From: Qipengyuania pelagi | Lineage (GTDB): Bacteria > Pseudomonadota > Alphaproteobacteria > Sphingomonadales > Sphingomonadaceae | Direction: 5' to 3' | DNA: 64,000 nt | Assembly (NCBI RefSeq): GCF_009827295.1 | Contig: NZ_WTYD01000002.1 | Coordinates: 434,001 to 498,000, forward strand | Shown: positions 1-64,000 of the stretch, piece after piece | Position numbering within the stretch: position 1 is the first letter of the stretch | Layout: the number at the start of each line of letters is the position of its first letter | Program-made: the position numbers and the translations under genes | The notes under the pieces: generated by a model | Database searches by the model: none | What the model was told of the DNA's origin: nothing | The model's input: only the letters and a program-made list of their open reading frames with translations

Positions 1-1390
<1,390 letters not shown>

Positions 1391-1483
1391 TGCGCGTCCT
1401 TTCTGGTCTCGTCCTACCCGGCCAACGCATCGCAGCCGATCCCGGTCCGCGCTTTTCTTCCCCCCACTGGTGGACCTGGCCCG

Positions 1484-2548
1484 ATGGCGAGCCTAGAGCG
1501 TCGCCACGGGACAGGGGGCAGACCAATCGCAACATCCGATCTGAGAGCGAAAATCGCGGCCGGCGTCGCTGGCCTGCTGCTGGCGCTGGCCCTGTTGTCC
1601 CTGTGGCCGACCGATCGCGGCATCGTGCGGATGCTCGACTTCGTGCGCGAGCCGATGATCTATCTCACCGGCCTGGTCGCGGTGCTGGCGGCCCTGTTCG
1701 CCGGAAAGGGCCGCTGGATCGCCGTCGCGCTGTGCGGCGGCGCGGCCCTGGTCAATTTCGCGCGGCTATGGCCCTATACGATGCTCGCGCCCGCGCAGGT
1801 TCCTCTGCCGGACGCAATCGACGGGATGAGCTGCGCCAAAGTGCTCTCCTTCAACGTCCTCCAGTCGAACGATCGCCACGCCGAGACAGCCGCGCTGATC
1901 GAGCGACTCGATCCCGATATCCTGCTCCTGATGGAGACGGACCCGGTCTGGGCGCGCGCGCTCGAACCGCAATTGGCGGGGTTCGGCTATCGCCTCTCGC
2001 GCCCGCTCGACAACAAATATGGGATGATCTTCGCCACTCGCCTGACCGTGGACCGGGCGGAAATGCCGGTCGATCCCGAGAGCGGGACGCCCTCGCTCTA
2101 TGCGACCTTGCGGATGGGCGACGGTGCGCGGTTCGAGCTCGTCGGCCTGCATCCGCGCCCGCCGCGTCCGGGCGAAAGCACCGAAGAGCGCGACGCGACC
2201 ATTGCCCGCGCCGGTGCGCTGACGCCTGACGGGCTGGGCAATGTGCTGGCGATCGGCGATTTCAACGACGTACCCTGGTCGCGCACCACCGAGCGGTTTC
2301 GCGAGGAAGGCAAGTATCTCGATCCGCGCGCCGGACGCGGCAGCTTCCCGACCTTCCCGGCGGACTACGCCCTTATCGGCTGGCCGCTCGACCAGATCAT
2401 GGTGAAGGACGGGGTCAAGGTGGACTGGCTGGAGATCGGCGAGAATGTCGGATCGGACCATCTGCCGCTGATGGCACGGGTGTGCGTCGATCCGATGGCT
2501 CCCGATTCGGATATGCCGGACGGGGTGGGGATCGTTCCATCAAGATAG
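1484..2548 (+). CDS. Membrane-anchored endonuclease/exonuclease/phosphatase family protein
   Basis: A 354-residue protein. Its first ~110 residues contain three hydrophobic segments (about residues 24-42, 56-72 and 76-95), followed by an EEP (DNase I-like) domain. EEP motifs are visible: SFNVLQSN at the domain start, LLLMETDP (metal-binding Glu), AIGDFND and the terminal SDHLPL with the catalytic His. The arrangement suggests a hydrolase domain outside the cytoplasmic membrane. The substrate (nucleic acid, phospholipid or inositol phosphate) cannot be told from sequence. The ATG at 1484 is preferred because the longer frame upstream runs antisense through fumC; its ribosome-binding site is weak, so the start is less certain than the product. 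Confidence 0.8.
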
Positions 2549-2589
2549 TGGCCACGAGGGCGACGGCGAAGCCGCCGCCCTGACGTCGA

Positions 2590-2619
2590 ACGGGTTTGTC
2601 GGCTATACCGACAACCCGT
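2590..2619. terminator. Hairpin between convergent genes
   Basis: An inverted repeat (arm ACGGGTTTGTCGG, loop CTATA, arm CCGACAACCCGT) with one bulged base. It lies about 40 bases after the stop of the EEP gene and could end transcription from it. There is no clear T run, so factor-independent termination is uncertain. Confidence 0.45.
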
Positions 2620-2654
2620 CGGCCGAGCCGATGGCTGGCGCCGACGGCGCCACC

Positions 2655-2679
2655 GGCGAGCAGGACGGGCCTGCTCGCC
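2655..2679 (-). terminator. Hairpin downstream of phbB
   Basis: A perfect 10-bp inverted repeat (GGCGAGCAGG, five-base loop, CCTGCTCGCC), 8 bases beyond the phbB stop codon. Its position suits a transcription terminator or mRNA 3'-end protecting hairpin. It lacks a strong T tract. Confidence 0.5.
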
Positions 2680-2687
2680 TGCCACCG

Positions 2688-3410
2688 TCAATACATATGC
2701 TGGCCGCCATTGATGCTCATGGTCGATCCGGTGACGAAGCCCGCTTCCTCGCTGCACAGGAAGCTGACGCCGCGCGCGATTTCGCTCGCCTGGCCGAGGC
2801 GGCCGACCGGGATCTTGGCGACGATCTTTTCCAGCACCGGCTCGGGCACGGCGGCGACCATGTCGGTGTCGATATAGCCGGGTGCGATCGCGTTGACGGT
2901 GATCTTGTAGCGCGCGCCTTCCTGGGCGAGCGCCTTGGTGAAGCCGTGGATGCCGGATTTGGCGGCGGCGTAGTTCACCTGGCCGTATTGCCCGGCCTGG
3001 CCGTTGATCGAACCGATATTGATGATCCGGCCCCAGCCGCGCTCCTTCATCCCCTCGAATGTCGCCTTGGCGAGGTTGAAACAGCCGCCGAGATTGATGC
3101 GCATGACATCCTGCCAGTCCTCATAGGTCATGCGCAGCAGCGTGCCGTCACGCGTGATGCCGGCATTGTTGACCACCGCGTCGATCGGGCCGATCTCGCT
3201 CTCGATCTGTTTGCAGCCCTCGATCACCGCCTCGTGATCGCCGACATCGAAGCGATAGGCCTTGATCCCGGTTTCGTCGGTAAATCGCTGCGCCGCTTCG
3301 CTGTTTCCGGCGTAATTGGCGACGACGGTGAAGCCGTCCTCGCTAAGATGTTCGCAAATCGCCTTGCCGATGCCGCGCGTTCCGCCCGTAACGATGGCCA
3401 CTCTTCCCAT
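2688..3410 (-). CDS. phbB: Acetoacetyl-CoA reductase (PhbB/PhaB)
   Basis: An NADPH-dependent short-chain dehydrogenase that reduces acetoacetyl-CoA to (R)-3-hydroxybutyryl-CoA, the second step of polyhydroxybutyrate synthesis. At 240 residues it has the family length. The cofactor motif TGGTRGIG is at residues 8-15, NNAG at 81-84, and the catalytic Ser134, Tyr147 and Lys151 are all present. The C-terminal end ([13 protein letters not shown]) is typical of PhaB rather than FabG. A GGGAG-type ribosome-binding site precedes the ATG. The polymer synthase phaC is not in this window, but a thiolase (23175) and a PHB depolymerase (25391) are. Confidence 0.93.
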
Positions 3411-3583
3411 TCGCGCTCTCCCTTATTGTGAAGGGCCGCTCCTGCCCCTCCATTCCGTAGCGTCAGGGAGACCTTAAGCCGACGCTTGCGCGCTCGACAA
3501 CCGGGATAATCGCAGTCGGCGGAGAAATACGTGATACTGGAAAAGCACCGCTATCCGGCTGGCCGGATCGGAACCGTGACGGG

Positions 3584-4393
3584 TCAGAAGCGCAGCTGCG
3601 TGCCCACATAGACCGCCTGGCTGTCCTCGACGCCATCGGTCAGCGGAGTCAGGCGGTCCCGTTCCTGCGAGAGGCGGACCCCCGCGGTCACGTTGAGATT
3701 ACCGACGACGCGATAGGCGCCGCCCACTTCCACGCTCCGGCTGCTGCGCGAATCGAGCACGCGCGGGGTCGGGCCGCTGGGTTGGACCGATTCGAGCGCG
3801 ACGCGCGGCTGGAAGCGATCCGGCTTGTCCCGCGTGGTCTTCTCGAGCGAGAAGCGTTCGAGATCGGGCATGGTCAGATCGCGCACGCCAGCGGGCAGTT
3901 CCACCGGCTTGGGCTGGGCGAAGCCTTGATAGCCGCGCGCGATGCCGAGATTGTACCGCGTCGAATCGACCGCGACCGAATTTGTGGTGCCGAGGCCCGG
4001 TTCGCTCAGGCGTTCGAGCGGCTTGCGCACCGAGATCGCCCGCGCGGTCGCATTATCGACCCGGACGGCGACGGTCAGCGTCCGGTCCTTGCGCGCCGGG
4101 CGGGCGGCGGGCGTGAAGCGCAGCGCATCGACGCCGATGGACGAGGCCACTTCGCGGACCAGGCCGGGATCGAGCCGCGCCGGTGTGAAGGGCAGGAAAT
4201 CGAGCGATTCGCCAGAGATCGAAGCGTCTGCGACAGTGGCGCTCTGCCCGACCGCAAGCGCGGCGGCGGTGGGAAGCGCGAGACCGAGTCCAGCGGCCAC
4301 GAGCGCAGCGGGGACGAAACGCCCCTTGCCTTTGCTGCCCTGCCGCTTGATCGTCACGGTCGCTACCTCTGCCCCTATCAACCTGAAACCCAT
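3584..4393 (-). CDS. Exported protein of unknown function with an outer-membrane-like C-terminus
   Basis: A 269-residue protein not assigned to a named family. A positively charged start is followed by a hydrophobic stretch (about residues 28-49, ending TAAALAVGQS), which looks like a signal peptide. The C-terminal ~60 residues alternate polar and hydrophobic residues as beta strands (VEVGGAYRVVGNLNVTAGV) and end YVGTQLRF, with a terminal Phe typical of outer-membrane beta-barrel proteins. Only two to four strands are apparent, so a full barrel is unlikely. A GTG start at the codon for VTIKRQ (near 4358) would give a more normal signal peptide than the listed ATG. Confidence 0.65.
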   Translation of the reverse strand: MGFRLIGAEVATVTIKRQGSKGKGRFVPAALVAAGLGLALPTAAALAVGQSATVADASISGESLDFLPFTPARLDPGLVREVASSIGVDALRFTPAARPARKDRTLTVAVRVDNATARAISVRKPLERLSEPGLGTTNSVAVDSTRYNLGIARGYQGFAQPKPVELPAGVRDLTMPDLERFSLEKTTRDKPDRFQPRVALESVQPSGPTPRVLDSRSSRSVEVGGAYRVVGNLNVTAGVRLSQERDRLTPLTDGVEDSQAVYVGTQLRF

Positions 4394-4800
4394 AGCGAAT
4401 TTGCCAATGAAAAAGCGCCGGGTTTCGTTCGCTTAGACGCCGATGCGGCTGAACGGTTCCTGAAAACCCGCCGCGCGGCACTCCTCGCGAATCATGTGAT
4501 AGGAACGCGCGGGCCCTGCCGCCAGCCGAATCCGGTCGGGAGGCCGATGTGACTGATTCTGTGTTGCAATGTCTCAACAGGTTGGGCGACTTGCCGATGT
4601 GCCAGGGGACCGGACGCGAAGCCGCCTTCTGTTCGGTCTTGGAATTCACAATCGGTTCACGGCACAGGCGCTCAGAAATGGGCGGGCAGAAACGGGCGGG
4701 CAGCACGGGACAGCGTGCCCCAAAGCTTGCTCCCCTCGCCACCCAGTCTATAGAGCCCCGGTCTTAAATTAAGCGTCCGACCGACAGACCAAGGATCAGC
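4394..4800. other. Divergent intergenic region, no gene recognised
   Basis: About 400 bases between the divergent exported-protein gene and the DUF3576 gene. Short frames exist on both strands, but none has a convincing start, ribosome-binding site or recognisable protein. No tRNA or clear riboswitch fold was seen. It presumably holds the two divergent promoters; no consensus -35/-10 pair could be identified with confidence. Confidence 0.5.
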
Positions 4801-5253
4801 ATGACCCGTCTTTCCGCATCTCCCCGCATCATCGCCCGCGCCGCCCTGCTGCTGGGCACCACTGCGGCGCTTGCCGCCTGCGGAGGGCGCGAGCGCCCGG
4901 TTGCCGACCTTGCCGCGGCGCAGGTCAACACGATCGGGGTGAACAGCTATCTGTGGCGCGCCGCGCTCGAAACGGTGAGCTTCGCGCCGCTGCTCCAGGC
5001 GGACAGCGCGGGTGGCGTGATCGTAACCGACTGGTATGCGAACCCGTCAAACCCCGGCGAGCGGGTCAAGATGACGGTCACCATCCTCGACACCGATCTG
5101 CGCGCCGATGCGCTGCGCGTTGCTGCCAGCCGCCAGGTCGCGCAGGGCAATAGCTGGGTCGATGCGCCGGTGCAGGCCGCCACGGTACAGAAGCTGGAAG
5201 ACATCATCCTGACGAAGGCGCGCGAATTCCGCCGCCAGACGATCGCCGGCTGA
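4801..5253 (+). CDS. DUF3576 domain lipoprotein
   Basis: A 150-residue lipoprotein. The signal peptide ends in the lipobox LAAC (Cys26), so the mature protein should be lipid-anchored. The rest matches the DUF3576 pattern, with landmarks [27 protein letters not shown] and [10 protein letters not shown]. The biochemical function of this alphaproteobacterial family is not established. It is the first gene of a run with leuS, lptE and holA and ends 19 bases before leuS. Being next to the LPS-assembly lipoprotein gene lptE hints at an envelope role, but that is only inference. Confidence 0.88.
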
Positions 5254-5272
5254 TCCGATCGGGGGCCAGACG

Positions 5273-7798
5273 ATGAGCGAGACGGGCTTCGGCGCGCCCT
5301 TCGATCCGGCTATTGCGGATGCGAACTGGCAGGCCCGCTGGGACGAGGCGCAGACCTTTCGCGCCGACAGCGATAGCGACAGGCCGAAGAGCTACGTGCT
5401 CGAGATGTTCCCCTATCCCAGCGGGCGCATCCATATCGGCCATGTCCGCAATTACACGATGGGCGACGTGCTCGCGCGCTACAAGAAGGCGGTCGGGCAC
5501 GAGGTGCTGCACCCGATGGGCTGGGACGCCTTCGGGATGCCGGCGGAAAACGCCGCGATGGAAAAGGGCGTCCACCCCGGCGGCTGGACCCGCGACAATA
5601 TCGAACACATGAAGGCGCAGCTGAAGCGCCTCGGCTTCGCGCTCGACTGGAGCCGCGAGCTGGCGACCTGCGAGCCCGATTATTACGGCCACGAACAGGC
5701 GCTCTTCCTCGACCTCTACGAAGCGGGCCTCGTCTATCGCAAGGAGAGCGAGGTCAATTGGGACCCGGTCGACATGACCGTGCTCGCCAATGAGCAGGTG
5801 ATCGACGGCAAGGGCTGGCGTTCGGGTGCCGAGGTCGAGAAGCGGAAGCTCAGCCAGTGGTTCCTCAAGATCACCGACTTCGCCGAGGAATTGCTCGAAG
5901 GGCTGGGCGGTCTCGAGAACTGGCCCGACAAGGTCCGGCTGATGCAGGAAAACTGGATCGGCAAGTCGCAGGGGCTGGAGTTCAGCTTCGACCTGTCGAA
6001 CGGTGACACGCTGCCCGTCTACACCACCCGGCCCGACACGATCTTCGGGGCGAGCTTCGTCGCCGTGGCGGCGGATCATCCGGTGGCGCAATCGCTCGAC
6101 AGTCAGGCGGCGCAGGACTTCATCGCTTTGTGCAAGAAGGGCGGCACGACCGCGGCGGAGCTGGAGACGGCGGAAAAGCTCGGCTTCGACACCGGCCTGA
6201 CCGCGAAGCACCCGTTCACCGGGGCGGACCTGCCGGTCTACATCGCGAATTTCGTGCTGATGGGATACGGCACCGGCGCGGTGATGGGCGTGCCCGGACA
6301 CGACCAGCGCGACTTCGAATTCGCGACCAAATACGGCCTGCCGATCCCGCGCGTCGTCGCCGCCAGCATCGAAGATGCGGACCAGCCGGTCACTGGCGAG
6401 GCGGAGAGCGGAGAGGGCGTGATCGTCAATTCCGACTTCCTCGACGGAATGAGCGTGGATGACGCCAAGCGCGAAATCATCGCCCGGATCGAGCAGCAGG
6501 GGTGCGGCGCGGGCAAGACCGTTTGGCGCCTGCGCGATTGGGGCGTTTCGCGCCAGCGCTATTGGGGCACGCCGATCCCCTTCATCCATTGCGATTCGTG
6601 CGGTGTGGTTCCGGCGCCCAAATCCAGCCTGCCGATCACTTTGCCCGAGGACGTCGATTTCCAGACGCCTGGCAATCCGTTGGAACGCCACGCGAGATGG
6701 AAGCACGTCGATTGCCCTAAATGCGGTGGCGAGGCGAACCGAGAGACCGACACGCTCGACACTTTCGTCGATTCCTCCTGGTATTTCCTCCGCTTCGCAA
6801 GCCAGCCCAAGGACAAGCCCTTCGATCGTGACGAGATCGCCAAATGGCTGCCGGTCGAGCAGTATATCGGCGGGATCGAACACGCGATCCTGCACCTGCT
6901 CTACGCCCGCTTCTGGACCCGCGCGCTCAATCGCATCGGGTTGATCGACGTGACCGAGCCCTTTGCCAGCCTGTTCACGCAGGGGATGGTGACGCACGAG
7001 ACCTATTCGCGCCGCGACGGGGGCAAGACGGTCTATTACGCGCCCGACGAGATCAGCCGCGAGGCGCAGCGGGCGCTGCTGAAAAGCGACGGCGGCGAGG
7101 TCGAGATCGGCCGCGTCATCAAGATGTCGAAGTCGAAGAAGAACGTCGTCGATCCCGACACGATCATCGACCGCTACGGCGCGGATGCGGTGCGCTGGTT
7201 CATGTTGAGCGACAGCCCGCCCGAACGCGACCTGCCGTGGTCGGAAGCCGGGATCGAAGGCTGCTCGCGCTTCGTCCATCGGTTGTGGCGCCTGTTCGGC
7301 CAATATGACGCAGGCGCGAGCGGCGCGGACAAACCGCTCGACCGCAAGACCCACCAGACGATCGCGGCGGTGGCAGCGGATGTCGAATCGCTAGGCTTCA
7401 ACAAGGCGGTGGCGCGCATCTACGAACTGACCGGCGCGGTCGAGAAAGCGGCCCCGTCCGCCAGCCGCAGCGCCGCGATCCGCACGCTGGTGCAACTGGT
7501 CGCGCCGATGATGCCGCATCTGGCCGAGGAAGCCTGGGCCAATCTCGGCGAGACGGGCCTCGTCGCCGATGCGCCCTGGCCCGAGGTCGATCCCGCTCTC
7601 CTGGTCGAGGACGAGGTCACCATCGCGGTCCAGCACATGGGCAAATTGCGCGACACGCTGACCGCGCCGAAGGGCGCGTCGAAGGACGATCTCGAAAAAC
7701 TGGCGCTCGCCAGCGACAAGGTGCAGCGCTCGATCGACGGCGCGGCGATCCGCAAGGTGATTGTGGTGCCCGACAGGCTGGTCAATATCGTCACCTGA
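5273..7798 (+). CDS. leuS: Leucyl-tRNA synthetase
   Basis: A class I aminoacyl-tRNA synthetase that charges tRNA-Leu; 841 residues, normal for bacteria. The HIGH signature is at residues 54-57 (in [10 protein letters not shown]) and KMSKS at 617-621. The editing domain (about residues 220-420), with its threonine-rich [11 protein letters not shown] segment, is complete. The C-terminal anticodon-binding region ends with the LeuS-type [13 protein letters not shown]. The TGA stop overlaps the ATG of lptE by one base, implying co-transcription and probable translational coupling. Confidence 0.98.
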
Positions 7799-8301
7799 TG
7801 CGCGCCATCTTCGCCTCCCTCGCCCTTCTCGGGCTTTCCGCCTGCGGCCTCCAGCCGATGTATGCGGGTGGCGGCAATGGCGCGGTGGCGCAGGGCCTCG
7901 CGGCAGTCGAAGTGCCCGCGATACCGGGCCGCGCCGGCTGGCTGGTGCGCAACGAACTGGTCGACCGGCTGGGCGCGGGAGGCAATGCGCCAGCCCGCTA
8001 TCGCCTAGACGTGCGGTTGGACGACCAGCTCGAAGGTCTTGGCGTTCTCGGCGACGACACCGTCTCGCGCGAGCGACGGACCCTGCGCGCCCGTTATCAG
8101 CTGGTCGACGTCTCGAACGGAGAGATCCTGCTCGACGCGACGGCGGGCAGCGATGCGGGGATCGATGTCGTCTCCAGCGAATATGCCGTGATCGCGGCGG
8201 AACAGACCGCGCTCGAAAATCTCTCGCGCGAGGTCGCCGACCGGATCGTGGCGCGGATCGCCCTGCGATTGCGCGAGGGCCCTGCGCGGGTCGCCGAGTG
8301 A
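7798..8301 (+). CDS. lptE: LPS assembly lipoprotein LptE
   Basis: A 167-residue outer-membrane lipoprotein that plugs the LptD barrel and helps place lipopolysaccharide on the cell surface. A short signal peptide ends LSACGLQPMY, which is the lipobox and the LptE-type 'CGLQPMY' start. Position between leuS and holA is the common LptE context in proteobacteria and supports the call, since LptE proteins are poorly conserved. The start overlaps the leuS stop by one base, and the stop overlaps the GTG start of holA. Confidence 0.92.
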   Translation: MRAIFASLALLGLSACGLQPMYAGGGNGAVAQGLAAVEVPAIPGRAGWLVRNELVDRLGAGGNAPARYRLDVRLDDQLEGLGVLGDDTVSRERRTLRARYQLVDVSNGEILLDATAGSDAGIDVVSSEYAVIAAEQTALENLSREVADRIVARIALRLREGPARVAE

Positions 8302-9338
8302 AACTCACGCAGAAAGACTTCGCGTCGAAAGCGCCCAACGCGGCGCGCAATGCGGCGATCTTCTTCTTCTGCGGACAGGACGAGGCGGGCGCTTCGGCTG
8401 CGGCGCAGGCGCTCATCGCCATGCTGCCAGAGGCGGGCGAGCGGGTCGAGATGACGGGCGCGCAATTGCGCTCCGATCCGGCGCTGCTGGGCGACGAGGC
8501 GCGCTCCTCCTCGCTGTTCGGCGACAAGCGCCACATTTACGCGCGTGTCTCGGGGGACGAGGCCCATGACGCGCTCAAACTGTTGACCGAAACGGGCGAC
8601 ATGGGCGCGGGCGAGGCCTGCCCGGTCGTGGTCGTCGCCACCTCCGCCACCGATAAATCGCGCACGGCCAAGCTGCTCGAAAAGCGCAAGGATGCGGTGG
8701 TGGCGATGTTCTACCCGCCCAATCTCGAAAGCGTCACCCATCAGGTGCGCGCGATGGGCGATGCGGCGGGGGTGACTCTCTCCGGCGCGCTGGCCGAGCG
8801 GATCGCGCGCGCCGCTGCCCTCGACGTGCGGCTGGCGCAGTCGGAAGTCACCAAGCTCGCCCTCTATCTCGACGCCGCGCCCCAGGCGCCGCGCCAGGCT
8901 AGCGCCGAGGATCTCGACCTGATCGGCGCGAGCAGCGAGGAGGACGGGTTCATGCCGCTCGTCAACGCCGTGCTTTCGGGCGAACAGGCGAAGCTGTCGG
9001 GCGAGTTGAAGCGGATGCGCGAGGTTTCGCTGAACCCGGTCGGGCTGTTGCTGGCCTTCGAACGGCGCGCCGCGCAATTGGCGAAGATCGCCGCGCGGCT
9101 CGGCCCGCGCCAGAATCTCGACGAACTCAATCGCGGGGAAAAGGCCTCGCTCGGCATCTTCTTCAAGGAAGAGCGCGATATCCGCACCCAGCTCGCCTAT
9201 TGGCGCGGCGCACGGCTCGATCGCCTGACCACCCGGCTGGTCGAACTGCATCGCGAATTGCTGGCGAACAGCCAGGCGGCGGAACTGCTGCTGTCGCAGG
9301 CGCTGGCGGGCATGGCGCGCAGGCCGGGGCGGCGATAG
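8298..9338 (+). CDS. holA: DNA polymerase III delta subunit
   Basis: The delta subunit of the clamp loader, which opens the beta sliding clamp. Translation from GTG at 8298 gives 346 residues, the family length. The GTG overlaps the lptE stop in the arrangement GTGA, typical of coupled genes; a longer frame reading back to 7761 would run inside lptE and is rejected. The N-terminal AAA-like part contains FFFCGQDEAGASAAA. The C-terminal collar region includes NPVGLLLAFERRAAQLAKIA. The gene ends 16 bases before the convergent lptA stop. Confidence 0.93.
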   Translation: MKLTQKDFASKAPNAARNAAIFFFCGQDEAGASAAAQALIAMLPEAGERVEMTGAQLRSDPALLGDEARSSSLFGDKRHIYARVSGDEAHDALKLLTETGDMGAGEACPVVVVATSATDKSRTAKLLEKRKDAVVAMFYPPNLESVTHQVRAMGDAAGVTLSGALAERIARAAALDVRLAQSEVTKLALYLDAAPQAPRQASAEDLDLIGASSEEDGFMPLVNAVLSGEQAKLSGELKRMREVSLNPVGLLLAFERRAAQLAKIAARLGPRQNLDELNRGEKASLGIFFKEERDIRTQLAYWRGARLDRLTTRLVELHRELLANSQAAELLLSQALAGMARRPGRR

Positions 9339-9354
9339 GGCCTGTTCTGGGGGC

Positions 9355-9939
9355 CTAGTCCTGGGGAACCGAGAAGGTCCCCGTCACGCGACCTCCCGTA
9401 TTGGTGGTCGTGACGCCGCCATCCTCGCCCGCCACGCTGGACGATCCGCTCGCCGCGCCGTCCACGCTGGAGACGCCGCTGCGCAGGTCGATCACCAGCC
9501 GTCCGCCGTTCAAGGTGTCGCTGCCGCGTTTGAGGCGCACGTTCCCCGCCATGGTGATGATCCGGCGGTTGAAATCATAGACGGCGTTGTCGCCTGCCGC
9601 GCGTTCGTCCCCGCGCGTCACCACCACGCCGCCGGTCGCCATGATGCGCTGGATGCTGAGCGAGCCCGCGTCCGAATAATTCACCAGCGTGCGCGCCGCC
9701 GTCAGCCGCAATCCGGCCTGTTCGATCACCACATTGCCCGACAGGACGACGCGGTTCTGGCGATCCTGCAATTCGATCCGGTTGGCCGCGAAATCGACCG
9801 GCGCGTTGGAATTATGGCCCGCGAGCGCCTGCGCGTTCGACTGGATGCCCGCCATCAGCGCGATCGTGGCGGCGAATCCGCCGATTGCCCAGCGCGTGGC
9901 GGTCTTCGTTAGTGAGGTGGTCCTGGTCGTCATCGTCAC
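9355..9939 (-). CDS. lptA: LPS transport periplasmic protein LptA (OstA-like)
   Basis: A 194-residue periplasmic protein that forms the bridge carrying LPS from the inner to the outer membrane. The signal peptide runs to about residue 39 (ending NAQALAGH). The OstA/LptA domain follows, with repeating beta-strand units such as NRVVLSGNVVIEQAGLRLTA and AAGDNAVYDFNRRIITMAGN. The C-terminus is rich in Gly, Ser and Thr. The start overlaps the stop of lptC by four bases (ATGA), so the two should be co-translated. Confidence 0.92.
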   Translation of the reverse strand: MTMTTRTTSLTKTATRWAIGGFAATIALMAGIQSNAQALAGHNSNAPVDFAANRIELQDRQNRVVLSGNVVIEQAGLRLTAARTLVNYSDAGSLSIQRIMATGGVVVTRGDERAAGDNAVYDFNRRIITMAGNVRLKRGSDTLNGGRLVIDLRSGVSSVDGAASGSSSVAGEDGGVTTTNTGGRVTGTFSVPQD

Positions 9940-10616
9940 GGCATCCTCAATCGGCCGGGTATCATCCGCAGCCTGGCATTCCCTTCGAGCGCGACGGTGC
10001 GCGCGTCGAGATCGGCTTCCAACTCGTTGGCGGAAAAGGTCCCTGCGGGAATAGCGCCGGAGACGCCCCCGGTTCCCACCACGGTCTTGCTGGAAAGGCT
10101 GATCAGCACATCGCGCAGCAGCATCGAATACCCGTCCGCCGCCGTCATCCGCACCGCGCCCGGCACGCGCATCGCGGCGGCATCGATATCGTAGGCTCCG
10201 CCGGGCGCCAGCAATTGGGCAGGCCCGTCGCGCAACAGGATGCGGGCACGCATATCGTCCATCCGCACGATACCTTCGAGGCTGGAGCGCTGCACCGCCT
10301 CGCCCGCCGTCAGCGAGAAGGGGCGCCCGCTATCGTCCCGGCCCCGATACAGCGCATTGTCGACGCGCAGCCGCTCGTCGATCACGGCGACCTTGTTGCG
10401 ATCGAGCAGGAAGCTGATCTCCCCGCGCGGGCTCAGCGGCGTGATGACCATCAGTGCGGCGACCACGCCGACCGCCATGGGCAGGGCCTTGGCAAGGAAC
10501 CCGACCAGACGGTCGTGCCGTCCGCCGGGCGCGGCGAAATGCTGGCGGCGGCTGCGCCTCTCGGCTGCCTGTTCGGTTTCGATCCGGCGTCGGCCGGTGG
10601 CCTCTACGCTCGCCAT
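9936..10616 (-). CDS. lptC: LPS export ABC transporter periplasmic protein LptC
   Basis: A 226-residue bitopic inner-membrane protein that passes LPS from the LptBFG transporter to LptA. A basic cytoplasmic N-terminus is followed by one membrane segment (about residues 45-60, ALPMAVGVVAALMVITPL) and a periplasmic LptC-type beta domain ending with an LEGNARLRM-like strand. It lies 7 bases after rnd and overlaps lptA by four bases, forming an rnd-lptC-lptA operon. In alphaproteobacteria the ATPase gene lptB usually follows lptA; here the convergent holA follows instead. Confidence 0.9.
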   Translation of the reverse strand: MASVEATGRRRIETEQAAERRSRRQHFAAPGGRHDRLVGFLAKALPMAVGVVAALMVITPLSPRGEISFLLDRNKVAVIDERLRVDNALYRGRDDSGRPFSLTAGEAVQRSSLEGIVRMDDMRARILLRDGPAQLLAPGGAYDIDAAAMRVPGAVRMTAADGYSMLLRDVLISLSSKTVVGTGGVSGAIPAGTFSANELEADLDARTVALEGNARLRMIPGRLRMP

Positions 10617-10623
10617 CGCGGGG

Positions 10624-11247
10624 CTATGCGGAGGCGTGGCTGAATATGTCGTGATCGGGCCAGCCGGCGAGATCGAGCCGCGCGCGATGGGGCAGGAAAT
10701 CGAAACAGGCCTGCGCCAGCTCCATCCGGCCTTCGCGCTTCAACCGCTTTTCCAGCTCGTCCTTCAGCCGGTGGAGATAGCGCACGTCCGATGCCGCGTA
10801 ATCGCGCTGCGCCTCGGTGATGACGGGGCCACCCCAGTCGGAGCTCTGCTGGTGCTTGGAGAGGTTCTCGCCCAGCAATTCCTCGACCAGATTCTTGAGG
10901 CCGTGGCGATCGGTATAGGTGCGCACCAGCTTGCTCGCGATCTTGGTGCAGAACACCGGCGCGGCGGTCACGCCGAGATAATGTTCGATCGCGGCGAGAT
11001 CGAAGCGGGCGAAATGATAGAGCTTCACCCGATCGGGATCGCCCAGAATGGCGGCCAGATTGGGCGCTTCGTATTCGCTGTCGGGATTGAAGCGGACGAG
11101 ATGTTCGTCCCCCCCGCCATCGCTGATCTGCACCACGCACAGGCGGTCGCGCGGGGTTATCAGCCCCATGGTCTCGGTATCGACCGCGACGGGCCCTTCA
11201 AGGACGACATCGGCGGGCAGGTCTTCTTCGTGGAAATATACGGCCAT
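10624..11247 (-). CDS. Ribonuclease D-like 3'-5' exonuclease
   Basis: A short RNase D-type (DEDDy) exonuclease of 207 residues, without the C-terminal HRDC domains of the long enzyme. The Exo I motif is VAVDTETMGL, Exo II contains YHFARFDLAAI and Exo III contains DYAASDVRYL with the characteristic Tyr. The ATG at 11247 is chosen because a longer frame would read into the divergent ung leader. It is the first gene of the rnd-lptC-lptA group, an association common in alphaproteobacteria. It probably trims stable RNA 3' ends. Confidence 0.92.
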   Translation of the reverse strand: MAVYFHEEDLPADVVLEGPVAVDTETMGLITPRDRLCVVQISDGGGDEHLVRFNPDSEYEAPNLAAILGDPDRVKLYHFARFDLAAIEHYLGVTAAPVFCTKIASKLVRTYTDRHGLKNLVEELLGENLSKHQQSSDWGGPVITEAQRDYAASDVRYLHRLKDELEKRLKREGRMELAQACFDFLPHRARLDLAGWPDHDIFSHASA

Positions 11248-11326
11248 GCAGCGGGCCTTAGGCGCATCGGGGATTGAGGGAAAGGGGCGCTGGATCGTGG
11301 GCCCTGCGCACCGTATCGAAGCGGGG

Positions 11327-12007
11327 ATGTCCGACCCCGTTCCCGCAAGCTGGCGCGCCGCGCTCGATCCCGTTCTGGCGAGCGGGGAGGCGCGGCGTCT
11401 GGGCGGTTGGCTGAGCGCCGAGGAGGCGGCGGGCAAACCGATCTATCCCCCGCGCGGCACCCGCCTGCGCGCGCTCGCGCTGACGCCGCTCGACGCGGTG
11501 AAGGTCGTGATCCTGGGGCAAGACCCCTATCACGGGCCGGGCCAGGCGATGGGCCTGAGCTTCTCCGTGCCCGAAGGCGTCAAAATCCCGCCGAGCCTGC
11601 GCAATATCTACAAGGAGCTGGAAAGCGACCTCGGCATCGCGCCCCCGTCGCATGGCGACCTGACCCGATGGGCCGAGCGAGGCGTCCTGCTGCTCAACAC
11701 GTCTTTGACGGTCGAGGCGGGGCGGGCAGGCAGCCATGCGGGGAAGGGGTGGGAAGCGATCACCGACGCCTGCGTAAGAGCGGTCGCGGCGCGCGCCGAG
11801 CCGAGCGTCTTCATCCTCTGGGGAGCCCACGCGCAGACGAAACGCAAGACGATTCCCGAGATCGCAGCGCCGCGCCATCTCGTGATCGCAAGCCCGCATC
11901 CCAGCCCGCTCTCCGCGCGCCGCGGCTTCTTCGGCTCACACCCCTTCAGCCGCGCGAACGCGTTTCTCGAGGAAAAGGGACGCGGCGCGGTCGATTGGCG
12001 GGTGTGA
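11327..12007 (+). CDS. ung: Uracil-DNA glycosylase (family 1)
   Basis: Removes uracil from DNA as the first step of base-excision repair. From the ATG at 11327 it is 226 residues long. The water-activating motif GQDPYHG (Asp66) and the C-terminal motif HPSPLSARRGFFG are intact, as is LLLNTSLTVE, so this is the family 1 enzyme. A longer in-frame extension upstream overlaps the divergent rnd gene and is not used. It ends four bases before the gltD stop codon, so the two genes converge almost without a spacer. Confidence 0.96.
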   Translation: MSDPVPASWRAALDPVLASGEARRLGGWLSAEEAAGKPIYPPRGTRLRALALTPLDAVKVVILGQDPYHGPGQAMGLSFSVPEGVKIPPSLRNIYKELESDLGIAPPSHGDLTRWAERGVLLLNTSLTVEAGRAGSHAGKGWEAITDACVRAVAARAEPSVFILWGAHAQTKRKTIPEIAAPRHLVIASPHPSPLSARRGFFGSHPFSRANAFLEEKGRGAVDWRV

Positions 12008-12011
12008 GAAC

Positions 12012-13448
12012 CTAACGCGGCAGGTCCGTCACGCCCATCAGCGCTTCGTCCACCGCTCTTGCACATTGGCGGCCTTCGCGGATGGCCCAGACGACCAGGC
12101 TCTGACCGCGCCGCATATCGCCGCAGGCGAAGACGCCGTCCTGATCGGTGGCGTAGCGCTGGGTATCGGCCTTGACGTTGCCGCGCTCGCACAATGCGAC
12201 GCCCGCCTTGTCGAGCAGGCCGCGGCGCTTGGGACCGGTGAAGCCCATGGCCAGGAGGATGAGATCCGCCTTCAGCGTGAATTCGCTGCCCGGCACTTCC
12301 TCGAAGGAGCGGCCGTCCCATTCGATCCGCACGCATTCGAGGCCGGTGACGTCGCCATTCTCTCCGACGACGCGCTTGGTCAGCACCGCCCAGTCGCGCT
12401 CCGCCCCTTCCTCGTGGCTGGACGAGGTGCGCAGCTTCAGCGGCCAGTGCGGCCAGGTCATCGCCTTGTCCTCCTTTTCGGGAGGCTTGGGCATGATTTC
12501 GAGCTGCGTGACGCTGGCTGCGCCCTGGCGGTTGGAGGTGCCGACACAGTCGCTTCCCGTGTCGCCGCCGCCGATCACGATGACGTGCTTGCCCTTGGCG
12601 CTCAACGTGCCGCGCGGCGCGGCGCGTACTTCGTCGTCACCCGCATTGCGCTTGTTCTGCTGGGTGAGGAATTCCATCGCCAGGCGCACGCCCGAAAGCT
12701 CGGCCCCCGGAATGTCGAGCCGGCGCGGCTCTTCCGCCCCGCCTGCCAGCACCACCGCGTCGAAATTGTCCTGCAAGGCCTGGAAGCTGACCTCCACGCC
12801 CACCTCGGCGCTGGTGCGGAACTGGACGCCTTCGGCCTCCATCTGCACCGCGCGGCGGTTGATGAGGTGCTTCTCCATCTTGAAGTCGGGAATTCCGTAG
12901 CGCAGCAATCCGCCGATCCGGTCGCTCTTCTCGAACACCGTCACCGCATGGCCCGCGCGCGCCAATTGCTGGGCGCAGGCGAGGCCAGCGGGGCCGCTGC
13001 CGACCACTGCGACCGATTTGCCGGTCTGCTTTTCGGGAATTTGCGGTTCGACCCAGCCTTCCTTCCAGCCGCGATCGACGATCGCGCATTCGATCGATTT
13101 GATCGTCACCGGCTCGTCCACGATGTTGAGCGTGCAGGCCGCCTCGCACGGGGCGGGGCAGATCCGGCCGGTGAATTCGGGGAAATTGTTGGTTGAATGA
13201 AGGACGGCGAGCGCGTTCTTCCAGTCGTCTTCATAGACGAGGTGATTCCAGTCCGGGATGATGTTGTTCACCGGGCAGCCGTTATGGCAGTACGGAATCC
13301 CGCAATTCATGCACCGCGCGGCCTGCTTGCGCAGCGCGCCTTCCGCATGGGGAATCGTGAATTCCTTGTAATGCGTCAGCCGCTCCTGCGGATCGGCATA
13401 GGTGCGATCCTCGCGGTCGTATTCGAGGAAGCCGGTTTCCTTGCCCAT
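12012..13448 (-). CDS. gltD: Glutamate synthase (NADPH) small subunit
   Basis: The beta subunit of NADPH-GOGAT. It transfers electrons from NADPH through FAD to the large subunit. It is 478 residues from the ATG at 13448, where the family-typical start [12 protein letters not shown] occurs; an ATG six codons upstream is an alternative. The N-terminal cysteine cluster for iron-sulfur centres ([17 protein letters not shown] and CPAPCEAAC) is complete. Two dinucleotide-binding motifs follow ([12 protein letters not shown] and [10 protein letters not shown]). It lies downstream of gltB, separated by a palindromic repeat. Confidence 0.96.
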
Positions 13449-13488
13449 CAGATGAATCCCAAACAAAAAACGCCATGATCAAACTCCT

Positions 13489-13579
13489 CGTCATTGCGAG
13501 GAGCCGAAGGCGACGAAGCAATCCAGCGCCTTGCCGTACCGCTCTGGATCGCCGCGTCGCTTCGCTCCTCGCGATGACG
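13489..13579. repeat. Palindromic intergenic repeat between gltB and gltD
   Basis: Two long imperfect inverted arms: 13489-13526 begins CGTCATTGCGAGGAGC, and 13544-13579 ends GCTCCTCGCGATGACG, with CAATCCAG/CTGGATCG at the inner ends. This pattern (CGTCATTGCGAGGAG...ATCCAG) is a familiar dispersed palindrome in alphaproteobacterial genomes. It lies between two co-transcribed genes, where it could form a strong mRNA hairpin and alter the gltB:gltD expression ratio. Confidence 0.8.
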
Positions 13580-13599
13580 ACAAGGGCTATAGGACGGGC

Positions 13600-16500
13600 T
13601 CATTCCGCCGCCTCCATCGCAGCCTGTTCGCGTTCGTCTTCCAGCGCTTTCAACGCCTTGGCGTAATCGCGCGGCATCACCTTCTTGAATTTCGGCAGCG
13701 CCGCGTCCCAATCCTCAAGCAGGCTGGTCGCGAGCTTCGAGCCGGTGTGCAGCTGGTGGCGTTCGACCAGAATGCGCAGCCGCTCGGCATCGTGATAGAG
13801 CGGATCGCCCATCCCGTTATTCTCGACCGAGAGGCCGCGCTGCTGCGGCTGGCCCCAGCTCTTTTCGGCGCCTTCGACTTCGTCCGTCGATACCGCGAAC
13901 ACATCGACCTGCGCCGGATTGACGCGCTGTTCGAAAGTGCCGTCGGGATCGTAGACATAGGCGATCCCGCCGCTCATCCCCGCGCCGAAATTGCGGCCCG
14001 TCTTGCCGAGCACGCAGACCACGCCGCCGGTCATGTATTCGCATGGATGATCGCCCGTGCCTTCGACCACCGCGACGGCGCCCGAATTCCTGACTGCGAA
14101 GCGTTCGCCCGCGACGCCGGCGAAATAGGCCTCGCCCGCGATCGCGCCATAGAGGACGGTGTTGCCGACGATGATGTTCTCGTCCGCCGTGCGGGGCGCG
14201 TTATCGGGCGGACGAACCGCGATGCGGCCCCCCGACAGGCCCTTGCCGACATAGTCGTTGGCATCGCCCGTCAGGTCGAGCGTGACGCCGTGGGCCAGCC
14301 ATGCGCCGAAGCTCTGCCCGGCGACCCCGGTGAAGGCGATGCGGACGGTTTCGGGCGGCAGGCCAGCATGGCCATACTGTTCCGCGATCCGGCCCGACAG
14401 CATGGCGCCGGTGGTGCGGTTGACGTTGCGGATCGGCCGTTCGATCGTGACCGGCGTGCGGTTGTCGATCGCATCCCGGCAGGCCTCGATCAGATCGTTG
14501 TCGAGCGCGGCGCCGAGCCCGTGATCCTGCGTCAGCGTATGCCGGAGCGGCACGCCCTGGGCGACCTGCGGCTGGGCGAGCAGGCGCGACAGGTCGATCC
14601 CGCGCGCCTTCCAGTGGCGATGGACGCGCGCCGTATCGAGCCGGTCGACGCGGCCCACCATCTCCTCAACGGTGCGGAAGCCCATCTCGGCCATGATCGC
14701 CCGCAATTCCTCGGCGACGAAGAAGAAATAATTGATGACGTGTTCGGGCGTGCCGGTGAAGCGCTTGCGCAGGACCGGGTCCTGCGTCGCCACGCCGACC
14801 GGGCAGGTGTTGAGATGGCATTTGCGCATCATGATGCAGCCTGCCGCGATCAGCGGAGCGGTGGCGAAGCCGAATTCGTCCGCGCCGAGCAGCGCGCCGA
14901 TCGCAACGTCGCGCCCGGTCCTGAGCCCGCCATCGACCTGCACCGCGATGCGCGAACGCAGATCGTTGAGCATCAGCGTCTGCTGCGTCTCGGCCAGGCC
15001 GATTTCCCAGGGCGAACCCGCATGGGTCAGCGAAGTCAGTGGGGACGCGCCCGTCCCGCCCTCGTAGCCCGAGATGGTGACGTGATCCGCCTTGCACTTC
15101 GAAACGCCCGCCGCCACGGTGCCGACGCCGACTTCGCTGACGAGCTTCACTGAAATGCGCGCCTTGGGCTGCACGTTCTTCAGATCGTGGATCAGCTGGG
15201 CGAGATCCTCGATCGAATAGATGTCGTGGTGGGGCGGCGGCGAGATCAGGCCCACGCCGGGGGTCGCATGGCGCACCTTGCCGATCACCTTGTCGACCTT
15301 GTGGCCGGGCAATTGCCCGCCTTCGCCGGGCTTCGCGCCCTGCGCCATCTTGATCTGGATATCGTCCGAATTGACGAGATATTCGGTGGTGACGCCGAAC
15401 CGGCCGCTGGCGACCTGCTTGATCCGGCTGCGCATCGAATCGCCATTGTCCATCGGCACGAAGCGGTCGGGCTCCTCGCCCCCTTCGCCGGTGTTGGAGC
15501 GCCCGCCGATACGGTTCATCGCGATGGCGAGCGTGGTGTGCGCCTCGCGGCTGATGGAGCCGTAGCTCATCGCTCCGGTGCTGAACCGCTTGACGATGTC
15601 CACCGCCGGTTCGACCTCCTCGAGCGGGATCGGCTGGTCCGCCGGTTTCAGCTCCATCAGCCCGCGAATGGTCAGCAGGCGTTCGGACTGCTCGTTGATC
15701 GCCTTGGCGTAAGCGGCGTAATTGTCGGGCTTGTCGCCCCGCACCGCGTGCTGGAGATTGGCGACCGTTTCCGGCGTCCAGGCGTGATCCTCGCCCCGCA
15801 GGCGATATTGGTAGATCCCGCCGACATCGAGCATCCCTTCGTAGAGCGGGCTGTCGCCATAGGCTTGGCCGTGGCGCAGCACCGCTTCTTCCGCGATTTC
15901 GGCCAACCCGGCGCCGCCGATCGTGGTCGCGGTGCCGGTGAAGAAATCGTCGACGAAATCCTGCGCCAGCCCGACCGCGTCGAAGATCTGCGCGCCGCAA
16001 TAGGACTGGTAGGTCGAGATGCCCATCTTGGACATGACCTTCAAGATGCCCTTGCCGACCGCCTTGACGAAATTCGCCTCGACCTTCTTCGCGTCGAGAT
16101 ACGGCAGCTTGGTGGCGCGAAGGTTTTCGAGCGTTTCGAAGGCCACATAGGGATTGATCGCTTCCGCGCCATAGCCCGCCAATGCGCAGAAATGGTGTAC
16201 TTCGCGCGCTTCGCCGGTTTCGACGACGAGGCCGGTCTGCATCCGCAGGCCCTGGCGCACCAGCTGATGGTGCACGGCGGAGGTCGCCAGCAGGGCAGGC
16301 ATCGGGATGCGGTCCGGCCCCTGTTCGCGGTCGGACAGGATCAGGATCGTGTGGTCCTGCAACACCGCCTCGGTCGCGGCCCAGCACATTTCCTTGATCG
16401 CCATGGCGAGGCCCTCGGCCCCGGTGCTGGCATCCCAAGTCGTGTCGATCGTCGCGGTGCGGAACGCACCGTCGAGCGCGACTTCGACCGAGCGGATCTT

Positions 16501-18276
16501 GGCCAGATCCTCGTTGGTCAGGATCGGCTGCGCGATTTCGAGCCGCTTGTGCGATCCCGCCTCGCGCCCGAGCAGATTGGGGCGCGGGCCGATCATCGAC
16601 ATCAGGCTCATCACCAATTCCTCGCGGATCGGGTCGATCGGCGGGTTGGTGACCTGGGCGAAGTTCTGCTTGAAATAATCGTAGAGCAGGCGCGGGCGCG
16701 CGCTCAGCACCGCGATGGGCGTGTCGGTGCCCATCGATCCCACCGGGTCCTCGCCATTCGCGGCCATCGGCTCGAGGAAGCGCGAGAGGTCCTCCTGCGT
16801 GTAACCGAAGGCCTGCTGGCGTTCGAGCAGCGAGGTTTTCGCACTCGGAAGCTCCGACAATTCGGGTTCGATATGCGAGAGGTCTTCCAGCTTGTACTGC
16901 GCGCGGTCGAGCCATTCCTCGTAAGGATGTTCGGCGGCGAGCTGCGACTTCAGCTCGTCATCCTCGATGATGCGGCCCTGTTCGAGATCGATCAGCAGCA
17001 TCTTGCCGGGCTGGAGGCGCCATTTGCGGACGATTTCCTCTTCCTCGACCGGGAGCACGCCGCTCTCGCTCGCGAGGATGACGTGGCCGTCCTGCGTCAC
17101 GCAATAGCGCGCGGGCCTGAGGCCATTGCGATCGAGCGTGGCGCCGATCTGGCGCCCGTCGGTGAAGCAGACCGCGGCGGGCCCGTCCCAGGGTTCCATC
17201 AGCGCGGAATGGTATTCGTAGAAGGCGCGGCGGCCCGGATCCATCAGGTCGTTCTTGGCCCAGGCTTCCGGGATCAGCACCATCATCGCATGGGCGAGGC
17301 TGTAGCCGCCCGCCAGCAGCAGTTCGAGCGCATTGTCGAGGCAGGCCGTGTCCGACTGGCCATGCGGGATCAGCGGCCACATCTTGTCGAGATCGACGCC
17401 GAGCAGCTCGCTTTCCATCGTCCGGCGGCGCGCATTCATCCAGTTCACATTGCCGCGAACCGTGTTGATCTCGCCATTATGCGCGGTGAAGCGATAGGGG
17501 TGGGCGAGCCGCCAGCTGGGAAAGGTGTTGGTCGAGAACCGCTGGTGGACGAGCCCGAAAGCGGAGGTGCAGGCCTCGTCGCGCAGATCGTCGTAGAAGC
17601 TGCCGACCTGGTTCGCCAGCAGCAGCCCCTTATAGACGATGGTGCGGCTGGAAAAGCTCGGGATATAGGCCTTGGGAAGATCGGGAAGGCCGTGCTTTTC
17701 GGCCAGTTTCGCCAGCGGATTGAGCGTCTGCTTGCGGATCACGATCAGCTTGCGTTCGAAGGCGTCCTGATCGGCGCAGTTCTCGCCCCGCGCGACAATG
17801 CATTGGCGCATCACCGGCATGGAATCGATCACCGCCTGGCCCAGCCCGTCGAGCGTGGTCGGCACGTCGCGCCAGCCGAGCACGCGCTGGCCTTCCTTGG
17901 CGGCGAATTTCTCCAGCTGGTCGGCGACGAAACGGGCCGCCTCCTCGTCCTGCGGGAGGAAGCACTGGGCGACCGCATATTGGCCCGGCATCGGCAGGTC
18001 GACGCCTTCCTGCTCGGCCCAGCGGCGGAACAGCGGATCGGGCAATTGCAGCAGGATACCCGCGCCATCGCCCAGCAAGGGGTCCGCGCCCACGGCGCCA
18101 CGATGGTCGAGATTGGCGAGGATTTCCAGCGCGCGGGTGACGATCGAATGGCTTTTCCCGCCCGCGATATGCGCCACCATGCCGACACCGCAGGCATCGT
18201 GTTCGTTACGCGGATCGTAAAGCCCGCTGGCGGGCGGCGGGAAACCGGTGGTCGTCATCGCTTGCGTCACTCGCAT
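13600..18276 (-). CDS. gltB: Glutamate synthase (NADPH) large subunit
   Basis: The alpha subunit of GOGAT, which makes two glutamates from glutamine and 2-oxoglutarate. It has 1558 residues, the usual size. The N-terminal glutaminase (Ntn) domain carries the nucleophile Cys29 in [11 protein letters not shown], which becomes N-terminal after propeptide removal. The central FMN domain contains [10 protein letters not shown] and [16 protein letters not shown]. The cysteine ligands of the 3Fe-4S centre are in [19 protein letters not shown], and a C-terminal GXGXG beta-helix domain follows. An ATG at 18258 would give a six-residue shorter propeptide; neither start has a perfectly spaced ribosome-binding site. 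Confidence 0.97.
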
Positions 18277-18460
18277 CCTTCGTGGCCGTCGGGCGCGAGG
18301 AAGCAGGCGAATGCGACCTCACGACTCGACCGTTCTCGCCGTACCGGTCGGGCACAGCTTAAATGTCGTGAAAAGCCCTTGTGACGATCGGAAGAAATTT
18401 TTGCAACTGCGAGAGGCGAAGGATTATTTCGCGGGGCAAAAGCTGATCAGGGGAGGGGCG

Positions 18461-19630
18461 TCAGGAGCCGTTGCCCACCTGGTCGAGCTTGGCGAGAGCG
18501 GCCCTGAGCATCGCCTGGGGATCGCCGGCGCCGCTATCCGCATTTGTCGTCTTTTGATCTGCGCGCGGCGCTTCATTGCCCGGAAAGGAAACCACCTCGT
18601 CCCCCTGCTCGCGAGCCTTTTGCGTCGAGCGATCGGCGGCGGTCTTACCCCCCAGAGCATCGATCGCGAGTTCGAGACGCGCGACCAGTTCGGGTAGCGA
18701 AAGCGTATCGGTCGGCGGGTAAGGAGCGGTCTCCGCCCCTTCGCGGATCTGCGGCGCAAGCTCGCTCTCCGCCTCCTGCTCCGGGTCCCTGTCGGGGGCT
18801 TCGTCGCGCAGGGGCGGCGTTCCCGAAACGAAGGAGGGATCGAAAATGCCGACTTCCGCGTCCTCATTGGGGCCATCCTCGCGGAAGGACAGCGTTTCGT
18901 GATCGTCCGCGTCCACTAACGGAATTGCAGGAGGGGGGATCGGGTCGGCATCGTCGAAGGCGCGCGGCGCATCGTCCTCGCGGCGGAGGCGCGCAAGACC
19001 GGCGACCAGACGGTCCGCCTCGGCGCGCTGGGGATCGTCAGCGGGGGGCGGACTATCGGTGCCATCTGCCGTATCCATATCCGTCCCGTCGCCCGGATAT
19101 TCGCCCGCTTCCTCTTCGCGAAGCGCCGCTTCGAGGCGCGCGAAATCCACGCCGCGCTCCGCCTCTTTCGGGCCATCCGCCGGGTCGAGATCCGGCGAAT
19201 GGGCGTAATCACTTTCGCCGTAATCGTCAGCATCCTCGGCCATCGTCTCGCGCCAGGCCTGCCAGGCGGTGGGCGCTTCGTCGTCTTCCGCCGCTGAATG
19301 GTCTGCCTGGTCCGCAGCGGCGATAGGCGCGTCGGAAGGATCGGCAGAAGCGGCCGGACGCGATGCGCGGCGGACCTGCCAGGCCACGAACAGCCCGATC
19401 AGCGCCCCCAGACCAGCTGCGGCGAGGGTGATCGCCAGTCGCGCGGTGGTGCCGAGCGGGGGCTGCGCGGCCGGGATGATATCGGCAAGGCCGGTCGCGC
19501 TCGCCGCGCTTTCGAAGATCGCGGCGGGCAGGACGAAGGTCCCCGCGCCGAGCAGGGCCGCGAACCAGAGTGCCACCAGCACCGGAAAGGCCGGATGGCT
19601 GCTGAGGGGGCGGGAAGAGGATGAGGTCAT
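18461..19630 (-). CDS. Acidic membrane protein of unknown function
   Basis: A 389-residue protein with no recognised domain. Two hydrophobic segments near the N-terminus (about residues 14-36 and 62-84) are followed by roughly 250 residues of very acidic, Ala/Pro-rich and probably disordered sequence. A short helical region (LPELVARLELAIDALGG) lies near residue 310, and the C-terminus ends DPQAMLRAALAKLDQVG. Those two helices could be protein-interaction sites. The gene starts 18 bases after the stop of the exosortase-A-associated glycosyltransferase on the same strand, so they are probably co-transcribed. Confidence 0.6.
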   Translation of the reverse strand: MTSSSSRPLSSHPAFPVLVALWFAALLGAGTFVLPAAIFESAASATGLADIIPAAQPPLGTTARLAITLAAAGLGALIGLFVAWQVRRASRPAASADPSDAPIAAADQADHSAAEDDEAPTAWQAWRETMAEDADDYGESDYAHSPDLDPADGPKEAERGVDFARLEAALREEEAGEYPGDGTDMDTADGTDSPPPADDPQRAEADRLVAGLARLRREDDAPRAFDDADPIPPPAIPLVDADDHETLSFREDGPNEDAEVGIFDPSFVSGTPPLRDEAPDRDPEQEAESELAPQIREGAETAPYPPTDTLSLPELVARLELAIDALGGKTAADRSTQKAREQGDEVVSFPGNEAPRADQKTTNADSGAGDPQAMLRAALAKLDQVGNGS

Positions 19631-19648
19631 GGCAGGGCGCTCACTCGG

Positions 19649-20878
19649 TCAGGCGGCGCGCCGGGCGCCGTTTTCAGGCCGGTCGCCTACCAGACGTTGG
19701 TAAACGGGACGATAATTTTCGACATTGCGCGCCCAGTCATGCCGCGCGGCGACATGGGCGCGGCCCGCCTCGCGGATCGCGTCCCAACTGTCCCGGCGGT
19801 CGATCAGATCGGCGAGCGCGGCGGCGCAGGCGGCGGGATCGTCCGGCGCGAACAGGATACCCGTCTCTCCATCCGTGATCAGTTCGCGATGCCCGCCCAC
19901 ATCGCTCGCGGCGACGATCCGTTTCTGTGCCATCGCCTCGAGCGGCTTCAGCGGCGTCACGAGATCGGTCAGCCGCGATTTCTTGCGCGGATAGGCGAGC
20001 ACGTCGACGAGCGAATAATAGCGCTCGACCTCGTCATGCGGCACGCGCCCGGCAAAGACGATCGCGTCATGCGCCGGGCTGGCGACTGCCTGCGCCCGCA
20101 AGCTGTCCTCCATCGGCCCGCCACCGACAAGGAGCAGGCGCGCGCCCGGATGGCGCTCGCGCAACAGGGGCATCGCGGCGATGAGATCGTCGAGCCCTTC
20201 GTAATCGTAGAAACTGCCGATGAAGCCGATCACCGGCCCTCCATCCAGAGCCAATCGCTCCGCCAGCGCCGTGTCGCGGGCAGGCGGCTCGCCGAACAGG
20301 GTGAGGTCGACGCCATTGGGAGAGAGCGCGATCTTTCCTGCGTCATGTCCGCGTTCGACCAGATCGCGGCGCAGGCCGTCGCAGATCGTGAACACCGCGT
20401 CGGCCCCCGCGACGACCCGGTTTTCGAGCGCGCGGGTGAGGCGGTATTTCACCGATCCCTCGCGCCCGGTCAGATTGCCGACCGCCGCATCCTCCCAGAA
20501 CGCGCGGATTTCGTAGACGAAGGGCAGGCCCATGCGGCGCGCGGCTCTCAGCCCCGCCATCCCGCACAGGGCGGGCGAATGGGCGTGGAGGATATCAGGC
20601 CTCCAGTCTTCGCTCACCCGCTCGATACCGCTGCGCAACGCCTCGATTGTGCGCCATTCCCTGACTCCCGGCGGACCGGTGACGGGGCCGGGCACGCGCT
20701 CGAAGGTCAGGCCGTCATAGGTCGCCGTGCCCGTCTCGCCTTCGTGATAAAGCGGGCCGGTGATCGCGCGCACTTCGTATCCTGCCGCCTGCTGCGCTTT
20801 CAGGATCGCGCGCGTGCGGAAGGTATAGCCCGAATGGATCGGCAGCGAATGGTCGAGGATGTGCAGGATACGGGTCAT
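19649..20878 (-). CDS. Glycosyltransferase, exosortase A system-associated
   Basis: A GT4-type glycosyltransferase of 409 residues. The N-terminus RILHILDHSLPIHSGYTFRT is the characteristic opening of the exosortase-A-associated glycosyltransferase family (TIGR04063). The GT-B fold is supported by GFIGSFYDYEGLDDLI in the nucleotide-sugar half and by the PLKPLEAMAQKRIVAASDVGG block. It likely adds a sugar during synthesis of the exopolysaccharide or glycoprotein linked to PEP-CTERM protein sorting. It is divergent from the small gene and O-glycosylation ligase at 20967-22549. No exosortase gene itself is in the window. Confidence 0.88.
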   Translation of the reverse strand: MTRILHILDHSLPIHSGYTFRTRAILKAQQAAGYEVRAITGPLYHEGETGTATYDGLTFERVPGPVTGPPGVREWRTIEALRSGIERVSEDWRPDILHAHSPALCGMAGLRAARRMGLPFVYEIRAFWEDAAVGNLTGREGSVKYRLTRALENRVVAGADAVFTICDGLRRDLVERGHDAGKIALSPNGVDLTLFGEPPARDTALAERLALDGGPVIGFIGSFYDYEGLDDLIAAMPLLRERHPGARLLLVGGGPMEDSLRAQAVASPAHDAIVFAGRVPHDEVERYYSLVDVLAYPRKKSRLTDLVTPLKPLEAMAQKRIVAASDVGGHRELITDGETGILFAPDDPAACAAALADLIDRRDSWDAIREAGRAHVAARHDWARNVENYRPVYQRLVGDRPENGARRAA

Positions 20879-20966
20879 TGCGCTATATCTCTTGCATATC
20901 AGGCTTAACGCGGCGTCAACCGCCTCCGCGTAAGAGCCGTCTTCGTCTCATCGGAAACGCGCGCAC

Positions 20967-21146
20967 TTGATCGACTATTTCGCCCTTGCCCTGTGCCATG
21001 GACTGTTGCTGATCGCTTTGCTCAGGCTGGCGCGGCGCAGCGATGTCGACAAAGATGCCGCGCTGGAGGACGAGGCGGACACGCTCTCCGCGCGCGAAAA
21101 GCGGGCGAAGCGGCGCAAGCTGTCCGCCACGGCACGCGAACCGTGA
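20967..21146 (+). CDS. Small membrane protein preceding the O-glycosylation ligase
   Basis: A 59-codon frame starting with TTG at 20967 (GGAA about 11 bases upstream). It encodes one membrane helix (residues 3-21, IDYFALALCHGLLLIALLRL) followed by a charged tail rich in Asp/Glu and then Arg/Lys. Its TGA stop overlaps the GTG start of the following ligase gene (GTGA), the usual sign of translational coupling. It is short and has no ATG. A role assisting the membrane ligase is inferred from position only. Confidence 0.65.
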   Translation: MIDYFALALCHGLLLIALLRLARRSDVDKDAALEDEADTLSAREKRAKRRKLSATAREP

Positions 21147-22549
21147 TCGATCTCGCCCTGTTCGCCTTCGTGATGGCGTTCCTCGCCCTGGGGGTCGCGC
21201 GCCCGTTCCTGTGGGTGCTCGCCTATATCTATATCGACATCCTCGCGCCCCAGAAGATCGGCTGGGTGCTGACGCCCGCGCTTCCCATCTCGCTGATCGC
21301 CTTCTGCGCCGCCTTTGCCGGCTGGCTGCTGACCGATCCCAAGAGCGAGACGCGCTTCCATTATCGCCAGGGGCTGATGCTGTTCCTGCTGCTATATTGC
21401 TTCGCGACGACGCAGACCGCCGATTTCCCGGTCGAGGCGGCGACGAAGTGGGAATGGGTGTGGAAGGCGCTGGTCTTCGCGATCTTCCTCCCCTTCACCC
21501 TCACCACGCGCACCCGGATCGAGGGGGTGATCCTGACCATCGTGCTGACGGTGGGGGCGATCGTCATCAGCGCCGGGATGAAGACCGCGCTGGGCGGGGG
21601 CGGGTATGGGAGCCTCTATTTCTTCGTCAACGACAACTCCAACATCTACGAAAGTTCGACGCTCGCCACGGTCGCGATCGGGATGACGCCGCTGGTCGCC
21701 TGGCTGATGAAATACGGGCGCGTCTTCCCGCCCGACTGGCGCGTGAAGGTTTTCGGCGTGTGCCTGATCTTCGCCTGCCTGCTGATCCCGGTGGGGACCG
21801 AGGCGCGCACCGGCCTGCTTTGCATCGCGGTGCTGGGGATATTGCTGCTGCGCACGGTCAAGAACCGGATCGCCTATATCGCCGGGGCAGCCATGCTCGG
21901 CCTCGTCGCGCTGCCCTTCCTGCCCGCCAGTTACTGGGAGCGCATGGCGACCATTACCGAGCATGGCGGGGACCAGTCGGCCTCCACCCGCGTGGCGGTG
22001 TGGGAATGGACGATCGACTATGTGAGCGAACATCCCTTCGGTGGCGGGTTCGACGCCTACAGGGGCAACAGCTTCAAATACATCATGCCCGAGCGCAAGG
22101 AGGAAGGCAGCTCGGTCTCGATCGAATATGTCGAGGTGGAGGACAAGGGGCGCGCCTTCCACTCGTCCTATTTCGAGCTGTTGGGCGAACAGGGCTATCC
22201 CGGCTTCATCGTGTGGATGATGCTGCAATTGACGGGCCTGTGGCAGATGGAGCGCCTGCGTCGCCGCTATCGCACGCGGGACGGGCCGGAGGACGCCTGG
22301 ATCGGCCCGCTCGCGGCGGGATTGCAGAACGCACATGTCGTCTATCTCGTCGGCGCGGCGTTTCAGGGGATCGGCTATCAGCCCGTCATCTACCTGTTCC
22401 TCGGCCTCCAGATCGCGCTGTGGACCTATTGCGCGAAACGCGAATCGCTCGCCCCTGATGAGGGTAGCCAGCAACGCAGATCGCGGCGCGAGAAGCGTGC
22501 GCACCGCAATCCGTCTTCCGCGCCGGTTCGCGAAACTGCCATGCCGTAA
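21143..22549 (+). CDS. Putative O-glycosylation ligase, exosortase A system-associated
   Basis: A polytopic membrane protein of 468 residues from the GTG at 21143. It has about ten hydrophobic segments and a large extracytoplasmic loop before the last helices, the architecture of the Wzy/WaaL O-antigen ligase family. Landmarks of the exosortase-A-linked subfamily (TIGR03097) are the start FMAFLALGVARPFLWVLAYI, the segment GRAFHSSYFELLGEQGYPGF, and EHPFGGGFDAYRGNSFKYIM. It probably transfers or polymerises glycan at the periplasmic face. The C-terminal ~35 residues are basic and polar. The longer ATG frame from 20993 overlaps the small upstream gene and is rejected. Confidence 0.87.
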   Translation: MIDLALFAFVMAFLALGVARPFLWVLAYIYIDILAPQKIGWVLTPALPISLIAFCAAFAGWLLTDPKSETRFHYRQGLMLFLLLYCFATTQTADFPVEAATKWEWVWKALVFAIFLPFTLTTRTRIEGVILTIVLTVGAIVISAGMKTALGGGGYGSLYFFVNDNSNIYESSTLATVAIGMTPLVAWLMKYGRVFPPDWRVKVFGVCLIFACLLIPVGTEARTGLLCIAVLGILLLRTVKNRIAYIAGAAMLGLVALPFLPASYWERMATITEHGGDQSASTRVAVWEWTIDYVSEHPFGGGFDAYRGNSFKYIMPERKEEGSSVSIEYVEVEDKGRAFHSSYFELLGEQGYPGFIVWMMLQLTGLWQMERLRRRYRTRDGPEDAWIGPLAAGLQNAHVVYLVGAAFQGIGYQPVIYLFLGLQIALWTYCAKRESLAPDEGSQQRRSRREKRAHRNPSSAPVRETAMP

Positions 22550-22645
22550 CGGCACGCGCGGCGCGGTTGCGCCATGCTTTTCCTTGCGCCATGAGGCCCT
22601 CTGACAGGCGTGATCTTTCGCGCCGCATCAAAGAAGGAGAGGCCG

Positions 22646-23095
22646 ATGACCCCGCAGGAAGTGGCAGACAAGACCGGAGAACAGCTGGGCACCAGCGAAT
22701 GGGTCGAGATGACGCAGGAGCGCATCAACCAGTTCGCCGAAGCGACCGGTGACCACCAGTTCATCCACGTCAACGAAGAAGCCGCCAAGATGACGCCGTT
22801 CGGGGGCACCATCGCCCACGGTTTCCTGACCCTGTCGATGATCCCCTACCTCACCGCGAACAGCGACGTGCCGCGCGTGGACGGGATCAAGATGGCCGTG
22901 AACTACGGCGGCAACAAGACGCGCTTCATCAACCCGGTCCGTTCGGGCAAGCGCATTCGCGGCCACTGGAAGCTGCTTGAAATGACCGAGAAGCGCCCCG
23001 GCCAGTGGCAGCAGACGGTCGAGATCACGATCGAGATCGAAGGCGAGGACAAGCCCGCGCTGATCTGCGAATGGATGACGATGTATTTCGTCTGA
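22646..23095 (+). CDS. MaoC family (R)-specific enoyl-CoA hydratase-like dehydratase
   Basis: A 149-residue hot-dog-fold protein. The hydratase-2 motif is present: FAEATGDHQFIHVNEEAA with catalytic Asp and His, followed by GGTIAHGFLTLSMI. A strong ribosome-binding site (AAGGAGA) sits 6 bases before the ATG at 22646. Such enzymes hydrate enoyl-CoA to (R)-3-hydroxyacyl-CoA or the reverse. With the adjacent thiolase gene 80 bases downstream, and phbB and phaZ elsewhere in the window, it may feed beta-oxidation intermediates towards polyhydroxyalkanoate. Confidence 0.88.
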   Translation: MTPQEVADKTGEQLGTSEWVEMTQERINQFAEATGDHQFIHVNEEAAKMTPFGGTIAHGFLTLSMIPYLTANSDVPRVDGIKMAVNYGGNKTRFINPVRSGKRIRGHWKLLEMTEKRPGQWQQTVEITIEIEGEDKPALICEWMTMYFV

Positions 23096-23125
23096 TCCCC
23101 TTCGATCGTGACATTCCCCACCCGA

Positions 23126-23148
23126 CCCCTCCCTTGAAGGGGGAGGGG
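23126..23148. repeat. C/G-rich palindrome between maoC-like gene and thiolase
   Basis: A perfect inverted repeat, CCCCTCCC and GGGAGGGG, around a short TTGAAGG loop. It lacks a T tract. It could be a weak attenuator or a dispersed intergenic palindrome of the kind frequent in sphingomonads. Confidence 0.5.
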
Positions 23149-23174
23149 CTCCAGAACCCCTGAGGATTTCCACC

Positions 23175-24353
23175 ATGCGTGACGCAGTAATCGTCTCCAC
23201 CGCCCGCACCGCCATCGGCCGCGCCTATAAGGGCGGGTTCAACGACACCAAGGGGGCGACGCTCGGCTCCTATTCCCTGAAGCCCGCTATCGAACGCGCC
23301 GGGATCGAGCCGGGCGAGGTCGACGACGTGTTGTGGGGCGCCGCCCTGCAGCAGGGTGCGCAGGCCGGCAATCTCGCCCGCCAGGTCGCGCTGCGCGCCG
23401 GATGCCCGATCGGCACCAGCGGCATGACGATCGACCGCCAGTGCTCCTCCGGCCTGATGAGCATCGCCACTGCGGCGAAGCAGATCATCACCGACCGGAT
23501 GGACGTGGTCGCCGCCGGTGGTCAGGAGAGCATCTCGCTCGTCCAGACCAAGGATATGCGCGTCATGCCCGATCCCGAGCTGATGCAGATGCACGGCGCG
23601 ATCTATATGCCGATGCTCCAGACCGCCGAAACGGTCGCCCAGCGTTACGGCATCAGCCGGGACCAGCAGGACGAATACGCCCTCCAGTCGCAGCAGCGCA
23701 CCGCCGCCGCGCAGGAAGCGGGCAAGTTCGATGACGAGATCGTTGCCGTCTCCACCACCCACAAGGTGCAGGACAAGGAAACGGGCGAAATCTCGGACGT
23801 CGCGATCACCATCGACAAGGACGAAGGCAATCGCCCCTCGACCACGCTCGAAGGCCTCAACAGCCTCAAGCCGGTGATGGGCGAAGGCACCACGATCACG
23901 GCGGGCAATGCTTCGCAGCTTTCGGACGGCTCGAGCGCCAGCGTGCTGATGGAAGCCAAGGTCGCCGAGAAGAAGGGCCTCACGCCGCTCGGCCGCTATG
24001 TCGGCATGGCGGTCGCGGGCACCGAACCCGACGAGATGGGCATCGGCCCGGTCTTCGCGATCCCCAAGCTGCTCGAACGCTTCGACCTGAAGGTCGACGA
24101 TATCGGTATCTGGGAGCTGAACGAGGCTTTCGCCGTCCAGGTCCTCTACTGCCGCGACAAGCTCGGGATCGATAACGACAGACTGAACGTCAATGGCGGC
24201 TCGATCTCGATCGGCCACCCCTACGGCATGACCGGCGCGCGCTGCACCGGCCACGTGCTCTTGGAAGGCAAGCGCATGGGCGCCAAATACGGCGTCGTCA
24301 CCATGTGCGTCGGCGGCGGCATGGGCGCAGCGGGCCTGTTCGAGATTTTTTGA
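23175..24353 (+). CDS. Acetyl-CoA C-acyltransferase (thiolase)
   Basis: A type I/II thiolase of 392 residues. The acyl-accepting Cys90 lies in [10 protein letters not shown], the catalytic His in [10 protein letters not shown] and the second Cys in [13 protein letters not shown] near the C-terminus. It could condense two acetyl-CoA for PHB synthesis or act in beta-oxidation; the sequence does not separate these uses. The residue before the nucleophile is Gln rather than the usual Asn/Val seen in PhaA, which slightly favours a broader acyl-CoA thiolase. A strong terminator follows 20 bases after the stop. Confidence 0.92.
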
Positions 24354-24372
24354 GAGAAAAGACAGGCTGGAC

Positions 24373-24414
24373 AAAGATGGGCGGTGCCGGAAAACGGCGC
24401 CGCCCATCTTTTTT
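24373..24414 (+). terminator. Rho-independent terminator of the thiolase gene
   Basis: A 12-bp GC-rich stem (AAAGATGGGCGG paired with CCGCCCATCTTT) enclosing a 15-base loop that itself can pair, followed by a T run. It lies 20 bases beyond the thiolase stop codon. The base composition changes abruptly to AT-rich directly after it. Confidence 0.9.
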
Positions 24415-24572
24415 GGCATCAACTAATGGCTGGTTTTGGGTGTGTCGGCTTCAGACGCTAGAGACAAAGATGCGCTTATCTGTTGAGGTAAATTTTGAAC
24501 AATATGTCCGACAATCTTCGTTTAATGTGCTAATAGAATTTTTTCTTAAACTCCTTGGGGCGTATTTGTGTG

Positions 24573-25346
24573 ATGGCGATAAAAGCAAATTCAAAGCGAA
24601 CGCAAACCCCCGAGCCGACCTTGGACTTAATGGTGAAGGCAATCATCGAAACTATGCCTGACCATTTTGCTCCGGATGAACATAATCTGCTCCCCGACGG
24701 AAAACGGTACAAAGCGCCCGACCATTCTGTTTTGGGTGGCTCGCTTCTCATTGAACGAAAATCCCGATCGGATGACTTAAGTGAGAAGGTCGTTCGCCGC
24801 CTTACGAAATTGGGGCTGGCTCAGGGCTGGCGCGGAGGTGCTTACGGTAAGCATCGCCTTGACCGGATTATGTCCGACTTTCCAAATTTGGTGGCAGCGA
24901 ATCGTGAGATTACCGACTATATTTTCCGCCAGATGCTTAAGCGGCTACGAGAAGCAAACAAGAAGTTCATTGTTTTTGCCAAGCACAATCCTGCTGCGCA
25001 CAGCACTCGCGTCGTCATCGTTTCCGACCATTCAACGCAACCGGGGGGCAATGCAGCCGACGAAGCATTTATTGGAAGGAAGATGGGCGGCTATAGCCCT
25101 GCGGACGACAACATACCTTACGTCGACGCTGTGATCCTGCTGAAGCACCCGTCCTACGTATTCGATGAGGAGAACAGCTATTGGCTCAAATGTCTTATCA
25201 GGGGCAGTCTAAGCGAGCAGAATCGAGACAAGGTCGTTCACTTGGCTAGCAAAATTCATAATAGTTTCGCTCTAATTCCCGAGTTTACCCAAGCCCTCAC
25301 GAAATTGCGCATGTCGGCTTTCCGGGTCACATTGATTTCCTCCTGA
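24573..25346 (+). CDS. AT-rich orphan gene with a possible PD-(D/E)XK nuclease-like motif
   Basis: A 257-residue protein of no recognised family. Codon use and base composition are visibly more AT-rich than in all neighbours, which suggests recent transfer. A candidate PD-(D/E)XK core is APD (Asp50), ten residues, then LLIERKSR (Glu61, Lys63). A helix with REANKKFIVFAKHNP and a strand ending VVIVSDHS follow, compatible with an alpha/beta fold. There is no signal peptide or membrane segment. The ATG at 24573 is preferred over upstream GTG/TTG codons. It stands alone on its strand between a terminator and the convergent phaZ. The nuclease assignment is a motif guess and needs a profile search. 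Confidence 0.5.
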   Translation: MAIKANSKRTQTPEPTLDLMVKAIIETMPDHFAPDEHNLLPDGKRYKAPDHSVLGGSLLIERKSRSDDLSEKVVRRLTKLGLAQGWRGGAYGKHRLDRIMSDFPNLVAANREITDYIFRQMLKRLREANKKFIVFAKHNPAAHSTRVVIVSDHSTQPGGNAADEAFIGRKMGGYSPADDNIPYVDAVILLKHPSYVFDEENSYWLKCLIRGSLSEQNRDKVVHLASKIHNSFALIPEFTQALTKLRMSAFRVTLISS

Positions 25347-25390
25347 GGTCCTAGATTTGACAGGGAGGCCGCCCTTTCGCCTCCGCTCTA

Positions 25391-26611
25391 TCACCCATGC
25401 TCCCCAATAAACTCCTCGACCACCGGGGCGATCTTTCCGCGCCATTTGCTGCCGTTGAAGATGCCGTAATGCCCGGCGCCCTCGGCCATGTAGTAGCGCT
25501 TCTTGGAAGCATCCAAATTCGGCGTCAGTTCCAGCGCGGCACGGGTCTGGCCTAGCCCCGAAATGTCGTCGCGCTCGCCTTCGATGGCGAGGAGGGCGGT
25601 CTTGGTGATGTCGCCCAGATCGATACGGCGGCCGCGGTGTTCGTAGGTGCCGTTGGGGAGCGAATGTTCCTGGAACACCTCCACCACGGTCTGGAGATAG
25701 AATTCCGCCGTCATGTCGCAGACGCTGCGATATTCGTCGTAGAAATCCTTGGTCGCCTGCGCGCTCGCATCGTCGCCGGCGGTGAGATGCTTGAACATCT
25801 CGTAATGGCTTTGCATGTGGTTGCCGAGATTCATCGACATGAAGCTCGCCAGCTGGAGGAAGCCGGGATAGACGCGCCGCCCGCTGCCGCGATACTGCAT
25901 CGGCACGGTGGCGATGACGTTGTGGCGGAACCACTCGATCGGGCGATCCATGGCGAGATCGTTGACCGTGGTGGGCGAACAGCGCGTGTCGATCGGCCCG
26001 CCCATCATGGTGAGCGTCCTGGGCGCACAGGGGTGATCGTCCCGGTTCATGATCGCGACTGCGGCGAACACCGGGACGGAGGGCTGGCAGACGGCCATGG
26101 CGTGCGCGTCCGGCCCGATATGTTCGAGGAAACCGATCACATAATCGATGTAATCGTCGAGATCGAACTGGCCTTCGGACAGCGGCACCGTCTTCGCATC
26201 GGCCCAGTCGGTGACATAGACCTCGCAGCTTTCGACCATGCGTTCGACCGTGCCGCGCAGCAGGGTGGCGTAATGGCCGCTCATCGGCGCGACGACGAGC
26301 AGCTTGGGCGCATCGTCGGCCAACCCGTCGCGGCGGAAGCGCTTGAGATCGCCGAAGGGCCGGTTGACCACGGTCGCTTCCTCGACCGGGCGGGCCTTCC
26401 CATCGACCTTGACCGCGTCGATATTCCAGGCGGGCTTGCCATAGGTGGCGGTGGCGTGGGCGAACACTTCGAGCGCACTCGCCGCCATCGGGCCCATGCC
26501 GAAATAGCCGAGCGGAAGCGCCGGATTGCTCAGCATTTCCGAGCCGATCGCGGCCAGGGCGCTGGCGCTCGATAGCCAGCTGCGTTGCAGTTCGTAGGCC
26601 TGGTAAAGCAT
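25391..26611 (-). CDS. phaZ: Intracellular poly(3-hydroxybutyrate) depolymerase
   Basis: An alpha/beta-hydrolase-type PhaZ of 406 residues that degrades native PHB granules in the cytoplasm. The family-specific nucleophile is a cysteine (Cys175) in AMAVCQPSVPVF. The N-terminus MLYQAYELQRSWLSS and the C-terminal YMAEGAGHYGIFNGSKWRG with the catalytic His match the intracellular PhaZ family. There is no signal peptide, which separates it from extracellular depolymerases. Longer frames upstream run antisense through the ABC transporter gene and are rejected. It is divergent from that ABC exporter gene. Confidence 0.95.
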   Translation of the reverse strand: MLYQAYELQRSWLSSASALAAIGSEMLSNPALPLGYFGMGPMAASALEVFAHATATYGKPAWNIDAVKVDGKARPVEEATVVNRPFGDLKRFRRDGLADDAPKLLVVAPMSGHYATLLRGTVERMVESCEVYVTDWADAKTVPLSEGQFDLDDYIDYVIGFLEHIGPDAHAMAVCQPSVPVFAAVAIMNRDDHPCAPRTLTMMGGPIDTRCSPTTVNDLAMDRPIEWFRHNVIATVPMQYRGSGRRVYPGFLQLASFMSMNLGNHMQSHYEMFKHLTAGDDASAQATKDFYDEYRSVCDMTAEFYLQTVVEVFQEHSLPNGTYEHRGRRIDLGDITKTALLAIEGERDDISGLGQTRAALELTPNLDASKKRYYMAEGAGHYGIFNGSKWRGKIAPVVEEFIGEHG

Positions 26612-26776
26612 TGCGGTTCCCCTGCGGACGCCTGTTCGAGTTCTTTGTGGCGTGCTTCGTTTGTCGGGACAAGGTGGCGATGGAATGCCTTGTGTGCAAC
26701 GCACAATGCACGAAAAGGCGGCAAACCGCGCCTCTGGCGAGTGGATTTTCTTGGCCTGCGGGCTTACGTGCGGGGC

Positions 26777-28633
26777 ATGGATGCCACTCCGCGCAAAATC
26801 TCCCGCAAGCGCCGCTTCGGCCGTGGTTCGCGCGCCGAGGGGGCGGGGCCCGACACGGGGACGGACATCGGCACTGGCGAGGCGCGCTCGCTGAAGCCGC
26901 TGCGCATGGTCTATTCTGCGGTTGCGAACTATCCCGGCTATCTCGCGCTCGCAGGCCTGGCGCTGATCATCACGGCGGCGGCCACGCTGGCGATCCCCGC
27001 CGGGTTCAAGATGGTGATCGATCGCGGGTTCTCGGCAGGCGGGAATGCGGACGATATCGGGCGCTGGTTCCGCTATCTGCTGATGATCGTGGCCGTCCTC
27101 GCGGCGGGCACCGCGATGCGGTTCTATTTCGTCAGCTGGCTGGGCGAGCGGGTGGTCGCGGATATCCGCCTGCGCGTGCACCGCAATCTCCTGCGGCTCG
27201 CCCCCGCCTTCTACGAGGAGAACTCCCCCAAGGAGATTTCCAGCCGCATGACCAGCGATACCGCGCTGATCGAACAGGTCGTCGGCACCACCGTCTCGGT
27301 CGCGCTGCGCAATCTGCTGATGGCGATCGGGGGGACGATCTACCTGTTCTACCTCGTGCCCGGCCTCACCATCGGCCTCGTGCTGATCATCCCGGCGATC
27401 GTGATCCCGATCACCTATTTCGGGCGCCGCCTGAGAACGGTCAGCCGCACCAGCCAGGATCGGGTGGCCGATATCGGCGCGATGGTGACCGAGGTCCTCT
27501 CGGCGATGAAGATCGTCCAGGGCTTCAATCAGGAAAAGCGCGAGGCGGATCGGTTTCAGGAGGCGGTGGAGCGCACATTCGGCGTGGCGCGGCGCCGCAT
27601 CCTCATCCGTGCGGCGATGACCGCGATCGTGATCCTGTTCGTGTTCGGCGGAATCACCATCCTGGTCTGGCGCGGGGCGACCGCCGTGAGCGAAGGGACG
27701 ATCACGGGCGGCACGATCGCGGCCTTCGTCCTTACAGCCGGATTGGTGGCGGGCGCCTTCGGATCGCTCACGGAGGTCTATGGCGACCTGTTGCGCGGCG
27801 CGGGCGCGGCGAGCCGGTTGGGCGAATTGCTGGAGGAAACGCCCGATATCGCGCCGCCCGCAAGGCCCCAGAGCCTCCCCGTCCCACCGCGCGGCAGCCT
27901 GTCCTTCCGCAACGTCACCTTCCGCTATCCAACCCGGCCCGATGTCGCGGCACTGAAGGATTTCAGCCTCGAGGTCGAACCGGGCGAGACGGTCGCCATT
28001 GTCGGGCCTTCGGGGGCCGGTAAATCGACCATCTTCCAGCTCGCCGAGCGGTTCTACGACCCCCAGGCCGGCACGATCCGCCTCGACGGGGTCGCGCTGA
28101 CGAGCGCCGATCCCGCCGACATCCGCGACCGGATCGCCATGGTGCCGCAGGACGGCGTCCTGTTCAGCGCGAATGCGCGCGACAATCTGCGCTACGGAAA
28201 CTGGGCGGCGAGCGATGAACAGATCTGGGATGCGGCGCGCGCGGCCAATGCCGCCGATTTCCTCGAACGCCTGCCCGACGGGCTCGACACCTATCTGGGC
28301 GAGAACGGCACCCGCCTGTCGGGCGGACAGCAGCAGCGGCTGGCCATCGCCCGCGCGCTGTTGCGCGATGCCCCGATCCTCTTGCTGGACGAGGCGACCA
28401 GCGCGCTCGATGCGGAAAGCGAGCGGCTGGTGCAGGATGCGCTCGAACGGCTGATGCAGGATCGCACCACGCTCGTCATCGCCCACCGCCTCGCCACCGT
28501 GCGCGCGGCGGACCGGATCGTGGTGATGGAGGATGGCGCGATCGTGGAACAGGGCACGCACGCCCAACTCTCTTCGGGCGAGGGCCTCTATGCCCGTCTC
28601 GCGACCCTCCAGTTCGGGCTCGAAAGCGCCTGA
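26777..28633 (+). CDS. ABC transporter, fused membrane and ATPase domains (exporter type)
   Basis: A half-size ABC exporter of 618 residues. Six predicted membrane segments lie between about residues 50 and 320, then the ATPase domain with Walker A GPSGAGKS (residues 410-417), signature LSGGQQQR (514-521) and Walker B ILLLDEATSALD. The order resembles lipid and drug exporters of the MsbA/LmrA type, so it probably works as a homodimer in the inner membrane. The substrate is unknown. The ATG at 26777 is chosen; a longer frame overlaps the divergent phaZ. Confidence 0.93.
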   Translation: MDATPRKISRKRRFGRGSRAEGAGPDTGTDIGTGEARSLKPLRMVYSAVANYPGYLALAGLALIITAAATLAIPAGFKMVIDRGFSAGGNADDIGRWFRYLLMIVAVLAAGTAMRFYFVSWLGERVVADIRLRVHRNLLRLAPAFYEENSPKEISSRMTSDTALIEQVVGTTVSVALRNLLMAIGGTIYLFYLVPGLTIGLVLIIPAIVIPITYFGRRLRTVSRTSQDRVADIGAMVTEVLSAMKIVQGFNQEKREADRFQEAVERTFGVARRRILIRAAMTAIVILFVFGGITILVWRGATAVSEGTITGGTIAAFVLTAGLVAGAFGSLTEVYGDLLRGAGAASRLGELLEETPDIAPPARPQSLPVPPRGSLSFRNVTFRYPTRPDVAALKDFSLEVEPGETVAIVGPSGAGKSTIFQLAERFYDPQAGTIRLDGVALTSADPADIRDRIAMVPQDGVLFSANARDNLRYGNWAASDEQIWDAARAANAADFLERLPDGLDTYLGENGTRLSGGQQQRLAIARALLRDAPILLLDEATSALDAESERLVQDALERLMQDRTTLVIAHRLATVRAADRIVVMEDGAIVEQGTHAQLSSGEGLYARLATLQFGLESA

Positions 28634-28793
28634 TCGCTTGCGTTTTCGGCGGTTCAGGCCGCTTTCAGCCGCACCATTCTATAAAGCCCGCTCTCGTTCC
28701 GACGAACGGCGTTGACGGGTCGCACCGGGCGCGCTTCACCCTGCCGGGTGACCTTCGGGACATTTCGTCCGCAAGTTTGGGAGTCGCCTTTCT

Positions 28794-30977
28794 ATGATCC
28801 GCCATATTCTTTCCGCCGGGGCCAGCGTCCTCACCCTGTCGCTCGCCGTGCCCGCCGCCGCGCAGGACGCGCATGAGATGGAGGGCGTCCACGAGGTGTT
28901 CCATGTCGAGCAGGGCGATGCGCCTGCCGCCGCCACGGTCGCCACGCCGACCATGAGCTTCGGGACCTGGGGCTTCGATCCCACGAGCCTGTCGCCCTCG
29001 ATCGATCCGGGTGACGACTTCTTCGCCTACGCCAACCAGAAATGGCTCGATGCCAATCCGCTGCCGCCCGAATACAGCCGCTTCGGCGCCTTCAACCTGC
29101 TGCGCGAGAAATCGACCAGCGACGTCAAGACCCTCGTCGACGAATTGGTCGCGCGCGATGCCGCCAGCCTGTCGAATGACGAGCGTCGCATCGTGGCCGC
29201 CTACAACGCCTATAACGACACCGCCGCGATCGACGCCGCGGGTCTCGCGCCCGCGCAGCCCTATCTCGATGCGATCCGGGGCACGGACGATCTGGCGCAG
29301 CTCGTCACGCTGTGGTCGAAGCCCGGCTATTCCAGCCCGCTCGGCGGCTATGTCTCGGTCGATGCCAAGGAGCCGACGCGCTATTCTGTCTATCTCGGCT
29401 CGGGCGGCCTCGGCCTGCCCGATCGCGATTACTATCTCGACACAAGCGAGAAGGGCCAGGCCATCCAGGCCAAATATCGCGACTATCTGACCTTCCTCTA
29501 CGAACAGGCCGGATACCAGAATGCCGCCGCGATGGCGCAGCAGGTCTATGATTTCGAAGACCAGATCGCGCGCACCGTCACCTGGGACCGCGCCACGCGC
29601 CGCAATCGCGACCTGACTTATAACGCGCTGACGCCTGCCGAATTGCGCGCCATGGCGGGCGATTTCCCGATTGACGCGATGCTGACCAATTCGGGCTTTG
29701 CCGACACGGACCGCTTCATCGTTTCCGACCTGCCGCCGAGCGATGCGCGGGCGCAGGAACTCGGCCTCGACGAAGCGACGCTTGCCAAGATCGGCGGCGG
29801 CACGCCCGCGATGATGAAGCTCGTTCAGGCGACCCCGCTCGACGTGTTGCAGGCCTGGACGGTCAAGGGCTTCCTGAATTCGAACGCGGCGGTCCTGCCG
29901 AGTGCGCTCGATAACGCGCAGTTCGCTTTCTACGGCACGACGCTGAACGGTACGCCCGAACAGCGCCCACGGTGGAAGCGTTCGATCGACGAGACCGAAG
30001 GCCTTTTGGGCGAGCTGGTCGGCGCGTCCTATGTCGAGCGCTATTTCCCCGCCGAGAACAAGGCCGCGATGGTCGATCTGGTCGCCAATCTGCGCAAGGC
30101 CGTCGCCCAGAGCATCGACGATATCGAGTGGATGAGCCCGGCGACCAAGAAGGAAGCCCTGGCCAAGCTCGACGCGTTCGATCCCAAGATCGGTTATCGC
30201 GACGAGCTGGAAACCTACGACACGCTGGCGATCGATGCCGACGGCCCGCTCGCCAACCGCATGGCGGCGGCGCAGTGGCAGTGGGACGATATGCTGTCGA
30301 AGCTCGGCGGTCCGATCGATCGCACCGAATGGGGGATGCTGCCCCAGACGGTGAACGCCTATTACAACCCCACCAAGAACGAGATCGTGTTCCCGGCGGG
30401 CATCCTCCAGCAACCCTTCTTCGGTATCACCGCCGATGCGGCGGTGAATTACGGGGGGATCGGCGGCGTGATCGGGCACGAGATCGGGCACGGTTTCGAC
30501 GATCAGGGCTCGAAGTCCGACGGTACGGGGATGCTGCGCAATTGGTGGACCGATGCCGATCGCGAGGCGTTCGATGCGCGCGGCAATGCGCTGGTCGAAC
30601 AGTATAACGCGTTCTGCCCGCTCGACGATGGGGAAACCTGCGTGAACGGGCGCCTGACGCTGGGCGAGAACATCGGCGATCTCGGCGGCCTGGCGCTCGC
30701 TTATCGCGCCTACAAGCTGCATCTGAACGGCAAGGAGGACAAGGTGATCGACGGGCTGACCGGCGATCAGCGCTTCTTCCTCGCATGGGCGCAGGTGTGG
30801 CGCTCGCAGCAGCGCGAGGATGCCGCTCGTCAGCGCCTGCGCACCGATCCGCACAGCCCGGAGGAATTCCGCGTCAACGGCGTCGTGCGCAACATGGACG
30901 CCTGGTACAACGCCTTCAACGTGACGCCGCAGGACGATCTGTATCTTCCGCCCGAACAGCGGATCGTGATCTTCTGA
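28794..30977 (+). CDS. M13 family zinc metallopeptidase (neprilysin-like)
   Basis: A 727-residue exported peptidase. A signal peptide (about residues 1-23, ending VPAAAQDA) leads to the secreted chain. The M13 zinc motif HEIGHGFDD is at residues 562-566, with the third ligand Glu625 in ENIGDLGGLALAY. The C-terminal part carries the substrate-binding segment FRVNGVVRNMDAWYNAF. These enzymes cut small peptides in the periplasm or outside. A GGGAG site precedes the ATG. It is single-gene, ended by a strong terminator before uppP. Confidence 0.94.
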   Translation: MIRHILSAGASVLTLSLAVPAAAQDAHEMEGVHEVFHVEQGDAPAAATVATPTMSFGTWGFDPTSLSPSIDPGDDFFAYANQKWLDANPLPPEYSRFGAFNLLREKSTSDVKTLVDELVARDAASLSNDERRIVAAYNAYNDTAAIDAAGLAPAQPYLDAIRGTDDLAQLVTLWSKPGYSSPLGGYVSVDAKEPTRYSVYLGSGGLGLPDRDYYLDTSEKGQAIQAKYRDYLTFLYEQAGYQNAAAMAQQVYDFEDQIARTVTWDRATRRNRDLTYNALTPAELRAMAGDFPIDAMLTNSGFADTDRFIVSDLPPSDARAQELGLDEATLAKIGGGTPAMMKLVQATPLDVLQAWTVKGFLNSNAAVLPSALDNAQFAFYGTTLNGTPEQRPRWKRSIDETEGLLGELVGASYVERYFPAENKAAMVDLVANLRKAVAQSIDDIEWMSPATKKEALAKLDAFDPKIGYRDELETYDTLAIDADGPLANRMAAAQWQWDDMLSKLGGPIDRTEWGMLPQTVNAYYNPTKNEIVFPAGILQQPFFGITADAAVNYGGIGGVIGHEIGHGFDDQGSKSDGTGMLRNWWTDADREAFDARGNALVEQYNAFCPLDDGETCVNGRLTLGENIGDLGGLALAYRAYKLHLNGKEDKVIDGLTGDQRFFLAWAQVWRSQQREDAARQRLRTDPHSPEEFRVNGVVRNMDAWYNAFNVTPQDDLYLPPEQRIVIF

Positions 30978-31002
30978 TCGCGCTGGTCGCATAGACTATC
31001 CC

Positions 31003-31039
31003 GGGGGGCGGCAGGTCGCTTGACTTGCCGCCCCCTTTT
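31003..31039 (+). terminator. Rho-independent terminator after the M13 peptidase gene
   Basis: A GC-rich stem (GGGGGCGGCAGGTC paired with GACTTGCCGCCCCC) with a four-base loop, followed directly by TTTTG. It sits 26 bases after the M13 stop and 16 bases before the uppP start. Confidence 0.88.
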
Positions 31040-31054
31040 GTCTTGGGGGCAAGC

Positions 31055-31864
31055 ATGTCCACCACCCTTACCGCTATCCTCCTCGGCATCCTCGAAGGCC
31101 TGACCGAGTTCCTGCCCGTTTCATCGACCGGGCACCTGATCCTGGCGCAGGGCTTCTTCGGCTACGATCCGGCCCAGTGGCGCCAGTTCAACATCGTGAT
31201 CCAGTTGGGCGCGATCCTGGCGGTGGTGGTGAGCTATTGGTCGCTGTTCTGGTCGATGGGGACGGGCCTCTTGAAGGGGGATGCGCAATCGGTTCGGTTC
31301 GTGCGCAACATTTTCCTCGGCTTCCTGCCCGCGGCGGTCATCGGCCTGCTCGCGAAGGACGCGATCGACGTGATGCTCGAAAGTCCGCTCGTGGTGGCGG
31401 GTGCCCTGATCGTGGGCGGGATCGCGATCCTCGTTTTGGAAAAGATCATTCCCGCGCGCCCCGATCACGGGGTGGCGGCGCTGTCGTGGAAATCCTGCCT
31501 CACGATCGGCCTCGTCCAGTGCCTGGCGATGGTGCCGGGCACCAGCCGCTCGGCAGCGACGATCATGGGGGCGCTGGCTATGGGCGTGGGGCGCAAGACG
31601 GCGGCCGAATTCAGCTTCTTCCTCGCCGTGCCGACCATGCTGGGTGCCGCGACGGTCAAGATCCTCGACGAACCGGCCCTTCTCGCAGGCGAAGCGGCGA
31701 TCGGATGGACCGAGATCGCGCTGGGCTTCGTCGCCGCCTTCCTGGTGGCGCTGGCGGTGATCCGCGCCTTCGTCGCCTATGTTTCGAAGCATGGCTTCGC
31801 GCCTTTCGCTTGGTATCGTATCGCCTTGGGTCTGGTCGCAGTGTGGTTCTTCGCGATTGCGTGA
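31055..31864 (+). CDS. uppP: Undecaprenyl-diphosphatase
   Basis: Dephosphorylates undecaprenyl diphosphate to recycle the lipid carrier for peptidoglycan and other envelope glycans. A 269-residue membrane protein with seven to eight hydrophobic segments. Both family motifs are visible: LEGLTEFLPVSSTGHLIL near residue 8 and VPGTSRSAATIMG near residue 165. The ATG at 31055 is used because the upstream extension would start inside the terminator of the previous gene. It lacks an obvious partner gene. Confidence 0.96.
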   Translation: MSTTLTAILLGILEGLTEFLPVSSTGHLILAQGFFGYDPAQWRQFNIVIQLGAILAVVVSYWSLFWSMGTGLLKGDAQSVRFVRNIFLGFLPAAVIGLLAKDAIDVMLESPLVVAGALIVGGIAILVLEKIIPARPDHGVAALSWKSCLTIGLVQCLAMVPGTSRSAATIMGALAMGVGRKTAAEFSFFLAVPTMLGAATVKILDEPALLAGEAAIGWTEIALGFVAAFLVALAVIRAFVAYVSKHGFAPFAWYRIALGLVAVWFFAIA

Positions 31865-32000
31865 TCGAGCCCCATAATGTGAGGCTGCCTGCGGGCTGCG
31901 CCAGGAACAATCCGGCTACTTCGACAAAATCCCGCCATAATCGGGAACCGAACCGCTCTTGGGCGCTTATTGCACCCATAAGCCAGTCGGATAAGCTTTC

Positions 32001-32255
32001 ATGGGTCTGATAATTCTCATCGTGGTCGGCGCCTTGCTCGGATGGCTTGGTTCCATCGTGCTGCGCCGCGAAGATCGCGGTGCGATCCTGACCATGATCG
32101 GGGCTGGCATCGTCGGCTCGCTGCTTGCCGGGGCTATACTCGGCAATGCCAATCTGTTGGCAACAGTCGGCCCGCTCGACCTGCTTTGGGCGGTTCTGGG
32201 TGCGATCGCCGCGATCGCCCTCGCCGATGTCGCCCGCCAGCGGGCCTTTCGGTGA
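32001..32255 (+). CDS. GlsB/YeaQ/YmgE family stress-associated membrane protein
   Basis: A very small (84-residue) protein made of three hydrophobic segments, with the family pattern GLLIxIVVGALLGWLGSI, followed by the Gly-rich GAGIVGSLLAGAILG. Members of this family are often part of general stress regulons, but their function is unknown. It lies 136 bases after uppP with its own upstream region, in which no convincing general-stress promoter was found. Confidence 0.88.
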   Translation: MGLIILIVVGALLGWLGSIVLRREDRGAILTMIGAGIVGSLLAGAILGNANLLATVGPLDLLWAVLGAIAAIALADVARQRAFR

Positions 32256-32328
32256 TCGGCCCGATTACGAGTCACTAGAAGGGATTTTTCCACGCAGTGT
32301 GGAGAATCCGATAAAAAGGGGAAGAAGA

Positions 32329-32571
32329 ATGAAGAAAATTGCTTTTGCATCGATGGCCGCGCTCGGCCTGACGCTCGCCGCCTGTGACAGCCCGCAGGAA
32401 AACGCCATGGAAGACCAGGCGGAAACCATGGAAGACAATCGCGACGCGATGGTCAACGACATGGAAGCTTCGGGCGAAATCACCGACGAGCAGGCCGACG
32501 CCATGGACGATCAGACCGATGCCATGGAAGAGCAGATGGAAGAACAAGCGGACAATATGGACACCCCGTAA
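32329..32571 (+). CDS. Small acidic lipoprotein with Met/Asp/Glu repeats
   Basis: An 80-residue lipoprotein. A signal peptide ends with the lipobox LAAC (Cys21). The mature part is nearly all acidic and helical, with a repeating MED/AMDDQTDAM pattern that could form a coiled coil. A strong ribosome-binding site (GGGGAAGAAG) precedes the ATG at 32329, and a strong terminator follows. No function is known. Two similar acidic lipoproteins occur at 36034-36676, suggesting a family in this organism. Confidence 0.78.
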   Translation: MKKIAFASMAALGLTLAACDSPQENAMEDQAETMEDNRDAMVNDMEASGEITDEQADAMDDQTDAMEEQMEEQADNMDTP

Positions 32572-32594
32572 GTCCGGTATTCTACCGATATAGA

Positions 32595-32627
32595 AAGGGC
32601 CCCGGAGCGATCCGGGGCCTTTTTTTG
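32595..32627 (+). terminator. Rho-independent terminator after the small lipoprotein gene
   Basis: A 9-bp stem (GGCCCCGGA/TCCGGGGCC) with a short loop, followed by a run of eight T. It directly precedes the structured repeat that starts at 32631. Confidence 0.92.
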
Positions 32628-32630
32628 TTC

Positions 32631-32959
32631 CGCATCCCCTCCGGGATGCGATGTCCTCGCGCCTTCGGCGCTGCGGGCGGGCGGTCGCCCTTGCGGACCC
32701 TGCGGGTCCGAGCTCCGCCGCCAGGCCTCAAGGCCGGGAATGGTCCGGTCCGCAACCAGCGGACCGCAAGGCCACGCGGCCGCCCCGCAGGTGCCCCGGA
32801 GCGAAGCGCCGGGATCAGCACCGAGGACGAACCCGCGGAGGCGGGTTCGCTTTACAAAAACCGGACCAGCGGACCGCAAGGCCACGCGGCCGCCCCGCAG
32901 GTGCCCCGGAGCGAAGCGCAGGGATCAGCACCGAGGACGAAGCCACGGAGGTGGCTTTG
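32631..32959. repeat. Structured intergenic repeat, copy 1 (with internal duplication)
   Basis: A 330-base element made of successive hairpins: 32631-32650 (CGCATCCC stem, CTCC loop), 32659-32671, 32679-32690, 32695-32709, 32747-32765, 32770-32781, and two GGAG-loop hairpins at 32828-32849 and 32938-32959. It is closely related to the copy at 43102-43365. The part 32755-32832 recurs at 32865-32942 with one difference, a 110-base period. Several stems differ from copy 2 by compensating changes. The strand of any transcript is unknown. Small frames in it are not considered genes. Confidence 0.85.
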
Positions 32960-32963
32960 AAAA

Positions 32964-33905
32964 CTAAACAGCCTTCGCGCCGCTCCCTCGTCCGCCTCTG
33001 AGCGTATATTCCAGCGTTCCCGGATGCAGCACGTCATCGACATCGATCACGGCGGTGTTGGCGTAAGTGAAGCCGGGATCGAGCGTGCGGTAAAGCCGGT
33101 CGAAATCGCGCTCCACCGTCTGCTGATAGAGATCCTCGAAGCTCTTGATCACGAAATAGGTCGGTTGGAGGTCGCTGATGACGTAATCCGTGCGCATGAC
33201 ACGGTCGACATTGAGCATGATGCGATTGGGGCTTTCCGCCTCCACCGCGTAGACCACCTCGGTCGGCCCCGAAAGGATGCCCGCCCCGTAGGCGCGGATA
33301 TCGCCGGGCGCTTCCTGCAACAGGCCGAATTCGACCGTATACCAGTAAAGCGATCCCAGCGCCTTCAACCGGTTGTGGCGCATCGCCTTCCATCCGGCCT
33401 TGCCGTATTCCTGCATGTAATCGGCATAGACCGGGTCGGTCAGCATCGGCACATGGCCGAACACGTCGTGGAAGACGTCGGGTTCCTGAATGTAATCGAA
33501 CGTTTCGCGCGTGCGGATGAAATTGCCCGCCGGGAAGCGGCGGTTGGCGAGATGCCAGAAGAAGACATGGTCGGGGATCAGCATGGGGACGGGCACCACG
33601 CTCCACCCGGTCAGTCTGCCCAGTTCCGCGCTCAGATCGCCGAAATCGGGCACGCCGCCGCGCCCGAGATCGAGCTTTTCGAGTCCCTGCATGAACGCGG
33701 TCGCCGCGCGGCCGGGAAGCACCTCCATCTGGCGCGCAAACAGATCGTTCCAGATCGCGTCGTCGTCCGAATCGTATTCGGTCTGCTTGGGTTCCAGCCA
33801 GTCTTCGCCGAGGTGGTCGGGCCGCTTAAGCGGAGCGGTGAACACGCCTTCGGGCATTTCGGGAAGGCGGGTGAAATCCTGTTCGGGTTCAGCGAGTGTA
33901 GCCAT
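32964..33905 (-). CDS. phhA: Phenylalanine 4-monooxygenase
   Basis: A pterin-dependent aromatic amino acid hydroxylase converting phenylalanine to tyrosine. It has 313 residues. The iron ligands are visible as His146 and His151 in PDVFHDVFGHVPM and Glu192 in YWYTVEFG. No regulatory ACT domain is present, as usual for the bacterial enzyme. The ATG at 33905 gives a sensible N-terminus (MATLAEPEQ). Its stop codon lies only five bases from the last hairpin of the structured repeat, which may act as its 3' hairpin. The pterin recycling gene phhB is not adjacent. Confidence 0.96.
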   Translation of the reverse strand: MATLAEPEQDFTRLPEMPEGVFTAPLKRPDHLGEDWLEPKQTEYDSDDDAIWNDLFARQMEVLPGRAATAFMQGLEKLDLGRGGVPDFGDLSAELGRLTGWSVVPVPMLIPDHVFFWHLANRRFPAGNFIRTRETFDYIQEPDVFHDVFGHVPMLTDPVYADYMQEYGKAGWKAMRHNRLKALGSLYWYTVEFGLLQEAPGDIRAYGAGILSGPTEVVYAVEAESPNRIMLNVDRVMRTDYVISDLQPTYFVIKSFEDLYQQTVERDFDRLYRTLDPGFTYANTAVIDVDDVLHPGTLEYTLRGGRGSGAKAV

Positions 33906-33965
33906 GCGAGCGATGTAAGCCCTTGCGCTCGAAAAACCAAATCTCCGATCCGAACGGGCCGGATT

Positions 33966-34820
33966 TCAGGCGAGCGTGGCGGAGGCCTGCGTGACCTGCC
34001 GCCCGTCTGCGGCGAACGCCGCCAGTTCGAGAGCATCGTCCTTCTCGCGCAAGGTCAGATGCAGTGGCTCGTCCGCGATCGCCGGGCTGAGACCACGGAA
34101 GCGGAAGCTCGTTAGTCGGTTCTCGCCGCATCGTTCGGCGGCAAGCTGCAACAACAGGCTGGCGGTCAGCGGGCCGTGCACGACCGGCCCGCGATAGCGT
34201 TCGACATCGCGCGCATAGGGCGCATCGTAATGGATGCGATGGGTGTTGAAGGTCAGCGCGGAATAGCGGAACAGCAGGCGCGGGTCGGGCGTGAGCGCGC
34301 GATGCATGGTCCAGCCGCTCGCATCGAACGCCTCCGGTCCCGGTTCAGGAGGGGAGAGCGGCGCGTCGCCCGCCAGCGCTTCGAGATAGACGAGAGTCTG
34401 CGTCTCGCTCACCGCGAGCGCGCCGTCCGCCGCGGTCTCGTGCTCGACCTCGACGAAGACCATCCGGCCGCGACTGCCCGATTTATCGGTGATGGAGGCG
34501 AGACGGCTGACCCGCTCGACCGTCGCGCCGACCGTGAGCGGCGCATGGAAGCGGATCGCGCTGCCCGCCCACATCCGGCGCGGCAGGGGCACGGGCGGGA
34601 GGAAGCTCGCCGCGCTGTCGTCGCGCGCCGGGTGGCCGTCCTCGCCCAGCCGGGACGTGCGCGCCTCGGGCGTGCAGAGGCAGAAGTGAATGCCCTGCGG
34701 CATCGCTTCGTCCGAAGGCGCATCGCGATCGAAGGTCGCGCACCAGCGGGCCGCCAGCGCCGCGTCCAGCCGATCGGCGGACCGCTGCTCGCGCCCGATC
34801 CAGTCGGCGAAATCCTTCAC
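33966..34820 (-). CDS. MaoC/HTD2-like acyl dehydratase
   Basis: A 284-residue double hot-dog-type protein. The N-terminal half is of the FAS1-like dehydratase type (LPPVPLPRRMWAGSAIRFH). The C-terminal half has the hydratase region FNTHRIHYDAPYARDVERY and VVHGPLTASLLLQL. This resembles itaconyl/mesaconyl-C4-CoA hydratases and mitochondrial HTD2-like enzymes. It ends just upstream of phhA and starts 14 bases after the acyl-CoA dehydrogenase stop, so both enzymes probably work on one acyl-CoA pathway. Confidence 0.82.
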   Translation of the reverse strand: MKDFADWIGREQRSADRLDAALAARWCATFDRDAPSDEAMPQGIHFCLCTPEARTSRLGEDGHPARDDSAASFLPPVPLPRRMWAGSAIRFHAPLTVGATVERVSRLASITDKSGSRGRMVFVEVEHETAADGALAVSETQTLVYLEALAGDAPLSPPEPGPEAFDASGWTMHRALTPDPRLLFRYSALTFNTHRIHYDAPYARDVERYRGPVVHGPLTASLLLQLAAERCGENRLTSFRFRGLSPAIADEPLHLTLREKDDALELAAFAADGRQVTQASATLA

Positions 34821-34834
34821 TGGTCAGCCGCGCA

Positions 34835-36037
34835 TCACAGCGCCGCGTATTCGCGCAGCATATGCTTGGCGATCTGCAATTGCAGGATCTGGGTGGTGCC
34901 TTCGTAGATGCGATAGATGCGCGCATCGCGGAAGAACCGCTCGGCATCGTATTCCGCCAGATAGCCCGCCCCGCCATAGATCTGCACCACGCGGTCGACC
35001 ACCCGGCCGCACATCTCGCTGGCGAACACCTTGAAGGCGGCGGCCTGCTTGATCGTGCTTTCGCCCGCATCGGCGCGCGCCGTCACGTCCGCCATCATGC
35101 ATTCGGCGGCGTAGATCTCGGTCTCACTTTCGGCGAGCATCTGCTGGATCAGCTGGAAGTTCGCGATCGGTTCGCCGAACGCCTTGCGCTCGGTGGCGTA
35201 GCGCAGCGCGGAATCGAGCGCGCGGCGGGCATAGCCGGTGCTCGCCGCGCCCACCGAAATGCGTCCGTTGTCGAGGCTCATCATGGCAAAACGGAAGCCC
35301 TGCCCGGTCTCTCCGCCCAAGAGCGCGTCGCCGGGCACATGCACGTCGTCGAGCATCACGTCGGCGATGTGCGATCCGGCCTGGCCCATCTTCTTGTCCG
35401 GGCTGCCGGTGGAAACGCCGGGCGTGTCCATCGGCACGATGAAGGCGCTGACATGCGCGTTCTTGGGCAGCGCATCCTTCTCGGTGCGCGCCATGATCAG
35501 CGCGACATCGGCATGGGGCGCGTTGGTGATGTAGCGCTTCGATCCGTTGAGGATCCAGCCGTTACCGTCGGGATCGGGCTTTGCCGTGGTCGCCATCGCC
35601 GCCGAATCGCTGCCCGATCCCGGCTCGGTCAGGCCGAAACAGGCGATCTCGCCCGCCGCGATGCGCGGCCACCATTCGTCCTGCTGGGCCTTGGTCCCGC
35701 CATTCTTCAGGGCGGAATTGAACATCCCGATATTGATCGAGAAGATCGATCGGAAGGCGGGCGCGGCATAGCTCATCGTCTTCACGATCTTGGCGTATTG
35801 CGTCATGTTCAGCCCGGCGCCGCCGTGATCTTCGGGCACGGAGAGGCCGAACAGGCCCATGTCCTTCATCTCGTCGAGGATATCGTCGGGCACGCGATCG
35901 TTCTCGATCACGTCCTTTTCCGCCGGGATCAGCCGTTCGCGGACATAGCGTTCGAGCTGTTCGTGGAACTGGGCGAAAGTGTCCGCGTCCATGCCCGGAT
36001 TGCGGGCGGGGGCGGGCTTGGTGGCCGGTGCGTTCAT
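34835..36037 (-). CDS. Acyl-CoA dehydrogenase
   Basis: An FAD-dependent dehydrogenase of 400 residues introducing a double bond into an acyl-CoA. The family blocks are present: LTEPGSGSDSAAM, the flavin region GSKRYITNAPHADV, and the C-terminal RIYEGTTQILQLQIAKHML, where the Glu is likely the catalytic base. Substrate chain length is not predictable. The start overlaps the stop of an upstream lipoprotein gene by four bases (ATGA), an unusual neighbour for this enzyme. The downstream acyl dehydratase is separated by 14 bases. Confidence 0.93.
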   Translation of the reverse strand: MNAPATKPAPARNPGMDADTFAQFHEQLERYVRERLIPAEKDVIENDRVPDDILDEMKDMGLFGLSVPEDHGGAGLNMTQYAKIVKTMSYAAPAFRSIFSINIGMFNSALKNGGTKAQQDEWWPRIAAGEIACFGLTEPGSGSDSAAMATTAKPDPDGNGWILNGSKRYITNAPHADVALIMARTEKDALPKNAHVSAFIVPMDTPGVSTGSPDKKMGQAGSHIADVMLDDVHVPGDALLGGETGQGFRFAMMSLDNGRISVGAASTGYARRALDSALRYATERKAFGEPIANFQLIQQMLAESETEIYAAECMMADVTARADAGESTIKQAAAFKVFASEMCGRVVDRVVQIYGGAGYLAEYDAERFFRDARIYRIYEGTTQILQLQIAKHMLREYAAL

Positions 36038-36318
36038 TCATTCTCTCCCGTAGTCTGGCCCATATCCTGGCCCATATCCGCTTCGTCCGTGCGCTGTTCG
36101 GCCCCGTCCTGTTCGGCCCCGTCCTGTTCGGCCCCGTCCTGTTCGGCCAGAACGTCGGCGGGGATGCGGCGCTCTTCGATCATCTGAGCCGCCTCGTCGA
36201 GCGCGCGGGCCTCGCCCACCGTCACGCCGCCGGGGCCCGGATCGTTGTCCGACGGGCCGCAGGCGGCGAGGAGGGCGGTTATCGCGAGGACAGGCCCCAG
36301 AACATGCGCAGAGCGCAC
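36034..36318 (-). CDS. Small acidic lipoprotein with EQDGA tandem repeats
   Basis: A 94-residue lipoprotein. The signal peptide ends with the lipobox LLAAC. The C-terminal half has the unit EQDGA three times plus DMGQ twice, encoded by tandem 15-base and 12-base repeats (plus-strand unit CTGTTCGGCCCCGTC, 36094-36150; and CCATATCCTGGC, 36060-36082). Because both units are multiples of three, copy-number change would keep the frame. It lies 4 bases after a second lipoprotein gene and overlaps the acyl-CoA dehydrogenase. Function unknown. Confidence 0.7.
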   Translation of the reverse strand: MRSAHVLGPVLAITALLAACGPSDNDPGPGGVTVGEARALDEAAQMIEERRIPADVLAEQDGAEQDGAEQDGAEQRTDEADMGQDMGQTTGENE

Positions 36319-36322
36319 CGGC

Positions 36323-36676
36323 CTAATCCTGATTCATCGCGTCCATCGCCGCAGCGGCCGTGGCGGCGGCATCGTCGCCTTCATCCTGGATCGACTGCTG
36401 GCGCGCGGCCTCGGCAGCGGCGGCAGCCTCGGGGTCGACCGTCTGCGTGGTGCTCGGAACCACCGGATCGGGCATCGAGGCCTGCGGGTCCTCGACCGGC
36501 ATCGCATCGACATTCTCGAGCGCCTCATTGGCTTCGATCTCGACCGTTTCGGTGTCGGTTTCATAGGCGGCATCGTCGGAATCGCTGCACGCGGCGAGCG
36601 CGAGCGGAGCGGCGATCACGGCGGCGACCAAGGCGCAGGTGCGGGCGGGCGTGTGGGAAGTCAGGCGGAATTTCAT
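36323..36676 (-). CDS. Acidic Ala-rich lipoprotein
   Basis: A 117-residue lipoprotein with a signal peptide ending LALAAC (Cys30). The mature part is highly acidic (DTETVEIEANEALENVD), then Pro-rich, then an alanine-rich helix ending AAAMDAMNQD. The ATG at 36676 is chosen; the frame continues far upstream antisense to recQ, which is not coding. It is the first gene of a probable four-gene operon (two lipoproteins, acyl-CoA dehydrogenase, acyl dehydratase). Function unknown. Confidence 0.75.
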   Translation of the reverse strand: MKFRLTSHTPARTCALVAAVIAAPLALAACSDSDDAAYETDTETVEIEANEALENVDAMPVEDPQASMPDPVVPSTTQTVDPEAAAAAEAARQQSIQDEGDDAAATAAAAMDAMNQD

Positions 36677-36829
36677 CGGTCTCTCCAAAACAGGCGGGCG
36701 GCGCGAGGCGACCCTGATAGTGTGCTGCGCTGTTAAAGCGCCACGCGGCCATAGGGGGCAAGGGGAAAATGGCCGAAAACACCCGCCCGGCCCTTCGCGC
36801 GTGCGGCGATCTCTGGCAGGGCGGGGCCG

Positions 36830-38650
36830 ATGGACGACCTTCTCGCCCCGGATCGCCCCAGCACGGATGCGCTGGATGGAAAGCTCGACGATGCGCGCGC
36901 CGAATTGCGCCGCACCTTCGGGTTCGACGATTTCCGCGGGCGACAGGCGGCGGTGGTCGAGCGTGTGCTGATGGGCCGGTCCACGCTGGCGGTGATGCCG
37001 ACGGGCGCGGGAAAGTCCCTGACCTATCAACTGCCCGCCACCATGCTGGCGGGGACCTGCGTGGTGGTCAGCCCCCTGATCGCGCTGATGCACGATCAAT
37101 TGCGCAGCGCGCGCGCCAACGGCATCCGCGCCGCGACCCTCACCAGCGCCGATGCCGACTGGCGCGAGACGCAGGATGCGTTCCGCGCGGGCGAGCTGGA
37201 TCTGCTCTACGTCGCGCCCGAACGCGCCAGTCAGCCGCATTTCCGCGAACTGCTGAGCGCCGCGCCGCTTTCGCTCTTCGCGGTGGACGAGGCGCATTGC
37301 GTTAGTGAGTGGGGCCATGATTTCCGCCCCGATTACCGGATGCTGCGCCCGATGATGGACGCGTTTCCAGACGTCCCGCGCCTCGCGCTGACCGCGACCG
37401 CCGACCGGCAGACCCGCGCCGACGTCATGGCGCAGCTGGGGATCCCGGAAGACGGCCTCGTCCTCGCCGGGTTCGACCGGCCCAATATCCGTTACGCGAT
37501 CACGCCGCGCGACAATCCGGTGCGCCAGATCGCGGGGATCATGCAGGATCGCCCCGGCCCCGGTATCGTCTATGCGCCCACGCGCCGCAAGGTGGAGGAT
37601 ATCGCCGAAAAGCTCGCCAGCGCGACCGGGCGTCCCGTCCTGCCCTATCACGCGGGGCTTCCCGCCGAGGAGCGGGCGGACAACCAGGCGCGCTTCGTCG
37701 CGAGCGAGGATATGGTGATCGTCGCCACGATCGCCTTCGGCATGGGGATCGACAAGCCCGACGTGCGCTTCGTCGCCCATGTCGGCGTGCCGAAATCGAT
37801 CGAGGCCTATTATCAGGAAACCGGCCGCGCGGGGCGTGACGGCGATCCGGCGGGCGCGGTGATGCTGTGGGGGGCGAGCGATTTCGCCACCGCGCGGGCG
37901 CGGCTGGAGGAAGTGCCCGAGGATCGCCGCATGGCCGAACGCCAGCGGCTGGACGCGCTGGCGGGCCTGGTCGAGACCGCGCAATGCCGCCGCGCCATCC
38001 TGCTGCGGCATTTCGGCGAGGACCCGCCCGAGAGTTGCGGCAATTGCGACAATTGCCTCGATGCGCCCGGCGTGACCGATGCGACCGAACTGGCGCGCAA
38101 GCTGCTCAGCGCGGTCTACCGCACCGGGCAGAGTTTCGGCATGGGTCACCTCGAGAAGGTCCTCACCGGAACCGCCGACGATCGTGTCCGCCAGCGCGGG
38201 CATGACACTCTGTCCGTGTTCGGGATCGTCGGTGGCGAGGAGGCGGGGCTGCTGAAGCCGGTCGCAAGGGCGTTGCAGGCCCATGGCCACCTCGTCGCGA
38301 ACGATCACGGCGGTCTGGCTTTGGGCGGAGGGGCGCGCGAAATCCTGAAGGGGGAGCGCGAGGTGGCGATCGTCATTCCTCCCAAGCGCGAACGCAGGGG
38401 ACGGCGCGGTGGGGGCGCGACGCCCAATCCGGTCGGCAATCCCCTGTTCGAAGCGCTGCGCGCTTTGCGCAAGGAACTGGCCGAGGAAGCGGGCGTGCCG
38501 CCTTATGTGATCTTCCACGATTCGACCTTGCGCGAAATGGCGCTGGCGCGGCCCGATACGCTGACCCGACTCGGCCAGATCGGCGGCGTGGGCGCCAAGA
38601 AGCTGGAAGCGTACGGAGACCGCTTCCTGCGCTGTATCGTCGAGAATTGA
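36830..38650 (+). CDS. recQ: ATP-dependent DNA helicase RecQ
   Basis: A 3'-5' superfamily 2 helicase of 606 residues used in recombination and fork repair. The Walker A is at residues 58-63 (TGAGKS), motif II is DEAHCVSEWGHDFRPDYR, and the RecQ zinc-binding region has CGNCDNCLDAPG. The winged-helix domain and a C-terminal HRDC domain (GVPPYVIFHDSTLREMA) are complete. The gene is divergent from the lipoprotein operon, with 153 bases between. Confidence 0.96.
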   Translation: MDDLLAPDRPSTDALDGKLDDARAELRRTFGFDDFRGRQAAVVERVLMGRSTLAVMPTGAGKSLTYQLPATMLAGTCVVVSPLIALMHDQLRSARANGIRAATLTSADADWRETQDAFRAGELDLLYVAPERASQPHFRELLSAAPLSLFAVDEAHCVSEWGHDFRPDYRMLRPMMDAFPDVPRLALTATADRQTRADVMAQLGIPEDGLVLAGFDRPNIRYAITPRDNPVRQIAGIMQDRPGPGIVYAPTRRKVEDIAEKLASATGRPVLPYHAGLPAEERADNQARFVASEDMVIVATIAFGMGIDKPDVRFVAHVGVPKSIEAYYQETGRAGRDGDPAGAVMLWGASDFATARARLEEVPEDRRMAERQRLDALAGLVETAQCRRAILLRHFGEDPPESCGNCDNCLDAPGVTDATELARKLLSAVYRTGQSFGMGHLEKVLTGTADDRVRQRGHDTLSVFGIVGGEEAGLLKPVARALQAHGHLVANDHGGLALGGGAREILKGEREVAIVIPPKRERRGRRGGGATPNPVGNPLFEALRALRKELAEEAGVPPYVIFHDSTLREMALARPDTLTRLGQIGGVGAKKLEAYGDRFLRCIVEN

Positions 38651-38703
38651 GACACGCGGTAAAATTATCGTGCCGGTAAGTCTCGCCGCGCTACAGTGAC
38701 GAC

Positions 38704-39651
38704 ATGAGATCTCGCACCCGTATCGCCGCCCCTGCCCTGATCGCGCTCGCCGCCGTCACGCTCCCGCTTTCCGCCCAGCAACGGGCGCCGTTTTCCGTCG
38801 CCGAGACCGGGCGGAGCTACGCCTCGCTTCAGGACGCGGTCGATGCGATCGGCGCGGGCACGGGCACGGTGGTGTTCGCGCCGGGCACCTACAATGAATG
38901 CGCCGTGCAGCGCGCGGGCACGATCACCTATCGCGCGATGGAGCCGGGTTCGGCCACGCTTTCCGGCGTCGCCTGCGAAGGCAAGGGCGCGCTGGTCCTC
39001 GGCGGCGAAGGGGCGACGGTGATCGGCCTCGTCTTCTCGGATATCGCCGTGCCCGACCGCAACGGGGCGGGCATCCGCCTCGAAAGCGGCGATCTCGCCG
39101 TGACGCAGAGCTGGTTCCGCGACAGCGAGCAGGGCATCCTGACCGCGCACGATCCGAACATTCATCTGCGCATCGACAAATCGACCTTCACGCGGCTCGG
39201 CACCTGCGAGGGCGACGGGGGCTGCGCCCATTCGATCTATACCGGCGAAATCGCCGAGACCGCCGTCACGCGCAGCCGCTTCGAAGCGGGCACGGGCGGG
39301 CATTACCTGAAGAGCCGCGCGGCGCGCACGATCGTCGAGGATTCCAGCTTCGACGATGCGGCGGGGCGCGGCACGAATTACATGATCGACCTGCCCAATG
39401 GCGGCAATGGCCGGATCGTGCGCAACTGGTTCGTCCAGGGGCGCGACAAGGAGAACTGGTCCGCCTTCATCGCGGTGGGGGCGGAAGAGGGGAATTACTC
39501 GTCCGACGGCCTGGTCATATCGGACAACGACGCCCGCCTCGTCCCCGGCCTCAGGCGCAGCCCGGCCTTCATCGCCGACTGGACGGGCGACCGCCTGTCG
39601 ATCGCGAACAACGAGCTGGGCGCGGGCCTGAAGCCGTTCGAAAGCAGGTAG
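38704..39651 (+). CDS. Exported right-handed beta-helix repeat protein
   Basis: A 315-residue protein with a signal peptide (about residues 1-21, ending LPLSAQ). The first part resembles pectin-lyase/NosD-type beta-helix domains: SYASLQDAVDAIGAGTGTVVFAPG, then repeated short strands such as GATVIGLVFSDIAV and DNDARLVPG. No catalytic signature of a pectinase is recognised. It is probably periplasmic or surface-located. It starts 54 bases after recQ and converges with ribA. Confidence 0.75.
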   Translation: MRSRTRIAAPALIALAAVTLPLSAQQRAPFSVAETGRSYASLQDAVDAIGAGTGTVVFAPGTYNECAVQRAGTITYRAMEPGSATLSGVACEGKGALVLGGEGATVIGLVFSDIAVPDRNGAGIRLESGDLAVTQSWFRDSEQGILTAHDPNIHLRIDKSTFTRLGTCEGDGGCAHSIYTGEIAETAVTRSRFEAGTGGHYLKSRAARTIVEDSSFDDAAGRGTNYMIDLPNGGNGRIVRNWFVQGRDKENWSAFIAVGAEEGNYSSDGLVISDNDARLVPGLRRSPAFIADWTGDRLSIANNELGAGLKPFESR

Positions 39652-39660
39652 GGGCGTAAG

Positions 39661-40731
39661 CTACGGCAGCAGATGCCCCGCCCGGTCGCGCTTGGTGGCG
39701 AGGTAGCGGGCGTTGTGCGGGTTGTCGGGCAGGGCGTGGGGGACGCGTTCGGCAACCGTCACGCCCTCTGACTCCAGCGCCGCGACCTTGGCGGGATTGT
39801 TGGTCATCAGCCGGATGCTGGAGACGCGCAGCAGGTCGAGGATGCGCGCGGCGGTCGGAAAATCGCGCGCTTCGTCGGGCAGGCCCAGACGGGTGTTCGC
39901 GTCCACCGTGTCGTGGCCCTGATCCTGCAAGGCGTAGGCGCGCAATTTGTTGACGAGGCCGATCCCGCGCCCCTCCTGCCGCATATAGAGCAGGACGCCC
40001 CAGCTCCCGCGCCGCGCTTCGTCCGCCATGGCGTGGAGCGCGGCGTCCAATTGCGGGCCGCAATCGCATTTGAGGCTGCCGAGCACGTCTCCGGTCAGGC
40101 ATTCAGAGTGGAGGCGCACGAGGGGCGCGATGCCGGAGCGGCGCTGTCCGATCACCAGCGCGACGTGTTCGCGCGTGTCGGCGGGGCTGCGAAATGCGAT
40201 AATCTCGGCCTGTTCGAACGCCTCGACGGGCAGGCGCGCGCGCGAGGCGATGATGAGGTTCGCCGGATCGGCATAGGCCCGCGCATCGGCCAGCGTCAGT
40301 GCGACCGGCGGCTCCGCCCCCTCGGGTGCGACCATGAAGGCGGGGAGGATGCCCGCGATCCGCGCGAGGTCGAGCGCGGCGCGCGCCTGATCCGCCCAAT
40401 CGCCGTGCGGCAGCGCCTTGAACGGTCCCTTCATCGGATGCGCCAGATCGAGCGCCGGGTCCGCCACCGCCAGCGCCGCATCGCGCGAAAACCGCTCGGC
40501 CCCACGCAACAGCACCGGCTCCCCGGGAATCGCCGCCTCGCGCTGATTGGCGAGCTTCAGCGTCGCGGCGCGGCTGGCGGAGATCAGCAGCGTTTCGGCA
40601 GCCAACGCGTCGTCGTAGCACGTCTCGATCGGTTGCAGGACCGGCCCGCCATCGAGCTGGATCGGCCAGCCATGGCGCAGCGCATCGACGCCCTGTGCCG
40701 CGCGACGCGGCGAAGGTTCGGCCTCGCTCAG
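39661..40731 (-). CDS. ribA: GTP cyclohydrolase II
   Basis: The first enzyme of riboflavin synthesis, which opens the imidazole ring of GTP. The zinc site SECLTGDVLGSLKCDCG has the three cysteines, and RQEGRGIGLVNKLRAYALQ is the GTP-binding and catalytic region. An N-terminal ~150-residue extension replaces the usual RibB (DHBP synthase) part, which is typical of sphingomonads. The only well-placed start is a CTG at 40731 overlapping the xth stop (CTGA) with ACGGAA upstream, giving 356 residues. An ATG at 40842 would overlap xth by 115 bases and is less likely. Confidence 0.88.
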   Translation of the reverse strand: MSEAEPSPRRAAQGVDALRHGWPIQLDGGPVLQPIETCYDDALAAETLLISASRAATLKLANQREAAIPGEPVLLRGAERFSRDAALAVADPALDLAHPMKGPFKALPHGDWADQARAALDLARIAGILPAFMVAPEGAEPPVALTLADARAYADPANLIIASRARLPVEAFEQAEIIAFRSPADTREHVALVIGQRRSGIAPLVRLHSECLTGDVLGSLKCDCGPQLDAALHAMADEARRGSWGVLLYMRQEGRGIGLVNKLRAYALQDQGHDTVDANTRLGLPDEARDFPTAARILDLLRVSSIRLMTNNPAKVAALESEGVTVAERVPHALPDNPHNARYLATKRDRAGHLLP

Positions 40732-41537
40732 AGCGCGAATTCCGTGACGAGGGGGACGTGATCGCTGGGCTTTTCCCAGTCGCGCGCGCCTTCGTGGACA
40801 TGGTGGGCGACCGCCTGCGCGGCCAGTTCGGGGCTCGCCCACATATGGTCGAGCCTGCGCCCGCGATCATTGGCTTTCCAGTCCTTGGACCGATAGCTCC
40901 ACCAGCTGTAATAGCGTTCGGGCGCGGCAATGTGCTGGCGCCCGATATCGGCCCAGCCATGCGCGTCCATGAAGCGTTGCAGCGTGTCGACCTCGATCGG
41001 CGTGTGGCTGACGACCTTCAGCAATTGCTTGTGGCTCCAGACATCGCTTTCGAGCGGGGCGACGTTGAAATCGCCCACGATCAGCGTCGGGCGGTCGACC
41101 GTGTCGGCCCAGCGGGTCATGCGTTCGAAGAAGTCGAGCTTCTGGCCGAATTTCACATTCTGCTCGCGGTCGGGAATGTCGCCGCCCGCGGGCACGTAGA
41201 CGTTCTCGACGATCATCCCCTGATGCGCCGGATCGGTCAGTTCCACCCCGATATGGCGCGCCTCGCCATTGTCCTGCCAGTCATGCCTGGAAAAATCGCG
41301 GATCGGCACCTTCGCCACGGTGGCAACGCCGTGATAGCCCTTCTGGCCGTGCACGGCGAAATGCTCGTAACCGAGCGCGCGGAACGCCTCGTAGGGAAAC
41401 TGGTCCTCCTGGCACTTGATCTCCTGGAGGCAGAGCACGTCGGGCGCCTGTTCGGTCAGGAAGCGTTCGACGATCGGCATACGCAGCCGCACCGAGTTGA
41501 TGTTCCAAGTCGCGACGGAAAGGGTGGGGGAGGTCAT
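40728..41537 (-). CDS. xth: Exodeoxyribonuclease III
   Basis: An AP endonuclease/3'-5' exonuclease for base-excision repair; 269 residues from the ATG at 41537. EEP-family motifs are clear: VATWNINSVRLR, LCLQEIKCQ (metal-binding Glu), VGDFNVAPLESD and the terminal PSDHVPLVTEF with the catalytic His. It belongs to the XthA-type branch. The stop overlaps the likely start of ribA, indicating an operon. Confidence 0.95.
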   Translation of the reverse strand: MTSPTLSVATWNINSVRLRMPIVERFLTEQAPDVLCLQEIKCQEDQFPYEAFRALGYEHFAVHGQKGYHGVATVAKVPIRDFSRHDWQDNGEARHIGVELTDPAHQGMIVENVYVPAGGDIPDREQNVKFGQKLDFFERMTRWADTVDRPTLIVGDFNVAPLESDVWSHKQLLKVVSHTPIEVDTLQRFMDAHGWADIGRQHIAAPERYYSWWSYRSKDWKANDRGRRLDHMWASPELAAQAVAHHVHEGARDWEKPSDHVPLVTEFAL

Positions 41538-41637
41538 GCGGGCGGACTTAGGCACAGGCCGCGCGGGGGGCAAGTTTCACCGTTTCGCCACACGCGAATG
41601 TCATTTAGGGCGGATCGGACAGTCGAGGAGAATGAGG

Positions 41638-43065
41638 ATGGGGTTTGGTCGCAAGGCGGCATTGGTCGCAAGTGTGTTCACGCTGACGCTGGGTGCCTGC
41701 ACCACCGCGCAGGGGGGAACGGCGCCGGTCGCTTCGGCACCGCCCGCCGCTCCGGCACAGGCCAAGGCCAAGAACGTCATCCTCTTCATCGGTGACGGGA
41801 TGGGGATCTCGACGATCACCGCCGCGCGCATCTATGCCGGGCAGAAGCTCGGCAAATCGGGCGAGGAGCACGTGCTCCCGTTCGAGACGTTCGAGAACGT
41901 CGCGCTGGTGAAGACCTACAACACCAACGCCCAGACCCCAGACAGCGCGGGCACCGCCACCGCGATCCATTCGGGCGTGAAGACCAAGATCGGGATGCTC
42001 GGCATGGGGCCGGGAGCGATCACCGGCGATTGCGCCAGCGGGCGGGGGCATGAATTGCCGCTGCTCGGTGAAGAGGTGAAGCGGCGCGGCCTCGCGCTCG
42101 GCATCGTCAGCACCGCGCGGATCACCCATGCGACGCCCGCTTCGGTCTATGCCCGCAGCGTCGATCGCAATTGGGAGGCGGATATCGGCATTCCCGAAGG
42201 CCAGCGCGGGCAGATGTGCCGCGATATCGCGCTGCAATTGGTCGAAAGCGATTTCGACCTCGCGCTGGGCGGCGGGCGCGCGGCCTTCTTCGGAGCGGAC
42301 GGCAGCGTCCAGCGCATGGCGGCGGATGGCGACCTGCCGCGCGACTGGGCGGCGCGCACCGGCGGCAGCTATGTGAGGACGGCGGAGGAGCTGGCGGCGG
42401 CCCCTGCGGATCGCCCCGTGCTGGGCCTCTTCTCGCCCAGCCACATGACCTACATGGTCGACCGCAAGGCGGACACGACCGAGCCGACACTGACCGACCT
42501 CACCGCCAGTGCGATCGCGCGCCTGAAATCCGATCCGCAGGGCTATTACCTGATGGTCGAAGGCGGGCGAATCGATCACGGCCACCATGCGGGGCAGGCG
42601 GGCTATGCGCTGGAGGAAGCGGTCGAGTTCGCGCGCGCGATCCAGTACGCGATCGACAACACCGATCCCGAAGAGACGCTCATCATGGTCACCGCCGATC
42701 ACAGCCACGTCTTCACGATCGCGGGCTATCCCCGGCGCGGGAACGACATTCTCGGCCTGGTCCATCCGCCCGAAGGCGGCGGCGAGGACGGCGATAGCGG
42801 CGACGGCCCCTCGTTGGACTCGGACGGCAAGCCCTACACCACGCTCGGTTACGCCAATGGCCCCGGCGCGGTGAAGGGCGAACGCGGCGTGCCCGAAACG
42901 GGCGTGATGGCCCGCCAGCAATCCCTCGTCCCCATGGGATCGGAAACGCATGGCGGCGAGGATGTCGCGCTGTTCGCCCAAGGCCCCGGCGCCGAGCGCG
43001 CGCGCGGCGTGATCGAGCAGAACAGGATCTACGATATCATCCGCGCGGCGTTTGGGTGGGAATGA
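41638..43065 (+). CDS. Alkaline phosphatase (PhoA type), lipoprotein
   Basis: A zinc/magnesium phosphomonoesterase for phosphate scavenging. From ATG 41638 it has 475 residues; GAGGAG seven bases upstream supports this over the ATG at 41632. The signal peptide ends LTLGAC, a lipobox. The metal-binding FIGDGMGIS, the nucleophile Ser103 in PDSAGTATA, DHGHHAG and TADHSHVF are all present. A loop near residue 380 (PPEGGGEDGDSGDG) is very acidic and Gly-rich. It lies on the opposite strand between xth and the lolA region, next to the second copy of the structured repeat. Confidence 0.93.
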   Translation: MGFGRKAALVASVFTLTLGACTTAQGGTAPVASAPPAAPAQAKAKNVILFIGDGMGISTITAARIYAGQKLGKSGEEHVLPFETFENVALVKTYNTNAQTPDSAGTATAIHSGVKTKIGMLGMGPGAITGDCASGRGHELPLLGEEVKRRGLALGIVSTARITHATPASVYARSVDRNWEADIGIPEGQRGQMCRDIALQLVESDFDLALGGGRAAFFGADGSVQRMAADGDLPRDWAARTGGSYVRTAEELAAAPADRPVLGLFSPSHMTYMVDRKADTTEPTLTDLTASAIARLKSDPQGYYLMVEGGRIDHGHHAGQAGYALEEAVEFARAIQYAIDNTDPEETLIMVTADHSHVFTIAGYPRRGNDILGLVHPPEGGGEDGDSGDGPSLDSDGKPYTTLGYANGPGAVKGERGVPETGVMARQQSLVPMGSETHGGEDVALFAQGPGAERARGVIEQNRIYDIIRAAFGWE

Positions 43066-43101
43066 ATTCAAGGTTTGGTTTTCCGCGCGTTTGCTATTTT
43101 C

Positions 43102-43365
43102 CGCACGCCATCCGGCGTGCGATATCCTCGCGCCTATCGGCGCTGCGGGCGGGCGGTCGCCCTTGCGGACCCTGCGGGTCCGTACTCCGCGACTAAGGCT
43201 TAAAGCTGGGAATGGTCCGGTCCGCGACCAGCGGACCGCAAGCGCGACCGCGCGCCCGCAGGTGCCCCGTAGCGAAGCGAAGGGAATAGCACCGAGGACG
43301 AACCCGCGGAGGCGGGTTCGAAAAACAAACCTATTACCGAGAACGCTCGCGCGGAGGCGCGAGCG
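43102..43365. repeat. Structured intergenic repeat, copy 2
   Basis: Related to copy 1 at 32631-32959, without the 110-base duplication. Hairpins: 43102-43121 (CGCACGCC stem, ATCC loop), 43130-43143, 43151-43162, 43167-43181, 43219-43237, 43242-43253 (GCGCG-AC-CGCGC), and two GGAG-loop hairpins at 43299-43320 and 43344-43365. The first, sixth and fourth GGAG-type stems differ in sequence from copy 1 but keep pairing. It is followed 18 bases later by the strong terminator of the candidate RNA. Confidence 0.85.
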
Positions 43366-43383
43366 AAACACCAAGGCGCAAAA

Positions 43384-43417
43384 AACCCTCGTGCCGGGGG
43401 CATTGGCACGAGGGTTC
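43384..43417 (-). terminator. Strong Rho-independent terminator
   Basis: A perfect 12-bp stem (AACCCTCGTGCC / GGCACGAGGGTT) with a nine-base loop. On the minus strand it is followed by a T run (A run at 43380-43385 on the plus strand). It would end a transcript from lolA or from the candidate RNA upstream on the minus strand. The plus-strand flank is also T-rich, so it may work both ways. Confidence 0.88.
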
Positions 43418-43570
43418 CTTCTTGCGTTCGTCACGCTTGGACAGAACGGATATCTGTGAAGATCTGGGCAACAGGGGGGAACCCGTCTTCATCCGTCCTG
43501 TGAGTTATGTTCTAGGCCCGCCGGGCTTGCTGATGGATGAACATCCGCGCTCCGACTGACGCTTCACAGC
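43384..43570 (-). ncRNA. Candidate structured RNA, possibly 6S-like
   Basis: Non-coding segment between the lolA stop and the terminator at 43384. On the minus strand it carries, in order, GGATGTTC, GCAAGC, GGGCC on the 5' side and GGGTT, CCTG, TTGC, ATATCC on the 3' side, resembling the closing-stem blocks of bacterial 6S RNA, the regulator of sigma70 RNA polymerase. The CGGAT/ATCCG ends, GCAA/TTGC and outer CGTCA/TGACG segments can pair into a rod. The internal loop region is shorter than in E. coli 6S, so the identity is tentative. A weaker hairpin with GTTTTG at 43554-43581 leaves a plus-strand RNA possible. Confidence 0.4.
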
Positions 43571-43591
43571 GTCGTTTTGTCGCCCTTGCGT

Positions 43592-44251
43592 TTACCCCGG
43601 TCGACGGGACGATTTGCGCGGGTCGGAAAAGGTGAAGGCGCTGTCCGCGACCGACATCCCGTAGCGGTGATTCGACAATCTCACCGTGGTGCGATTGTTC
43701 TGCGCGTCGAGCGCGACCCAGTGGGTCAGTTTCAACCCGCCGGGCGACTTCGCGTCGCGCTGGAAGATCAGCGTGATCACGCCGAATTCGGGACGCTTGG
43801 GATCGCGCACCTCGACGCTGACGACGTCCGAATGGCTGGTCGGGACGAGCTTGCCATAGCGCTTCACGTCACGACTGGGGTCGAGCAGCGCGCCCAGCGG
43901 CGAATTGCTGATCGGCCAGCGTTCGACCTGCTTCACGTCGTAATCGACCAGATAGAGGCTCTTGCCGTTCGAGACGACCAGCATCGGCGCGCTCTTGCCG
44001 TAATCGAAGCGGATCTTGCCCGGGCGCTTCAGCGTCAGCTCGCCCGCCATGGTCTGGCCGGCGCGGTCGGTCTGGGTGAAGCTCGCCTTCATGGTCGATA
44101 TGCCGCGCAGGGCGGCGACCGCGCGGTCGAGATCGCCCGACTGGGCGACCGCAGCGGGCGGCGCGGCGATCATGGCGAGCGGGAGCGCGGCGCCGACGGC
44201 GAGCGTCAGGGCGGCGGCGAGTTTCTTGGGTTTTGAAAACACGTGGGTCAT
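43592..44251 (-). CDS. lolA: Outer-membrane lipoprotein carrier protein LolA
   Basis: A periplasmic chaperone that carries lipoproteins from the LolCDE complex to the outer membrane. From ATG 44251 (MTHVFSKPKK) it has 219 residues; the signal peptide ends APPAAVAQS. The LolA fold is supported by MKASFTQTDRAGQTMAGELT, LKRPGKIRFDYGKSAPM and SLYLVDYDVKQVERWPI. Several predicted lipoproteins in this window are potential clients. In related genomes lolA and xth are often neighbours; here the phosphatase and repeats lie between. Confidence 0.92.
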   Translation of the reverse strand: MTHVFSKPKKLAAALTLAVGAALPLAMIAAPPAAVAQSGDLDRAVAALRGISTMKASFTQTDRAGQTMAGELTLKRPGKIRFDYGKSAPMLVVSNGKSLYLVDYDVKQVERWPISNSPLGALLDPSRDVKRYGKLVPTSHSDVVSVEVRDPKRPEFGVITLIFQRDAKSPGGLKLTHWVALDAQNNRTTVRLSNHRYGMSVADSAFTFSDPRKSSRRPG

Positions 44252-44340
44252 GCTCCGTTGATGAGATCGGAGCATTGAACCATCACTGAACTGGAGGCGT
44301 TCCCGCGGTTCAGCAAACCCGGCCCGCATCCGAGACGCGC

Positions 44341-44508
44341 TTACTTGATCTTCGCTTCCTTGAACTCGACGTGCTTGCGCGCGACGGGATCGTATTTGCG
44401 GAAGGTCATCTTTTCCGTGATGTTGCGCGGGTTCTTCTTCGTCACGTAATAGAAGCCCGTATCGGCGGTCGAGACGAGCTTGATCTTGACGGTGGCAGGC
44501 TTCGCCAT
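44341..44508 (-). CDS. rpmG: 50S ribosomal protein L33
   Basis: A 55-residue ribosomal protein beginning [20 protein letters not shown]. The middle ([20 protein letters not shown]) and end ([11 protein letters not shown]) are typical L33. There are no zinc-binding Cys pairs, so it is the zinc-free type. The gene stands alone between lolA and arfB on the minus strand, with 89 bases to lolA and 148 to arfB. Confidence 0.96.
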
Positions 44509-44656
44509 GGCGTGTTCCTAAAACTTTCGCTGGGGCCGCCAGACTTTCCGGCAGGCCAAAAACAAAGGGCGACGCCGCAACGCCGCCGGTCAGGCCGGGG
44601 CCATTGGGTGATTCCGGGGGAAAAGTCAAGCGGGCGGGTGCAGACCGGCGGGCCTG

Positions 44657-45061
44657 TTACCAATCCACCTTGCCCCGGTTCGCCTTGACCGCGCCGCGTT
44701 CCTTCTTGGCCTTCAGCCGTTTCACCTTGCCGACGCGGTTGACCCGGCTCTTGGCGCGGCGCTTGGGCGGGGTCAGCGCCTCGCGCAGCAGCATGGTCAG
44801 CCGTTCGCGCGCCGCTTCGCGGTTCTGGTCCTGCGTGCGATATTCGTTGGCCGTCAGGACGATCTCGCCATTCTTGGTCAGCTTGCTGCCCGCGATCTCC
44901 TTCAGCCGCTCGAATGCTTCGGGCGGCAGGCCGATGCGGAACACATCGACTCGCAATTGCACCGCCGTCGCCACCTTGTTGACGTTCTGCCCGCCGGGGC
45001 CGGAGGAAGCGATGAACTTCTCCTCCGCAATCTCCAGCGCGCGATCGGCGATTTTGCCCAT
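44657..45061 (-). CDS. arfB: Alternative ribosome-rescue factor ArfB
   Basis: A peptidyl-tRNA hydrolase that frees ribosomes stalled on truncated mRNA. It has 134 residues from ATG 45061. The GGQ motif (residues 23-25 in SSGPGGQNVNK) is present without the codon-recognition domains of full release factors. The C-terminal tail is rich in Lys/Arg (KRRAKSRVNRVGKVKRLKAK), as needed to enter the empty mRNA channel. The start overlaps the stop of the RluA-type gene by one base (TAATG). Confidence 0.94.
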   Translation of the reverse strand: MGKIADRALEIAEEKFIASSGPGGQNVNKVATAVQLRVDVFRIGLPPEAFERLKEIAGSKLTKNGEIVLTANEYRTQDQNREAARERLTMLLREALTPPKRRAKSRVNRVGKVKRLKAKKERGAVKANRGKVDW

Positions 45062-45732
45062 TATGCGGCCGTATCGGCAAATCCGAGCGCGGCGAATTCC
45101 GGCGGCAGGGGGGCGACGGCCTCGATCGGCGTCTTGCCCTCGCGCGTCACGGTCAGGCCGACGGCGTGGAGCATGGTGCGCGGCGCGGCGCCCTTCGTGG
45201 CGCCATTGCCATAGACCGGATCGCCGAGCAGCGGCAGGCCGAGCCCCGCCTCGCAATGGATACGGATCTGGTGGGTGCGGCCTGTCTCCGGCCGGAATTC
45301 GATCAGAGCGCGGCCGTCCTTCGTATCGAGCAGGCGCCAATGCGTGACCGAAGGCTTGCCCTTCTTCGCGGCGATCATGCGCCAGCCCTTCTCCGCGCTG
45401 CTGATCTTGGAAAGCGACAACTCGATCGTCCCTTCCTCGCCATTGGGTATCCCGGCGAGCACGCCGAGATAGCGTTTGCCGACCAGCCGGTCCTCGAAGG
45501 CGCGGGCGAAGCGTTTATGCGCCTTGGGGTTGCGCGCCAGCAGCAGGCATCCGCTGGTATCGGTGTCGAGGCGGTGGACGGGCAGCGGCAGGCGCTGGAA
45601 GCCGAGCTTCAGCCCGTCGAGATGATCGTCGAGGCTTTTGCCGCCGCGCCGCGGGCGATCGATCGGCAGGCCGGAAGGCTTGTCGATGACCAGCGCTTCG
45701 CCGTCTTCGTAGAGGATGGGTATCAGTGTCAT
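45061..45732 (-). CDS. RluA family pseudouridine synthase
   Basis: Converts uridine to pseudouridine in rRNA or tRNA. It has 223 residues from ATG 45732. The catalytic Asp56 is in the motif HRLDTDTSG. KRYLGVLAG and RPETGRTHQIRIHCE are the other family blocks. There is no S4 RNA-binding domain, so a single-domain RluA/TruC-type target is likely; the exact site cannot be told. The start overlaps the pabB stop by four bases, so pabBC, this gene and arfB form an overlapping operon. Confidence 0.92.
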   Translation of the reverse strand: MTLIPILYEDGEALVIDKPSGLPIDRPRRGGKSLDDHLDGLKLGFQRLPLPVHRLDTDTSGCLLLARNPKAHKRFARAFEDRLVGKRYLGVLAGIPNGEEGTIELSLSKISSAEKGWRMIAAKKGKPSVTHWRLLDTKDGRALIEFRPETGRTHQIRIHCEAGLGLPLLGDPVYGNGATKGAAPRTMLHAVGLTVTREGKTPIEAVAPLPPEFAALGFADTAA

Positions 45733-47540
45733 TCGGTCAGTTCCGCCCGCCATAATCCGCGCACCGCATTGCCGAGCCGGAACCCGCCTTCGAGGTCCGC
45801 GATCGTCAATTCCGCTTCGCGCGCCCGGCCCTGTTCGATCAGCGAACGCCGCAGGACGCCCGGCAACAGGCCCAGTTTGAGAGGCGGAGTCAGCAAGATC
45901 CCCTCGCGCTCCACGAACAGGTTCGCGATCGATCCTTCGGTCACCAGCCCATCATCGCGCAGGAACAGAGCCTCGTCCGCGCCCGCTTCCACAGCCACGG
46001 CGTGCGCATCCTCGTAGAAACCGCGATCGGAAGTCTTGTGGCGCAGCCGCCAGTCGCCCGGATCGACGGGGAGAGGCAGGAGGATGCAGCGCGCCGGACC
46101 GTCCAGCGGCAGCGGAACCGGCCTCGCTTCCAGCGCTATCGCGCCGCCGCGCGCGACTCTCAGGCGGACCTTGTGGGGCGAGTCGAGATCGAAGGTGAGG
46201 GCCTGGATCTGGTTGCGCGCCTCGTGCCGGTCGAACGCGATGCCGAGCGTACGCGCGCTCTCCTTCGCGCGCTCGAGGTGCAGTTCGAGCAGCGTCACGC
46301 CTTGATCGGGGGTGAAGCGCATGGTTTCGATGAGGTCGAAATCGGGTGCCGTGCGCTCGGGCGAGGAGGCGCGGGCGAAGCCGCCCTTCAATACCGCCTC
46401 GCGCCATTCGACCTGAGGATCGCTGTCCGCCACGATGGCGCCGCCCACGCCCAGCACCGCCTTGCCGCGTCCGTTTTCGATCTCGGTCAGGCGCAGTGTG
46501 CGGATCGCCACATTGAAGGCGGCGCTGCCATCCCCGTCGATCCGCCCGATCGCGCCGCAATAGGGCCCGCGCGCATCGCGCTCGATCGCGTCGATCAGCT
46601 CCATCGCGCGGATCTTGGGCGCGCCGGTGATCGATCCACAAGGGAACAGCGCCCGCACGAGGTCCATCGCGCCCTTTTCTGGCGCGAGCTTCGCATTCAC
46701 CGTGCTCACCATCTGGTGGACGGTGGGATAGGTCTCGACCGCGAAGGCCTTGTCGACGCTGACACTGCCCGCCTGCGCCACGCGCGCCAGATCGTTCCTC
46801 AACAGGTCGACGATCATCAGGTTTTCGGCCTTGTCCTTTTCGGACAGGGTCAGTTCTTCGCGCAAGGCTGCGTCGCTATTGGCATCCGCGCCGCGCGGGC
46901 GAGTGCCCTTCATCGGCTTGGTCCGCGCCGCCCCGTCCTTCAGCGAAACGAACAATTCGGGCGACAGGCTCAAGAGCCAGTGGGCGCCATCGAAGACGAG
47001 TCCGCCATAGCCGGCCCGCGCCGCCGGACGCAGCGCGGCATAGAGCGCCAGCGGATCGCCGGTGAACCCGCCTGCGAGGGGGAAAGTGAGATTGGCCTGA
47101 TAGATGTCGCCCGCGCGGATCGCCTCTTGAAGCCGCGCGAAGGCCTCTTCGTAGGCGCCGGGCGAGATTTGCGGGTCGAGCGGGCCGATCCGCGCCTCGC
47201 CTTGGCTCTGCTCTGCCAGATAGGCCGCGACCTCACTCGCCGGAATGCGGCGCGGCTCGCCGAACAGGCCGAGCCATACCAGCGGACCTGCTGCGCCCGT
47301 CCGTTGCGCGGAGAGGGGCGCAAGGCGCGGCTCCAGCGCCAGGCCCGCCTCGTAAGCGACATAGCCCGCCAGCGACTGCCCGGTTTCGACCCGCGCGCTG
47401 TCCGCTTGCTCGAGCGTTGCGACGACTTCGCCCGGCGTGCGCGCGACGAAGATCCGTTCGGGCCGCTCGAGCAGCAGGGCATCCGCCGCACCCTCGCTGC
47501 GCGCGTCGTCGAGCAGGACCATGGGCGGGCGGGCATTCAT
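45729..47540 (-). CDS. pabB: Aminodeoxychorismate synthase component I fused to aminodeoxychorismate lyase
   Basis: A 603-residue two-domain protein for p-aminobenzoate, a folate precursor. The N-terminal ~380 residues are PabB-like: TKPMKGTRPRG carries the active-site Lys, and LFPCGSITGAPKIRAMELI is the chorismate-binding signature. The C-terminal ~220 residues are a class IV aminotransferase (PabC-like): FDLIETMRFTPDQGV, the likely PLP lysine in LRHKTSDRGFYEDA, and TEGSIANLFVE. The fusion would make PABA from chorismate given glutamine amidotransferase or ammonia. GGAGG precedes ATG 47540. Confidence 0.93.
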   Translation of the reverse strand: MNARPPMVLLDDARSEGAADALLLERPERIFVARTPGEVVATLEQADSARVETGQSLAGYVAYEAGLALEPRLAPLSAQRTGAAGPLVWLGLFGEPRRIPASEVAAYLAEQSQGEARIGPLDPQISPGAYEEAFARLQEAIRAGDIYQANLTFPLAGGFTGDPLALYAALRPAARAGYGGLVFDGAHWLLSLSPELFVSLKDGAARTKPMKGTRPRGADANSDAALREELTLSEKDKAENLMIVDLLRNDLARVAQAGSVSVDKAFAVETYPTVHQMVSTVNAKLAPEKGAMDLVRALFPCGSITGAPKIRAMELIDAIERDARGPYCGAIGRIDGDGSAAFNVAIRTLRLTEIENGRGKAVLGVGGAIVADSDPQVEWREAVLKGGFARASSPERTAPDFDLIETMRFTPDQGVTLLELHLERAKESARTLGIAFDRHEARNQIQALTFDLDSPHKVRLRVARGGAIALEARPVPLPLDGPARCILLPLPVDPGDWRLRHKTSDRGFYEDAHAVAVEAGADEALFLRDDGLVTEGSIANLFVEREGILLTPPLKLGLLPGVLRRSLIEQGRAREAELTIADLEGGFRLGNAVRGLWRAELTE

Positions 47541-47618
47541 CGCCGCCTCCTTTAGCAAGGTGCGCCCTCCTGTCGAGACGCTTGACCCGCACGGGGCGGG
47601 CGGCAAAACCTGACTTCC

Positions 47619-49145
47619 ATGGATGATCTCTTTCTCGGACTGGGCGCGGACGGATCGCGCCAGGAGCTGCGCCTCGACCGCGCCAATCGCCACGGGCTGA
47701 TCGCCGGCGCGACGGGCACCGGCAAGACCGTGACCTTGCAGGGCCTCGCCGAAAGCTTCTCGGCGCGCGGCGTGCCGGTGTTCCTCGCCGATGTGAAAGG
47801 CGATCTGTCGGGCATCGCGATGGCGGGCAGCCCCGCCTTCAAGCACGCCGACAAGCTGGAAGCGCGCGCCGAGGAGCTGGGGATCGGCCCGCTCGATTAT
47901 CGCGACAATGCGGCGGTGTTCTGGGACCTGTTCGGGGAACAGGGCTTCCCGATCCGCACCACGGTCAGCGAAATGGGGCCGTTATTGCTCGCGCGTCTGC
48001 TCGATCTCAACGACACGCAGGAAGGCGTGTTGCAGATCGTGTTCCGCCATGCCGACGAACAGGGTCTGCTGCTGCTCGATCTCGGCGATCTTCAGGCGAT
48101 GCTGGCGCATACGGCAGAGAACGCGAAGGATTTGTCGGCGCGTTACGGGAACGTCACCAAGGCCAGCGTCGGCGCGATCCAGCGCCAATTGCTGAGCTTC
48201 GAGGCGCAGGGGGCGGACCAGTTCTTCGGCGAACCCGCGCTGGAGATCGCGGATTTCCTGTCGGTGGACGAACAGGGGCGTGGCACGATCAACATCCTCG
48301 CCGCCGACAAATTAATGCGCAGCCCCAAGCTCTACGCCACCTTCCTGTTCTGGCTGCTCGCCGAACTGTTCGAGGCGTTGCCCGAGGTGGGCGACCCGGA
48401 AAAGCCGGTGCTGGTGTTCTTCTTCGACGAGGCGCATCTCCTGTTCGACGACGCTCCGCCCGCGCTGGAGGATGCGATCGAACAGGTCGTGCGGCTGATC
48501 CGGTCGAAGGGGGTGGGCGTCTATTTCGTGACGCAGAACCCGATCGACATCCCCGAAAAGATCGCGGGCCAGCTTGGCAATCGTGTCCAGCACGCGCTGA
48601 GGGCCTTCACTCCGCGCGACAAGCGGGCGATCCGCGCGGCGGCGGAGACGTTCCGCATCAACCCCGAACTCGACGTCGAAAGCGCGATCACCGAGCTGAA
48701 GGTGGGCGAGGCGCTGGTCTCGACACTCGACGCGGATGGCGCGCCCACCGTGGTCCAGCGCACGCTGATCGCGCCGCCCCATTCGCGGCTCGCCCCGGTC
48801 ACGGCCAAGGAACGCGCGATCGTCAATTCGGTCAGCGCGCTCGACGGGAAATATGACGAGGCGGTCGATCGCGAGAGTGCGGAGGAAGTTCTGGCGCAAA
48901 AGGCTGCCGATGCCGCCGCGACGGCAACGGAGGTGGAGGAGAAGGGGCGCAGGGAGGTCGGCAAAAGGGAGCGCAAATCGACCTCGCTCTGGGGCAGGGC
49001 AGGCAAGGCCGCGGCGACTGCGGCGGCGGGCTCGCTCTCCTCGGTCGTGGTGGCGCGCGTGCTGGGCAAGAAATCCAGCGCCGATCCGATCCGCACCGGC
49101 GCGACCGCCTTCGTGCGCAACATTATCGGCGGCTTGATGCGGTAG
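47619..49145 (+). CDS. HerA-like ATPase (DUF853 family)
   Basis: A 508-residue HerA/FtsK-type ATPase. Walker A GATGTGKT is at residues 30-37, and the Walker B region is [38 protein letters not shown] and [17 protein letters not shown] are typical of the DUF853 family. The C-terminal part is charged and then Ala/Gly-rich. DUF853 proteins are widespread in proteobacteria and are thought to pump DNA or proteins, but the role is not established. It diverges from pabB, and no NurA nuclease gene is adjacent. Confidence 0.88.
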
Positions 49146-49147
49146 AG

Positions 49148-49171
49148 CGGGCGGGATTTCAGGCCCGCCCG
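49148..49171. terminator. Hairpin between convergent HerA-like and EF-hand genes
   Basis: An 8-bp inverted repeat (CGGGCGGG / CCCGCCCG) with an eight-base loop, three bases after the HerA-like stop codon. It lies between two convergent genes and probably serves as a bidirectional 3'-end hairpin. There is no long T run. Confidence 0.6.
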
Positions 49172-49195
49172 TTCACTTGATCGAGCGGTCCGTGC

Positions 49196-49915
49196 CTAGC
49201 CTTGCGACCGGCGCTGGCGCATGGTCTCGCGCATCGCGTCCCGCGCGGCCTTGCGTTCGGAGGCGGTCACCGTCCCGTCGCCATCGATATCCATGCGGGC
49301 GAAGCGTTGCATCAAGGCGGCGTCGAATTCGGCTCGGGTAATGGCGCGGTTTCCGTCGGCATCGGCGCCGCGGATCATACCACGCGCCATTCCGGCCGTC
49401 ATCCGGCCATGCATGGCGGCTCTGCGCTCCGGCCGCGCCCGGTCCTCGGCGCCCGCCCGCTCCCCGCGCTTCGCCCGCGCGGCGGCCCACTCCTCCTGAG
49501 AGAGGCCACCACTGGCATCGGTGTCGAGCGCGGCGAAGCGGTCGGCCTTGCCCGTATCTTGCCGAGCACTTGGGCGAGCAGCGCGGCGTTCCCGGCGCTG
49601 TTCCGCGCGCGCCTCGCGGGCGGCCTCGATTTCGGCGCGCGAGACTTCGCCGTCATCGTTCGCATCCAGTTTCGCGAATCGATCGGCCCGGCGCGCCGCG
49701 CGATCGGTCTGGTCGAGAACGCCATCGCCATTCGCGTCCATGCGCGCGAACATCCGCGCCCCGCGTTCCTGCATGGCGGCGAGCGTGATCGTGCGCTCCT
49801 CACCATGAGAGGACTGCGCCTGAGACTGAGCCATTGTCTGGCCTTGGGCAATCGCGCCACCGCCTGCGGCGAGCGCCAGCGTGGAGAGGGACAGGGTGAG
49901 GATCGAATGCTTCAT
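49196..49915 (-). CDS. Secreted EF-hand protein
   Basis: A 239-residue protein with a signal peptide (ending GGGAIAQGQ). Five EF-hand-like loops are visible: DANGDGVLDQTD, DANDDGEVSRAE, DTDASGGLSQEE, DADGNRAITRAE and DIDGDGTVTASE. The fourth has Arg instead of Gly at position 6 and may bind calcium weakly. Between them are Arg/Ala/Glu-rich helices. It is probably a periplasmic or extracellular calcium binder. The ATG at 49915 (MKHSILTLSL) is preferred for its normal signal peptide. Confidence 0.88.
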   Translation of the reverse strand: MKHSILTLSLSTLALAAGGGAIAQGQTMAQSQAQSSHGEERTITLAAMQERGARMFARMDANGDGVLDQTDRAARRADRFAKLDANDDGEVSRAEIEAAREARAEQRRERRAARPSARQDTGKADRFAALDTDASGGLSQEEWAAARAKRGERAGAEDRARPERRAAMHGRMTAGMARGMIRGADADGNRAITRAEFDAALMQRFARMDIDGDGTVTASERKAARDAMRETMRQRRSQG

Positions 49916-49966
49916 CGGACAAGCTCCTGCGATCGGCGCCAAAGCGGCACCTGCCAATCACGAAGG

Positions 49967-50368
49967 CTATTCCGCCGAAGCTTTCGCCATGGTGAAGGCG
50001 TTGAGCTTGTTCCCGTCCGGGTCGCGGAAATAGCTGGCGTAGAAGACCATGCCGTTATCGTCCGCCTCGCCGCGCGGGCCGGGCGCGCCTTCGTCGCTGC
50101 CGCCGTTTTCGAGCGCGATTTCATGCAGGCGATGGACCTGCGCCGTATCCTTGGCCTCCAGCGCCACCATCATGCCGTTTCCGACCGTCGCCGCTTCCCC
50201 ATCGAAGGGCTTGGTCGCGGCGAGGCCGGGGGCGCCGCCCATCTCGCCCCAGGCGATGAAGGTCGGAAACTCCATCATCCGACCGACGCCCATTTCCTTC
50301 GCGATCGCATCGTAGAACGTCGCCGCGCGTTCGAGATCGTTCGTGCCGACAGTCACATATCCAAGCAT
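49967..50368 (-). CDS. VOC family (glyoxalase-like) protein
   Basis: A 133-residue vicinal-oxygen-chelate fold protein. It starts LGYVTVGTNDLERAATFYDAI and ends FRDPDGNKLNAFTMAKA, the pattern of small glyoxalase/bleomycin-resistance-type proteins. Two beta-alpha-beta modules fit the length. The substrate is not known. It lies 73 bases after the M24B peptidase gene on the same strand. Confidence 0.88.
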   Translation of the reverse strand: MLGYVTVGTNDLERAATFYDAIAKEMGVGRMMEFPTFIAWGEMGGAPGLAATKPFDGEAATVGNGMMVALEAKDTAQVHRLHEIALENGGSDEGAPGPRGEADDNGMVFYASYFRDPDGNKLNAFTMAKASAE

Positions 50369-50441
50369 CAGGCTTCTCCCTTAAAGCGACTCGCGACCGC
50401 CGGGAAGAACATTACCAGAACATTGGCGCAGGACAAGCCCC

Positions 50442-52274
50442 TTAGAGCGGTGCCGTCTCCGCCTCGAGCCAGGCGAGGTCCTCGCCATCCAGCTGCGGCG
50501 CCAGCAGCGCGCGCACCTTGGCGTGATAGCTGTCGACCCATTCGCGCTCGCTCGTCGTCAGCATATCCGCATCGATCAACCTCCGGTCGAGCGGCACGAA
50601 GGTCAGCGTCTCGAAACCGAGCCAGTCGCCTTCCGCGCCCTCGATCTCGACCGGGACGGTCAGGATCAGGTTCTCGATGCGGATGCCGTACTCGCCCGGC
50701 TTGTAATAGCCCGGCTCGTTGGAAAGGATCATGCCCGCCGCGAGCGGTGTCCCCGTGCCCGCGAAGGCGCCGCCCGATTTCGAGATCCGCTGCGGCCCCT
50801 CGTGCACCGCCAGGAAGCTGCCGACGCCGTGGCCGGTTCCATGGCCGTAATCGACGCCCGCCTGCCACAGATGCATCCGCGCCAGCGTGTCGAGCTGGCC
50901 GCCATTGGTCCCCAGCGGGAAGCGCGCCGTATCGAGCTGGATATAGCCTTTGAGGACGCGGGTGTTGCGATCGATCATCTCAGCCGAGGGCTCGCCCGGA
51001 CCGACCCAGACGGTGCGGGTGATATCGGTCGTGCCGGCGGAATCATCGCCCAGATACTGCCCGCCGGAATCGCACAGATAGATGCTGGACGGCGGGATCG
51101 TGATATTGCTGTCCTCGTCGACCTTGTAATGCGGCAGGGCGGCGTGGCCCGCCGCGGCGCTGATCGTGTCGAAGCTCGCATCCTTCAGATCGGGGCTGAT
51201 CCCGCGGAACTCGCGCAATTTGGCGGCGGCGGACAATTCGTCGACATGGCCCTTGGGCGCTTCTTCCGAAATCCAGCGCAGGAACCGGACCAGCGCCGCC
51301 CCGTCGCGTGCCTGCGCGTCGCGATGGCCCTGCTGTTCGGCGGCGGTCTTGATCGCCTTGGGCAGGATGGCGGGATCGGTCGCGCGGGCGGGCTTCGCGC
51401 CCGCATCATTGAGCGCATGGAAAATTCCCGCAACGGCGCGTTCGGGATCGACCGCCACGGTCTTGCCCGCAAACTCCGCCAGCGCCGGTTCGAAATCCGC
51501 GCGGTCCCGCACCGTCACGGCGTTGCCGAGATGCTGGACGAGGTCCGACGAGACCTTGTCCTTCGCGATGAAGAGATCGGCCGTCCCGTCGGCCCGCGCG
51601 ATCACGTAGGAGAGGGCGACCGGCATCTTGTCGATATCCGCGCCGCGAATGTTGAGCAGCCAGGCCACCGAATCGAGCGCGGTGACGATGGTCGCGTCAT
51701 AGCCTTCCTCCTTCAGCCAGTCGGCGATTTCGGCGCGCTTGTCCGCGCTCGATCGCCCGGCGAGCTTGTCGCCATAGGGGACGGCGGGGGCAGCGGAGGG
51801 CTCGGGCCGGTCCTGCCAGATCGCATCGACCGGATTTCCGTCGACCGGGACCAGTTCGATGCCCTTGCGCGCCAGCACCTTTTCCGCCGCTTCCACCCAT
51901 TCGATCCCATGCAGCCAGGCATCGTAGCCGATCCGCGCCCCCTTCGGCGCGTGCTTGGCGATCCACTCGGCGGGGCCGGTCGCAGGCACGTCCTCGTAAT
52001 CGTAGAGCTCGCCCGACACCTGTTCGCGCACCTGGACGGTGTAGCGCCCGTCGGTGAACATGGCCGCGCCCTTGCCGCTGTAATCGCCCGCCAGCACCGC
52101 CGCGCTGCCGACGCTGCCCTTGAACCCGGTCAGCCATTTCAGCCGCTCTGCATAGGAGCCGACATATTCGCCCATATGCTCATCCGAAATCGGCACGATG
52201 AAGCCGGACAGGCCCCGCTTCTGCAATTCCTTGCGCAGGTCGGTCAGGCGGGCTTCGTGGGCGTTCATCAGCAT
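50442..52274 (-). CDS. Aminopeptidase P family (M24B) protein
   Basis: A metal-dependent Xaa-Pro aminopeptidase of 610 residues. It has two creatinase-N-like domains (about residues 1-310) and a C-terminal pita-bread domain. Likely metal ligands are the two Asp in YLCDSGGQYLGDDSAGTTDITR, His in YGHGTGHGVG, and Glu in LSNEPGYYKPGEYG. The length matches the long eukaryote-like aminopeptidase P1 form found in alphaproteobacteria. AAAGGAT sits six bases before ATG 52274. No signal peptide, so it should be cytoplasmic. It diverges from the S9 peptidase. Confidence 0.92.
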   Translation of the reverse strand: MLMNAHEARLTDLRKELQKRGLSGFIVPISDEHMGEYVGSYAERLKWLTGFKGSVGSAAVLAGDYSGKGAAMFTDGRYTVQVREQVSGELYDYEDVPATGPAEWIAKHAPKGARIGYDAWLHGIEWVEAAEKVLARKGIELVPVDGNPVDAIWQDRPEPSAAPAVPYGDKLAGRSSADKRAEIADWLKEEGYDATIVTALDSVAWLLNIRGADIDKMPVALSYVIARADGTADLFIAKDKVSSDLVQHLGNAVTVRDRADFEPALAEFAGKTVAVDPERAVAGIFHALNDAGAKPARATDPAILPKAIKTAAEQQGHRDAQARDGAALVRFLRWISEEAPKGHVDELSAAAKLREFRGISPDLKDASFDTISAAAGHAALPHYKVDEDSNITIPPSSIYLCDSGGQYLGDDSAGTTDITRTVWVGPGEPSAEMIDRNTRVLKGYIQLDTARFPLGTNGGQLDTLARMHLWQAGVDYGHGTGHGVGSFLAVHEGPQRISKSGGAFAGTGTPLAAGMILSNEPGYYKPGEYGIRIENLILTVPVEIEGAEGDWLGFETLTFVPLDRRLIDADMLTTSEREWVDSYHAKVRALLAPQLDGEDLAWLEAETAPL

Positions 52275-52418
52275 CGGCGTATCCTTTTGTCGGTTCGCGC
52301 GGGCCCATCGGGCGAGCGCGGCTTGCGGCGCGTCACGCAGCCGCATAATCATGGCCCCCTGTGTAGGGCATCGCGGCGCCGCTTTCCACCTCTGCGCCGC
52401 CATCCGAGGGGTTCATCC

Positions 52419-54605
52419 ATGTCGTCCAAGCGTCTAGTGGCTGCGTTTTCCGTCTTTGGCCTGTCCGTATCGAGCCTGGCGCTGTCCGCTCCGCTCGCCG
52501 CCCAGGCTACCGATGCCAATCGAGAGAGTTCCGTGTCCAAACCTTCCTCCGAACCGACCGCGCCCCCCGTCGCCGAGAAGCGCGACTATTCCTACAGCCA
52601 TCACGGGATCACGATTTCCGATCCCTATCACTGGCTGCGCGATGCGAGCTACCCGACCATCGATGACGAGGACATTCTCGATCACGTAAAGGCGGAGAAC
52701 GCCTGGTTCGAAGCCCAGATGGAGCCGCATCAGAAGCTGGTCGACACCCTGTTCGAAGAGATGAAGGCGCGGATCAAGGAAGACGATTCGACCGTGCCCC
52801 AGAAGGATGGCGACTGGCTCTACTGGTCCGAATTCGAAGAGGGCGCGGAATATCGCAAATATTACCGCAAACCGGTCGCGGGCGGCGATGCGCAGCTGAT
52901 CCTCGACGAAAACGCGCTGGCCGACGGGGTCGAATATTTCCGCCTCGGCAGCTTCTCGGTCTCGAAGAACGGGCGCTATCTCGCTTACTCGACCGACACG
53001 GACGGATCGGAGCGGTTCACGGCGCGGATCAAGGATCTCGAAACGGGCGAATTGTTGCCTGATGAAATTCCCGGCACTTTGTCCGGCCTCACCTGGGTGA
53101 TGGGTGATCGCGGCCTCGTCTATGGGCTCGCGACCAAGGAATGGCGCGTGGACAATGCGCGGCTCCACGTCATCGGCCAGCCGGTCGAACAGGATGTCGA
53201 AATCTATCACGAGGGGGACGAGGGCTTCCGCGTCGGCACGGGACTCACCGCGCAGGAAGACTGGCTGGTCATCGCGACGGGCGACAACGAGACGAGCGAG
53301 GTCCGCCTCGTCCCCGCCGCCGATCCGACTGGCGAGCAGATCCTGGTCAAACCGCGCCGGAAAGGCGTCGAATACGATGTCGACGTGCGGGACGGCACGG
53401 TATGGGTCCACACCAATGACGATCACGTCAATTTCCGCCTCGCCACCGCGCCGCTCGACAATCCGGGCGACTGGACCACGCTGATCGCGGGGTCGGACGA
53501 ATTCTACCTGACCGGATTCGACCTCTTCAAGAATTTCTTCGTCACCGAAGGACGGCTCGAAGGCCTCGACCAGATCCAGCTGCGCTCCTATGCCGAGCCC
53601 GCGCTGGTCAAGCCGATCGCCTTCATGGAGCCGAGCTTTTCCGCCGGCCTCTCCGACAATCCCGAATACGATACCGATCGGCTGCGCCTGTCCTATGCCA
53701 GCATGGTCACGCCCAATTCGGTCTATGATTATCTGGTCGATACCGCTGAGCTGGAACTGTTGAAGCAGCAGGAGATTCCGAGCGGCTACGATCCCGATCT
53801 CTACGTGACCGAGCGGCTGACGATCCGCGCGCGCGACGGGGCGATGGTGCCGGTCAGCGTGGTGCGCCGGAAGGATCGCCCGGCAGAGCCCGGACCGCTC
53901 CATCTCTATGCCTATGGCGCTTACGGCTATGCGACCCCGCCGGGCTTTTCGACCACGCGCCTCAGCCTCGTCGATCGCGGCTACGCCTATGCCATCGCGC
54001 ATATTCGCGGCGGGGACGATCTGGGCCGCAACTGGTATCTCGGCGGCAAGCTGAACGAGCGGACCAACACCTTCACCGATTTCGTCGACGTGGCGAAGGG
54101 GCTGGTCGCCGAAGGCTATACCGCGCCGGGCAAGATCAGCATTTCGGGCGGCTCCGCGGGCGGCGAGCTGATGGGCGTGGTCGCCAACACCGATCCCGAA
54201 TTGTGGGGCGCGGTGGTGGCCCATGTGCCCTTCGTCGATGTGCTCAGCACCATGCTCGACAAGGATCTGCCGCTGACGCCGGGCGAATGGCCCGAATGGG
54301 GCAATCCCATCGAGAGCAAGCAGGCCTTCGCCTATATGCTCAGCTATTCGCCTTACGATCAGGTCATCGCGCAGGATTATCCGCCCATGCTGGTCACCGC
54401 GGGTCTCAACGATCCGCGCGTGACCTATTGGGAACCGGCCAAATGGGTCGCGAAACTGCGCGAATACAAGACCGACGACAACACGCTGCTGCTCAAGACC
54501 AATATGGGCGCGGGCCATGGCGGCAAGTCGGGCCGTTTCGAATCGATCCGCGAAATGGCCGAGGAAGTCGCCTTCATCCTGTGGCAGAATGGCAGGGCGG
54601 AGTAG
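52419..54605 (+). CDS. S9A-type prolyl oligopeptidase (oligopeptidase B-like), exported
   Basis: A 728-residue serine peptidase with a signal peptide (ending SAPLAAQAT). The N-terminal beta-propeller begins RDYSYSHHGITISDPYHWLRD, typical of oligopeptidase B. The catalytic Ser579 lies in ISGGSAGGELMG, with Asp in GLNDPRVTYWEPAKWVAKLR and His in MGAGHGGKSGR. It should cut peptides after basic residues, or prolines, in the periplasm. The upstream frame antisense to the M24B gene is not used. The thioesterase gene begins three bases after its stop. Confidence 0.93.
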   Translation: MSSKRLVAAFSVFGLSVSSLALSAPLAAQATDANRESSVSKPSSEPTAPPVAEKRDYSYSHHGITISDPYHWLRDASYPTIDDEDILDHVKAENAWFEAQMEPHQKLVDTLFEEMKARIKEDDSTVPQKDGDWLYWSEFEEGAEYRKYYRKPVAGGDAQLILDENALADGVEYFRLGSFSVSKNGRYLAYSTDTDGSERFTARIKDLETGELLPDEIPGTLSGLTWVMGDRGLVYGLATKEWRVDNARLHVIGQPVEQDVEIYHEGDEGFRVGTGLTAQEDWLVIATGDNETSEVRLVPAADPTGEQILVKPRRKGVEYDVDVRDGTVWVHTNDDHVNFRLATAPLDNPGDWTTLIAGSDEFYLTGFDLFKNFFVTEGRLEGLDQIQLRSYAEPALVKPIAFMEPSFSAGLSDNPEYDTDRLRLSYASMVTPNSVYDYLVDTAELELLKQQEIPSGYDPDLYVTERLTIRARDGAMVPVSVVRRKDRPAEPGPLHLYAYGAYGYATPPGFSTTRLSLVDRGYAYAIAHIRGGDDLGRNWYLGGKLNERTNTFTDFVDVAKGLVAEGYTAPGKISISGGSAGGELMGVVANTDPELWGAVVAHVPFVDVLSTMLDKDLPLTPGEWPEWGNPIESKQAFAYMLSYSPYDQVIAQDYPPMLVTAGLNDPRVTYWEPAKWVAKLREYKTDDNTLLLKTNMGAGHGGKSGRFESIREMAEEVAFILWQNGRAE

Positions 54606-54607
54606 TC

Positions 54608-55000
54608 TTGCGCTTTATCAGGAGCTTCACGGCCGGACCCGAGCACATCGATGTGATGGGCCACGTCAACAACGCGGTCTGGGTCCAGTGGGTGCAGGAC
54701 ATGGCGACCGCGCATTGGGACGCGGTGGCGCGGCCCGAGGACCGGGAGGCCGTGGTCTGGCTCGTCGTCCGGCACGAGATCGATTATCGCGGCAATATCG
54801 GTCCGGGCGAAAGCGTGACTGCTGAGACCTGGATCGAAGGCGAGCCCAAGGGCGCGAAATCGCTGCGGCGGGTGGATTTCACCGACGCGAACGGGCGCGT
54901 AATGGTCTCCGCCGCCACGACCTGGGCCATGCTCGACCGCGAGAGCTTACGCCCCCTGCGGGTGCGCGCCGAGGTGCTCGCGCCGTTTCGCGCAGGTTAG
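54608..55000 (+). CDS. Acyl-CoA thioesterase (YbgC/4-HBA-CoA type)
   Basis: A 130-residue hot-dog thioesterase starting with TTG at 54608. The motif EHIDVMGHVNNAVWVQW contains the catalytic Asp and the GHVNN block of the family. VVRHEIDYRGNIGPGESV is the second block. GGGCGGAG upstream is a good ribosome-binding site. It starts three bases after the S9 peptidase stop, so it is probably co-transcribed with it. The substrate is unknown. Confidence 0.88.
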   Translation: MRFIRSFTAGPEHIDVMGHVNNAVWVQWVQDMATAHWDAVARPEDREAVVWLVVRHEIDYRGNIGPGESVTAETWIEGEPKGAKSLRRVDFTDANGRVMVSAATTWAMLDRESLRPLRVRAEVLAPFRAG

Positions 55001-55025
55001 GCCAATCCCGCGCTGACTTCCAATT

Positions 55026-55096
55026 CGTCATCCCCGCGAAGGCGGGGATCCATGGTGCAGCGCCGATCCTGAATTCCCGCCTTCGCGGGAATGACG
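55026..55096. repeat. Palindromic intergenic repeat between convergent genes
   Basis: Inverted arms starting CGTCATCCCCGCGAAGGCGG at 55026 and ending CCGCCTTCGCGGGAATGACG at 55096. This is a second palindrome type (CGTCAT-CCCGCGAAGGCGGG), also common between genes in proteobacteria. It lies between the convergent thioesterase and ald genes, where it could act as a shared terminator. Confidence 0.8.
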
Positions 55097-55105
55097 GACG
55101 GAGGC

Positions 55106-56227
55106 TCAGGCTATCCCGAGCACATCCGCCGTGCTGCGGTATTCGTGGCCGAGTTCGGTGGCGACCGCTTCGTAGGTCACCTTGCCTTCGTGGACGTTGA
55201 GACCTTCCGCCAGATGCGGATCGGCCCTCAAAGCTTCCTTCCACCCCATCCGCGCGATCCTGAGCGCGTGGGGCAGGGTCACGTTGTTGAGCGCATAGGT
55301 GCTGGTGCGCGCCACCGCGCCGGGCATATTGGCGACGCAGTAATGCACCACGTCATCGACCACATAGGTCGGCTCGGCATGAGTCGTCGCGCGGCTGGTT
55401 TCGAAGCAGCCACCTTGGTCGATCGCCACGTCGACGAGGACCGCGCCCTTCTGCATCCGCTTGAGCATATTGCGGGTCACCAGCTTCGGGGCCGCCGCGC
55501 CGGGGATCAGCACCGCGCCGATCACGAGGTCCGCGCCGCTCACCGCGTCGAGCAGGTTCGCGGCGTTGGAGAAGCGCGTGCTCGCCCGCGCCTCGAAATG
55601 GGTGCCGACCTTTTCGAGCACTTCGGGGTCGCGGTCGAGAATGGTGACGTTGGCGCCGAGGCCGACCGCCATCTGCGCGGCGTTGAAGCCGACCACGCCG
55701 CCGCCGATCACCACGACCTTGCCCGGCATGACGCCCGGAACGCCGCCCAAAAGGACACCGCGCCCGCCATGCGCCTTTTCGAGCGCCGATGCGCCCGCCT
55801 GCACGCTCATGCGCCCGGCCACCTGGCTCATCGGTTTAAGCAGCGGCAATTGGCCGCGCGGGCCGGTCACCGTCTCATAGGCGATTGCGGTCACGCCGCT
55901 GTCGAGCAGGTCGCGCGTCTGGTCCGGATCGGGGGCAAGGTGGAGATAGGTGTAGAGGATCTGGCCCTGGCGCAGTTTCTTGCGCTCTTCGGCCTGCGGT
56001 TCCTTGACCTTCACCACCATTTCGCATTCGGCGAAGATCGGGTCCGGCCCGTCGACGATCTTGGCGCCGGCGGCCATATATTGCTCGTCGGTCGCATCGA
56101 TGCCGAGGCCTGCGCCGCTCTCGATCCAGACTTCGTTGCCCTGCGAAACCAGCTCGTAGGCGCTTTCGGGCGTCAGGCCGACCCGGTATTCGTGGTTCTT
56201 GATTTCCTTGGGGCAACCGACGCGCAT
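55106..56227 (-). CDS. ald: Alanine dehydrogenase
   Basis: An NAD-dependent enzyme interconverting alanine and pyruvate plus ammonia. It has 373 residues from ATG 56227. The start [18 protein letters not shown], the substrate-binding [12 protein letters not shown], the HLAPDP block and the NAD-binding [16 protein letters not shown] are all typical. Octameric or hexameric cytoplasmic enzyme. Single gene between an S9 peptidase gene and a palindromic repeat; growth on peptide-derived alanine would link it to the neighbouring peptidases. Confidence 0.96.
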
Positions 56228-56302
56228 GGGATTCTCCTTGTCGCGCTGTCCGTTACAAGTGAAACTGGCGCGGCGCAATGAGAGCCATGCGCGGCGGTAA
56301 TG

Positions 56303-56333
56303 GGGCCGCACCGTAGCGGAAAGGGTGCGGCCC
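56303..56333 (-). terminator. Hairpin after the second S9 peptidase gene
   Basis: A 10-bp stem (GGGCCGCACC / GGGTGCGGCCC) with a ten-base loop, 30 bases beyond the S9 peptidase stop on the minus strand and upstream of ald. The following sequence is not T-rich on either strand, so it is a probable but not certain terminator. Confidence 0.55.
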
Positions 56334-56362
56334 TATCGCGTGTCCCGCGTTTTTGCCCGGGC

Positions 56363-58444
56363 TCAGCCTTCGGCCTCGGCCTCGACGTCCAGCCCGTCGA
56401 CATATTCGGCCCCGGTCACGATTTCGGCGGTCGATGCGCCCAGCGTATCGCCAATCGGTTCCGCGCGTCCGCCAAGGCACGAGGCGAGGAAATTCTCGGT
56501 GATGGCGTTGAAGGCGATGTTGTTGGTCGGCTTGGCGAAGCCGTGGCCTTCGTCGGGATAGACGACATAGGTGACGGGAATGCCACGTTCCTCCATCGCC
56601 GCCACGATCTGGTCGCTCTCCGCCTGGTTGACGCGCGGATCGTTGGCGCCCTGGCCGATCAGCAGCGGCTTCACGATCCGGTCCGCCTTGTAGAGGGGGG
56701 AGGCTTCCTTGATCAGCGCCAGGCCTTCGGGCGTGTTGGGATTGCCCATCCGGTCATGGAATTGCGAGATCAGCGGCGCCCAATAGGGCGGGATGGTCGA
56801 CAAGAGCGTTTCGAGATTGGACGGGCCGACGATATCGACGCCGCAGGCGAAGGTCTCGGGCGTGAAGGTCAGGCCCACAAGCGTGGCATAGCCGCCATAG
56901 GACCCGCCCATGATCGCCACCTGATCGCGCGGCGCGATGCCTTCGCCGACCGCCCATTCGACCGCGTCGATCAGGTCGTCATGCATCTTCTTCGACCATT
57001 CGAGATTGCCGGCATTGATGAAATCCTTGCCGAACCCGGTCGAGCCGCGGAAATTGACGCTCATCACCGCATAGCCGCGATTGGCGAGCCATTGGTGGCT
57101 GGAATTGTAGCCATACCCGTCGCGCGCCCAGGGGCCGCCATGCACGAGGAGGACCATCGGCACGGGGCTGTCGGGAATGCCGTCCATATCGGCATCGCTG
57201 CCCGGCGGCAGCGTCAGATAGGTCGGCAGGGTCAGCCCGTCGCGGCTCGTCAGTTCGCGCGTGTGCATCGGCACGAGCGGCGCGCCTTCCAGTTCCGGGC
57301 GCCCCACATAGAGCTGCGTCAGCGTCCCGGCATCGCGATCGTAGAGATAGGCGGCGCCCGGCGCCACCACCGGATCGTTGCCGACGATCCATTTGCGATC
57401 GTCATCGGTGCGCGACTGGATGCCGTATTGCCCTTCGAGTTCGGCATCGAGGAAATCGAGCGCAGCCTTGATCTCGGGATCGGTGGCGGTCCATTCGGTC
57501 TTCAGGTAATTGACCGAATAGGCCTCGATCTCGCCGGTCTGCTGATCGCGGATCGAACCGCCGATATCGGCCCGCTCGTCCTCGGCGATCACCCGCGTTT
57601 CGCCCGTATCGACATCCATCGCGACCAGGGCGGCGGTGTTCCGTCCCCGGCTGTCATACCAGTACATGGTCTTGCCATCGGTGGTGAAACCGGCCGGATT
57701 GGTGGTCAGCGAATCTTCCATCGCGGTGGCGCTGAACGGTTCGGCGGCGATCTCGTTATCGGTGACCTTGAAGAAATCCATGCCGCCGTCTTGGTTGGGC
57801 CGGATCGCCATGCGCACGTCGAGATTGTCATCGGCCATGAACCCGGCATAGCCGTTGTTCTCGATCAGCTTCGTCAGCTCGCCCGTGCCGAGATCGAGGC
57901 GATAGACGTCGTGGAAGCGTGCATCGCGGTTGTTGAGGCCGACGAGGATCGCATCCCTGATCGTGGTCGAGGCGCCGATCAGCTGGACCCGCGTATCCTC
58001 GAACGGGGTCAGCACCGTCTCCTCGCCCGTCGCGACGTTCACGCCATAAAGGAGGTAGTTCTCGTCCCCGCCCTTGTCCTGGACGTAGAGCACGCTCTTG
58101 CCGTCGGGCGCCCAGAAATACTGGCGGATCGGACGGTCGGTGGAGGCGGTGATGGCGCGCGCCTGATCGGGACTGTCGGCGGGGGCAAGCCAGACATTGA
58201 GCACGCCATCCTTGGGCGCGAGCCAGGTGAGATAGTCGCCATCGGGGCTGATCTGTGCAGCGGCGCGCGTGGGGTTGCCGAACAGGGCGTCGCGCGCGAT
58301 CAGCGGATAGGCGGACAGGTCCTGCGCGGCGGTGCTTGCAGGGGAAGCGGGAGAGGTCATCGAGGAATCCTGGCTGGCGGCGGGCGCGGCGGACATCAGC
58401 CCCGCGGCAAGAGCGAATAGGCTGGCTTTACGAAGCATGGTCAT
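56363..58444 (-). CDS. S9C-type prolyl oligopeptidase/acylaminoacyl-peptidase-like, exported
   Basis: A 693-residue serine peptidase with a signal peptide (residues 1-24, ending AAPAASQD). A beta-propeller (APDGKSVLYVQDKGGDENY and similar repeats) covers about residues 50-400. The hydrolase domain has Ser515 in IMGGSYGGYATL, Asp in GANDPRVNQAES and His in YPDEGHGFAKP. It is distinct from the S9 peptidase at 52419. The C-terminal ~40 residues extend past the usual end and are acidic. Probably periplasmic or outer-membrane associated; works on peptides. Confidence 0.93.
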   Translation of the reverse strand: MTMLRKASLFALAAGLMSAAPAASQDSSMTSPASPASTAAQDLSAYPLIARDALFGNPTRAAAQISPDGDYLTWLAPKDGVLNVWLAPADSPDQARAITASTDRPIRQYFWAPDGKSVLYVQDKGGDENYLLYGVNVATGEETVLTPFEDTRVQLIGASTTIRDAILVGLNNRDARFHDVYRLDLGTGELTKLIENNGYAGFMADDNLDVRMAIRPNQDGGMDFFKVTDNEIAAEPFSATAMEDSLTTNPAGFTTDGKTMYWYDSRGRNTAALVAMDVDTGETRVIAEDERADIGGSIRDQQTGEIEAYSVNYLKTEWTATDPEIKAALDFLDAELEGQYGIQSRTDDDRKWIVGNDPVVAPGAAYLYDRDAGTLTQLYVGRPELEGAPLVPMHTRELTSRDGLTLPTYLTLPPGSDADMDGIPDSPVPMVLLVHGGPWARDGYGYNSSHQWLANRGYAVMSVNFRGSTGFGKDFINAGNLEWSKKMHDDLIDAVEWAVGEGIAPRDQVAIMGGSYGGYATLVGLTFTPETFACGVDIVGPSNLETLLSTIPPYWAPLISQFHDRMGNPNTPEGLALIKEASPLYKADRIVKPLLIGQGANDPRVNQAESDQIVAAMEERGIPVTYVVYPDEGHGFAKPTNNIAFNAITENFLASCLGGRAEPIGDTLGASTAEIVTGAEYVDGLDVEAEAEG

Positions 58445-58571
58445 ATGAGGTTCCCCCTGTCTGGTTCAAATGTCGGGCCGCACCTTTTTGGTAACGGCCC
58501 TGTGTTGCAGCGATAATACACGAGCGTGGGCGGGCGTCAAAACTCTTGGCCGTGGATCGCGAATGGTGCTC

Positions 58572-59003
58572 TCAACGGCTCGCGCTGCGGTGTCTCATCA
58601 GCCCGACCACGAACAGCGCCCAGCCGATCGTCATGGCCACGCTGCCGCCGAGGACCAGTGCCGAAACCGCACTCTGCGCCACCGGCCCGGCATCGTAGCC
58701 CGCGCCCGAGATCGGCAGGCTTTCGCCCGCGCCGGTGGCGGCGGAGAGGGTCAATCCGATCCACAAGATATACATGCCGACCGTCACGGCCCATCGGGCC
58801 ACGCGCGACCAGAGGGCGGGGAGGTCCGTCCAGCGCCACACCACGCCGAAGATCATCAGTGCCATGCCGCTCTGCACGGCGGTGAGATGCGCGGAGAGAG
58901 CCATGCGAGGGTTCACGAAGGTCTGGACCAGCGCCCCTTCGATCAGGCCGAACAGGAACAGCACCGCACCGGCCAGGATCGGCATCCGCGCAGCATCGCG
59001 CAT
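58572..59003 (-). CDS. Small HabA/StyC-like membrane protein
   Basis: A 143-residue protein with four hydrophobic segments. The first half, AGAVLFLFGLIEGALVQTF then NPRMALSAHLTAVQSGMAL, resembles hydroxylaminobenzene mutase and styrene-oxide isomerase, which share this fold. Whether it has such activity is uncertain; many homologues are unannotated. The ATG at 59003 or 58985 may be used. It starts 17 bases after the ftsK stop on the same strand. Confidence 0.7.
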   Translation of the reverse strand: MRDAARMPILAGAVLFLFGLIEGALVQTFVNPRMALSAHLTAVQSGMALMIFGVVWRWTDLPALWSRVARWAVTVGMYILWIGLTLSAATGAGESLPISGAGYDAGPVAQSAVSALVLGGSVAMTIGWALFVVGLMRHRSASR

Positions 59004-59020
59004 CGGTCCGGTAACCGGTG

Positions 59021-61369
59021 TCAGATCGGATTCCCGTCGCGATCGCGGAAGATCTCGCGTCGGCCGACATGATCGGCGCCGCTGACGAGGCCTTCGCCCT
59101 CCATCCGCTCGATCCATTTCGCTGCCGTGTTGTACCCCACGCCCATCTGGCGCTGGAGCCACGATCCGCTCGCCTTCTGGTTCTCGAACACGATCTGGCA
59201 GGCCTGACGGTATTTGCGCTCTTCGGGATCGTCGCTCGCGGTGAGTTCGTCGTCGAAGCCGAAACCGCCGCCTTCTTCCGGCTCTTCGGTGACCGCGTCG
59301 ACATAGTCCGGGCTGCCCTGGCCGCGCCAGTGATCGGCCACAGCCTCGACCTCCTCGTCCGACACGAACGGGCCGTGGACGCGCACCATCGCGCCGGTGT
59401 TGGGCTTGTAGAGCATGTCGCCCTTGCCGAGCAGCTGCTCCGATCCCTGCTCGCCCAGGATGGTGCGCGAATCGATCCGGCTGGTCACCTTGAAGCTGAT
59501 GCGCGTCGGCAGGTTCGCCTTGATGACGCCGGTGATGACGTCGACCGAGGGGCGCTGCGTCGCCATGATCAGGTGGATGCCCGCCGCGCGGCTCTTCTGC
59601 GACAGGCGCTGGATCAGCACCTCGATCTCCTTGCCGACGGTGACCATCAGGTCGGCCAGCTCGTCGACGATCAGCACGATCTGGGGCAGGACCTCGTAAT
59701 CGAGCTGTTCTTCCTCGTAGATCTCCTCGCCCGTCTCGGGGTCGAAGCCGGTCTGGACCCGGCGACCCAGCGGCGCCCCCTTGGCGATCGAGGCTTTGAT
59801 CTTCTCGTTGAACGAATGGATGTTGCGCGAATTCACGCTCGACATCATGCGATAGCGCTTCTCCATCTCGCCCACCGCCCATTTGAGCGCGCGCACCGAT
59901 TTGTGCGGTTCGGTAACCACTGGCGACAGGAGATGCGGGATGTCGTCATAGCTCTTGAGTTCGAGCACCTTGGGATCGATCAGGATCAGGCGGCACTCGG
60001 TCGGCGTGAAGCGGTAGAGCAGCGACAGCAGGATGCAGTTCAGCCCCACCGACTTGCCCGATCCGGTAGTCCCCGCGACGAGCAAATGGGGCATGGCGGC
60101 AAGGTCGGCGATGATCGGCTCGCCCGCGATATCCTTGCCGAGGATCATCGGGAGGCTGCCCTTGGCCTCCGCGAAATCCTCCGATTCGACCAGTTCCTTG
60201 AAAGCGACCGTCTGGCGGTCGGCATTGGGCAGTTCGATGCCGATCACGGTCTTGCCCGGAATGGGCGAGACGCGCGCGCTGATCGCGGACATGTTGCGGG
60301 CGATATCCTCGGCTAGACCGACAACGCGGCTGGCCTTGATGCCCGGCGCGGGTTCCAATTCGTACATGGTCACCACCGGCCCGGCGCGCACCGCCACGAT
60401 CTCGCCCTTGACGTTGAAATCGTCGAGCACGTTTTCGAGCAGGCGGGCGTTCCTTTCGAGCGCCATCTTGTCGAGCTTCGCCACCTTCTGTTCGCCGGGA
60501 TCGGCAAGGAGGTCGAGGCTGGGCAGGTCGTATTGCGCGAACATGTCGCGCTGGCGGGGCTTGGCGGCCGGTTCCGCGCGGCGCGGGGCGGAGGTCGGGT
60601 CGGAGATTTCGGGCGCGCGGCGCGGCGAGGCGGGCTCTTCCGAAAGCGGCTCGGCGGCCTCTTCGGCGCGGGCGCGGCGTTCCTTGCGGCGGGGAAGGGG
60701 CAGGATGTCGCTATCGGCGAGCTTGTCCGCGAGGCGCGGGGCGCGGTGCATGAATTCGGGGAGAGTGAGGAATTGCGCCCAGTCGATCGCGAAGACGCGG
60801 GTGACCAGCGCCGCACCGCCGAACAGCGCGACGATCCCGGCAATCGCGATGATCCAGCCCGATGCGCCTGGGGGGAAACGGCCCGCCACCGCCTCGATCC
60901 CGCCCGCGCCCAACAGGCCCGCAAGGCCCCCGAACCCGGCGGGAAGCCCATTGGCGCTGCCTTCGAATATCAGGGCCAGCACCGTGGCGAGCAGGACCAT
61001 GGCGGCCAGCAGCATGGCGAAGGGCCGCCACCAGCGGCCCTCATCCGCCGAACTGTCGGTCTCGATCCCGCGCCATAACCGGCGTGCGGAAATATAGAGC
61101 AGCGGCAGCAGCAGGATTGCGGTGAGACCGAACCAGTAGAGGGCACGTTCCGCCGCCCAGGCGCCGCTCGCCCCCATCCAGTTGGCGATATCGGTGTCGG
61201 CGGCGGCGGTGGACTGGCTGGGATCGGTCTGCGCATAGCTTGCCAGCGACAGCGCGAGGAACAGCGTGCCGAGGGTCAGCACGGCAGCGCCTGCGATCTG
61301 TCCGGCGCGCCGCAGCGAACGCCGGAAGGCGGCCTTCCAGTCGGTTACCGTCAATGCCTGGCTTGCCAT
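59021..61369 (-). CDS. ftsK: DNA translocase FtsK
   Basis: A septal DNA pump that clears chromosome ends and activates XerCD recombination at dif. It has 782 residues. Four N-terminal membrane segments (within residues 20-190) are followed by a short linker rich in Ala/Arg/Pro/Glu, then the motor. Walker A (TTGSGKS) has Lys439, with Walker B IVLIVDELADLMVTVG. The C-terminal gamma winged-helix ends with VGYNTAAKWIERMEGEGLVS and HVGRREIFRD. The linker is short, as in other alphaproteobacteria. Confidence 0.96.
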   Translation of the reverse strand: MASQALTVTDWKAAFRRSLRRAGQIAGAAVLTLGTLFLALSLASYAQTDPSQSTAAADTDIANWMGASGAWAAERALYWFGLTAILLLPLLYISARRLWRGIETDSSADEGRWWRPFAMLLAAMVLLATVLALIFEGSANGLPAGFGGLAGLLGAGGIEAVAGRFPPGASGWIIAIAGIVALFGGAALVTRVFAIDWAQFLTLPEFMHRAPRLADKLADSDILPLPRRKERRARAEEAAEPLSEEPASPRRAPEISDPTSAPRRAEPAAKPRQRDMFAQYDLPSLDLLADPGEQKVAKLDKMALERNARLLENVLDDFNVKGEIVAVRAGPVVTMYELEPAPGIKASRVVGLAEDIARNMSAISARVSPIPGKTVIGIELPNADRQTVAFKELVESEDFAEAKGSLPMILGKDIAGEPIIADLAAMPHLLVAGTTGSGKSVGLNCILLSLLYRFTPTECRLILIDPKVLELKSYDDIPHLLSPVVTEPHKSVRALKWAVGEMEKRYRMMSSVNSRNIHSFNEKIKASIAKGAPLGRRVQTGFDPETGEEIYEEEQLDYEVLPQIVLIVDELADLMVTVGKEIEVLIQRLSQKSRAAGIHLIMATQRPSVDVITGVIKANLPTRISFKVTSRIDSRTILGEQGSEQLLGKGDMLYKPNTGAMVRVHGPFVSDEEVEAVADHWRGQGSPDYVDAVTEEPEEGGGFGFDDELTASDDPEERKYRQACQIVFENQKASGSWLQRQMGVGYNTAAKWIERMEGEGLVSGADHVGRREIFRDRDGNPI

Positions 61370-61452
61370 CCGAAATCCTTCCCGCCCGGCATGGTATCAG
61401 GGCGACCCCACCTGCGGCTCGTGCTTACTATGAGTCCGGGGTCAGGGTGAGG

Positions 61453-62019
61453 TCAAGCGCTGTTCGGCGAACGGCTCAGCCCGTCGATCGCGGCCCAGCG
61501 CGGCCAGCCGAGCGCCGCGGCGCGCTCCGCCGTCATTCCGCCCAGAGCGATGACGGGCAGGGATGTCCTCTGCGCGAGCGTATGGAAGCCGTCCATGCCC
61601 AGCGTCGCGCCGCCTTCGTGCGAGCGGGTGGGGAAGACGGGGGACACGAACACGCCATCGGCCCCGGCGCGCTCGGCTTCGCGCAGTTCGCCTGCGTCAT
61701 GCGCCGTGGCGAGACGCAGCAGACTGGCAGAGTTCGGGCCGAGGCGGGAGGGCGCGCCGTAGATTCCGTCCGCCCCCCATTCGATGGCCTGATCGGCGGT
61801 GCCCGACAGAATGACGCGATGCGCGTTTTCGCGCGCCCGCTCTACCAGCTCGGCGAACCGCGCGGCGCGCGCCAGCGGGTCGAGGTGATAATGCCGGAAC
61901 ACGAAGCCCGATTGCCGCGGCAGGCGATCGAGCGCCTCTTCGATTCCCGCATCGTTGCGCGCATCGGAGAGCAGCCAGAGGAGCGGCAGCGGGGCGGAAG
62001 GCTGGCGAATGGTCACCAA
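61453..62019 (-). CDS. Thiamine phosphate synthase family (ThiE/TenI-like) protein
   Basis: A 188-residue TIM-barrel protein. The end region is ThiE/TenI-type: GADGVFVSPVFPTRSHEGG, then LPVIALGGMTAERAAALG. It is slightly shorter than typical ThiE, and the pyrophosphate-binding part is hard to confirm by eye, so a TenI-like non-catalytic role is possible. It is divergent from the YggS-type gene with 18 bases between starts. No other thiamine genes are in the window. Confidence 0.82.
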   Translation of the reverse strand: MVTIRQPSAPLPLLWLLSDARNDAGIEEALDRLPRQSGFVFRHYHLDPLARAARFAELVERARENAHRVILSGTADQAIEWGADGIYGAPSRLGPNSASLLRLATAHDAGELREAERAGADGVFVSPVFPTRSHEGGATLGMDGFHTLAQRTSLPVIALGGMTAERAAALGWPRWAAIDGLSRSPNSA

Positions 62020-62037
62020 GCCGCTATAGCGCGCGCC

Positions 62038-62709
62038 ATGACCGAACGCGCCCCCGTTTCCACGCCGCTCGCCCTCGTTCGCGAGACGATTGCCCGCACG
62101 TGCAAGATCGCCCGCCGCGAGCCCGAGGACGTGACGCTGATCGCGGTCAGCAAGACGCGTTCAGCCGAGGATATCCTGCCGCTGCTCGAACAGGGCCAAC
62201 GCGTGTTCGGCGAGAACCGCGTGCAGGAAGCGCAGGCCAAATGGCCGGAGCTGCGCGAGAGCTTTCCTGACTCGGAACTGCATCTGATCGGCCAGCTGCA
62301 ATCGAACAAGGCAGAGGACGCGGCAGAGCTGTTCGACTGCATCCACGCGCTCGACCGGCCGAGCCTGGTCAAGGCGCTGGGCAAGGCTTTCGACAAGACC
62401 GGGCGACGCGTGCCGTGCTTCGTCCAGGTCGATGTGGGGGATGAGAAGCAGAAGGGCGGGTGCCCGGTCGCCGAACTGCCCGCGCTCCTAAAACTTGCGC
62501 GCGAGGCCGATATTCCGCTGCGCGGGCTGATGAGCCTGCCGCCCGCCGATATCGAACCGGCGCCGTTCTTCGCATTATTGGGCAAGCTCGCCATGGATCA
62601 CGGACTGGCCGATCTGAGCATGGGGATGAGCGGGGATTACGAGACCGCGATCATGCTCGGCGCGACGCATGTGCGCGTGGGCACGGCGTTGTTCGGCCCC
62701 CGAAACTGA
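62038..62709 (+). CDS. YggS family PLP-binding protein
   Basis: A pyridoxal-phosphate homeostasis protein of 223 residues. The PLP lysine is Lys39 in LIAVSKTRSAEDI. FGENRVQEAQAKW, ELHLIGQLQSNKAED and MGMSGDYETAIMLGATHVRVG are the family signatures. These proteins do not have a fixed enzymatic reaction; they keep free PLP and amino/keto-acid pools balanced. The gene ends near the terminator of the convergent TonB receptor. Confidence 0.95.
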   Translation: MTERAPVSTPLALVRETIARTCKIARREPEDVTLIAVSKTRSAEDILPLLEQGQRVFGENRVQEAQAKWPELRESFPDSELHLIGQLQSNKAEDAAELFDCIHALDRPSLVKALGKAFDKTGRRVPCFVQVDVGDEKQKGGCPVAELPALLKLAREADIPLRGLMSLPPADIEPAPFFALLGKLAMDHGLADLSMGMSGDYETAIMLGATHVRVGTALFGPRN

Positions 62710-62754
62710 TTTGCGTCTGATTTGCGACTGACCGGACGGAGTCCTTCCCAAACG

Positions 62755-62783
62755 GAAAAGGGCGCCCCTCGCGGGACGCCCCT
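62755..62783 (-). terminator. Rho-independent terminator of the TonB receptor gene
   Basis: A 9-bp stem with one G-T pair (GGGCGTCCC / GGGGCGCCC on the minus strand), loop GCGA, followed by TTTT on the minus strand. It lies 24 bases beyond the receptor's stop codon and 46 bases past the convergent YggS stop. Confidence 0.8.
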
Positions 62784-62806
62784 CTCCTCTCCAAGCGGAA
62801 AACCGA

Positions 62807-64000
62807 TCAGAACTTGCCGCGCACCGTGATGCCGTAGGTCCGCGGTTCGGCGAGGAAGGCCGAATAGGTCTGCTGCGGCGCCACGAACCCCGTGTTGAAC
62901 GCGACCTGCGTGTAATCCACGTCGAACAGGTTCTGCACCCAGCCTTCCACCGCGAAGCGATCCGCGATGTTGGTGACGCCGATACGGCCGTTCACGATCG
63001 CGAACCCGTCCTGTTCCTTGCCGTAGAGCAGGTCCGAACCGGTGTTGTAATCGCTGGTCATGCGGACGTTGAAGAAGACGAGGCCTTCCATCCCGCTATT
63101 GCCGAGCGGCGGGGTCCAGGTGACCGAGGAGGTCGCCACGATCTGCGGCGCGTTCGACAGATTGTCGCCCGGCAGCAGACGCAGCGCCGGGTCGAGCGGC
63201 ACGCCGCTGTCGTTCCCGATCAGATTGTCCTCGTAGCTGGTGTCCGAATAGGTGAAGCCGAAGGTGAAGCCCAGATCGGTGGCCGGATTGACCGTCGCTT
63301 CCACTTCGACGCCCTGCGCGATCACGCCCGGCGCCACTGCGTCGGGGTTGCAGGCGCCGGTCGCCGCGCTCGCATCCTGATCGGCACCGCCCAGATTGTC
63401 GTCGCAGGAGTTGATGTTCTGCACCAGGAAGACCGAGCCGTTGAAGGTGTTCAGCTGGAAATTGGTGAATTCCTGGCGGAACGCCGCGATGCTGAGCCCG
63501 AATTCGCGGGTCGAGTATTTCGCACCCACTTCATAGGCGTTCACCGTCTCTTCGGCGAATTGCAGCACCGACGGATTGATCGCGGCGGCGTTGAACAGCA
63601 CCGGGTTCGACAGCGCCGAGCGATCGAGGTTGAAACCGCCTGCCTTGTACCCGCGCGAATAGGACGCGTAGGTCATCAGATCGTCGGTCGGCTTCCAGCT
63701 CAGGATCGCGGTGCCGGTGAATTCGTCTTCCTTGCGCTCGTCGGCGATCGACACGCCATTCAGCTCGGAGGTCGAATTGCCCTGGCAGGACAAGGCCAGA
63801 AGACCACCGGCCAGACCGCCGAGCGGGGCGAGATCGGGTACGCCATCGCCATTTGTATCGACAGTAGGCGTGAAGAGCGGACGCAGCAGGGTCCGGTTGG
63901 CCGGACAGAACACGTTGTCATTGCCGAAGGTCGCATCCAGCGTCTTTTTCTCGTTGGTGTAACGAAGGCCCAGCGTCAGATCGATATTGTCGGTGATGTG
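62807..64000 (-). CDS. TonB-dependent receptor (partial, N-terminus beyond window)
   Basis: The C-terminal 397 residues of an outer-membrane TonB-dependent receptor. Barrel strands are clear: LTLGLRYTNEKKTLD near the right edge, then LSWKPTDDLMTYASYSRGYK, KYSTREFGLSIAAFRQEF and the final TYGITVRGKF with terminal Phe. The plug domain and TonB box lie outside the window. An extracellular loop has an NGDGVPDLAPLGG calcium-loop-like stretch. Similarity to sphingomonad receptors for small organic ligands is likely, but the ligand is unknown. Confidence 0.93.
   Translation of the reverse strand, partial: HITDNIDLTLGLRYTNEKKTLDATFGNDNVFCPANRTLLRPLFTPTVDTNGDGVPDLAPLGGLAGGLLALSCQGNSTSELNGVSIADERKEDEFTGTAILSWKPTDDLMTYASYSRGYKAGGFNLDRSALSNPVLFNAAAINPSVLQFAEETVNAYEVGAKYSTREFGLSIAAFRQEFTNFQLNTFNGSVFLVQNINSCDDNLGGADQDASAATGACNPDAVAPGVIAQGVEVEATVNPATDLGFTFGFTYSDTSYEDNLIGNDSGVPLDPALRLLPGDNLSNAPQIVATSSVTWTPPLGNSGMEGLVFFNVRMTSDYNTGSDLLYGKEQDGFAIVNGRIGVTNIADRFAVEGWVQNLFDVDYTQVAFNTGFVAPQQTYSAFLAEPRTYGITVRGKF

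Follow-up and report, generated by a model that had tools for sequence, protein, structure and literature searches.

A dispersed family of multi-hairpin DNA repeats in Qipengyuania pelagi and related bacteria

The window, a 64,000-nucleotide stretch of the Qipengyuania pelagi genome, contains two copies of an element built from many small hairpins. The original prediction stated that the stems of the two copies carry compensating changes and that structure is therefore maintained rather than sequence, as in a functional RNA or a DNA cruciform. Both copies are present and the compensating changes are real, which raises the question of what kind of element this is and what preserves its hairpins. 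Both copies are members of a large dispersed family of DNA repeats, about 240 bp long and apparently undescribed.

Architecture and host range

The repeat unit is an arm of about 90 nt, in which a T-rich 12-mer is followed by four hairpins (A, B, C, and D) spaced by the near-invariant boxes TCCTCG (box 1), TGCGGGC (box 2), and TTGC (box 3). A complete element of about 240 bp consists of two arms pointing inward. The letters of the stems vary freely while the hairpin shape is kept and the stems are nearly perfect. Outside the stems, sequence is conserved in the boxes, in loop C (RGTC), and in the T-rich end, which lies at -12 to -3 relative to hairpin A in 199 flanks, with no conservation beyond -13.

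Copy 1 (32620-32959) begins on the forward strand with the T-rich end TTTTTTTGTTC (32620-32630), fused with the T-run of the terminator of the upstream lipoprotein gene. Its left arm contains hairpin A CGCATCCC-CTCC-GGGATGCG (32631-32650), box 1 (32654-32659), a short-type hairpin B (32660-32671), box 2 (32672-32678), hairpin C GGGC-GGTC-GCCC (32679-32690), box 3 (32691-32694), and hairpin D (32694-32710); the stems of A and C supply pairs to the covariation test described below. The centre (32711-32745) holds a small hairpin, GGCC-TCAA-GGCC (32724-32735). On the reverse strand follows the right arm (32746-32849), with D at 32746-32766, C at 32770-32781, box 2 at 32783-32789, a long-type B at 32790-32821, box 1 at 32822-32827, and A at 32828-32849, closed by the A-rich end CTTTACAAAAACC (32850-32862). 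A second right arm with a truncated D stands in tandem on the same strand (32863-32959; C 32880-32891, box 2 32893-32899, B 32900-32931, box 1 32932-32937, A 32938-32959). This arm is extra to copy 1; two related genomes, G008 and G297, carry one right arm at the same address.

Copy 2 (43090-43365) opens with a forward-strand T-rich end (43090-43101) and a left arm (43102-43182) comprising hairpin A CGCACGCC-ATCC-GGCGTGCG (43102-43121), box 1 (43125-43130), B (43131-43143), box 2 (43144-43150), C (43151-43162), and D (43166-43182). The first hairpin thus differs from that of copy 1 on both sides of its stem. In the centre (43183-43217), the small pair has become GGCT-TAA-AGCT (43197-43207, with one G.T). 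The reverse-strand right arm (43218-43320) contains D (43218-43238), C (43242-43253), box 2 (43254-43260), B (43261-43292), box 1 (43293-43298), and A (43299-43320), followed by the A-rich end AAAAACAAACC (43321-43331). A remnant of a further right-arm end, CGAGAA plus hairpin A, lies at 43338-43365 on the reverse strand, and the G008 ortholog has this same hairpin A in its right arm. The originally drawn ranges do align two copies but conceal the two right arms of copy 1 and this terminal remnant. Likewise, the sixth hairpin, GGCC-ACGC-GGCC in copy 1 (32770-32781), has changed on both sides in copy 2, but its proposed register GCGCG-AC-CGCGC gives way to GCGC-GACC-GCGC (43242-43253), the family-wide register of a 4-bp stem and a 4-nt loop.

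The Q. pelagi genome contains 26 arm matches. Arms are matched in 91 of 249 sampled genomes of its bacterial family, covering 45 of 96 genera, and a class-wide sample (n = 240) gave weak matches in two genomes from other families (E 6e-5 and 1e-4). The repeat is thus confined mainly to one alphaproteobacterial family, including Erythrobacter, Qipengyuania, Porphyrobacter, Altererythrobacter, and their kin. Under a strict pattern, 183 elements were collected, of which 130 are single arms and 20 overlap gene calls; paired arms point inward in 42 cases and outward in 1. The failure to recognise a named family is borne out, as the open-licence literature in PubMed Central yielded no description of a multi-hairpin arm family and an Rfam search of the 64-kb window gave no match at the gathering score. 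For eight element-bearing loci, the sole Rfam match up to E 0.5 was sX6, at E 0.48 and under the gathering score. Carriage by phages or plasmids is rejected, as the copy-2 element had no blastn match at E 1e-5 among 72,556 plasmid and 50,697 phage records.

Selection for hairpin structure

The local hairpins of the arm are under selection for structure and not for letters. Both copies fold more stably than all 200 dinucleotide shuffles of each sequence (z -5.9 for copy 1, taken without its extra arm, and z -7.8 for copy 2). Among 12 left arms of the Q. pelagi genome, 92.4% of stem cells pair and 11 of 24 pairs show double changes; when the stems are slid by 1-3 columns in the same arms, pairing falls to 34-44% of cells and double changes to 0-4 pairs. 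The original prediction proposed collecting copies from the genome and its relatives and testing them for covariation, and an excess was found. In a phylogeny-aware test of 156 distinct arms with 60 null alignments, stem pairs take all of the top nine places among 1275 column pairs, and the scores of eight were never equalled in the null alignments.

The maintained structure resides within each arm. Minimum-energy folds pair the two arms, box with box. An arm-arm ladder or cruciform is nevertheless rejected as the conserved structure because box changes in one arm have no matching change in its partner, the bases of loop C do not covary between paired arms, and arms of the same element resemble each other less than arms of different elements do. 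Kissing of the C loops (GGTC with GACC) is also rejected, with loop bases independent between arms (11, 6, 6, and 3 of 26 pairs). Arms within one element in fact avoid equal stems C, which occur in 3 of 42 inward pairs versus 11.5 expected (P 0.001), as reported for REP heterodimers in passages of PMC3733652.

Evidence on the strand leans weakly toward single-stranded DNA over RNA. Single mismatches read in the arm sense favor A.C over G.T in the stems of hairpin A (20:6, P 0.009) and in hairpin D (26:12, P 0.03), a small asymmetry counted over rows that are not independent. The bias is similar for both mRNA directions (11:5 and 11:4, small numbers) and is absent from hairpin C (3:2). The dispersed copies 3' of genes, inverted dimers, and heterodimers form a REP-like pattern and not that of a single-locus functional RNA. 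The original prediction is partly supported, in its maintained structure but not in a cruciform formed by arm-arm pairing. A role as a CsrA/Rsm-titrating RNA, with GGA loops on the outward strand, is rejected because CsrA (PF02599) had no match in the Q. pelagi genome, while 3 of 14 controls were positive.

Genomic position and turnover

Elements sit just 3' of stop codons and are rare in divergent gaps. The nearest stop codon lies a median of 3 nt from the element edge (n = 139), and elements occupy 48 convergent and 11 divergent gaps of 150, whereas 387 gaps free of elements include 55 convergent and 87 divergent ones. In tandem gaps, single arms are spread evenly over the two orientations relative to the gene (33:34). 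Both window copies suggested a hot spot at terminators, but this is not general, as intrinsic terminators occur beside 12 of 232 arms and in 13 of 300 element-free gaps (convergent controls 9 of 55). The position just 3' of stop codons fits insertion there and a role in mRNA equally well.

Copies are gained or lost at orthologous gaps, and most of the gaps examined have no element. For copy 1, 60 genomes were matched and 30 loci fetched, with distance taken from the lipoprotein stop codon to phhA. Full elements are found in Q. pelagi (389 nt), G008 (405 nt), and G297 (320 nt); G315 contains a different single arm (170 nt), and the remaining 26 loci measure 54-133 nt. The copy-2 gap is occupied in Q. 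pelagi (517 nt) and G008 (472 nt) and empty in G297 (209 nt), and in two genomes it holds a cousin element whose ends are alike in kind but whose interior differs. At the hisB-hisH site, the arm is absent from the nearer relative G008 and present in the farther G297, so loss is more likely than gain.

Arms are also swapped and duplicated at fixed addresses. Across 13 sites shared by Q. pelagi and G008, whole modules have been exchanged and orthologous elements rewritten, and 32 junctions recur among elements. Recurrent neighbors, which we take from their sequences to be HisB, Obg, RsfS, and RnpA, are rejected as partner genes because their recurrence reflects recurring addresses.

Candidate explanations and known systems

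The family is best read, with a probability of about one half on sequence evidence, as REP-like: short, non-coding, dispersed repeats that spread through folded single-stranded DNA read by a putative enzyme. A protein would recognise the folded single strand by its hairpin shape and box letters, most likely as single-stranded DNA during spread or repair. Such reading would be analogous to that of REP hairpins by RAYT, carried out by a different, putative enzyme. RAYT itself is rejected as the spreader: no Y1 transposase of this type (Y1_Tnp) was found in the Q. pelagi genome (5 of 14 controls positive), and over 249 genomes RAYT shows no association with the element (11 of 91 with it, 25 of 158 without). 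No gene-bearing long form, with inward arms 250-4500 nt apart, was seen at the loci of the 183 elements. Ectopic recombination between copies would then renew the hairpin modules, and the arms of one element may stay unlike owing to the instability of long perfect inverted repeats, an explanation offered for REP heterodimers in passages of PMC3733652. Effects on the 3' ends of host mRNAs, if any, would be a secondary consequence. A more specific version is doubtful; here, a putative host enzyme would read hairpins and boxes on one defined single DNA strand and insert the element just after stop codons without RAYT, with ectopic module exchange rewriting copies and equal stems forbidden within an element.

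The hairpins may instead be selected as RNA, in a transcribed chain at mRNA 3' ends that protects transcripts from 3' exonucleases or signals where transcription stops. This account is possible, if unlikely. Proximity to stop codons, scarcity in divergent gaps, and the strong RNA folds of both copies agree with it, and passages of PMC3733652 propose such roles for REPs. It does not account for single arms lying in either orientation in tandem gaps, for a wobble asymmetry that tracks the arm and not the mRNA strand (small numbers), or for the position of copy 1 past the terminator of one of its two flanking genes; terminators are not enriched, and most orthologous gaps have no element.

Template switching within quasi-palindromes is established, and gene conversion between inverted stem halves could keep stems perfect as a functionless by-product of replication. 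Near-perfect stems with free letters and whole modules swapped at orthologous sites would be consistent with this, but the process would not preserve the boxes, the RGTC loop, or the T-rich end, and it gives no reason for one element to avoid equal stems C. This account is quite improbable. An ordinary MITE of a DDE transposase, with the T-rich end and hairpin A as terminal inverted repeats and the inner hairpins as passengers, is very improbable. Its sharp T-rich ends, empty sites in relatives, and the cousin element with like ends are offset by inner boxes and a stem C conserved as strongly as the ends and by single arms far outnumbering pairs. No target-site duplication is visible at the one usable junction (S4, Q. 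pelagi against G008 and G297).

The REP-like reading invites comparison with known repeats. In the wide sense the arms qualify, being dispersed, extragenic, arranged as inverted dimers, and 3' of genes, tempered by the elements that overlap gene calls and the many single arms. GTAG-type REP/BIME/REPIN systems share these features and hairpins; in passages of PMC3733652 and PMC6006769, singletons are remnants and heterodimers are preferred in many families. A GTAG-type REP is one palindrome of 20-40 bp, whereas the arms have four hairpins, near-invariant boxes between them, T-rich ends, and no RAYT link. The GTAG/GTGG tag is found 0-2 nt 5' of hairpins B, C, and D in 0 of 250 arms in the arm sense, although GTAG letters occur elsewhere in some arms, and by eye none precedes hairpin A or stands in the outward sense among the arms listed.

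CGTC-tagged alphaproteobacterial REPs also include Sphingomonadales hosts, inverted dimers, and, in several families, heterodimers. According to passages of PMC3733652, they have a CGTC/TGTC/CCTC tag, one 8-9 bp stem whose first letters are AT, and in most cases a CCA tail, apparently without a dedicated transposase. The arms do not have this design. C-G or G-C predominates in the outer positions of hairpin A (144 of 156 arms at the eighth pair from the loop), only 74 of 250 arms have CGTC across the foot of that hairpin, and it is followed by three others. The RepRanger table lists 3,055 REPs and 348 RITs for Erythrobacter cryptus, with column order read from the heading, and the passages compared, by description and counts only, describe no arm-like family (PMC12306157). 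Structured RNA families in Rfam share a covarying multi-hairpin fold, with no match at the gathering score. The RIME and ABC repeats of rhizobia have a mosaic design. They belong to another bacterial order and, set beside the arms by description and not by sequence, are likewise intergenic with shared sequence and secondary structure, as given in passages of PMC2573895.

The arm elements explain spurious open reading frames in the genomes that carry them. REP-like repeats occur widely, and to our knowledge what spreads them outside the RAYT-linked type and what their hairpins are for is not known. The 2013 survey sees no obvious reason for the REP heterodimer preference (PMC3733652). The arm family combines longer arms, and near-invariant boxes set between free stems, with a measurable orthogonality rule and with orthologous sites that close relatives show in three states, occupied, empty, or rewritten. 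It therefore permits direct tests of the strand that is read, of what reads it, and of the reason why inverted dimers must differ.

Architecture and setting of the elements

Read inward from either end of an element, an arm consists of a T-rich 12-mer, hairpin A, 0-4 nt, TCCTCG, hairpin B, TGCGGGC, hairpin C, TTGC and hairpin D. Hairpin A has free stem letters and usually an NTCC loop, hairpin B comes in several types of module, most of them 12 to 36 nt long, and hairpin C follows the pattern GNNC-RGTC-GNNC. Among 255 arms found by regular expression, a few of which are chance matches, the main hairpin C stems are GGGC/GCCC, GGCC/GGCC, GCGC/GCGC and GCCC/GGGC, with GGTC or AGTC as the loop in these main forms. 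Across 199 flanks, the T-rich stretch spans -12 to -3 ahead of hairpin A, and conservation ends at -13. The 183 elements comprise 42 with an inward pair, 1 with an outward pair, 10 with direct repeats only, and 130 with a single arm under a strict pattern that partners with altered boxes escape; in 29 of the 42 pairs, a distance of 64-72 nt separates the TTGC ends of the two arms. In Croceibacterium xixiisoli (L196:2361-4700), three intergenic gaps in a row hold arrays of single core units, several of them without hairpin A, next to another repeat of GTCATGCCGGACTTGATCCGGCATCC type.

The 3.03 Mb genome holding the window contains 31 BLAST matches to copy 2 and 26 matches (E up to 0.01) to R1, a covariance model of the left arm built from 12 arms. 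Both window copies are flanked by convergent gene pairs. Copy 1 (32631-32959) follows a plus-strand gene ending at 32571, presumably encoding a small lipoprotein, and a terminator, identified by eye, at about 32597-32626; on its other side is a minus-strand gene (32964-33905) that we take to encode phenylalanine hydroxylase. Copy 2 (43102-43365) lies between a plus-strand gene ending at 43065, presumably an alkaline phosphatase, and a minus-strand gene assumed to be LolA-like. ORFs of 111 and 135 codons cross the elements at 32625-32960 and 43052-43459 and are almost certainly spurious genes. By eye, two elements of this genome (L017, L005) adjoin the 3' side of tRNA-like sequences.

Gene context was assigned with a self-made codon-usage gene caller, checked by eye on the window. 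The 183 elements fall in 91 tandem, 48 convergent and 11 divergent gaps, with a further 20 inside gene calls (at least one of them no true arm) and 13 at the edges of loci, whereas gaps of at least 60 nt without an element number 245 tandem, 55 convergent and 87 divergent (convergent excess, P 8e-6; divergent deficit, P 2e-5). Measured from an element edge placed 35 nt beyond the outermost box match, the median distance to the nearest stop codon is 3 nt (n=139). Neighbouring intrinsic terminators are not enriched (12/232 vs 13/300).

Stem covariation and unlike arms

The original prediction described two copies with compensating stem changes, which is correct, and its inference that structure rather than sequence is maintained is borne out within the genome and across many. 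In 12 own-genome arms, 92.4% of stem cells are paired and 11 of 24 stem pairs show both-sided changes; among 500 shuffles, four of five covariation measures were reached by none and one by a single shuffle, and slid-stem controls gave at most 43.7% paired cells and 4 doubly changed pairs. The many-genome test was a self-written, R-scape-like procedure distinct from R-scape itself, with a FastTree tree and 60 null alignments preserving the change count of each column. It used 174 of 255 arms (156 distinct, 51 columns), dropping 49 whose hairpin A lacks the TCC anchor, 27 whose hairpin C departs from 12 nt with NGTC/NTTC, and 5 on box or locus grounds; its stems were those of hairpins A and C, with B and D excluded. 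All nine top-scoring of 1275 column pairs are stem pairs, in a set whose TCC and RGTC anchoring favours well-formed arms. Eight of them (six in A, two in C) were unmatched by any null pair, and the ninth has E 0.27; the other three stem pairs, one from hairpin A and two from C, show little variation and have low scores.

The two arms of an element tend to be unlike. Stem C is equal in 3 of 42 pairs vs 11.5 expected (P 0.001), a count in which at least 3 rows are misregistered at hairpin C and scored as different, as are their true stems. The deficit persists where both loops are RGTC (1/26 vs 7.8 expected), without the own genome and its relative G008 (2/30 vs 8.2 expected, P 0.004), and when each genome contributes a single pair (median P 0.01; 28 genomes, some being single named loci). 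Whole-arm likeness is 0.677 within elements vs 0.708 between elements, and none of 5000 shuffles was as low. By part, within-element unlikeness is significant for stems C (P 0.0008), D (P 0.02) and B (P 0.03) and not for hairpin A alone (P 0.055).

Distribution and turnover

R1 matches 21 of 31 genomes (E up to 0.01), comprising 19/19 of the genus and 2/12 of other families; L103, the one inspected of the two other-family matches, is not a canonical arm. Within the family, R1 is found in 91/249 genomes and 45/96 genera (E up to 1e-4), a lower bound under strict filters. Class-wide, at least 4/240 genomes match; the matches listed are the own genome, one other family member and two other-family genomes at E 6e-5 and 1e-4. 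A pattern scan of an 84,980-species collection returned at least 120 stretches, and among 80 titles listed, 67 name Erythrobacter, Porphyrobacter, Qipengyuania, Altererythrobacter, Croceibacterium and kin or Erythrobacteraceae, the other 13 being something broader or else. Among these, L140 and L156 look like chance; L147 and L161 look genuine despite MAG titles of Alpha- and Gammaproteobacteria.

The gene flanking the copy-1 gap was found in 60/60 genus genomes searched, and 30 loci were fetched. Full elements occupy this gap in the own genome (left+right+right), G008 (left+left+right; 92% in the gene) and G297 (left+right; 91%), with 389, 405 and 320 nt, respectively, from lipoprotein stop to query gene. 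G315 has a different single arm in a 170 nt gap, seen by eye and missed by the regular expression, and no arm was found in the 54-133 nt gaps of the remaining 26 loci. In L264, the regular expression hit a stretch farther upstream, which was rejected as chance.

For the copy-2 gap, 30 of 60 loci were fetched and the phosphatase was found in 18. An arm pair is present in the own genome (517 nt) and G008 (472 nt), one arm in L312 (376 nt) and a decayed arm in L314 (351 nt); short gaps of 209-248 nt occur in nine loci, G297 among them, and the gaps of L334, L336 and L337 measure 307-384 nt. G296 and G005 carry a cousin element there (L320, 382 nt; L328, 377 nt), with similar T-rich/A-rich ends and TCC-loop hairpins around one long near-perfect palindrome lacking the TCCTCG/TGCGGGC boxes.

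Among 21 own-genome sites compared with G008 stretches, both flanks matched at 13 (identity about 87-96%), a single flank at one and neither flank at 7, fractions biased by the choice of stretches having arms. Many of the 13 shared sites have arms replaced, duplicated or lost, while single units persist at S15, S17, S18 and S20. Both stem halves change together between the two genomes; hairpin C of copy 2 is GGGC/GCCC in the own genome and GCGC/GCGC in G008. Of the seven unmatched sites, two were checked: neither G008 nor G297 has an element at S4, and S12 is occupied in G297 and absent from G008, more likely through loss. At S8 (L008 about 1365-1470), a GTCATTGCGAGGAGCCGCAGGCGACGAAGC repeat resembling CGTC-REP stands beside the left arm; in the G008 ortholog this position is taken by a right arm.

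Across genera, both neighbours are present for 165 elements, of which 83 fall at 32 junctions seen at least twice, a count that ignores relatedness; arm types mostly differ within the 14 junctions listed. Arms occur at a hisB-hisH junction in different genomes and genera (L018, L149, L235) and at an Obg-like junction (L005, L087, L108, L119, L127, L225, L237), with differing types and sometimes reversed orientation.

Strand asymmetry and relation to REPs

The original prediction left RNA and DNA cruciform as alternatives. In arm sense, single mismatches are more often A.C than G.T in hairpin A stems (20:6, P 0.009) and hairpin D (26:12, P 0.03), hairpin C being uninformative (3:2); the outward-reading strand therefore tolerates G.T pairs. 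The A.C:G.T ratio is similar with or against mRNA direction (11:5, 11:4), and the 67 single arms in tandem gaps split evenly between the two gene-strand orientations (33:34). These small numbers from related rows favour recognition of one DNA strand over an mRNA role. CsrA is absent from the own genome.

No Rfam family was found for the element in the window or in eight element-bearing loci, and no plasmid or phage match. REP-associated transposase (RAYT)-type genes are absent from the own genome and, compared by hand, occur in 11/91 genomes with the element vs 25/158 without (249 genomes). Among 250 arms, none has GTAG/GTGG ahead of hairpins B, C or D, and 74 have CGTC at the foot of hairpin A. 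A REP survey (PMC3733652) reports a heterodimer preference and suggests escape from SbcCD-type cleavage; heterotypic arms are therefore common to these elements and REPs, and the rule itself is not new. The family belongs among the REP-like repeats as an apparently new form with a mosaic make-up and several hairpins per arm.
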